A stretch of DNA of 35,028 bases from Candidatus Thorarchaeota archaeon (GTDB lineage: Archaea > Asgardarchaeota > Thorarchaeia > Thorarchaeales > Thorarchaeaceae). Under the pieces are notes generated by a model that worked only from the letters and a program-made list of their open reading frames with translations, made no database searches and was not told the DNA's origin. The stretch's first letter is position 1; each line of letters begins with the position of its first letter. Made by a program: the position numbers and the translations under genes. Positions 1-35,028 of the stretch are shown here, one piece after another. The DNA lies in NCBI GenBank assembly GCA_030612005.1, contig JAUWOU010000020.1:1-35028 (forward strand), read 5' to 3'.

Positions 1-1083
1 AGACTGTCTTGGAAACCAGTCCAAGAAGCGAAACCGGAGGGTCTGTCCTCGATAGGGAGAGTCCGGAGCTCGTTCACGCCCAGTGATTCCAGGAGGGGTC
101 TTGATGTAGAGGATTATCTCGTTTTCCCTCTCAGGGTCTTCCTTGAACCAGTACCCCTGTCCTGTCGAGTTCTCAGTTGAAGCCGCAAACTCCATTGTGC
201 TCTGTTTGAAGACCGGTTGGACGAAAGGGAACCCGTTTGACCTCCAGTCCTGAACCAGAGATATTGCTGAGTTGTGTGTTGTCAACCAAGTACTCGAACT
301 CATCAGGTCGCGTACCCGTCTCCTCTGGACACTCCGGAATGAAGAGCTCTGTTTCGATAATTCGAGAAGAGAGATGTCCAGAGCCCTCCGGACCTGCTTA
401 CAGGCAGTAAGGGCATAGTGATAGTATGACCCCTTCTTCTTCCCACCAGAATCCTTGACCTTTCGAACAAGGTCTGCAGGGATCCTCTTCAGCGACAGCA
501 GTCGTTTCAGCTGTTCCCAGTCACTGGACAGTATCTCAAGGAGCGCATTGACCAGCTTTCTCCGGGTGTAGTCAGAGAGGATTATCCTGGCTGCGGTTTC
601 AAGGACATTACGAAACATTCTTTCATATACAAGCTGGCCAAACCGATTGTCACGCGTCCAATCGAGAGAGGACTCTTCCCGCAGAACCACATAACCCTGT
701 CCTTTGGAAGTTTCCAGCTTCTCTCCAATCTGGGAGGCTTGCGCCTGAGACGAGTAGACCTCCGAGAGAACAAGATTCACTGCCTCGATGTACCTTCCAA
801 AGTGCAGTCCCAGTGTCTGGAGATCAATTTCAGAGCACTTCCTTCCAGACACCAGCTTGGTTACCACTGTTCGTGACTGGAGAGATCGTTTCTTCTTTCT
901 CAGGAAGGCAGGGTCCGGTTTCTTTCCTAGTCCCTTTCTTGCAACCTGTCTATGATACGAATTCAGTGCAAACTTCTGAACAAGGTAGGTCGATGAAACG
1001 GAATAATAATATCCATCCATTGTTTCTTGGTTCGAACCATCGGTCTTCCCCACGCGGGGACGGCGCCGCGTTCTCTCTTTCAT
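1..1083 (-). CDS. Large TnpB/Cas12-like protein, N-terminal part (cut by left window edge)
   Basis: The reading frame is open from the start to base 1, so 361 codons are visible and the C-terminal RuvC domain would lie outside. I place the start at the ATG at 1083, because GAGGT (1096-1092) sits 8 nt upstream of it; an in-frame ATG at 1098 is the alternative. Assignment rests on homology to the protein at the right end of the window. The two are nearly collinear: FRFLDW lies at about residue 356-361 counted from the 1098 ATG, against 359-364 in the right copy. They share blocks such as ASTENSTGQGYWF, ERENEI, PPGI and DSPY, and about 60% of the last 60 visible residues match by eye. The right copy carries the complete RuvC/zinc-finger signature, so this is inferred to be an RNA-guided-nuclease-type TnpB relative with a long N-terminal region. 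It is the last gene of a minus-strand cluster and has its own TATA-like boxes at 1221-1250. Catalytic competence cannot be judged from the visible part. Confidence 0.75.
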   Translation of the reverse strand, partial: MKERTRRRPRVGKTDGSNQETMDGYYYSVSSTYLVQKFALNSYHRQVARKGLGKKPDPAFLRKKKRSLQSRTVVTKLVSGRKCSEIDLQTLGLHFGRYIEAVNLVLSEVYSSQAQASQIGEKLETSKGQGYVVLREESSLDWTRDNRFGQLVYERMFRNVLETAARIILSDYTRRKLVNALLEILSSDWEQLKRLLSLKRIPADLVRKVKDSGGKKKGSYYHYALTACKQVRRALDISLLELSKQSSSFRSVQRRRVRDLMSSSTWLTTHNSAISLVQDWRSNGFPFVQPVFKQSTMEFAASTENSTGQGYWFKEDPERENEIILYIKTPPGITGRERAPDSPYRGQTLRFRFLDWFPRQS

Positions 1084-1220
1084 CAACCTAAACCTCATTA
1101 TCCGGTCTTTCTTGATGTATTTAAGGTCATACAAAAACGGAATAATAATAACCAACAGTAGGATTTAAAGTCCACATATCAGAATCTAAAGCCGTCTTGT
1201 TTGGTTTCAATAACCGAAAA

Positions 1221-1250
1221 AATATATAAGTGAAATGCGGTTTATATTTT
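1221..1250 (-). promoter_or_regulatory. Two candidate TATA boxes upstream of the left TnpB-like gene
   Basis: Read on the minus strand, AAAATATAAA (1250-1241) and CTTATATATT (1230-1221) are good archaeal TATA-like boxes. They would place transcription starts near 1215 or 1195, leaving a leader of about 100 nt before the TnpB-like gene. A 14-bp palindrome (1258-1271) lies just upstream of the first box. The boxes are seen in the sequence; promoter function is inferred. Confidence 0.4.
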
Positions 1251-1257
1251 GGTGTTA

Positions 1258-1271
1258 TGTAGGCCCCTACA
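1258..1271. promoter_or_regulatory. 14-bp palindrome TGTAGGCCCCTACA, putative operator
   Basis: Perfect 6-bp arms (TGTAGG/CCTACA) flank a 2-bp centre. It lies between the 232-residue gene and the TnpB-like gene, 7 bp upstream of a minus-strand TATA-like box. Related copies occur at 2019-2032, 2040-2053 and 2101-2114, so it looks like the binding site of a dimeric regulator. Confidence 0.45.
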
Positions 1272-1291
1272 GTACAAGAAAGGTTCTAACA

Positions 1292-1990
1292 CTACTCTCT
1301 GAGTTCACTCTCAATCTGATTTCTGACACCTATTAAATTGAGACGGCTCATAATGTAAGGGTCAGTAATTTTGTTTATATCAAATCCAGCTTTCTCAATA
1401 CGACCCAGTTCTCTTGATGCTAGGTCTCCCATCTGTCTTCTTGAATAAAGACTCTTGATACGTGTTCTGAGAATTGTGCTCCTCAACATGAGCTGATCAA
1501 GAAACTCCTTCTTATTCAAGTCAGGGTTTTGATGTAGAAAATCTACAAGAGAAATCTGTTCAACGTTGGACTCTTCAACTTCCCTCAATTTGGTCCAGAC
1601 TGCCACATCTTCAATAGTCGGAAGAAACCAAGTATCGTCATCTATAGTTACACGATATATTACCTCTAATCTATCTAGCTCTGAAACTTTGACCTCACCT
1701 CGAAAGCGCTCTTTTCCAAAGACTGCGGCTGCGACTCTTCTTGCAGCACGTAGATGAGAGTCCGGTGGTCCTCGAAGTGGTTCTATCAATGGATCCCAGT
1801 CCAGTATTCCCTCAAGAAATACAAGTTTCTCATCCAAGTGGCTAATCTTCCACATTGTCCGCAGGAATATCTCTTCACCACCCGGTAGCTCCGCTAGTAA
1901 CGTACTAACATATACGATTTCAGGCCTCTGAACCTCACCAGACTTGATCTGTTCAACAGTGGGTCTTACAATGATTGATTGTTTTGGCAT
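1292..1990 (-). CDS. Unknown 232-residue protein of the left accessory cluster
   Basis: I do not recognise this family. It is a soluble, charged protein with no membrane segment or signal peptide. The middle is mixed in character, with an RAARRVAAAVFGKERF stretch near residues 81-96. The C-terminal third is predicted helical and rich in Arg, Lys, Glu and Leu (about 150-232), which would suit a nucleic-acid or protein contact. The ATG at 1990 is preceded by GGAG about 11 nt upstream. It sits between the RadA-like gene and the TnpB-like gene, all on the minus strand. The 119-bp gap upstream contains three copies of the TGTAGACCTCTACA-type palindrome and A/T boxes, so it probably has its own regulated promoter. 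It could be the regulator that binds those palindromes, but no clear helix-turn-helix is visible and this remains a guess. Confidence 0.6.
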   Translation of the reverse strand: MPKQSIIVRPTVEQIKSGEVQRPEIVYVSTLLAELPGGEEIFLRTMWKISHLDEKLVFLEGILDWDPLIEPLRGPPDSHLRAARRVAAAVFGKERFRGEVKVSELDRLEVIYRVTIDDDTWFLPTIEDVAVWTKLREVEESNVEQISLVDFLHQNPDLNKKEFLDQLMLRSTILRTRIKSLYSRRQMGDLASRELGRIEKAGFDINKITDPYIMSRLNLIGVRNQIESELRE

Positions 1991-2018
1991 GAGTTCCGTT
2001 TCTCCACACCCAAAATAT

Positions 2019-2032
2019 AGTAGACCCCTTCA
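2019..2032. promoter_or_regulatory. Degenerate copy of the 14-bp palindrome (AGTAGACCCCTTCA)
   Basis: Matches TGTAGACCTCTACA at 11 of 14 positions. It lies directly upstream, on the minus strand, of the A/T box TATATTTT and about 30 bp from the ATG at 1990. Its centre is 21 bp, about two helical turns, from the copy at 2040-2053, which would put two bound dimers on the same face of the DNA. Confidence 0.4.
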
Positions 2033-2039
2033 TTATATC

Positions 2040-2053
2040 TGTAGTCCTCTACG
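2040..2053. promoter_or_regulatory. Imperfect copy of the 14-bp palindrome (TGTAGTCCTCTACG)
   Basis: GTAG and CTAC arms are retained around TCCT. It is adjacent to the minus-strand A/T box AGATATAATG (2039-2030). Second of the spaced copies in front of the 232-residue gene. Confidence 0.42.
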
Positions 2054-2078
2054 ATATTCATCTCTCTGTATTCTTGAT

Positions 2079-2093
2079 ATGGGGCCGCCCCAT
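2079..2093. promoter_or_regulatory. 15-bp perfect palindrome ATGGGGC-C-GCCCCAT
   Basis: Perfect 7-bp arms around one central C, between two copies of the TGTAG-type palindrome in the gap between the RadA-like gene and the 232-residue gene. As RNA it would form only a short tight hairpin and no T-run follows it, so an operator is more likely than a terminator. It does not resemble the TGTAG motif, so a different factor would bind. Confidence 0.35.
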
Positions 2094-2100
2094 TTATTCG

Positions 2101-2114
2101 TGTAGACCTCTACA
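2101..2114. promoter_or_regulatory. 14-bp perfect palindrome TGTAGACCTCTACA
   Basis: Perfect 6-bp arms (TGTAGA/TCTACA) around CC. It overlaps the stop codon and last codon of the RadA-like gene (stop at 2112-2110). Best copy of a four-member set in the left cluster. Confidence 0.45.
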
Positions 2115-2934
2115 GTATCTTCTTCCTGCTGGCTCTAAGCCTCCGGAGGTATCGCTTGACCCTGCGTTCTTGAAGCTTCATAGCCTTCTCATCAGGGTAC
2201 AGACCTCCATGACCAAGAGAAACCTTCCACTCCCCGTCTGGGAAAGAGATCGAGTCCTCAAGGACTAGTCTTCTCTCATGTTCGCCTTTGGGCTCGATCA
2301 TCATCCTGAAGTTAGTCAGATCGGAGATTGCCCGACTGCTTCTGGACTCCCTGTTCTGTTCGGTAGTCCCGCTCACAGTGACCGAAGTGCGACTTGTGAA
2401 TAAGAGTGTGGTATCAGTCTTTGTCTGTATTTTGTGGAGAACCTTGACAAGGTCATACATGTGAGGAAAACTTCTGAGAATGGACTTGGTTTCTGCAAGG
2501 GAGTCAAGTACAATAAGACAGAACCCTTCTGTATTCGATCGTCGCCACAGGTCATCGGTAAGACCCTCAACACTCATCTCGCCAAGAGACCGCACAACGT
2601 GAAACTTCCTGAGGACAGATTCAGGATCAAACCCCATTCGAAAGGCAATCTCTCTCACTGTGTTCTCTCTAAAAGTCCCCTCTGAATCATACCAGAAGAC
2701 ATCACCCATGGAGTGGTTGATGACACCGATCTGTGTACACATCAAAGACTTGCCAGCCCATTGTGGACCGAAAATCTCAACAAATGACCCAGCAAGAATT
2801 CCTCCCTCTATGTGACTGTCAAACTTAGGAATTCCAGTCCTGAATCTTGGAGCGAGGGCTTCGAGCTTCTCAATATCAGCTCCTGTGAGGAATCCCTTCA
2901 GGGGTGGTTCCTTTTCCTTGTCAGGATCTTTCAT
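2110..2934 (-). CDS. RadA/RecA-family ATPase paralogue of the accessory cluster
   Basis: A 274-residue RecA-fold ATPase of the archaeal RadA/RadB/Rad51 group. Walker A is GPQWAGKS (residues 56-63). The RadA-like stretch WYDSEGTFRE (81-90) is followed by an IAFRMGFDPESVL block typical of RadA. Walker B is LIVLDS (140-145), and a TLLFTSRTSVTVSG segment follows where RadA has its DNA-binding loop region. It lacks the N-terminal helix-hairpin-helix domain of full RadA, like RadB, but has a basic C-terminal tail (about 256-274, RRVKRYLRRLRASRKK). Its ATG immediately follows the TGA of the 1422-residue gene, and GGAGAG lies in the end of that gene, so the two are almost certainly translationally coupled and may work as partners. 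Strand exchange, ATP-driven targeting or remodelling are all possible. The fold is clear; the substrate is not. Confidence 0.85.
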   Translation of the reverse strand: MKDPDKEKEPPLKGFLTGADIEKLEALAPRFRTGIPKFDSHIEGGILAGSFVEIFGPQWAGKSLMCTQIGVINHSMGDVFWYDSEGTFRENTVREIAFRMGFDPESVLRKFHVVRSLGEMSVEGLTDDLWRRSNTEGFCLIVLDSLAETKSILRSFPHMYDLVKVLHKIQTKTDTTLLFTSRTSVTVSGTTEQNRESRSSRAISDLTNFRMMIEPKGEHERRLVLEDSISFPDGEWKVSLGHGGLYPDEKAMKLQERRVKRYLRRLRASRKKIL

Positions 2935-5900
2935 TCATGCCTCTCTCCTATTCCGAAGGAGTTCTGAGGTGACTCTTCCCTCAAGTGACCTCACTCTTGG
3001 ACCGTACCTGATGTCTTCCAGTGGGTCCCATGTCATGCCTTGGAATGGAAGTCCAGTCCGATAGGGCGACTGCAGGATTGCCACTGCCTCCTGTGAGGAG
3101 TGATACTGAACGGAGAACCCTGTCTCTCCCTCCCCATTCCTTTTCTTGTGCCTTGGAGTCAGTTCTATGAACCCCCTCTCGATGTCTCCTCCAACCAGAC
3201 ACCTGACTCGTGTGACACGGTTCACCTGACTCTGGATAACTCCCAGTTGTCCAAACAATCTCTTGGCCAATGAAGTGTCCCTTCTTGGTAGTCGTTGACC
3301 ACTGGGGATTTTTGGATAGATCATTCCTAGACCCAATATCTTGAGATACCTCAGTCGTGCTGGTGCTCCACGGTACCTTGTCCCAAACCGGGTCGCACCC
3401 CTCATCTCCCAGCGCACCTTATTGAAGTCAACATCAAGTGAGTGTGTTGCTACCCCTTCACCTTGATAGAGAACATCCATGCCCGAGTAGTTGGCTATCA
3501 TTAGCGGTTGGACCTTACCTTGAGTGAGTGCTTGGCCAGCAAGGGCATCCAGCTCATCCAATGGTATCACCGTGTCAGAGCTCAGGTATCGCAAAGACCG
3601 AAACCTCTCCTGTCTGATGCACCCTGCAATCACACCTCTATCATATGGACTGCCCTCAAAGAGGTACCACTCATATTTGCCAGGATTCTTCTTCTCAAAC
3701 CCCACTGTGATCCCGTATCTCACATCTGTGAGAGGAACTGTTGTTGAACGAACCATGTTCCGAAAGGACTGGGTCCGAATAGACATGAACCTGTAAAGGG
3801 CATCCATGTCAAACCCTGAGTCAGGGAGTGACGCAGTGGCTCTTTTCGCACCAAGCTGCATGGAAACCCATGGACGAACATCATCCCAGAGAGAGTCGAG
3901 CTCGTTCTGTGAGAAGTTATGGGACTGCAAAAAATATGCCATTAACAGAATGATATAGTTACCATAACGTAACAGGAGATCTGCATCCTGGGTCTGCAAC
4001 GTCTCAAGAGTTGTCCTCATGTTTCTTGGAAGTCTCCAATTGTCAAGGTGATTGCGACTCCATGCGGTCCTATACCAGATGTCCTTCGTATAGTGATGAT
4101 TCCTCAGGAAACTGATGAGGGTATTCGTGAATCCCTGTTGTTCCTCTGATTCTACAGCCTTGATGAGGACCTGCACAAACTCTCTGAAGAAGTCATGGAA
4201 GGGACTGTACTCGGGAATGTGGTCCAACAGGACTCCTCGTACGTCCTGTAGTCGTTTCAGCTCAGTTGACCCAGCCTTGACCGGATCATAATGTTCGAAC
4301 ACAAGGTCAGACTCAGGAGGTGGTAGTGGAACGGAATCCAGAGGTCTGACCTCCAGTCTTGGAGTCCAGTACTTTCTCTTGGTGTCAATCGCTTTGATTG
4401 ATTCTTCCTGACACATGTCCTTGTCAAAGAACACTCTAGACAATATTCCTTGGTAATTGCGATCCCGGTCCTTATCCAGCAGCTCTTCTCTGGTGACCTT
4501 GATTTCGCCTGATTCCCTCTCTGAGTTGTTTACACCCAAGTCCACAGATGGCAAACGATCCTCTAGGAAAGGAAAGAGTTCCATTGTCATCTGTCTTGAG
4601 AACTCATCTATCCTTAGTTTTTTCAACCACCGATTTGTCTTGGAGTTCCTCTTCAATCGACGCAACATGTTCTTGTCCAGCTCTGTCAGGTCTATTGACC
4701 TGAAGCGTCGCGACCAACCAATGAGGGGGATGATCGGCCTCGTTTCCAACAATACGTCTTCATCGTTTCTGTGAGGAACATGTACTATGCACCTTGCGTA
4801 GTCACAGACAGGAACCTCACTGCCCCCTGGATGAGGAGGATAGGGGAGGTTGAGAACCATCTCGTCGATATAGGGTAACAAAGGAGAGTCGTGTCGTAGC
4901 GGTCGAAACCGGTGATGCTTGTAGACTCCAGAGGATGTGGCAAGGGATATAGGAGAACCAAACCACAACGTACACTTTGCAGTGGATGTGAGGGCGGATG
5001 CAATATGAGTCACTAGAGTGTCTGTGAGCCCTCTGAGGGTTTGGGGTTCCAATGCCTTGGCAGTTTCAGTTCCGCTGACTATGACCATCTCGTAAGGTTC
5101 CAGTCTCTGAGTCAATGCTTCGACCGAGGGGACAGGTACTCCTTTGAAGAGTGTCGCATTTGTTTCATCAGATAGGTCGATAAACTCGATTTCTCGGTAG
5201 AAGAGTCTGGTCTCTTCACCATGGTAGTGCAATCGAAGGATCAATGGTCTGTGAGCCTCATCACTGTAGTCACCAGCCAGATCGAGCCATGCAATCTCTC
5301 TGCAGTCAAATCTCTTGGCAAGGTCACGAGCATACTCAAGACCATGAAAGTTTCTGGCTATCAATGCTGCACTGTCCCCGGGTGAACCACGGGTGGCTAC
5401 CGACTCATAAAGGACAAAATGGTTTGAATCGTCAGTCCTATGTTCAAAGGGATTACTTGCAGATTTCTCAGTCAGTGGTACTGGGAGGGGGAACAGGTCA
5501 TCCAGAGCGATGGTGGATGGTACCTCGAAGGGCAATGTGACAATGACCAGACGGCTGTGCTTGTTGTTGACAGGGTGGAAGAGCGATCTTGGAAACTCTA
5601 CAGTCGAACCAGTCGCCTGATCCAACAGGTACGAGAGGTCCTCTCGTATCTTGTGATATACTGCATGAATGAAGGGAGTCAGGACCTGTCGTGTCAGTGA
5701 AGGTGGATCTGTCCCGTCAATGAGAATGACTCCACGGATGTTGATTAGTGGTGGTCTCAGGTCCTCTCGGACCGACCCGTGATACTCTTCAAGCACCCCA
5801 GAACCATAAGAATCGACCTGTCGTTGTTCTCTGGGTGATGGTGAGTTCCTGAGCATCTCACTCCACTCAGAGTCTGTGAGCTGTCTCCTCTTCAGTACAA

Positions 5901-7203
5901 AGTCCACTGAAACAGGTCCCTTCTTGGAGTCGCTCTTTCCCTTCACACCAAGGTTGAAGGCTGACTTCGTCTTCAGGTCCAGAGAGAGGGCTGGAAACCA
6001 GCTGCCCTGACCCAAGTTGTTCCTCGTCAGACTTGGTGAAGTTTGTCTTCGAACGAAGAGGTTGTGGTCGACCTTTCCTCTCCCACCAAACACTGGCACC
6101 TCTGTGGCATGAATGAACCCGGATGTGTCTTCCGCGATATAGTCACCCCCATAAATGATGCCTCTGAGTGAGGATGGGCTACAAAGCCCCCAGGACGCCC
6201 TCCTATGAAGTCTGGTTCCTACCCTGCCCACGACTTTGTTGATTCTCTCACCGACCTTGGTTGTATCAGTATCAGTGAGATAGGTCTTCAATCGATCTCT
6301 GATCTTCCTGTCAGATATAATCTTCAACAGGACTGGTTTCTTAAGGGGGTAGCCCAGACCTGACCGAATCCTCTCTGTCACTCTCTCTGGATATGACGAC
6401 CTGTCTCCATGAGTTCCCATCATCCCTTGGATAAGCTCATCAAGAATCATGTCAGCCCGCTCCAGGAAGTCATCTGTCCCCAATCTGCTCTTACGTGGTC
6501 GTATCGCACCACCCACATAGAGCCTGTCAAGAAAGGGTCTGAGTCTGTATATCAGCAGGTCTATGTAGTGCCGTGCAGCTCCAACTGGGACTGAGTGAAT
6601 GAAGCACTGTCGACACAGTTCAACAAGATGCCCTCTCAGCAGGTCAACAAAGTCTAACTCAGGGAGGAAAGGATGTGTAATGACCACTGTTGTCTTTCCC
6701 TTGGTCTTCCCGTAGACATACGTTGTCTTGGTTGCCTTCTTGCCATCTTTTCGAACATACTCTTCTTGGATCATCTCAGGTCTAGGGAAGGGATATCGAG
6801 TCATGGCTAGAAACCTGAGCCGTGCACCAGCAATATTTTCCAACATGTTGAGTGGACCAATGGTTCCCTCTCTCCAGGTGTAGACACGTTTCACTTCGGT
6901 GTTACCATAGCGAGCAGTGGTGTTAAAGACCATCTCATGATGATTTTTTCTTAGGTGTCTTTCGACATTGCATATGGGAATGAAGTAGTCATCCCTACCC
7001 TCAACCCGGCATGAATCACTCTCTTCCCTAGCCTCGAGCCATCTCTCTAACGCGTGATGGTATGGTTTGTTATAGACCTCAAATCCTCTCTGGATCAAGG
7101 GGATGAGTGAACTCATAGTCAACTGTTTGGCATACCTGAGTGCTCTCTCAGGATGCCTGATAACTCCCTTTGGAATGAACACAACAACAAGATGGACTGA
7201 CAC
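2935..7203 (-). CDS. Giant 1422-residue protein of unknown function, accessory cluster
   Basis: I do not recognise this family. It begins at a GTG (7203) with no strong ribosome binding site and runs uninterrupted to a TGA that abuts the ATG of the RadA-like ATPase. No signal peptide or convincing membrane segment is visible. The N-terminal 250 residues are basic and helical, with an HHEMVFNT...YGN...KR block near residues 89-105. The middle (about 450-870) looks like mixed alpha/beta domains with hydrophobic strands, for example GVILIDGTDPP and EMVIVSGTE. The C-terminal third includes a helical region and ends in a basic, aromatic-rich stretch. No HNH, HUH, DDE, Walker or RuvC motif is obvious, and cysteines are few. 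A short gene fragment at 32382-32729 is homologous to its N-terminus and also lies beside a TnpB-like gene. Pairing with a RecA-type ATPase suggests a DNA-processing role, which is inference. Confidence 0.7.
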   Translation of the reverse strand: MSVHLVVVFIPKGVIRHPERALRYAKQLTMSSLIPLIQRGFEVYNKPYHHALERWLEAREESDSCRVEGRDDYFIPICNVERHLRKNHHEMVFNTTARYGNTEVKRVYTWREGTIGPLNMLENIAGARLRFLAMTRYPFPRPEMIQEEYVRKDGKKATKTTYVYGKTKGKTTVVITHPFLPELDFVDLLRGHLVELCRQCFIHSVPVGAARHYIDLLIYRLRPFLDRLYVGGAIRPRKSRLGTDDFLERADMILDELIQGMMGTHGDRSSYPERVTERIRSGLGYPLKKPVLLKIISDRKIRDRLKTYLTDTDTTKVGERINKVVGRVGTRLHRRASWGLCSPSSLRGIIYGGDYIAEDTSGFIHATEVPVFGGRGKVDHNLFVRRQTSPSLTRNNLGQGSWFPALSLDLKTKSAFNLGVKGKSDSKKGPVSVDFVLKRRQLTDSEWSEMLRNSPSPREQRQVDSYGSGVLEEYHGSVREDLRPPLINIRGVILIDGTDPPSLTRQVLTPFIHAVYHKIREDLSYLLDQATGSTVEFPRSLFHPVNNKHSRLVIVTLPFEVPSTIALDDLFPLPVPLTEKSASNPFEHRTDDSNHFVLYESVATRGSPGDSAALIARNFHGLEYARDLAKRFDCREIAWLDLAGDYSDEAHRPLILRLHYHGEETRLFYREIEFIDLSDETNATLFKGVPVPSVEALTQRLEPYEMVIVSGTETAKALEPQTLRGLTDTLVTHIASALTSTAKCTLWFGSPISLATSSGVYKHHRFRPLRHDSPLLPYIDEMVLNLPYPPHPGGSEVPVCDYARCIVHVPHRNDEDVLLETRPIIPLIGWSRRFRSIDLTELDKNMLRRLKRNSKTNRWLKKLRIDEFSRQMTMELFPFLEDRLPSVDLGVNNSERESGEIKVTREELLDKDRDRNYQGILSRVFFDKDMCQEESIKAIDTKRKYWTPRLEVRPLDSVPLPPPESDLVFEHYDPVKAGSTELKRLQDVRGVLLDHIPEYSPFHDFFREFVQVLIKAVESEEQQGFTNTLISFLRNHHYTKDIWYRTAWSRNHLDNWRLPRNMRTTLETLQTQDADLLLRYGNYIILLMAYFLQSHNFSQNELDSLWDDVRPWVSMQLGAKRATASLPDSGFDMDALYRFMSIRTQSFRNMVRSTTVPLTDVRYGITVGFEKKNPGKYEWYLFEGSPYDRGVIAGCIRQERFRSLRYLSSDTVIPLDELDALAGQALTQGKVQPLMIANYSGMDVLYQGEGVATHSLDVDFNKVRWEMRGATRFGTRYRGAPARLRYLKILGLGMIYPKIPSGQRLPRRDTSLAKRLFGQLGVIQSQVNRVTRVRCLVGGDIERGFIELTPRHKKRNGEGETGFSVQYHSSQEAVAILQSPYRTGLPFQGMTWDPLEDIRYGPRVRSLEGRVTSELLRNRREA

Positions 7204-7464
7204 TGTATCAATCTTTTCTATTCTCTCAACACATAGGGATTTCTGCTCTTGTTTGTCTTAATTGTGCAGCTCGAAGTCCATATACACGGCCTGAGAAGGA
7301 AGCGATGAGAGCCATGAGGTCAGTGACCAACTGTTCTAAAGCAGAAGAGCTTACCAGTTTTATCCCACCGATGGATGGACCTGACACACACACCTAGTCT
7401 GAGTGCGGCTTGTGATACTGAAAACATGGCAATTTATCAAAGGACTAGCTAATCAATGTCCAGC
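7204..7464. other. Intergenic junction between left accessory block and core genome
   Basis: No gene is visible in these 261 bp. The part next to the giant gene should contain its promoter, but no strong TATA box and no copy of the TGTAG palindrome is present. The left edge of the core genome, and so the right boundary of the accessory block, probably falls somewhere here. I see no terminal inverted repeat, target duplication or tRNA that would fix it. Confidence 0.4.
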
Positions 7465-7845
7465 TCAGATTTTACCCTTCAGTGTCTTTGCTGCCCGATC
7501 GATGTCAACATAAACACCATCTGGTTGTGCATCTGGCGCACACCAAGCAATGACCCATTTTTCACCCTCGATCTTTGCTAAGATAAGGACACCATTTCCC
7601 TGGACGTTGCGAGCCACTAGACTCTCAGGAGTTGATCTCATTGTGGAATAACGAACGTTATTCTGGGTGACTGCAGGGCTGCGAGATTTTACTGCGGACA
7701 TTAGAGTACCTGCATCCGCTGTAAGATCCCAATTATTACTTTGCCACAGGACTTGCCCACCTTCAGTTATTACGCCAAAAGCTTGCACCATATTGCCTGA
7801 ACTATTGTATGCCATTGTGTATGCATCCATTACAGGATCGCTCAT
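7465..7845 (-). CDS. Profilin-like actin-binding protein
   Basis: A 126-residue single-domain protein with the order of elements expected of profilin: an N-terminal helix (about 3-16), a strand pair around FGVITEGGQVLWQS (23-36) followed by WDL and a helix. Then come NNVRYSTMRSTPESLVAR, GNGVLILAKIEGEKWVIAWC, and a C-terminal helix (about 110-124). This parallels the profilin pattern of a Y-x-x-I-R strand, a glycine turn, a hydrophobic strand pair and a terminal helix. Profilins bind monomeric actin, and Asgard versions are known to act on actin. The poly-proline site cannot be judged by eye. GGGGT lies about 9 nt before the ATG. It is transcribed away from the DUF167 gene and is the first core gene beside the accessory block. 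A Roadblock/LC7 protein is the main alternative. Confidence 0.65.
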   Translation of the reverse strand: MSDPVMDAYTMAYNSSGNMVQAFGVITEGGQVLWQSNNWDLTADAGTLMSAVKSRSPAVTQNNVRYSTMRSTPESLVARNVQGNGVLILAKIEGEKWVIAWCAPDAQPDGVYVDIDRAAKTLKGKI

Positions 7846-7969
7846 TGTAAATTTACCCCATTGAATGTACGGTCTTATGCAGACTCCCGCAGCCTCTCCA
7901 AATAAACAAATCCTTGATAGCTCCTTTGTAGAAGTTTAGAGAACACACTTATGCGGGTTGTTTTTTTTC

Positions 7970-8269
7970 ATGCGTATGGACTCAAAAACAATCTGGATGA
8001 GTGAAAAAGGGACCTTCCTTAGAGTTATTGTTAAACCAAACTCCAAAGAAAAACAACTAATTGCTGAGAGAAATCCAGATTCTATCTTGATCAACCTAAC
8101 AGGGCCAGCTAGAGAAGGGAAAGCAAATGCAGAATTAGTGAAGAAACTATCTAGATTATTGAAAATTTCATCTAGCGCAATTAGAATTGTTGCAGGATAC
8201 AAATCACGAGAGAAAATTCTCCTGATAGATGGTCTAAGTCCTGAAGAAGTTGAGCAAAGACTCTCATAA
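7970..8269 (+). CDS. DUF167 / UPF0235 (YggU-like) protein
   Basis: About 99 residues with the full DUF167 signature: LRVIVKPNSKEKQL, then LTGPAREGKANAELVKKLS (the conserved P-x-x-GKAN block), then IVAGYKSREKILLI (conserved G-x-x-S-R-x-K) and a short C-terminal helix. The family is widespread and small; its biochemical role is not established. I use the ATG at 7970. An in-frame TTG at 7958 is followed by an unlikely Phe run, and ATGs at 7976 and 7997 are also possible. It shares a 124-bp upstream region with the divergent profilin-like gene and lies 95 bp before the transporter gene. Confidence 0.85.
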   Translation: MRMDSKTIWMSEKGTFLRVIVKPNSKEKQLIAERNPDSILINLTGPAREGKANAELVKKLSRLLKISSSAIRIVAGYKSREKILLIDGLSPEEVEQRLS

Positions 8270-8364
8270 TGATATAGGCAGTTATATAGAGGGTATTCAT
8301 AAAAAAATGTCCTTGCAATCAAGAGATAGTTCATGATAAAACGAATTCCTGAGGTACATCTTCA

Positions 8365-10965
8365 ATGAAACTAGAGCAGACAAGAGCACTCCAGATACTC
8401 ATTTTTTCAGTCGGATTTATCTGGACCATATTTGCGATGTTTGCTGGGAGATTTGCACAACCAGATGTTCTTATTGCTCTTATAGTCGAAGCGGTTCTCC
8501 TCTATCTCTCAGTTTTTGAACGTAAACTGACCGAGAGAAATCTTACGATTTTCGTGCTCTTGACACTCATCTTTATTCCATTCTCAGTTTTGGGTGGATT
8601 TTTCTCTGAGATGGTCTTGATGGCGGTTTCAGGAGTTGTCATCTATGTTGTATTTTCTGAACGTAGCTGGTTCCGGAATCTTAGACAAAAATCTAGTTCT
8701 ACAAAAATACTACTTGCAGGAATATACTCTGCAGGAATCTTCTATATCCTTCTTGTAATGGCAATTGGAGATTGGATATACCCTGGCGTTGTTCTTGCTC
8801 TTGTTATCGAGGTCTTCCTACTCTACTGTGCGCTTTTTAGACCCCCGCCAAATAAGATGGAACTGGGTATCATCAGTGCATTAGCAATAGTGACACTGAT
8901 CGCAGGTAGTTTCCCCATCATTCATCATGTTGTGATAATGGCTGTTGCAGGATTACTGCTCTATGGTGTAGTTCTTGCAGAGCCAAAGTTTCCCCTCACA
9001 AAACGAGCGTTAAGCACGGGTATTGTTGTAGGTATCATCATGACATTTCTAGGAATATGGTTGGCTCTGAAATTAGGTGTTGTATTCTTAGTAGGAGCAG
9101 AGATGTTGGGAGCCATATTTCTTACATTGAGAGGAAGATATACACCAGAAGAGAATACAATCGTTGTAACTATTGCAAACTCTTCAGCTATGGTTACAAT
9201 TGGAGTTTTAATCACATTTCCTGCAATTGCAATATTCGATCCTGCAAATCCACTTTTTGATATCAATCATATTTACAGTGATTTGTTCAATCCTTGGAAC
9301 ACTATTATTTTCATGATTCTTGTAACAGGTATTAGCGCCATCTTTGGAATTATACTATTAGCACCATTTAGAGACCGATTTGAACATGAAGCATGGCCAC
9401 AAGTCCAACCCCAGGCATATACGATAAAATCGATTGGGGGAGATATAGAAGCAAAGAAAGCGGTCGGTATTGGTCTTGGAATATCAACCGCTTGGGTTGG
9501 TACAACAAAAATTGCAGAGGGGCTTTCAGGAGCCGATCTAAGTTCATTTCCGAATGCACTATCTCCTGTAATCCCTGCAGCATCAGCAATTCCGAACTGG
9601 ATTGGGATAAGTAATTCACCAATGATGGCAGGAATTGGATTCTTTGTCGGATGGAAGAGGTCACTTGTTATTGCTATGGGTAGTCTAGCCTCATTCTTTA
9701 TCTGGTTCCTTTTAGAAGGAGCTAGTCCAGCTGTGGACTTTGCATCCCATATCAAAAGAGCTGAGATTCTCTATATTGCATTGGGGGTCTTTGTGACCGT
9801 TATAGCAGGAGATTTCCTAAGTGGTCGAGGAGATAAGGGCAAAGATGAGATGACACCAGAAGAATTTGAGGAGAAAACATCTGTTGATGTAAGTGAGATA
9901 GATGGAGCAGTTATTATTGAAACTCCTATCAAGAGTGAAGAATTACCAAGCAAGCTACGGGTAAAGCAGGAGCTATTCTCAATAGAGATGTTCAAAGAAG
10001 AGGTTCGTGAGATTATTGCTGATCCCCGAGGGTATCTGAAGTCTAGAAGAGGTCATGTTCCACCTTGGATTGCATTTGTTTCCCTAGGGTTGTTTATGAT
10101 TGTTGGAATAATCGTCTTCTCGTTCATAGTACCATTTCCAGGGATTCAGATTCCTTGGTTATTGTTCATGATTGGAACACCTATTGCAATGGTTTCAGTT
10201 TACTTCACTGCGCGGGCAATTAGTGAAACTGGAATGCTTGCAGGTTACATCACAGATATAGTAGCAATACCTGCAATATTATTGTTCCATGTGGGATTTG
10301 CAGTCATTACTACATTCATGTCAATGCTTGGAGCACTTCAGGATGCTGCAATTGCACTCCTTGTACACCTCAAACTAGGGCGCCTGACAAATGTACGTGG
10401 CACGGATATTCTGAAGGCAGTAAGCGTAGGCGCTTTACTTGGCACTACAGCTGGTTCGCTCATAACATTCACCCTGTTTGAAACTTACTCAGGTTTTGGT
10501 GGTGCAGACCTTCCAAGTCCTGCTGCACAATTATTCGGATTTCTTGTAGTGAGCCTCCAAGGAATTGGAGAGTTTCAGCTCCCAGGAATGAGTCAATTTG
10601 GTGATGTTGATCCATTACTAATAATGGCCTATCTTCTTTCTTTCGCCATTGGCGGATTTCTATTAGGAAATGAGTTGAACAAGCGTGGACTAAGCCCCAT
10701 GAGTCTAGTTGTTGGAGTTCTGATACCTCCAGCAACAGCCGTGGCAATTCTAATTGGTGGCTACATTAATTATAGAGTCAAGAAACAAAAGGGTCCTGAA
10801 GAACCCCTTACAGATGAAAGTCATATACAGCAGCAAGTAGAGTTTCAGGATGCTAACTATAATAGAATGAGTAGGATACTCAGCGGAATCGTTGCAGGAG
10901 AAGCAGTCGTTACTGTTGTGTGGGTTTTAGGAATTGCACTCTCTGCAATTTTACTTAGAATCTAG
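8365..10965 (+). CDS. OPT-family oligopeptide/metal-chelate transporter with extra N-terminal membrane units
   Basis: An 866-residue polytopic membrane protein. From about residue 215 it matches the OPT (oligopeptide/yellow stripe-like) family. NTIVVTIANSSAMVTIGVLI with FPAIAI after it corresponds to the conserved first OPT helices (the N-x-x-Q-T-x-A-S-A-type segment). Further on, SPMMAGIGFFVGW and the region around AISETGMLAGYITD fit the later conserved helices. A charged cytoplasmic loop occupies about 485-560. Members move peptides or metal chelates with protons. The first ~210 residues are not typical: they look like two tandem copies of an ~82-residue membrane unit (about 19-100 and 127-208), with part of a third merging into the OPT start. 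GAGGT lies upstream of the ATG. It ends 7 bp from the convergent membrane-protein gene. Substrate unknown. Confidence 0.8.
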   Translation: MKLEQTRALQILIFSVGFIWTIFAMFAGRFAQPDVLIALIVEAVLLYLSVFERKLTERNLTIFVLLTLIFIPFSVLGGFFSEMVLMAVSGVVIYVVFSERSWFRNLRQKSSSTKILLAGIYSAGIFYILLVMAIGDWIYPGVVLALVIEVFLLYCALFRPPPNKMELGIISALAIVTLIAGSFPIIHHVVIMAVAGLLLYGVVLAEPKFPLTKRALSTGIVVGIIMTFLGIWLALKLGVVFLVGAEMLGAIFLTLRGRYTPEENTIVVTIANSSAMVTIGVLITFPAIAIFDPANPLFDINHIYSDLFNPWNTIIFMILVTGISAIFGIILLAPFRDRFEHEAWPQVQPQAYTIKSIGGDIEAKKAVGIGLGISTAWVGTTKIAEGLSGADLSSFPNALSPVIPAASAIPNWIGISNSPMMAGIGFFVGWKRSLVIAMGSLASFFIWFLLEGASPAVDFASHIKRAEILYIALGVFVTVIAGDFLSGRGDKGKDEMTPEEFEEKTSVDVSEIDGAVIIETPIKSEELPSKLRVKQELFSIEMFKEEVREIIADPRGYLKSRRGHVPPWIAFVSLGLFMIVGIIVFSFIVPFPGIQIPWLLFMIGTPIAMVSVYFTARAISETGMLAGYITDIVAIPAILLFHVGFAVITTFMSMLGALQDAAIALLVHLKLGRLTNVRGTDILKAVSVGALLGTTAGSLITFTLFETYSGFGGADLPSPAAQLFGFLVVSLQGIGEFQLPGMSQFGDVDPLLIMAYLLSFAIGGFLLGNELNKRGLSPMSLVVGVLIPPATAVAILIGGYINYRVKKQKGPEEPLTDESHIQQQVEFQDANYNRMSRILSGIVAGEAVVTVVWVLGIALSAILLRI

Positions 10966-10972
10966 ATTTCTT

Positions 10973-12364
10973 CTATTTTCGGTAAACCTCTTCCAACGCC
11001 TTGTCCCATTCGTCCACTTTGGTTTCGGTTTCATTGCGCCGCTTTCTTCTAGCCTTTTCTCTTTCTTTACGGGCTCTTGCAGCTTCTTTTCGGCGGCGAG
11101 CAAGGTCTTTCTTTCGCTTCTTTTCAAGCTCCTTATCTTCTTTGGTCAATGTTTCTTTCACAACTTCTGCTCGTTTCGAGAACCAACTGATCACCATAGC
11201 AATAAATGGGAAGAGAAGAACAACGGGAAGAAAGAGCAGTAACATCATTTCGGGCTGTAAAATCTCCATGCTAGCCCTTATTCCAATGGGTAGGTCCAAG
11301 AGTGAGGTTAGTACAACGGGACTCATTAAAAGAAATGCAATAGCAACTACACTCAGGAATCTAATCGCAAAACCAGTGATTGTAGAGCCAATAATATACA
11401 TTGATGATGGTGCTGCAGCCTTTGCAGTCAGTTCGTCTCTTGCTTTCGAGTCTGTTTGAAGAAGGTTATCAACATATATCTGAAGACGGCGAACATCTGA
11501 AACAGCATCAAGGTTCTCTAGTGCATCTTGTGTGCCTACTACTTTTCGTTCAATTGCCTCTCGCAGAAATGAAAAGGCAGTTACACTTGTGGAACGGCTC
11601 ATACTCGTACTGGTTACTCTTTCACCCCTCTCAATAGCGTCTTGTTTTCTTGTCGCTTGTCTGAGTGCGAGAAGCTGTTTTTTGAGGGTTTCTTCTCGGT
11701 CTTCAACAGGCTTGCCCACCGAATAACTGTAAATCATCTGGTAGCTTACTTCCAGGTATGCGAATGAAACGATTGCTAGAATTTGTGCCCAATCACCTAA
11801 GAAAACAAGAAAGTCTGTGGGGAACGGGTCCAGATTTGGAACAATTAGTAGTTTGAAAGATGCAAGTATGATGATTGCTTGGATTGAGAGAAAGGCGCCT
11901 CCAACAGACTTGTGATTCATCTTTGACAGGGATTGCAGAAAGAGTGCAATACCAAGCCCTGCGCAGAGAAAATACAGGAACAGAAATGTATTGTCCCATA
12001 ATGCAAAAAGTACCGATGACATATTAGCTCCGAAAGAGGTCCAAACTTGTTGAAGATTAACCAAAGGCCCTTCTACGCCATAAGGTTGTATATACCAAGT
12101 TCTTAGAACAAGAGTATTGTAGAGTCCCACAACAAGATCATTTGGGAGATCTCCGCCTGCAAAAGCACTAGAAAGACCGCTAATCATTGTACTTGATAGG
12201 AAGAAAATAACTAGTGAAAGCAAGCGAAATACAGTGACAATAAAGTCGTATGGGGCATTCCAATGCCAGATATCATTGGAATCTAATAACCAGTACACAA
12301 GATATGCCATGGCCGAGAAAGTCACAATAGATGCAATGCGTAGAATCCAAGTAACGACCTTCAA
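10973..12364 (-). CDS. Seven-helix membrane protein with charged coiled-coil tail, MoxR/DUF58 operon
   Basis: Unrecognised 463-residue protein. About seven membrane segments are visible: five in the first ~210 residues, a soluble stretch (about 215-320) containing helical charged sequence, and two more at about 325-395. The C-terminus (about 398-455) is a long, highly charged Lys/Arg/Glu helix on the cytoplasmic side, probably a coiled coil or nucleic-acid/protein docking arm. Its start codon overlaps the end of the DUF58 gene by 4 bp, so it is the last gene of the operon and translationally coupled. Integral membrane partners are common in MoxR/DUF58 operons, and this is likely a structural partner of the complex. 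Confidence 0.7.
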   Translation of the reverse strand: MKVVTWILRIASIVTFSAMAYLVYWLLDSNDIWHWNAPYDFIVTVFRLLSLVIFFLSSTMISGLSSAFAGGDLPNDLVVGLYNTLVLRTWYIQPYGVEGPLVNLQQVWTSFGANMSSVLFALWDNTFLFLYFLCAGLGIALFLQSLSKMNHKSVGGAFLSIQAIIILASFKLLIVPNLDPFPTDFLVFLGDWAQILAIVSFAYLEVSYQMIYSYSVGKPVEDREETLKKQLLALRQATRKQDAIERGERVTSTSMSRSTSVTAFSFLREAIERKVVGTQDALENLDAVSDVRRLQIYVDNLLQTDSKARDELTAKAAAPSSMYIIGSTITGFAIRFLSVVAIAFLLMSPVVLTSLLDLPIGIRASMEILQPEMMLLLFLPVVLLFPFIAMVISWFSKRAEVVKETLTKEDKELEKKRKKDLARRRKEAARARKEREKARRKRRNETETKVDEWDKALEEVYRK

Positions 12365-13683
12365 AACATTGCAACCCCCTTCTGTTTTGCTTGATTGTAT
12401 GTCTTGATTATTGCTGGAAGGAAATCTTCAGGACCTACATTGATAACCTCAATGCCAAATCTTGCCAGGGCTCGAGCTATCTTAGTTCTACGCTCCCAGA
12501 GCTCCTCAGATACAGCTTCAGAAAGCACCTTCTCAACAGGTCCAAACTGACCAACAGGTGCTTCGAACCAAGGGCCAAATGGGCTAATCACCATTGCTTT
12601 GTGACCATTAGCTACCAAGGTCTTCATAGCATTGAGAAGAGGCGCTGGACTCTCTTCAAGATCGGTCATCCAGATGAACAGAGATCGCTTCTTTGTATTA
12701 TTAACAACATATTGAATCGCAGTTTCGTAATCACTCCAGCCCTTAGGTTCTGCTTCAGCTAGAACTTCCAGTACATTATACATATGATTAGGTCGTGTAC
12801 TCGGAGGAGCAAATCCATGAACAATATCACTGAACACACATGTACCAACCAAATCCTTCCTCTCAAGTCCTATGTGAGTCAATAGAACAGCTGCACGGAT
12901 TGCATACTCTAATTTAGTATTCTCAGGATATCCATTCCCCATACTTCCGCTAGAATCAACCATACAAATGACTTGGATGTTTTTCTCCATCTCATACTGG
13001 CGGATGACCATATCACCTGTTTTTGCACTTGTCTTCCAATCGATTAGTCTGAATTCGTCACCAGGAACATATTCTCGAAATCCTGCAAAATCAGCACCCA
13101 TACCCACTGTCTTTGTCCTGTGTGCTCCAAACATGAGTCCTAGTTGACGTTGCTTACCAAGTGCTTCCATACGACGAACATCTTTCCATGTCGGATAGAC
13201 TAGGACCTCAGTCTTTTCCTTAAGCGTTCTCTTGTAATAATGAAAACCTAATCGATCTCTCATGATGACCTCAGTAGGACCGATATCGTATCGACCCCGC
13301 ATTCTTGCTTGTAGAATGTACGAAAAAGTAATGCTACTTCCGGGTTCAATTCTTGAAGCAATAAAGTTCTCACCAATGGCAAGAATCCAGGTTTCGGGGT
13401 ATTGATCATGAACTTCTATAAAATCAAAATGTCTACGGGAAACATTCCGGATTGTGACTCTAACACGGAGAAAATCCCCAGAGAAAACTTTCACTTTATC
13501 GATTTGACGATCTACTTCAATTCCAGCGAGATTTGCTGTGAGTGCAAAGAGAGGCAGTGTAACAACTAACCCAATCACAAGATAGACACCTAGGAGTACG
13601 AGATAGAAATTAACGAAAGAGAATCCACTGGTTAACAGTAGAACCCCTGCGAATGTTACTACAAAACCTCTCTGGGTTATCAC
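12361..13683 (-). CDS. DUF58 protein with two membrane helices and VWA-like domain
   Basis: A 440-residue protein: two membrane helices (about 8-50), an extracytoplasmic-type beta domain, then the DUF58 signature GADFAGFREYVPGD (196-209) with RLIDWKTSAK just after it. A von Willebrand A-like segment follows with the metal-site motif DSSGS (243-247). DUF58 proteins are encoded with MoxR ATPases and transglutaminase-fold membrane proteins, where they are thought to be the adaptor or target of the ATPase. That is the arrangement here: MoxR lies 18 bp upstream and the polytopic membrane gene overlaps downstream. Confidence 0.92.
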   Translation of the reverse strand: MITQRGFVVTFAGVLLLTSGFSFVNFYLVLLGVYLVIGLVVTLPLFALTANLAGIEVDRQIDKVKVFSGDFLRVRVTIRNVSRRHFDFIEVHDQYPETWILAIGENFIASRIEPGSSITFSYILQARMRGRYDIGPTEVIMRDRLGFHYYKRTLKEKTEVLVYPTWKDVRRMEALGKQRQLGLMFGAHRTKTVGMGADFAGFREYVPGDEFRLIDWKTSAKTGDMVIRQYEMEKNIQVICMVDSSGSMGNGYPENTKLEYAIRAAVLLTHIGLERKDLVGTCVFSDIVHGFAPPSTRPNHMYNVLEVLAEAEPKGWSDYETAIQYVVNNTKKRSLFIWMTDLEESPAPLLNAMKTLVANGHKAMVISPFGPWFEAPVGQFGPVEKVLSEAVSEELWERRTKIARALARFGIEVINVGPEDFLPAIIKTYNQAKQKGVAMF

Positions 13684-13701
13684 AGCTAATCTTCTCCAGT
13701 T

Positions 13702-14691
13702 TTACCTAGGACAGTCAACTTCACCCAAGATTTTTGAAACCACACGCTCTACGGAAAGACCTTCCAACTCAGCTTCAGGCTTAAGTATGAGACGATGGTT
13801 AAGTGTTTCAATTGTAAGTTTTCTTACGTCTTCAGGAATTACATAATCACGACCAGCCATAGCAGCTCTTGTCTTAGACGCATTCATCAGTACTAACGAT
13901 GCTCTCGGTGATCCGCCTAGAAGGATCTGAGGGTCATTCCTAGTTCTGATGACTATATCACGAATGTAGTTGATAATATCCTCTTCTAGGAAGACTGTCT
14001 GACAAGTATTTTGCATACGAACTAGTGTTGTAGGATCTGAAAGTATTCGAAGGTCAGTTGCCTCTCCAAGATGCTTTCGTCTAACGATCTCTGCTTCCTC
14101 TTCCTCTGTGGGATAGTCTAAAATTAGCCTAAACATGAACCTATCAAGCTGTGCTTCCGGTAGTGGATATGTTCCCTCTTGCTCCACAGGGTTCTGTGTC
14201 GCAATAATTAGGAAGGGCTTTGGTAACTTTCTGGTCACACCTTCAAGTGATACCTGACGTTCTTCCATAACCTCTAGCAGAGCGCTCTGTGATTTTGGAG
14301 GGCATCTGTTAATCTCGTCAGCTAAGACCAAGTTAGAGAACACAGGTCCTTTTCGGAACCAGAATTCTCCAGTTCGTTGATTGAAGACATTGCTACCCAG
14401 CAGGTCAGAGGGTAGTGTATCTACAGTCAATTGTATTCTCTTAAAGTCACATCCAAGGATTGAAGCATAAGTCCTAGCCATGTAGGTCTTAGCCAAACCT
14501 GGAACTCCTTCAAGTATCACGTGACCGTTTGCGAGCATTGCTACAAGTACATTCGAGAGAATGTCCTTCTTACCGACAATGATTCGGTTGCACTCACGAA
14601 TAATCTCTGTTGTGAGCTCGCGAACCTCATCAATACTCATTGTTGCTGTTGAGTCGACGGTCGCTGTTTCGTTTGTTTCATCTGTTGCCAT
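13702..14691 (-). CDS. MoxR-family AAA+ ATPase
   Basis: 329 residues with Walker A GVPGLAKT (62-69), Walker B LVLADE (121-126), the MoxR hallmark ATQNPVEQEGTYPLPEAQLD (from about 164) and the C-terminal lid with PEDVRKLTIETLNHRL. MoxR proteins are chaperone-like ATPases that activate VWA/DUF58 partners. The first ~18 residues are Thr/Asp-rich and not conserved. It lies 16 bp downstream of the DUF4350-like gene and 18 bp upstream of the DUF58 gene, in one operon. Confidence 0.96.
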   Translation of the reverse strand: MATDETNETATVDSTATMSIDEVRELTTEIIRECNRIIVGKKDILSNVLVAMLANGHVILEGVPGLAKTYMARTYASILGCDFKRIQLTVDTLPSDLLGSNVFNQRTGEFWFRKGPVFSNLVLADEINRCPPKSQSALLEVMEERQVSLEGVTRKLPKPFLIIATQNPVEQEGTYPLPEAQLDRFMFRLILDYPTEEEEAEIVRRKHLGEATDLRILSDPTTLVRMQNTCQTVFLEEDIINYIRDIVIRTRNDPQILLGGSPRASLVLMNASKTRAAMAGRDYVIPEDVRKLTIETLNHRLILKPEAELEGLSVERVVSKILGEVDCPR

Positions 14692-14707
14692 TACTTCTAC
14701 CTCTAAT

Positions 14708-16123
14708 TCATCTTATGTCTATCAATAATGATTGGATATTACGCATAAAGAAGAAGAGCTCCATCATCTCGCTCTCCTTGATTTTTATATTAGAATCTGC
14801 GGAAATCTCCTCAATTCGATCGATTATAGCAAAGAACTCAGCCTTCTTCAATTTGGAATCTTTGTACCGCATCATTTCCCATAATTTCTTGGGATCGTAC
14901 ACTGTCCATTGCTGTTGTTTCCTGAGCCCTCGTTTCATCTTTCTATACAACATCTTAACGACTCGGGCATAGTTCCCCTCTGTTCGATAGTACGCCATAC
15001 GTTCACCAAAATATGTCTGGCCCCGTCTTAGGAATACATCAGAGACACTCTTCACTTCAGGCTTCTTTATTTCAGGCAAATATCTCTTGATACCAAGAGC
15101 TGTAACAAGGGGATATAATGCGGAAAGAAGTGGCAATGATGATAGCCATAGAACTCTTCCAAGATACATACCAAAGAAGAATTCACCTGAATTCCAGGGA
15201 ACTGCTAATAGTTCCTCACAGAATACTATAGGTTGTGTAGTGTCAGATTTGGATAGCCATTCTATTACATTAGATGCAAATTGGCGATTACCTGAGAATT
15301 GTCCATACATATCATTAGTGAATATACTCGGGTCACTTGTAGCAACGATTCGGCCACCATTTGGATTGTCTACTGTTGAGAAATCTATTGCTCCAACAAC
15401 AGGTAGGCTACCAACCCATGTTTCGTTGACAGGATCAGGTGTTGGGTCTGTGATATTTGTTTCACACCAAGACCTGGGTGTACTCCATGCAATACCAGCC
15501 TGTCCAAGCAAACAATAAGGACTAATTGCCGATGCCCAATTGAGATGAAGCGCAGTTACTCCCTGTGTAAGAAAGCCATTATCACTCCTGATCCCGTATG
15601 GATTAGTGAAGTCTCTAATTATGGGAAGACGAGGTTCCTTGAGAGGATCATAAGAGTCAAGATCGAGCAGAACACCACCAGTGAATGAGAGTAATCCTTT
15701 TGTCTGATTTCCAATTGTAGTACCGGTTAAGAATTGACCCATGAGATAATTCAGTATTGCTAGTGAATTGTTTGCAGAACCAAAGTCATCAGCTATGAGT
15801 ACGCCTCCTCCTGCAAGTAAATGCGTATAGACTACTAACGTGACATCAAGACTGAAATCTCGAACTGGACCCATAATGATAAGCACTGCAGACCCATTTT
15901 CTCGAGTGAGAACACTCATGGATGCCTGGATGCTTCGTACATCACGTGAAGTATCTTCGATAGAAACTCTGAATTGACTGAGACCATTCCATTCCTCATT
16001 ATAAATGGAGAAATCTTGTGTATACACAGGTTCTGCACCTATGACGGTATACCCAGCAAGCATAGTCACTGGTACCCATGCCAATAGGAACAGGACAACT
16101 TGCAAGATTTCTTTCCAGCCCAT
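14708..16123 (-). CDS. DUF4350-like membrane protein of the MoxR/DUF58 operon
   Basis: 471 residues. A signal-anchor helix (about 8-28) is followed by an extracytoplasmic domain resembling DUF4350. It has a Rossmann-like strand AVLIIMGP, then LLAGGGVLIADDFG (102-115), and the conserved GGRIVATSDPSIFTND (256-271) followed by an FASNVIEWLS helix. A second membrane helix spans about 325-345, and a basic, helical cytoplasmic tail of ~125 residues ends the protein. The domain binds no known ligand, though it is related to glutamine-amidotransferase-like folds. It lies 19 bp after the giant transglutaminase-fold gene, consistent with a role in the same membrane complex. Confidence 0.78.
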   Translation of the reverse strand: MGWKEILQVVLFLLAWVPVTMLAGYTVIGAEPVYTQDFSIYNEEWNGLSQFRVSIEDTSRDVRSIQASMSVLTRENGSAVLIIMGPVRDFSLDVTLVVYTHLLAGGGVLIADDFGSANNSLAILNYLMGQFLTGTTIGNQTKGLLSFTGGVLLDLDSYDPLKEPRLPIIRDFTNPYGIRSDNGFLTQGVTALHLNWASAISPYCLLGQAGIAWSTPRSWCETNITDPTPDPVNETWVGSLPVVGAIDFSTVDNPNGGRIVATSDPSIFTNDMYGQFSGNRQFASNVIEWLSKSDTTQPIVFCEELLAVPWNSGEFFFGMYLGRVLWLSSLPLLSALYPLVTALGIKRYLPEIKKPEVKSVSDVFLRRGQTYFGERMAYYRTEGNYARVVKMLYRKMKRGLRKQQQWTVYDPKKLWEMMRYKDSKLKKAEFFAIIDRIEEISADSNIKIKESEMMELFFFMRNIQSLLIDIR

Positions 16124-16142
16124 CTATATCGCTCCGTGTTTC

Positions 16143-19100
16143 TTACTCCATTGGTGCACTTGTGTCAATCCGAGGGTAAAGATCAGTAAAGATTCGTAGT
16201 GCCGCTTCATAACGCTCACGTGTCATCTCGTGATGTGAGAAACGGGCTTCCTCGTAAGTTTGAACGAACTGCTCTATTGTGGGTCCATCAAGTGGAATTG
16301 ACTGCAGCACCCGGTCCAAGTACTCGCGTGCGGTTTCTGAATGGGTTCGTTCGGAGCCCATCTTTGTACCACACATCTGCTCAAAGGTACGATACGCCAG
16401 AGTAATGGAAGCACCGTATTTTCCTGCATCTGCAAGTTTCTTGATATTCCGTAGTTTGGTGGGTATATCAATTCCTCTCGATAACACAACTGAGCGAAAC
16501 ATTCCTTTTACAATATACAGATACGCCAGTACAGCAATTACTGCTCCCACTAGCAGGATACCTGCAATGATTAAGTCAATTTCTTGCAATATGTTACCAC
16601 CTTGTGTTTGAATCATAATTTCAAATGTTACTGAAGTTACTTGTGAGGCATCATCTGATGTAAGTGTGATAGAGAATTCAACAATCCCTTCAATATGACC
16701 CGGTTGGTCATAACTGATAACACCTTCTGCATCAGTGGTGAGGGTTGCAATATTTGTTCCATCAACAGTGAGTATCACAGATCGATCAACAATTGCATTC
16801 AGGTCAGAGTCAGTTAATCTAAACTCTAAGATAAAGGACAGACCAGGAGTCACAGTAGATGGTGACCTGTTATCGAATGCAATATCTGTGAAGATGTGTA
16901 TTGAGTCTGCAGAAACATCTGAATCTCCATGGAAATAGGAGCTTCCTGCATAATCAACTGTGATTACAAAATAGCCATTGATAGACCAAGTTGTAGGTAT
17001 AGTCACAGTAATTACGCTGCCAGAGCCATCTGGCAGGATTATTGTGTCGATTAATGTCATGTTAAGATAAATTTCAATGGATGCCCCATTGATTGGAGCC
17101 CCATCCTCATCATAGAGTTGGAGTTGAATAGTGAAGGTTTCTTCGGGCATAAATGAGGCACTACTCACTCGAACATCAACAGTAGAATCAATAACTACAA
17201 TTATTATCCAAGATCCAGTTGTTGATACTACGTCACGGTATGGAGAAATTGACTCAATCGTGATGATATATTGACCGCTTGATAGACCAATGGGAATATC
17301 CAACTGGATTGAGAAATTTCCAGCAGCATCTGTGAAGTCTGTTTCAGCTGTAGAGCCGCCATCAACAAGTGCATGGATTTCAACAGAGAAGGCTGCGAAA
17401 ACACCATCATTCTCAACATATCCGATAATTGTAATTGTATCTCCTCGTAAGAATGAATTATCAGTTGGTTGAGCATACATGTAGAGGTCAATATATTCGC
17501 GTACCTCTACATCTGCAATGTTTGTAGTGATATCAGGAAATGCTGCAGTAGGTGCGTTGAAGAAAACGAAGCCAGAGTTTATTCCAACAGTGTCTGTGTA
17601 CGATATAAGATGAGCATAACTAAAGTTTCCAGAACCATCAACAGATTCAGTTGAAAGAAGGTTAGAGTCCCACCAAATTTCAATAGCATAGCCTGTCAAG
17701 GGTGTACCATTTGAGAAATGAGCAGTTCCCGAGATGGTTATTGTTTCCCCTAGATGGGCGGTTGTAATATCTACAGCTGCTGTAATCACAAGTGAATAGA
17801 CTTGAATATCAATCGAACGTGTTAATGAAATCCCAGAAGTGGCAATACCAACGGGAGGAATGTACGCCCAAACTTGTCTAATCCCTAAAGTGGTTCCTCC
17901 TAGTACTTGAAAATTGGCTGCGAATGCACCGGTCCCATTTGTCATAACATCCTCCATCCAGAAGAATGCACCTAAGGGGTTTCCCCAGTAAAGCGATACT
18001 GAAGAAAATGCATAAGGTGAGCTATTTTCCCAAGTCACAATACCTGCAATAGTCAGATTATCAAGGACAATAACCTGTGCAGGTGCTTCCGGGGATACAG
18101 TGAATGATACAAAAATGTAACCAGGCGCTGTAATCTCAATCATTGGAACAAACTCTTGAATACCTAGAATCCATGGATAGGGTGCTGTAAAGCGCACCTC
18201 AAGGTCGTAAAATCCAACAGGCGTATCAGAGGGAATTTTCCATAACAATGAGAAGGTTCCATCTGATGCAGTAGTGGTACTATTAATCGGATTTCCTAAT
18301 ACAAGCAATTCTACAGTTACGCCACTATATGGGATATTTGATGGAACGTACAATAGGGTTCCCGCGACTACAACTGTGTCAAGTAGATTGTAAATTCCAA
18401 CGGGAGTATTCAGACCAAATAGATCTGTTTGCCATTGCTCTAGTGTTAGAATTGTATGGGTAGATTCGTTGGAGGAATGTAGAGTTGTACCAGCATAAAA
18501 TCCATACACATGAATGCCGGTTCTGATAGTATCGTAATCCATTCCTGAATAGATCAAATTCCCATTACCGGTTCCGTCAGTTGTGATGTTACCAAGCCAA
18601 AAGAGTGTTCCATTATCCCAGAATATACTCACATTTGTGAAAGAGATTGCAGTATCATTATGAGCATAGTACAGATAAGCGCTAACTGTGAGGGTTTCAT
18701 TCTGCATGACAGGGTTGGGAAGCACCGTAATCTCTAGATTGATTGTATACTTGACAAAGGTGACATCGAAGTATTCTGTAACATTGTTATTCAAAAGATC
18801 AGTAGCATTGTATTGCAACCTAAAATTCCATGTATACTCAGAAAGAGGAACCATGATTGATTGATTGAAACCACCAGTGCTGTTAGTAGGCATATTCGAT
18901 ATAAACTGCCAGCTTAATCCGTCCCAATATGATAACTCGACTATCTCCCCAACTAACGGTGGGCTTCCACCAAGATATGATAAAATGCCCTGAATGTCTA
19001 GTATCTCATCAAGGTACAACTGTGTGGGAATTACTGTAACTATCTGAAGATCGTATTTGTTCAACTGGATAGGAGGTGCAAGATTTGAAAAGGCATCTTC

Positions 19101-22100
19101 TTCAAGCCCAGTCATTGAAGTCCAGTTTACGTGGACATTGACTAAACCAGTGTCCATACTTGTTGAGAGATTATATTGGAATTGGTAGTCACCATTAATG
19201 TCTGTAAATTTCTCAAATATGAAGGTCCCAGATGCATTTACCCAGTGGATGAAGACTCGTTCATTTTGAAGTGGTGTTCCATTTGAGAACTGGAGATGAC
19301 CTGTAATTAGGACCGTTTCATTCAGATAGTAACTTGTGTCGTCCGAATTGACTGTTATCAGTGTGCCAGCTAATTCAATTTGTAGAGATTCATGCAGTGA
19401 TTCACCATTTGCAATATTGGTGTAAGGAGAAGTGAAACTGACCCAGATATTCACCGTTTCTATGCTATGATTGAGAGGTATCTGATAATAGAATGCATAT
19501 CCACCTGTGGAATTGGTCCATGTAGTATCAATAAGAATACCCAGAGGATAGGTTGAATTTGCCCAATACAACTCAAGTTGTTCAAACGCAAGTGGAGAGC
19601 TTGCATTCTCTGGGAGTGTGGCTATACCCTGAATTGTGACAGTTTGTAACAAATTGATAGGATCAGGTGAATCAGCTATTGTGATGGATACATCATATCG
19701 TTTCACAGATGTTCCACGATGTAGTGACTCAGTATCAGTTAATGCCGGAATAGGTGAGGTGAAATTTGCCCAGTAAGTTACAGCACCTTCATATCCCGCA
19801 GGGATGATATAGCTCACTTCGAAATATCCGCTTGCGTTGGTGAAACCGGACCCTATATTGGTCGTTGACCCAGCAGTCCAATACACGTCAACCCATTGTG
19901 AACCAACGCCCGAGCTATTCGATACATGCTGCAATAATCCCCGAATTGTAACGGTTTCTCCAATAAAGACAGGGTTTGGTAGTTGATTTAGAAGGATCTG
20001 TGTTCCCCCTGCTCCTACATCAATGGGAATTGAGATGCTCCAATTTCCAGCAATATACGACCATGGTGAGGTCCAATTCGCACGAGCGAAATATGTACCC
20101 TCACTCTGAGCAGCAGGAATAAGGTAAGTCCACTGAAAACCACCAGTCGAATTCAATGGCCGAGTGTCATTATCTTGAGTGCTAAAGAAGGTCCCCACAG
20201 TCTGTCCAGATGGTAGTAATGAGCCATTCAGAAAATAGATTGTACCGTCATAATTGATAGTACCTCCACCATACGTTGATGCCGGAGTGACGTACAAGTC
20301 AAAACCAACTCTTCCCCATACTGATACAATAGATTTGTTCGAATCAGCTGTGAATAGGCGCCAGAATTCATCTATGGGGTCCCAGTCACCAGCATAGGAA
20401 GACCAAACATCATGTGGTCCCACTGTCATTAGTACTAGGTCAAGGGGATCAACATAGACATCCAGTTCATAATAACCATACTCGTCAATGGGTGCATCAC
20501 CGACAATAGTGTCATTCCACATAATCTGGATGAATCGATTACCATACTTGGAACTGTTGACTGGAATTCCACCAACAGTCATAACTCCATAAACATGCAC
20601 TGTATCCTCCCATAATGCAACATGAGTTTGTAATTCCTGAGAGATGTTGAGTTCATGAGTTTCTGCTAAAATGACATCTGTAGGTTCTATTGATGCAAGT
20701 TCACTGGCAAAGGGTACTGGTGTACCCACAGCATAAATCTGGGTCGTATTGATGACCACGAAATAGGAATTCTGCCAAGTTGCAGATATATTATGGTAAG
20801 CTACAGTGGCACTACCGGGAAAAACATAGGTGAGATTTGCGATTGGAGGAGGTAATGATCCTCCAATGACAGCTGTTCCAATCACTTCATTATCGGTTTC
20901 ATCATAGAAAGAGATTGTATCAGGAGTTGTGATGAAAACACCATCAACAGACATAGTGGCACTCAGTCCAAATGAAGTCCCAATCTCAGCCCAATAGAAA
21001 CCGTCAGTTGGCCAAATCAGAAGCTCAAGTTCAGGAATTGGTATATTTCCCGGGTCCTCTCCACCACCCATATCATCAGGAAGTGGTGTAGGAATCACCT
21101 GTATCCATTCTCCGCCATCAAGATGACCGCTCATGGGTATGAAGACTTCAGCCCAGAAGACCATATGACGGATCATCAAGGTACGCATATCTGCTGTAGG
21201 ATGTGGCTCCCCAAGAGCAAAACCACTAACAATGCGTGCAGGTATTCCTAGGTCACGCATGAAGACACAGTATGAAGTAGCAAAATCAACTGGGAGTCCA
21301 TTTCCTCGTTCTAAGAACCAATCAGTAACTTCCTGACCATCTGGTCGATCTAATAGAGCCTCTACTGTTAAGTTAAGAGTGAAAGTACTTTGGAAATAAA
21401 CCGTAACTGCCATGGCAGTTTCATAGGCATTTGTACCAACACCCACAAATTGACTGATATTATCAGTCACACGCTGTGTGAGGGGTTCAACTAGTGAGAG
21501 ATCAGTGTAAATATCGTATTCCGGTGGGGCAGTATCACCTAGCTGTGCGAGAGTCTGAACTTGACCAAGGTCCTGATCCACAAAAGTGACTTGAAAACTT
21601 ACCATAACATCTTCACCGGTTACCCCTTCAATCAGAGGACTGAAGAGGAGTGTTCCATAGTCATCAGTTTCAAGATCATAATGCAATAGTCGTGTTGGAA
21701 TATCCGGCAAGTAAGTATTATTCACAATGGAGTAAGTTTGAAAAGAATCTTCAATAACACGGATGAAAGGGAATAGAGACGGAAGTGAGATAGAACCTAC
21801 CTCAGCACCAGCAGTAGCATTGAAGAGTACTGTATAAACAAGGTTTGTCAGGTTTGCCACTGCAGAGGTTGGAATCAATTCTTCTCCCGGAATTAGTGGT
21901 CTAGTATTTTCAAGGGTCTTGGTCCAACCGGACCCATCATACTGGTCAAACGAATCCATCCGCCATAACTGACCCGGGTCCGCAGGCGCCACATAGAACA
22001 CAGGTTCATCCATCCGGTCCAGTAAATCCTCGGGTAAGTCGTCAAGTTGAAGGTCTGTGTAATTCAGATTGTCGAACCAGCTACCGGTACTACCTGCGAA

Positions 22101-22283
22101 TTCATGTGTGTATGGCCAATATTCAATCTGGTCATATTCATAATGAGGGTCCCAAGGTCTTACAACCCCATATTGAACCAGAGCAAAGCTATAGAGACCC
22201 CATACAATACTTGCAACGATAAAGATTGAGCTGATTAATGCTGTGATACCCATTCGTTTGCGGGTGGTTCCTTTAGCGCTCAA
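16143..22283 (-). CDS. Giant surface protein: degenerate transglutaminase fold, tandem Ig-like repeats, TgpA-type C-terminus
   Basis: 2046 residues, first gene of a five-gene operon. Order: N-terminal membrane helix (12-38); an extracellular transglutaminase-core region (about 260-400); then roughly eleven or twelve tandem Ig-like repeats to about residue 1890, each with a T-[IV]-x-[IV]-x-G strand and an NSTGG/NGTG/DGSG turn; a membrane helix (1903-1924); and a cytoplasmic DUF4129-like helical domain (about 1930-2036). Many N-x-S/T sequons suggest heavy N-glycosylation. The layout matches TgpA-type proteins enlarged by a stalk. The catalytic triad appears lost: by alignment to G-x-G-x-C-x-x-F-A, H-A-W-x-E-V and V-D-P-T-P, the Cys, His and Asp positions are Pro331, Val375 and Ile397. 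It may thus be a binding or scaffold domain. Repeat count is by eye. Confidence 0.88.
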   Translation of the reverse strand: MSAKGTTRKRMGITALISSIFIVASIVWGLYSFALVQYGVVRPWDPHYEYDQIEYWPYTHEFAGSTGSWFDNLNYTDLQLDDLPEDLLDRMDEPVFYVAPADPGQLWRMDSFDQYDGSGWTKTLENTRPLIPGEELIPTSAVANLTNLVYTVLFNATAGAEVGSISLPSLFPFIRVIEDSFQTYSIVNNTYLPDIPTRLLHYDLETDDYGTLLFSPLIEGVTGEDVMVSFQVTFVDQDLGQVQTLAQLGDTAPPEYDIYTDLSLVEPLTQRVTDNISQFVGVGTNAYETAMAVTVYFQSTFTLNLTVEALLDRPDGQEVTDWFLERGNGLPVDFATSYCVFMRDLGIPARIVSGFALGEPHPTADMRTLMIRHMVFWAEVFIPMSGHLDGGEWIQVIPTPLPDDMGGGEDPGNIPIPELELLIWPTDGFYWAEIGTSFGLSATMSVDGVFITTPDTISFYDETDNEVIGTAVIGGSLPPPIANLTYVFPGSATVAYHNISATWQNSYFVVINTTQIYAVGTPVPFASELASIEPTDVILAETHELNISQELQTHVALWEDTVHVYGVMTVGGIPVNSSKYGNRFIQIMWNDTIVGDAPIDEYGYYELDVYVDPLDLVLMTVGPHDVWSSYAGDWDPIDEFWRLFTADSNKSIVSVWGRVGFDLYVTPASTYGGGTINYDGTIYFLNGSLLPSGQTVGTFFSTQDNDTRPLNSTGGFQWTYLIPAAQSEGTYFARANWTSPWSYIAGNWSISIPIDVGAGGTQILLNQLPNPVFIGETVTIRGLLQHVSNSSGVGSQWVDVYWTAGSTTNIGSGFTNASGYFEVSYIIPAGYEGAVTYWANFTSPIPALTDTESLHRGTSVKRYDVSITIADSPDPINLLQTVTIQGIATLPENASSPLAFEQLELYWANSTYPLGILIDTTWTNSTGGYAFYYQIPLNHSIETVNIWVSFTSPYTNIANGESLHESLQIELAGTLITVNSDDTSYYLNETVLITGHLQFSNGTPLQNERVFIHWVNASGTFIFEKFTDINGDYQFQYNLSTSMDTGLVNVHVNWTSMTGLEEDAFSNLAPPIQLNKYDLQIVTVIPTQLYLDEILDIQGILSYLGGSPPLVGEIVELSYWDGLSWQFISNMPTNSTGGFNQSIMVPLSEYTWNFRLQYNATDLLNNNVTEYFDVTFVKYTINLEITVLPNPVMQNETLTVSAYLYYAHNDTAISFTNVSIFWDNGTLFWLGNITTDGTGNGNLIYSGMDYDTIRTGIHVYGFYAGTTLHSSNESTHTILTLEQWQTDLFGLNTPVGIYNLLDTVVVAGTLLYVPSNIPYSGVTVELLVLGNPINSTTTASDGTFSLLWKIPSDTPVGFYDLEVRFTAPYPWILGIQEFVPMIEITAPGYIFVSFTVSPEAPAQVIVLDNLTIAGIVTWENSSPYAFSSVSLYWGNPLGAFFWMEDVMTNGTGAFAANFQVLGGTTLGIRQVWAYIPPVGIATSGISLTRSIDIQVYSLVITAAVDITTAHLGETITISGTAHFSNGTPLTGYAIEIWWDSNLLSTESVDGSGNFSYAHLISYTDTVGINSGFVFFNAPTAAFPDITTNIADVEVREYIDLYMYAQPTDNSFLRGDTITIIGYVENDGVFAAFSVEIHALVDGGSTAETDFTDAAGNFSIQLDIPIGLSSGQYIITIESISPYRDVVSTTGSWIIIVVIDSTVDVRVSSASFMPEETFTIQLQLYDEDGAPINGASIEIYLNMTLIDTIILPDGSGSVITVTIPTTWSINGYFVITVDYAGSSYFHGDSDVSADSIHIFTDIAFDNRSPSTVTPGLSFILEFRLTDSDLNAIVDRSVILTVDGTNIATLTTDAEGVISYDQPGHIEGIVEFSITLTSDDASQVTSVTFEIMIQTQGGNILQEIDLIIAGILLVGAVIAVLAYLYIVKGMFRSVVLSRGIDIPTKLRNIKKLADAGKYGASITLAYRTFEQMCGTKMGSERTHSETAREYLDRVLQSIPLDGPTIEQFVQTYEEARFSHHEMTRERYEAALRIFTDLYPRIDTSAPME

Positions 22284-22491
22284 ATGTTTGGTCCTCTTGT
22301 TTCCCCAGTATGGGGTTGGTGGTGATTATGACAAATATGGCGTATCATGTCACCCTCAATCGTCCGTATTTAGCAATTAAAGGCTATCTTGGTTAACCCC
22401 CATTCTCTTTATCGAAACAACCTGAGAGTACAAAAGGTCATAGAAATCATCCCTAGGTATCCTTTAGAAGGCATACAGGAGAACAAGATTC
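22284..22491. promoter_or_regulatory. Divergent promoter region between the giant operon and the HD gene
   Basis: A 208-bp gap with starts facing outward. A/T stretches such as TATTTAGCAATTAAAGG (about 22368-22384) could hold TATA elements. AGGAG at 22477-22481, 10 nt before the ATG at 22492, fixes the start of the HD gene. No palindrome like those of the accessory block is present. Confidence 0.35.
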
Positions 22492-23097
22492 ATGTCTGCA
22501 AAGTCAAAAATTATAGATTTCATGCGAAAAGAACTCTCAGGTTTCAATAGTGGAGCTCATACTTTCGATCATACAATGAGAGTCTATACTCTATCAATGC
22601 AAATCAGTGAAGGACTTCCAGTTTCTATTAGAGTTCTACAAGCTGCGGCTTTGTTACATGATGTAGGTAGACCAAGGGAATCTGAAACAGGTATTTCTCA
22701 CTCAATACTTTCTGGGGAGATGAGCAAGTCCCTTCTTCATGAACTTGCGTACACTGAAAGTGAAATCGAACAGATTCTGGATGCAATCCGTACACATCGG
22801 TTTAGTGAGGGAATCGAACCAAATTCCATTGAAGGAAAAATACTGAGCGACGCAGACAAACTTGATGCAATGGGTGCAATTGGTGTCTTTAGAGCAATTG
22901 CGCAGGGAGTAACCAAAGGAAGAGAAATGAGTGGATTCCTGCAGCATGCTGATGAAAAACTGCTGAAATTGAAAGATTTGATATACACGGACCCGGGAAA
23001 GCATCTTGCTACAAAACGCCACGAACTCCTTCAGAAATTCGTTGATGAATTGAGAGAAGAAATAGGAGAAGATGAATTACAAAGAGACTCGTTCTAA
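22492..23097 (+). CDS. HD-domain phosphohydrolase
   Basis: 201 residues with the metal-binding set of the HD superfamily: H27 in HTFDHTM, HD at 56-57 in LLHDVGRP, conserved H102 in RTHRF, and D120/D122 in LSDADKLDAMG. This spacing fits small bacterial and archaeal HD hydrolases of the YedJ/uncharacterised nucleotide-phosphohydrolase type. The substrate, probably a nucleotide or phosphorylated metabolite, is unknown. The 3' end overlaps the convergent CYTH gene by 21 bp, so the transcripts are antisense to each other there. Confidence 0.88.
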   Translation: MSAKSKIIDFMRKELSGFNSGAHTFDHTMRVYTLSMQISEGLPVSIRVLQAAALLHDVGRPRESETGISHSILSGEMSKSLLHELAYTESEIEQILDAIRTHRFSEGIEPNSIEGKILSDADKLDAMGAIGVFRAIAQGVTKGREMSGFLQHADEKLLKLKDLIYTDPGKHLATKRHELLQKFVDELREEIGEDELQRDSF

Positions 23098-23661
23098 ATA
23101 CAGTTCTAGGTATGATTCTTGCACCAAATCGTTCTCATCCAAACCCATGGTTTTCAGAAGAGATAGAATCCGTTCTCTAGCTGCATTCATACTATCTTCT
23201 CCTTCAGCAATCAACTCAAGCTCGATGTATTGTCCAACACCATCTACATCATCTATACTAGCAGTGATTCCATCAATATCAAAGAATGTCCTTTGTTTTA
23301 TGATAGTAGCGACACGTTTGAATCCAGTATGTTTCAGAATAGCTGTAATAGGTTCAATGCTACCTAAATCTGCAGTATACTCAATTCTTGTTTTTGTTTT
23401 CTTGTCAATCTTCGGTCCTTTGTAAGTGAGTTCGATTGGAGCAAAGCCTGAATCAGAAAGTGATGAATCTCCGAGAGGTGTTCTATGTCTGAGACGAATC
23501 GATTCATCAGTTACGGAGAAAGAACGGCATGGATGATCAAAGTAGATATCGGACTGGGTTTCAGAGTTTAGTCTAACTCCTCCAGCCTGTATGATTGTTT
23601 CCTCTATTGATTCTATGCTAGCAATCGGGAGTTTTACTTCTACCTCATAGACCTCTTCCAA
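23077..23661 (-). CDS. CYTH-domain protein (CyaB / thiamine-triphosphatase class)
   Basis: 194 residues with the E-x-E-x-K signature EVEVK at 6-10, followed by the alternating basic and acidic strands of a CYTH triphosphate tunnel: RLRHRT, IELTYKGPK, KTRIEY, IIKQRTFF, ITASIDDVDGVGQYIELEL. Archaeal members are called class IV adenylate cyclase-like (CyaB) but many are triphosphatases, so adenylate cyclase activity should not be assumed. Convergent with and overlapping the HD gene. The next gene starts 108 bp away in the opposite direction. Confidence 0.9.
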   Translation of the reverse strand: MEEVYEVEVKLPIASIESIEETIIQAGGVRLNSETQSDIYFDHPCRSFSVTDESIRLRHRTPLGDSSLSDSGFAPIELTYKGPKIDKKTKTRIEYTADLGSIEPITAILKHTGFKRVATIIKQRTFFDIDGITASIDDVDGVGQYIELELIAEGEDSMNAARERILSLLKTMGLDENDLVQESYLELYLERVSL

Positions 23662-23769
23662 AATAATTTCCTCATATTTTCAGTAAAGTTCTAGCTGTTA
23701 GATGTTTCCATGCGTCACGCCACAAGCCAAATAACAAGACTGTAATCAAGAGAGCAAGCTGGTGTAAAC

Positions 23770-25020
23770 GTGTCAAGAATTAGTAGCATCAAGTGTGCTA
23801 AATGTGGAAAAGAATACCACGAAGAAAACGTTCCTGCAAATGATGGTTGTGGAGGCAGGATTGACTTCAATTTCGATCTTGAGGCACTCAAAGAGATATT
23901 TACCAAACAAGAGCTATTCCAGAGGAAGTCTGGTCTTTGGAAGTACTTCGAGCTGATGCCTCTCAGATCGCGTCGCAATATAGTAACTCTTGGTGAGGGA
24001 AATACACCATATCTCCAAAGTAAAAGATTAGCAGAAGAATGGGGGATGAAGAACCTCTTTCTAAAGAACGAGATATTCAATCCATCTGGTTCTTTCAAAG
24101 ATAGACCAATTTGTGTTGGCGTTAGTAGAGCGCTTGAAGACGGAGCAAAGACCGTTTCAGCAGCCTCATCGGGAAATGCAGCAGCAGCTATGTCAAGTTA
24201 CGCCGCAAGAGCAGGATTGCAATCAGTTGTTTTTGTTCCTGAGGATGCCCCATCAGGGAAACTCATTCATCTTAGAACATTGGGAGCAAAAGTATTCAGA
24301 GTGAGTAAAGTACAGGAAGGTGTTGATCCCACAACGACTCTACTACGTGCAGCCTGTGCTGAATTCGGATGGACCCCAACACCATCCTTCGGACCGTTCA
24401 ATTGCTTCCAGTTTGAAGGTACTAAATCTCTGGGTTATGAAATAGCGGAACAGTCCGATTGGAACCTGCCAGATTGGATTCTCTTTCCAACAGGTAGTGG
24501 AGGACTCATGGCTGGTACAATGAAAGGACTTTGGGAATTCAAACAGATGGGTCTTATCGACAAGATTCCTCGACCAGTTGTAGTTCAACCTGAAGGGTGT
24601 TCACCGATAGTACGTGCTTTCAATGATAGTCAGGACCCGTTGAACATCACTCCATGGGATTCCAATGAAACTGTTGCGGGCGGTCTAGCGGATCCATTCC
24701 CCTGGGATGGCGATGCTGCTTTGAAATATTTAGATTTGACAAGCGGAGTTGCAGTTGCGGTGTCTGATGATGCAATCGAAGATGCACTAGTTGCACTTGG
24801 AAAATTCGAAGGGATATTTGCAGAACCGAGTGGTGTAGCAGCTCTTGCTGGACTACGAGAGCTCGTGAGTCAGGGTGTGATTGGTCCATCAGACAACATA
24901 GTTGTTCCAATTACTGGCTCAGGATTCAAGGATTTAGCAACACCAGACAGATTAACTCCCGGTGTTCCTGTAATACCTCCTGAAACATCAGAATTGAAGA
25001 AAGCACTAGCAGAATACTAG
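23770..25020 (+). CDS. thrC: Threonine synthase
   Basis: 416 residues, PLP-dependent fold type II; converts O-phosphohomoserine to threonine. An N-terminal zinc-ribbon-like segment has C9, C12 and C27 (IKCAKCGKEYHEEN...DGCGG), as in many archaeal threonine synthases, though a fourth Cys is not evident. GEGNTPY (75-81) precedes the PLP lysine K110 in NPSGSFKDRP. SSGNAAAA (133-140) binds the phosphate region, and PTGSGGLMAG and ITGSG are the later cofactor loops. The start is a GTG with GGTG 5 nt upstream. The deaminase gene follows after 6 bp. Cysteate synthase is a related alternative, less likely given the zinc-ribbon form. Confidence 0.9.
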   Translation: MSRISSIKCAKCGKEYHEENVPANDGCGGRIDFNFDLEALKEIFTKQELFQRKSGLWKYFELMPLRSRRNIVTLGEGNTPYLQSKRLAEEWGMKNLFLKNEIFNPSGSFKDRPICVGVSRALEDGAKTVSAASSGNAAAAMSSYAARAGLQSVVFVPEDAPSGKLIHLRTLGAKVFRVSKVQEGVDPTTTLLRAACAEFGWTPTPSFGPFNCFQFEGTKSLGYEIAEQSDWNLPDWILFPTGSGGLMAGTMKGLWEFKQMGLIDKIPRPVVVQPEGCSPIVRAFNDSQDPLNITPWDSNETVAGGLADPFPWDGDAALKYLDLTSGVAVAVSDDAIEDALVALGKFEGIFAEPSGVAALAGLRELVSQGVIGPSDNIVVPITGSGFKDLATPDRLTPGVPVIPPETSELKKALAEY

Positions 25021-25026
25021 AGGAAG

Positions 25027-25482
25027 ATGAGAAGAATGGGTGCACATCACGAATTCATGAAGGAAGCAATTGAGGAAGCAAAGAAAGGTCTAGCTGAAGG
25101 CGGGATTCCGATTGGATCTGTACTTGTCATTGATGATAAGGTCGTAGGGAGAGGGCATAATAAGCGTGTTCAGAAGGGTAGTGCAGTCTTGCATGCGGAG
25201 ATGGACTGTCTTGAGAATGCAGGAAGGCTTAGTGCTAGCGAGTACAAGAGGTCAACTCTCTATTCCACACTCTCACCTTGTGACATGTGTAGTGGAGCAG
25301 TTTTACTCTATGGTATTCCAAAGGTAATCATTGGTGAAAATAGAAATTTCCAGGGTCCAGAAGAGTATGTAAAGAGCCGAGGAGTTGAAGTGATTGTCTT
25401 GAATGATGATGAATGCACCACAATCATGGGTGATTTCATCAAGCAAAAGCCAAACCTGTGGAATGAAGATATTGGCGAATAA
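25027..25482 (+). CDS. Yeast Fcy1-type cytosine deaminase
   Basis: 151 residues of the cytidine/deoxycytidylate deaminase fold. Zinc ligands H56, C85 and C88 with catalytic E58 are in HAEMD and LSPCDMC. Beyond the generic signature, the protein follows Saccharomyces Fcy1 along its whole length: EGGIPIG, GRGHNKR, QKGSA, LENAGRL, TLSPCDMCSGA, YGIPKVIIGENRNF, SRGVEV and the exact terminus W-x-EDIGE, which in yeast closes the active site. It should therefore hydrolyse cytosine to uracil for pyrimidine salvage; guanine deaminase or TadA are less likely. The ATG at 25027 has AGAGGA only 2 nt upstream, so the in-frame ATG at 25036 (spacing 11) may be the true start. Co-directional with thrC and the RNA methyltransferase gene. 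Confidence 0.85.
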   Translation: MRRMGAHHEFMKEAIEEAKKGLAEGGIPIGSVLVIDDKVVGRGHNKRVQKGSAVLHAEMDCLENAGRLSASEYKRSTLYSTLSPCDMCSGAVLLYGIPKVIIGENRNFQGPEEYVKSRGVEVIVLNDDECTTIMGDFIKQKPNLWNEDIGE

Positions 25483-25498
25483 TTAAGGATGGAGCAAT

Positions 25499-26479
25499 AT
25501 GTCTACAAAAGAACTGCGGCAGAAAGCAAAGACCCTCGCCAAAGAGCATGAGTATCAACAGTATATGATAGAGAGATATCTTGCTTTATGGGGAGAAGAA
25601 GACACACTGCGGTTCCTAGAAGCCTGTGAACAGCCAATTAGAACCTCAATTAGAATGAATACATTGAGAATGGAATCAGAGAAAACTGTTGAAAGATTGC
25701 AGAAGAAAAGAATAGAACTAGAAAAGATCCCCTGGTTATCTAACGGATATTATGCAGACTTTGAAGGGCACTCCACTCCAGGTGCATTTCTAGAGCATAT
25801 GCTTGGTTTCTACTATGTGCAGGGCGTTCCATCAATGACTACCGTGGAGGTCTTGGATCCACAACCAGATGAAACAATATTGGACCTAGCCGCAGCTCCT
25901 GGAGGAAAAACAACTCATATTGCGCAACAGATGCATAATAGTGGCATAGTAGTTGCTGTTGAGATGGACCGAAGAAGGATATCAAGTCTTGAGAGCAATA
26001 TTCTACGATGTGGTGTGACCAATGCAATAGTTCTACGGGGTGATGCAAAAAAGGTCGAGAGGTTAAATCTAGAACCAGACAGGATTCTTCTTGATGCACC
26101 TTGTTCTGGCGAGGGACTAATTCCCCTCGATCCCACAAGAAAGACAAGCAAGAGCATGGCAGATGTCAGATTTTGTGCAACAAAAGAGGATGAGTTACTA
26201 GATGCCGCAGTGACTGTACTTGCTCCTGGAGGTACAATTGTATACGCCACATGTTCTATTGCACCTGAAGAGAACGAATATATCGTTGATGAAATCCTGA
26301 AACGACATCCCGACATGAAGATTGTACCAATTCCGCTTGATTTTGGAACACCAGGATATTCTGAACCTTTTGGTGTAAGTCTTGACGAGTCACTGAAACT
26401 GTCTAAGCGTTTCCTTCCACACTTACATGGCACAGAAGGTTTCTTCATCTGTAAGATGATAAAGGAGGGTAAAGCATGA
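25499..26479 (+). CDS. NOL1/NOP2/Sun-family RNA m5C methyltransferase
   Basis: 326 residues. SAM motif I is LDLAAAPGGKTTH (128-140). Motif IV is DAPCSGEG with C202 and motif VI YATCS with C252, the two cysteines needed for the m5C reaction cycle. An N-terminal helical region with IRTSIRMNTLR (about 47-57) is typical of Nop2/NSUN proteins, and no PUA domain is fused. The substrate is rRNA or tRNA cytosine; the family does not decide which. GGAG lies 4 nt before the ATG. It overlaps the next gene by 4 bp (ATGA), and that gene encodes a separate Nip7-like PUA protein, which may supply the missing RNA-binding domain. Confidence 0.93.
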   Translation: MSTKELRQKAKTLAKEHEYQQYMIERYLALWGEEDTLRFLEACEQPIRTSIRMNTLRMESEKTVERLQKKRIELEKIPWLSNGYYADFEGHSTPGAFLEHMLGFYYVQGVPSMTTVEVLDPQPDETILDLAAAPGGKTTHIAQQMHNSGIVVAVEMDRRRISSLESNILRCGVTNAIVLRGDAKKVERLNLEPDRILLDAPCSGEGLIPLDPTRKTSKSMADVRFCATKEDELLDAAVTVLAPGGTIVYATCSIAPEENEYIVDEILKRHPDMKIVPIPLDFGTPGYSEPFGVSLDESLKLSKRFLPHLHGTEGFFICKMIKEGKA

Positions 26480-27021
26480 AGCCTGAACTCTTAGACCCTA
26501 TTGAATGGGAAACCATAATTGAAGCAATCGATAAAGAGTTTGGAATTGGTGTGACAAAGAAACTTCTTGGCAAACTTACTCCAATGGCACTGGTTCACGG
26601 GAATTGGAGGAACATCTACCTCATTCCCACATCATGGATGGATATGCTCTTCGAAGAGGCTCCCAGTGGTTTTGATTACCATTTAGTTGGAAAACAGCTT
26701 GGAGTCATGACTCAAGACCGTTTTAGACTCAGTCTGCAGATTCTACCTGATTTAGTTAAACTGACAACAAAGGTATTGATTGTTTCAAAGCAAGGTGCCG
26801 AGTCCTTCACATATGGGAGAAGTATACTGAAACAGTCAGTGCTCTATATGGATTTCAATCTGAAGAGGGGACAGAGAGTTCTGGTAATGGACGAAGACCA
26901 CTTTTGCCTGGGAATTGCTGCTCTTTCTATGGATGCTAGTAGATTGGGTCGATTAGGTAAAGACAAGCTTGTGGGAAAGAACCTCGTTGACATTGGGTGG
27001 TTCATTAGACGTCTTGGTTAG
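26476..27021 (+). CDS. Nip7-like PUA-domain protein
   Basis: 181 residues. The C-terminal ~80 residues follow the Nip7/UPF0113 pattern: a QGAESFTYGRSILKQSV segment (compare F-x-Y-G-x-x-V-x-K-S), then RGQRVLVMDEDHFCLGIAAL and a terminal VDIGWFIRRLG (compare D-x-G-E-Y-x-R), which is the PUA RNA-binding domain. The N-terminal half is an alpha/beta domain with weaker similarity. In eukaryotes Nip7 and Nop2 both act in large-subunit ribosome biogenesis. Here the gene overlaps the Nop2-type methyltransferase gene by 4 bp, so a shared rRNA-modification complex is a reasonable inference. The 3' end overlaps the convergent PAC2 gene by 4 bp. Confidence 0.7.
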   Translation: MKPELLDPIEWETIIEAIDKEFGIGVTKKLLGKLTPMALVHGNWRNIYLIPTSWMDMLFEEAPSGFDYHLVGKQLGVMTQDRFRLSLQILPDLVKLTTKVLIVSKQGAESFTYGRSILKQSVLYMDFNLKRGQRVLVMDEDHFCLGIAALSMDASRLGRLGKDKLVGKNLVDIGWFIRRLG

Positions 27022-27758
27022 ACGAACATGTCACCAGGTCTGTCTGAAGACTCAATGGACTTGCGCATCTTTTCAAGGCGTTCTATCTCGCGAGACTCCT
27101 CAAGCAATTGCTCTACATTAGCCTCTACACCATAGACCTCATTGATCTTCTCTAACATGGTTGCTGCAGACCTTGGATCAGGTCTACCCCTTGTTGCGTA
27201 TGTGAGAAGGCCAATAGCAGCCTGTCCCTTCATCTCTAGTTCAGCAAGAAACAATGCAAGAGGTCCAGCAACAAAGAGACCTTCCTCAAGGAGTGGGACG
27301 CCCCAACGCTCCAACTTCGGTTTGTATGCCGAAGTGGGCACTGCGCGCATATCTTCATCATCTTCCTTGAAACTGGCATCCAACCCTCCAAGAAGCAGGG
27401 TCTCCTCAAACTCATTCTCTGCAATCCAGCTAGCTAGTTTGTCGATGAAACCCCATTGTTCCGACTGGTGTGGTTGGAATCTAGGAACAAGAAAAACCAT
27501 CTTCTTGGGCTCATAGGAGTAGATCTCGAAGGGAAGAACAAGCTGTTCGTTTTCCATAGAAACGAAGAGTGGTAACATGTCACTCTTGATGTATCCAACT
27601 CGTTCAGCATCAAGGGTTCGAGTTAGATGGGCGGTACTCAGAAAACCTACTTCACCAAGACCATGAAATCCACAGACGAACGTCGAACCGGGCTTAACCT
27701 TGAAACCTTTCTTCATAATAATTTGGAAGTTCGAGTCCGTAGTTGCTACAAAAGCCAT
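27018..27758 (-). CDS. PAC2-family proteasome-assembly-chaperone-like protein
   Basis: 246 residues. The PAC2 fold is supported by the early glycine-rich CGFHGLGEVGFLSTAHL block (29-45), VGYIKSDMLPLFV, the strand MVFLVPRFQP, the helix-strand pair ending in LLLGGLDASF, a GPLALFLAELEMKG segment and AIGLLTYATRGRPDPRSAATML near the C-terminal third. Archaeal relatives (PbaA/PbaB) assist 20S proteasome assembly or act as chaperones, while many paralogues have no assigned role. A charged helical C-terminal tail follows. No proteasome gene is in view, so the partner is open. It starts divergently from the helicase-like gene. Confidence 0.85.
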   Translation of the reverse strand: MAFVATTDSNFQIIMKKGFKVKPGSTFVCGFHGLGEVGFLSTAHLTRTLDAERVGYIKSDMLPLFVSMENEQLVLPFEIYSYEPKKMVFLVPRFQPHQSEQWGFIDKLASWIAENEFEETLLLGGLDASFKEDDEDMRAVPTSAYKPKLERWGVPLLEEGLFVAGPLALFLAELEMKGQAAIGLLTYATRGRPDPRSAATMLEKINEVYGVEANVEQLLEESREIERLEKMRKSIESSDRPGDMFV

Positions 27759-27996
27759 TTCTATTCAAGCCTCAACAACCAATCATCAAGTCTGCTGCTT
27801 TTGAGCCTTTGTATGTGTCAGCATAAGATAGACTGTTTTGTGGTTTCAGATAATTGAATTGGATTACGTTTTGACCCGTTGAGCATTTTTAGAACGGTAT
27901 TTCGTAATTTGCACAAAGTACGCGTAAAACTAATAGCACCAAATACTATATCCTCATAGTTAATTATGCGCATTTGAAGGACGGAGTGGAAATAAT
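27759..27996. promoter_or_regulatory. Divergent promoter region between PAC2 and helicase-like genes
   Basis: 238 bp without a gene. A/T-rich stretches (around 27938-27967, AATACTATATCC and TTAATTATG) could serve as TATA boxes. GGAG at 27984-27987 lies 9 nt before a TTG codon at 27997, which decides the unusual TTG start of the helicase-like gene. Confidence 0.35.
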
Positions 27997-30204
27997 TTGA
28001 GCACCCTCAGGGAACTAGCACTCCAGCAAGTTGCACCACGCTTATTGGAGGTATTAAGAAGACAAGGTCTTGCAAGCTTGACTGAGTTCCAGATAGAGGC
28101 AGTAGATAATGGAATAGTAAGAGGTGCAAGCCAGGTCCTCATTACGCATGATTACAATGAAGCCTATGTCATAGGTGAAATTGCACTACTAAATCGAGTA
28201 GCGTCCGATCACCGAGCTAAGGCATTAGTGCTCTGTCCAAATCCACACCAAGCAGAGAGAAGATTCAAGTCTCTGAGCCAAAAGTGTAGAAAGCTAGGAA
28301 TTGAAGCAACCGCAGTAATAAGAAGAAGAAAGGCAACAGACAAAAAAGCAATTGATGGGCGAGTTATCGTTGCCACATACCAGTCCTTTGACATTGCTTC
28401 AAGAATAAACCCTGAGATTCTAGATGGAGTTGTATGTGTTCTTATCGATCGTTTGGACCTTATTGGACAACCTGAGTTAGGAGTTCGATTAGAAACTGCA
28501 CTTGTGACCATTCTTGGAAGAAAAGATATTCAATACATCGCAATCTCTCCACCACTAGATAATCAGAAGGAACTGAGTGATTGGCTTGATGCAACACCTA
28601 TTGTGGACCAGAAAGAAGATGTCAAGCGCATCTTCAGTGTGAAGGCTTTTGATGACATCAATGACTCACTAGCAGACCTAACTGAATTTGTTCACTACAA
28701 ACACGGTCAGGTGATGATTCTCTGTGCAAACATATCTGCTGCCGAAGAGTTAGCAGGTCAATTGTCAGGTGTTTTTGATGGAGAACGCTCAGCCATCCTC
28801 GATTTGAGATTGAGTCCAGAACATCGAGATGATTTGAGACATCTATCGAGATTAGTACTGGAAAAATATCCACAATGTTTGATGACTGTTAACTTGGGTG
28901 AGATGGTAGCAAACGGCATAGCGTTCATCCATGAAGGAGTTTCAGCATCTCAGAGAAGAATTCTCTCAGATGCATGGGATGATGGACTTCTTCCGGTCAT
29001 TGTTATGCCAATACGTTTTGCAATAGCAAGTGGGATACGTGCAACTGTTGTATTCTTGATGGGCGTTTTTATGCAAATTTTTGGCAAAGACTTGGTTCAT
29101 GAAGAATCAGTCACTATGCTCTCTGAGTGGCAACTAAGTGAAGTACTTGGATCTGCAGGAAGACGAGGCGTTGATAATGAAGCCTTTGGAATTGTGGTTG
29201 TAGATAACAAGTCTGAACGCACAAGGATTCTTGACAAGTATTTTGACAAGGATCTCGAGGGTAACCTCATACCTCTGCTAGGAGAAGTCGACAGTGCAAT
29301 GGATGAAACTGAGAATATCCAAGATCTTGTTCTCATGCAGCTTTGTGGAAAACATGGTAGTGAGGAAGACCCATTCTCTGTGATTGAAAGATCATTCTGG
29401 GGAAGCAGTAGCAGAGTCACCGATGTAAGTAACATAGAATCAGAGACGCCAGATGATACCTTAGTAGATTCACTTCTTGCAATGCGTTCTACAAAAGCAA
29501 CGCAAAAGCGAGCTAACGATATACCTGATGATAGTGTAAAACTAGTGTCTGTGAGACCTGACAAGATTGAGGGTCTTGTTCATAGTGGAAGTAGAGAAAT
29601 ATGGCATTACGTTACTCTCCGATCGAAAGATGGTGTTTCATGTTCTTGTGAATCATGGAAGTATCAGGGAATCAGAAAACACAGACTCTGTAAACACTTG
29701 GTAAAATTCTCAACTTTTGCATTGAATCAAGATGAAACTAAAGCTTATGCCGGAGGAGTAATCGTTCAGGCTTTACGAGGCCTTGAGGTCTTTGGTGAAC
29801 TAGAGGCAGATGGACTCATTACAAGGCGTGGCACACAAATTAGTTGTACACCTCTTGGAGAAAATGTAACTGTTCTTGGAGTTCCTGTCAAAGATGCCAA
29901 GATAGTAATGAAAGCTATCAGCGACAAACAATCAGATTTGAAATCAATACTAAGAAGACTAGTCCATGCAAGAAAAGGTATATCGGACACCATGGTCAAA
30001 CAAGTACTTGATAAACTACCCGCTAAGGATATTGCCGATCTAGTCTGCGAAGATAATATACCAGGAATCATAGAGAACTGCTTGGAAGAATTGGAGTATA
30101 TCAATTCCATTTTGTACAGGCTCATGAACAAGAAGAATCCTCTACGAAAAGAGAGCAAGAAGTTAGAGAAGAGTTTGCATGCTCTACTTAGTGCCATGAG
30201 ATAA
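27997..30204 (+). CDS. Degenerate Ski2/Hel308-like helicase with SWIM zinc finger
   Basis: 735 residues. The order of a Ski2-type helicase is clear: LTEFQIEAV (28-36), ALVLCPNPHQAERRF, VIVATYQSFD (123-132), LIDRLDLIG (149-157), HEGVSASQRRILSDAW (312-327) and SAGRRGVD (386-393). Yet the Walker A position reads ITHDYNEAY with no GKT, and motif II has D-R-L-D in place of DExH. ATP hydrolysis is therefore probably lost. A SWIM zinc finger follows (C549, C551, C565, H567), then a Hel308-like winged-helix stretch with TPLG and a helical C-terminus. SWIM domains bind DNA or proteins. The start is TTG with GGAG upstream. It is most likely a structural nucleic-acid-binding factor. Downstream sucC is separated by 73 bp. 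Confidence 0.8.
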   Translation: MSTLRELALQQVAPRLLEVLRRQGLASLTEFQIEAVDNGIVRGASQVLITHDYNEAYVIGEIALLNRVASDHRAKALVLCPNPHQAERRFKSLSQKCRKLGIEATAVIRRRKATDKKAIDGRVIVATYQSFDIASRINPEILDGVVCVLIDRLDLIGQPELGVRLETALVTILGRKDIQYIAISPPLDNQKELSDWLDATPIVDQKEDVKRIFSVKAFDDINDSLADLTEFVHYKHGQVMILCANISAAEELAGQLSGVFDGERSAILDLRLSPEHRDDLRHLSRLVLEKYPQCLMTVNLGEMVANGIAFIHEGVSASQRRILSDAWDDGLLPVIVMPIRFAIASGIRATVVFLMGVFMQIFGKDLVHEESVTMLSEWQLSEVLGSAGRRGVDNEAFGIVVVDNKSERTRILDKYFDKDLEGNLIPLLGEVDSAMDETENIQDLVLMQLCGKHGSEEDPFSVIERSFWGSSSRVTDVSNIESETPDDTLVDSLLAMRSTKATQKRANDIPDDSVKLVSVRPDKIEGLVHSGSREIWHYVTLRSKDGVSCSCESWKYQGIRKHRLCKHLVKFSTFALNQDETKAYAGGVIVQALRGLEVFGELEADGLITRRGTQISCTPLGENVTVLGVPVKDAKIVMKAISDKQSDLKSILRRLVHARKGISDTMVKQVLDKLPAKDIADLVCEDNIPGIIENCLEELEYINSILYRLMNKKNPLRKESKKLEKSLHALLSAMR

Positions 30205-30277
30205 CATTTTTACGGAAGCAGGCTCGTGCCCGCTTAGACCTTGGACTAGTTATCAAGCCTTGGTGCGGTGAAAATCA

Positions 30278-31423
30278 ATGAAGCTGTTTGAACATGAAGC
30301 GAAGGAAATCTTCCGATCCTTCAATATGCCTACACCACCTGGTGGTGTTGCAAAGACCCCTGCAGAAGCAAAGAAACGTGCTGTAGAGGTGGGCAAGCCA
30401 GTTGTTGTTAAGGCGCTGGTTCTCTCTGGAAAAAGAGGAAAGGCAGGGGGAGTTAAATTTGCAGACACACCTGAAGAAGCGGAGAAATTCGCTGAAGAAA
30501 TTCTTGCAATGAGAATCAATGACTTACCAGTAGAAGCAGTTCTTATCGAAGAAAAACTCGACATTCAGCAAGAAATCTATGCTGGTATCACTATTGATAG
30601 AAATGAACGCAAGTATGTGGTGATTGGTAGTGCCGCTGGTGGTATGTCAATTGAGGAGTTAGCAGAACAGAGCCCAGAGAAAATTATCAAAATGCATGTA
30701 GATCCAAACCTCGGTTTCCAAGCATATGAAGCACGTGAGATGGCTATTGCAATGGGATTCAAGGGTAAGCAAATCAACCAGTTAGGCAGTTTCTTCCTTA
30801 AACTCTGGAATATTGTTGATGCGTTCGATGTAGAACTCACCGAAATTAACCCTCTAATTCTTGCCAAAGACGGACGATTTCTCGCTGCAGATGCACGATT
30901 GAATATTGATGATAACTCGCTGTACAGGCACAAGGACTTCATTGAGAAGATAAAACGAGAACCTGTAGAACAGAACGAGAGAGAACGTTTGGCAACAGAG
31001 AATGACATGGCATATGTCGAACTTGATGGCAATATCGCTTGTATCTGTAATGGTGCAGGTCTCACTATGGCTACTCTTGATGCAGTATCTGTGTACGGAG
31101 GTAAAGCCAGCACATTCCTTGATCTTGGTGGCGGAGCTGATGCAAAGAGAGTTGAGAGAGGTATTGAGATTGCAATGATGTATTCGAATGTGAAAGCTAT
31201 CCTTGTGAACATCATGGCTGGTATCACTCGATGTGATGATGTCGCAAGGGGTATCCTTTCCGCTCGAGATGATGGAGACATCAAAGTTCCTCTAGTCATC
31301 AGAATGGTTGGAACTAACGAAGAAGAAGGGCAAGAAATACTCAACAAAGCAGGAATTCCATTCCTCAAGACAATGGAAGATGCTGCTTCCAAAATAGTTG
31401 AGCTCGCAAAGGAGGTTGCATAG
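30278..31423 (+). CDS. sucC: Succinyl-CoA synthetase beta subunit
   Basis: 381 residues, the normal length. ATP-grasp domain from the N-terminus: LFEHEAKEIF, VVVKALVLSGKRGKAGGVKF and FDVELTEINPLI with the metal-binding acidic residues. The C-terminal ligase domain has DLGGGADAKRVERGIEIAM and NIMAGITRCDDVARGI. It couples succinyl-CoA to succinate with nucleotide triphosphate formation, or the reverse. GGTG at 30266-30269 serves as ribosome binding site. Its stop is directly followed by the ATG of the alpha subunit gene. Confidence 0.97.
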   Translation: MKLFEHEAKEIFRSFNMPTPPGGVAKTPAEAKKRAVEVGKPVVVKALVLSGKRGKAGGVKFADTPEEAEKFAEEILAMRINDLPVEAVLIEEKLDIQQEIYAGITIDRNERKYVVIGSAAGGMSIEELAEQSPEKIIKMHVDPNLGFQAYEAREMAIAMGFKGKQINQLGSFFLKLWNIVDAFDVELTEINPLILAKDGRFLAADARLNIDDNSLYRHKDFIEKIKREPVEQNERERLATENDMAYVELDGNIACICNGAGLTMATLDAVSVYGGKASTFLDLGGGADAKRVERGIEIAMMYSNVKAILVNIMAGITRCDDVARGILSARDDGDIKVPLVIRMVGTNEEEGQEILNKAGIPFLKTMEDAASKIVELAKEVA

Positions 31424-32293
31424 ATGGCAATTTTGGTTAACAAAGACACCAGGGTAATTGTACAGGGTATTACTGGTGGTCAGGGAACGTTCCATTCTGG
31501 TGCTATGCTTGAATATGGAACAAAGATAGTAGCTGGCGTCACTCCTGGAAAGGCTGGAGAAAGCATTCATGGAATTCCTGTTTTTGACAGTGTCAGAGAA
31601 GCTAAAGACGCACATGATGCTACTGCATCAATCATCTTTGTACCCGCACCCTTTGCAGGTGATGCAGCGATGGAAGCGATTGCAGCAGATCTGAATCCAG
31701 TTGTCGTGATTACAGAACATGTTCCTGTGAAAGACGAGATTCGTATGATTCACGAGGCAAAACGAAAGGGAATCACCGTTATTGGCCCTAACACTCCAGG
31801 AGTTATTACACCTGGTGCTAAACAGAAAGTTGCTATCATGCCGGGACATGTCTTTTCTGCAGGCGAGGTCGGACTAATGTCACGTAGTGGAACACTCACT
31901 TACGAGATTGCTGCAGGAATGACTAATGCAGGCATTGGTATATCCACAGCCCTCGGGCTTGGTGGAGACCCTTGTGTTGGACTCACAACAATTGAAGCTG
32001 TCAAGTTGTTCGAGCAGGACAAGGATACTAAAGCTCTAGTTGTTGTTGGTGAGATTGGTGGAGATGCTGAAGAACGTGCAGCAGCCTATATCAAAAAGAA
32101 CTACGACCTCCCTGTGGTTGGATTCATCGCTGGGAGAACTGCACCTCCAGGTAAGAGGATGGGGCATGCTGGAGCAATCATCAGTGGTAGTTCAGGAACT
32201 GCGGCAGCTAAGATCAAAGCAATGAACGATGCAGGTATTGCAGTAGCTGAAAAGCCAAGTGACGTCGCACGACTCCTCAAAGAGATTATGTAG
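31424..32293 (+). CDS. sucD: Succinyl-CoA synthetase alpha subunit
   Basis: 289 residues. CoA-binding N-terminus with VIVQGITGGQGTFHS (11-25), then GPNTPGVITPG, MSRSGTLTYE, GGDPCVG and the phosphorylated histidine H248 in GKRMGHAGAI. It pairs with the beta subunit encoded directly upstream. AGGAGG lies in the end of sucC. This is the last core gene before the right accessory block. Confidence 0.97.
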   Translation: MAILVNKDTRVIVQGITGGQGTFHSGAMLEYGTKIVAGVTPGKAGESIHGIPVFDSVREAKDAHDATASIIFVPAPFAGDAAMEAIAADLNPVVVITEHVPVKDEIRMIHEAKRKGITVIGPNTPGVITPGAKQKVAIMPGHVFSAGEVGLMSRSGTLTYEIAAGMTNAGIGISTALGLGGDPCVGLTTIEAVKLFEQDKDTKALVVVGEIGGDAEERAAAYIKKNYDLPVVGFIAGRTAPPGKRMGHAGAIISGSSGTAAAKIKAMNDAGIAVAEKPSDVARLLKEIM

Positions 32294-32308
32294 AATTCAG
32301 TTGGGTTT

Positions 32309-32331
32309 GGGTCTGTCAGCTTGATGGACCC
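32309..32331 (+). terminator. Hairpin after sucD, possible 3'-end element
   Basis: GGGTCTGTCA and TGATGGACCC can pair as a 10-bp RNA stem (eight Watson-Crick, two G-U) around a 3-nt loop, 15 nt after the sucD stop. No T-run follows, so it may be an RNA-stabilising 3' hairpin and not a classical terminator. Confidence 0.4.
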
Positions 32332-32381
32332 ACTCAATAGAACATTGGGGAGTGTGCACTAAGAGCATCCGTCGCTGGGAT

Positions 32382-32729
32382 TCACGAGGTTTCATCCAGT
32401 GTATCAAAACTTCGTGTTCTCTTGGTTTCAACATTACCATAGGGCACAGACGTATTGAGAACTATCTTGTGATGACTGCGGTGGATATTTCGCTCAGTCT
32501 TCTGAAAGTGAGATGCAGCTGATCTTCCTTCTCTCTTTGAGTTCTGGTAATTCTTTTGCCCCTCTCTCAGAATCTCGCTGATACTTTTGCATCCCCGTCC
32601 CCCCTCATACAGATGTTTTGTGGTCTTGGTGGTCCTAGTCTTCGCTAGATACGCTGTAGTAGACAGCCCAAGTTGTAATAATCTGGTGAGAACCTTCCCA
32701 GGGTGGAGAGGGAATCTTGTGGTCTTCAT
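32382..32729 (-). pseudogene. Gene fragment homologous to the N-terminus of the 1422-residue accessory protein
   Basis: A 115-codon open frame. Its residues from about 79 align with residues 81-105 of the giant protein: ER-x4-HHK-IVLNT-x4-YGN-x3-KR against ER-x4-HHE-MVFNT-x4-YGN-x3-KR. An HPGKVLTRLLQ stretch near the start parallels HPERALRYAKQ. Similarity ends within about 10 residues of the shared KR, and the frame stops at 32382, just before core sequence. It is therefore most likely the 5' remnant of a second copy, truncated at the block boundary. A short functional domain protein is the alternative. It is divergent from the right-hand TnpB-like gene, unlike the left block where all genes are co-directional. 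Confidence 0.7.
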
Positions 32730-32740
32730 GGTAGCTTTTT

Positions 32741-32751
32741 ACCAAATTGGT
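32741..32751. promoter_or_regulatory. Palindrome ACCAAATTGGT upstream of the gene fragment
   Basis: Perfect 5-bp arms around one base, immediately upstream of the minus-strand ATG at 32729, and partly overlapped by a second inverted repeat TGGTA(N6)TACCA (32729-32744). The set could be an operator in the divergent promoter region. It does not match the TGTAG motif of the left block. Confidence 0.3.
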
Positions 32752-32859
32752 CGTTCTTTATATGCAATATGTAGAGTAATTTCCATTTTGTATTTTAGAA
32801 CTAGAGGCCAGATTCGTAGAAAATAGGAGATTAAATAGTATTGACAACTACTAATCTTG

Positions 32860-32883
32860 TTAAATATGGTATGTGCTTAAATA
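32860..32883 (+). promoter_or_regulatory. Candidate TATA boxes of the right TnpB-like gene
   Basis: TTAAATAT (32860-32867) and CTTAAATA (32876-32883) lie 51 and 35 nt before the ATG at 32911. GGAG at 32905-32908 is the ribosome binding site, which favours the first box because it leaves room for a short leader. An inverted repeat AGATTA(N18)TAATCT (32828-32857) lies just upstream. Confidence 0.35.
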
Positions 32884-32910
32884 GCATCTCAAAGACTGGA
32901 TTTTGGAGAA

Positions 32911-35028
32911 ATGACGGTGACACAAGAAATCCAGTGCCAGTCCTGGAAGCAAGGGCAGAAGGTTAAACCAAAGCCAAAGCATAACTCAATGACTGGCAAA
33001 TATGGTATGAGTTCATCGCAGACAAAATATCTTGTCGAGTCGTTCACTCTCAATTCTGTTGAGAGAGTCGTTTCACGGAATGGGAGAGGAAGAGTTCCCC
33101 ACCCAGCCTATAGAAATGATAGAGAGGGAATAACTAGTCTTTCATCCATCGTAAGAGGAACAGGAAAGAAGGTAAAGGAAGTAGACCTTAAGACCCTCAC
33201 TCTTCACTTTGGTAAATACGTGAACGCTGTGAATCTCCTTCTCTCACGGATATACTCTAATCCTAAACGAGTAGAACAACTTGGTAAGGGACTATCAGAG
33301 TATAGAGGAAGAGCATACACTCGACTTATGAAAGAGAGAAACCTCTGCTATGAACACAATGAAGACATCAAGAAATTGGTCTATGGAAGACTACATAGAA
33401 ATGTCCTTGAACAGATTGGCAGAATGCTCCTTGCAGACTGGACTCGAAGACAGTTGTTCGTAGCAGCTTTGAAGTACCTTGAGACCTCCCCTGAGGATAC
33501 ACTAGTTCTTCTTAGAAGGAAGAGAATACCTTCCTTCTTGATCAGAAAGGTTCGGGACTCCTGTGACTCCACCAAGAACAATGGCGCAGGGTATCATTAT
33601 GCTATGGGTGTCCTTAGACAAGTTCGACTCGCTATTGACAGACATGTTCTTGAAACTATGGAGATCAAGATAGGTTGGAGAGCAAGACAACGGAAGAAGG
33701 TTGCATCCCTGCTGAAGAATAACTCCGCAGAGTATCAGCAAGTCTATGATATTGTAACAAAACTAGTCAAGCACTGGGTGAAGAAAGGCTATCCTTTTTC
33801 CACCCCCCAGCTCAGAAGTTATAGTCTTGATTTCTCTGCGAGTACCGAAAACTCTACAGGGCAGGGGTATTGGTTCACTCTGGACTCAGAGAGAGAGAAC
33901 GAGATACTCATACATCTCAAGCTCCCTCCGGGAATTGATGGAAAAGGACATGATGATTCTCCCTACAAGGAAAAGACCATCACCTTTCGTTTCCTTGACT
34001 GGTTGCCCAAAGCTGCCAGCAATGACAGAAGGAAGGCAGAAACTGCCAAAGAGAAACGTGAGAAGAATCAGGCCGAGAGCCTGACATTTCGGGCTGCAAA
34101 GTTCGAGGATATGCACATCCAACTCATGAACACCATCCAGTTCCAACATACAGCTCATAGACTTGCTAGGTTGAAACAAAGAATAGGTACAGACCCTGAG
34201 GAGATTATCAGACTCCAAGAGAAGGTCAAAGCCCTGAAGAGGTCACGAAGGAGCGCTCCACCACGACTTCTCTTGAGGGGGCATAGAGTGACTCTCCAGA
34301 TCCCCTTCCTCTCTCCAAATGGATATGTAAGTGATAATATCTTTGGAGAACGAGAGTACTCCACTAAGGCTGGAGCTGATAGGGGGCTTCGTGCTCCTGT
34401 GGCTCTGTCTGTGGAGAAGGAACAGTCCTTTGAGGACCTTCTCATTACAGTGGGTCATCTGGTGGAGAAGCGAGAGAAAATCAGAAAGCATGCGTACACA
34501 CTCACCTCGGAAGTTACATTGAAGAAGAACAACTGGGACAAGAAACGGCCAGGACAGTCATACCCAACGCAGGTATATCGTCAAGATAGACAGATAGCTG
34601 CGTCGTGGAAAAAGATTCGTCGTCTTGACCATGAGATTGCCCGACAGGTGGCCTCTAGGACTGTATGGTTCTGTGAGGAGCACCGGGTGAAGAGGTTGTT
34701 CTTCGAGGACCTGAGGAGCTTTCAGGCTCACGCCGGGTCAAGGGACCTGTCGTATAACCTGAGCTCAAATCTATGGGGAAAGATCATCTACACTGTCCGC
34801 TACATGCGGGAGTCGCTGGGGCACAGTAAGTATAGTGTGTGGACAGTGAATCCGCGATTCACCTCTCAGACCTGTCATGTGTGTGGACAGCGAGGCGTTC
34901 GAGTGAAAGATGAGACCTCTACCACCGAGAGAAAGGGTGGGGAGTACTTCTACTGCGAGAAATGCGAAGAGCACTTCCATGCTGACATCAACGCAGCACG
35001 GAACATAATTCATGTTCAAGATTCCAGT
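32911..35028 (+). CDS. Large TnpB/Cas12-like RuvC nuclease (cut by right window edge)
   Basis: Open for 706 codons to the last base, so only the C-terminal end is missing. All catalytic elements of the TnpB/Cas12 RuvC domain are present: D490 in AGADRG (RuvC-I), E599 in RLFFEDL (RuvC-II) and D692 in HADINAARNI (RuvC-III). The four-cysteine finger C655/C658/C682/C685 lies in TSQTCHVCG...YFYCEKC. Family members are guide-RNA-directed DNA nucleases. The protein is unusual in having about 490 residues before RuvC-I, while IS605-type TnpB of about 400 residues has roughly half that, so its size is nearer to Cas12 or Fanzor proteins. The ATG has GGAG 2 nt upstream. No TnpA gene or CRISPR array is in view, and any guide RNA that overlaps the 3' end would be outside. 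The left-end gene is a paralogue. Confidence 0.93.
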   Translation, partial: MTVTQEIQCQSWKQGQKVKPKPKHNSMTGKYGMSSSQTKYLVESFTLNSVERVVSRNGRGRVPHPAYRNDREGITSLSSIVRGTGKKVKEVDLKTLTLHFGKYVNAVNLLLSRIYSNPKRVEQLGKGLSEYRGRAYTRLMKERNLCYEHNEDIKKLVYGRLHRNVLEQIGRMLLADWTRRQLFVAALKYLETSPEDTLVLLRRKRIPSFLIRKVRDSCDSTKNNGAGYHYAMGVLRQVRLAIDRHVLETMEIKIGWRARQRKKVASLLKNNSAEYQQVYDIVTKLVKHWVKKGYPFSTPQLRSYSLDFSASTENSTGQGYWFTLDSERENEILIHLKLPPGIDGKGHDDSPYKEKTITFRFLDWLPKAASNDRRKAETAKEKREKNQAESLTFRAAKFEDMHIQLMNTIQFQHTAHRLARLKQRIGTDPEEIIRLQEKVKALKRSRRSAPPRLLLRGHRVTLQIPFLSPNGYVSDNIFGEREYSTKAGADRGLRAPVALSVEKEQSFEDLLITVGHLVEKREKIRKHAYTLTSEVTLKKNNWDKKRPGQSYPTQVYRQDRQIAASWKKIRRLDHEIARQVASRTVWFCEEHRVKRLFFEDLRSFQAHAGSRDLSYNLSSNLWGKIIYTVRYMRESLGHSKYSVWTVNPRFTSQTCHVCGQRGVRVKDETSTTERKGGEYFYCEKCEEHFHADINAARNIIHVQDSS

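What the first reader, a model, noticed from the sequence alone, without database searches (positions are those of the whole stretch)
1..7203. Candidate undescribed module: giant unknown protein + RadA-like ATPase + unknown protein + large TnpB/Cas12-like protein
Four minus-strand genes form one block that stands out from the neighbouring core genes. A 1422-residue protein with no recognisable family abuts a RadA-type ATPase (TGA directly followed by ATG), then a 232-residue unknown and a TnpB-like protein of Cas12-like size. A RecA-fold ATPase tied to an RuvC nuclease family and a giant partner could be a guided DNA-targeting, transposition or defence system. Gene content and adjacency are seen; the joint function is inference.
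Basis: partly seen in the sequence, partly recalled or inferred. Interest (0 to 1): 0.85.

Follow-up and report, generated by a model that had tools for sequence, protein, structure and literature searches.

The report
Giant-protein TnpB mobile elements of Thorarchaeota
The four genes are one end of a previously undescribed family of selfish DNA elements in Asgard archaea: a CRISPR-like guided protein (TnpB) is almost always paired with a giant nuclease/recombinase-like protein, and in one branch the guided protein has lost its own cutting residue while its guide RNAs match the tRNA and rRNA genes in which or beside which the elements sit.

Summary
The block is real. It is a mobile element of a multi-copy Thorarchaeota family (about 25 giant-gene places in this genome), not an isolated operon. 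The giant protein has no Pfam or PDB sequence relative. It carries motifs of a RecB/Cas4-type PD-(D/E)XK nuclease, invariant in 57/57 homologues, and a RecA/RAD51-like fold. TnpB is its conserved partner (61 of 66 evaluable giants); RadA is optional (8 of 76). Two branches exist. (I) Intact TnpB, often with an IS607-type serine recombinase; the window belongs here and keeps a tnpA remnant. (II) TnpB that lost the RuvC-II glutamate in every copy, followed by a covarying guide-RNA scaffold. Branch II guides match tRNA genes far above chance (15/88 at >=13/14 nt; 0.25 expected), plus 16S rRNA. Sister genomes give empty sites for an intact-TnpB element in an OGG glycosylase gene and for two dead-TnpB elements at tRNA-Tyr. 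The gene beside the element is recoded away from the guide. Best reading: RNA-guided homing elements, with the giant supplying cleavage or recombination. Mobility, pairing and guide matches are shown; the biochemistry is inferred. I found no earlier description in the papers searched.

The parts
1..1155 (-). TnpB-like RNA-guided nuclease gene (5' part; rest lost at contig end), intact-TnpB branch
   Evidence: full copies L009:4585-6741 and L010:3754-5940 carry D-E-D; L009 copy has the TNB domain
1292..1990 (-). P232, 232-aa protein of unknown fold with an invariant PDxHxR-type motif; relatives precede or overlap the giant start in some dead-TnpB loci
2110..2934 (-). RadA/Rad51-like ATPase with intact Walker A (GPQWAGKS); optional accessory of this subtype
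2935..7203 (-). giant protein, 1422 aa; helical N-terminus, PD-(D/E)XK nuclease signature, RecA-like fold, unknown C-terminus
5806..6219 (-). PD-(D/E)XK nuclease core of the giant (residues 329-466: GxxxH, GxxD, D/ExK, QxxxY)
   Evidence: key residues invariant in 57/57 homologues
4714..5436 (-). RecA/RAD51-paralogue-like fold of the giant (about residues 590-830, read from the secondary structure), Walker A degenerate
   Evidence: AlphaFold model pLDDT 87.8, Foldseek E 1.2e-4
7250..7427 (-). remnant of an IS607-type tnpA (MerR-HTH + serine recombinase)
   Evidence: tblastn with intact tnpA of L012 and L028
7428..7466 (.). approximate left end of the element, abutting the stop codon of the profilin-like gene 7465-7845
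   Evidence: similarity with L012, L028, L032 ends here
32349..32414 (+). second element in the same window: tnpA remnant
   Evidence: weak
32382..32729 (-). second element: fragment of a giant gene
32911..35028 (+). second element: TnpB-like gene with intact D-E-D, divergent from the giant fragment

Best explanation
The block is the left part of a mobile element, LE - (tnpA remnant) - giant - RadA-like - P232 - TnpB - (RE off the contig), in a family that has spread through Thorarchaeota. TnpB is proposed to use a guide RNA encoded at its 3' end and running into the flank, which recognises the uninterrupted target in other chromosomes. The giant is proposed to act at the recognised site: its RecB-type nuclease cuts or resects, and its RecA-like part (helped here by the RadA-like ATPase) drives recombination that copies the element in. 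In branch I, TnpB itself could cut, and an IS607-type serine recombinase is or was present. In branch II, TnpB lost a catalytic residue, so cutting would fall to the giant, and the guides home to tRNA/rRNA genes. The target gene next to the element is recoded or replaced, so that the host survives and the guide no longer fits. Shown: mobility, near-obligate pairing, conserved nuclease motif, RuvC-II loss in branch II, covarying scaffold, guide matches, empty sites, recoded targets. Inferred: RNA expression, guided binding, cleavage by the giant, recombination mechanism.
For: Mobility: about 25 giant places in the genome; sharp common ends between copies and an internal-deletion copy; empty site of the L023 element contiguous in sister genomes, e.g. 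G208 91% over 801 nt; empty sites at tRNA-Tyr for L107 and L142. Pairing: 61/66 giants with TnpB, 56 of these divergent. Nuclease: G329, H333, D379, D/E409, K411, Q462, Y466 in 57/57. Fold. RuvC-II Glu lost in all short TnpBs. Scaffold: 17/23 pairs with double changes, 92.4% of cells paired against 45-49% when slid, 0/500 shuffles; 49 copies in this genome. Guides: 15/88 match tRNA at >=13/14 against 0.25 shuffled; 6/39 at >=14/15, none in 585 shuffles; 16S-matching guides L017, L073, L145 (L145 by eye). Recoding: OGG 3' end differs mostly synonymously from the native end; tRNA-Tyr acceptor CGGGACG or CGGGATG in sisters without the element, CGGAGTG/CGGAGCG with matching 3' changes beside the elements.
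Against: No expression or biochemistry. The PD-(D/E)XK call rests on motifs and predicted strand order: hhalign against three Cas4 sequences found nothing and Pfam/PDB profiles are silent. Most scaffold-following guides (73/88) have no assigned tRNA target; many lie in about 500-bp stand-alone RNA genes. Intact-TnpB guides showed no tRNA preference and may be plain flanking DNA. The recoding argument rests on few loci (one OGG, two tRNA-Tyr). The window's own right end and guide are off the contig. MAG contigs break at these repeats.
Confidence: 0.62

Rival explanations
1. An ordinary IS607-family transposon that moves by its serine recombinase; the giant, RadA and P232 are cargo (for example counter-defence or repair), and the dead TnpB is a relic or repressor.
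For: Intact MerR-resolvase TnpA in several intact-TnpB elements and a remnant in the window; insertion without detectable terminal inverted repeat, as in IS607 (PMC6188088).
Against: The giant is kept with TnpB in 61/66 loci with invariant catalytic residues, more than expected of cargo; tnpA is absent from 37/37 dead-TnpB loci (Fisher p 2e-5), yet those are inserted at tRNA-Tyr with empty sites in sisters.
Confidence: 0.2
2. Branch II is integrated site-specifically at tRNA/rRNA genes by an unseen integrase; guide-like sequences are attachment-site duplications, not guides.
For: L023 and L090 have long (68 bp, about 60 bp) target copies at both ends; tRNA 3' ends are classic integrase sites.
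Against: In L144, L094, L185, L107, L142, L026 and L233 the match stops after 14-19 nt and the flank then is not target; matches start right after a covarying RNA scaffold; no integrase gene was recognised.
Confidence: 0.1
3. A TldR-like RNA-guided repressor or defence system using dead TnpB.
For: Dead RuvC; many stand-alone guide RNAs.
Against: Targets are essential tRNA/rRNA genes beside the element, and the resident tRNA-Tyr copies are recoded away from the guide; no PADLOC hit; mobile multi-copy behaviour.
Confidence: 0.08

Closest known systems
IS607-family transposons (serine recombinase TnpA + TnpB/guide RNA)
   Same: TnpB; MerR-resolvase TnpA in part of branch I; guide-like sequence starting at the right end; no obvious terminal inverted repeats
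   Different: a nearly obligate 1400-1950 aa giant partner, plus RadA and P232 in the window subtype; tnpA degraded in the window and absent from branch II
Type V-K CAST (Cas12k, TnsB, TnsC, TniQ)
   Same: nuclease-dead TnpB-lineage effector; guides to tRNA genes as attachment sites (PMC11406308)
   Different: no Tn7-type TnsB, TnsC or TniQ recognised in the element proteins scanned, and no CRISPR array seen; single RNA at the element end; giant nuclease/RecA-like protein instead
TldR nuclease-dead TnpB regulators
   Same: TnpB-derived, inactivated RuvC, guide RNA
   Different: paired with a giant nuclease-motif protein in a mobile element; targets are tRNA/rRNA genes next to the element
Homing endonuclease genes
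   Same: element sits at its own target and the resident target is altered so that it is not recognised
   Different: recognition would be by RNA; the element is 7-9 kb with recombination-like proteins
Aloposons of Heimdallarchaeum (PMC8813620)
   Same: Asgard mobile elements with very large proteins near tRNA genes
   Different: tandem 3000-6000 aa proteins and a MinD/ParA-like ATPase; the main text does not mention TnpB

Membership tests
IS607-family transposon | MerR-HTH serine recombinase TnpA | tested here: inconclusive
   intact in L012, L028 and others; only a remnant at window 7250-7427; absent in 37/37 dead-TnpB loci
IS607-family transposon | TnpB with RuvC D-E-D and zinc domain | tested here: met
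   branch I copies, (not met in branch II: Glu lost)
IS607-family transposon | insertion without terminal inverted repeat or short target duplication | tested here: met
   L023 empty site joins to within one nucleotide, apart from the 68-bp recoded gene end
Type V-K CAST | nuclease-inactive TnpB-lineage effector | tested here: met
   branch II only
Type V-K CAST | TnsB/TnsC/TniQ proteins | tested here: inconclusive
   none recognised among the element proteins scanned; whole genomes were not searched for them
Type V-K CAST | guide RNA to a tRNA attachment site beside the element | tested here: met
   sequence matches only, branch II
TldR regulator | dead TnpB without nuclease partner, repressing a host gene | tested here: not met
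   nuclease-motif giant adjacent; repression itself not testable
RecB/Cas4 PD-(D/E)XK nuclease | ordered motifs GxxxH, GxxD, (D/E)xK, QxxxY | tested here: met
RecB/Cas4 PD-(D/E)XK nuclease | detectable profile homology | tested here: not met
   (thin 3-sequence Cas4 profile)
Aloposon | tandem 3000-6000 aa Otus/Ephialtes proteins | tested here: not met
   one giant of about 1400-1950 aa per element

The most novel reading that the evidence does not exclude
Branch II is a categorically new RNA-guided DNA insertion system: a nuclease-dead TnpB with many dispersed guide RNAs directs a giant PD-(D/E)XK/RecA-fold protein to tRNA and rRNA genes and inserts the element by cutting plus homologous recombination, while supplying a recoded copy of the disrupted gene. 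No transposase or CRISPR array is involved. It would have arisen in Asgard archaea independently of CAST.
Probability: 0.45. Interest if true: 0.96.

Novelty: new variant of a known kind. Interest (0 to 1): 0.9.

Why it matters
It would add an independent natural solution to RNA-guided insertion of several kilobases of DNA at chosen sites, built from TnpB and a giant nuclease/recombinase-like protein instead of CRISPR and Tn7 parts. It also describes an abundant, unannotated mobile element of Asgard archaea, and gives a natural example of target recoding as immunity to a guided element, which is directly testable.

Tried and rejected
Defence module: no PADLOC match, mobile behaviour. Isolated operon: rejected by the multi-copy data. 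RadA as core partner: rejected by counts (8/76). Classic short target duplications or terminal inverted repeats: not found. Guides as plain flank in branch II: rejected where the match stops at 14-19 nt. Cas4 homology by hhalign: negative, so the nuclease claim is by motif only. Giant C-terminus by Foldseek: meaningless hits. The first genome-contig scan with a single sequence found nothing; the alignment worked. The left end of the mini RNA genes could not be fixed.

Full report
1. Observation. TGA is followed directly by ATG between giant and RadA. Most of the block is richer in G+C than the neighbouring genes. TnpB is cut by the contig end. The window is contig C218 of a 3.64-Mb, 271-contig genome. 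Named relatives in public genomes are Candidatus Thorarchaeota and a few Heimdallarchaeota.

2. It is a multi-copy element. The giant matches about 25 separate places in the same genome (35 matches), and 37 of 228 genomes of the phylum, 34 of them in the same family. Two near-identical four-gene copies are L009 and L010. DNA similarity between copies stops sharply just after tnpB: a few to about 41 nt past the stop, ending ..AACGGT in the intact group; about 137 nt past the stop, ending ..AGGTYA in the dead group. L032 is a 93%-identical copy of the L012 element lacking about 6.6 kb inside. The left end of the window copy lies at about 7465, at the stop codon of a profilin-like gene.

3. Gene content. 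Of 76 distinct giants, 66 can be evaluated for their TnpB side; 61 have TnpB, of which 56 are divergent from the giant and 5 are collinear like the window. RadA is adjacent in 8, P232 in 11. An IS607-type TnpA (MerR-HTH + resolvase), intact or as a remnant, is found in 10 of 24 intact-TnpB loci and in 0 of 37 dead ones. The window keeps a tnpA remnant.

4. TnpB. Long TnpBs (about 700-760 aa) keep Asp, Glu, Asp. Every short TnpB (about 545-670 aa) that covers the site has the RuvC-II Glu replaced, nearly always by Gly, so the RuvC site is incomplete.

5. The giant. RecB/Cas4-type motif residues are invariant in 57/57 homologues of both branches. AlphaFold of residues 1-860 is confident (pLDDT 87.8, pTM 0.87) and places these motifs in the expected helix/strand order. 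Foldseek finds a RAD51-paralogue/RecA fold (E 1.2e-4). The C-terminus has no meaningful match. The nuclease assignment has no profile support and is a motif inference.

6. Guide RNA. The segment after dead tnpB folds into four helices with 17 of 23 pairs showing double changes; the slid and shuffled controls are far lower. A covariance model finds 49 copies in this genome and copies in 36 of 47 family genomes. In the own-genome copies examined, about 17 are roughly 500-bp stand-alone units carrying a 97-108 aa ORF equal to the dTnpB tail; others have dTnpB without a complete giant.

7. Targets. The 14-16 nt after the scaffold match tRNA genes in 15 of 88 distinct guides (>=13/14; shuffled 0.25; flank controls +150: 4, +300: 1). 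Others match 16S rRNA (L017 in this genome, L073, L145). Several matched genes sit at the element itself: tRNA-Tyr (L144), tRNA-Asp (L094, L074), tRNA-Gly (L090), 16S 3' end (L017, L073).

8. Empty sites and recoding. Joining the flanks of the L023 element (intact TnpB) gives a sequence contiguous in at least a dozen sister genomes. The host gene is an OGG glycosylase. The element's left end carries a replacement 3' end that differs from the native one mostly at synonymous positions. L107 interrupts tRNA-Tyr at the guide match (CGGGACGTAGCT then element), and a second, complete tRNA-Tyr follows the right end; its acceptor stem is changed on both strands. L142 in another species has the same guide and a differently changed acceptor stem; its two flanks lie together around tRNA-Tyr in sister G198. 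Sisters without an element there keep CGGGACG (13/14 to the guide) or CGGGATG (12/14). In this genome and in G209 a scaffold with guide GTGAGCTACGTTCCG lies just upstream of tRNA-Tyr. In L073 the guide-matching 16S site is split by an intron-like insert. These patterns are expected if an unaltered target is harmful once the guide is present, but they are few.

9. Mechanism and limits. Most likely RNA-guided homing: recognition by TnpB and guide, cutting by TnpB or, when TnpB is dead, by the giant, then recombination. Cutting and recombination are inferred. CAST V-K is the closest functional parallel (tRNA homing, dead effector; PMC11406308), but no CAST transposition gene was recognised in the elements. 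I found no earlier description in the open literature searched, which lacks most subscription journals and preprint servers.

Noticed in passing
window 32349-35028: A second, degraded element of the same family lies at the right edge: tnpA remnant, giant fragment (115 aa) and a near-complete intact-type TnpB.
   Followed up: partly
L208, L209, L211-L217, L219, L220, L223, L224, L226-L229 (own genome): About 17 stand-alone ~500-bp units: a conserved start, a 97-108 aa ORF equal to the dTnpB tail, then the guide-RNA scaffold with a unique guide. Targets of most guides unknown.
   Followed up: partly
L073 left flank (16S rRNA 3' end): The guide-matching site in 16S rRNA is interrupted by a ~31-nt intron-like insertion; the guide reads the uninterrupted sequence.
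   Followed up: no
L267 (own contig C203, tRNA-Tyr): Scaffold RNA with a tRNA-Tyr-directed guide directly upstream of the tRNA-Tyr gene, whose D-arm carries an extra intron-like insert at the target.
   Followed up: partly
window about 1259-1270, 2040-2053, 2102-2113: Repeated palindrome-like GTAGxSSxCTAC motifs in the gaps between TnpB, P232 and RadA; possible operator sites.
   Followed up: no
L079 left flank: A second copy of the guide-RNA scaffold (89% identical over 74 bp) on the giant side of the element, suggesting tandem accretion at one site.
   Followed up: no
L215, L217, L220, L227, L228 upstream regions: Repeats of TGTAAGA on the left side resemble the right-end motif TGTAAGATTTAGGTTA; possible end-binding sites.
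   Followed up: partly
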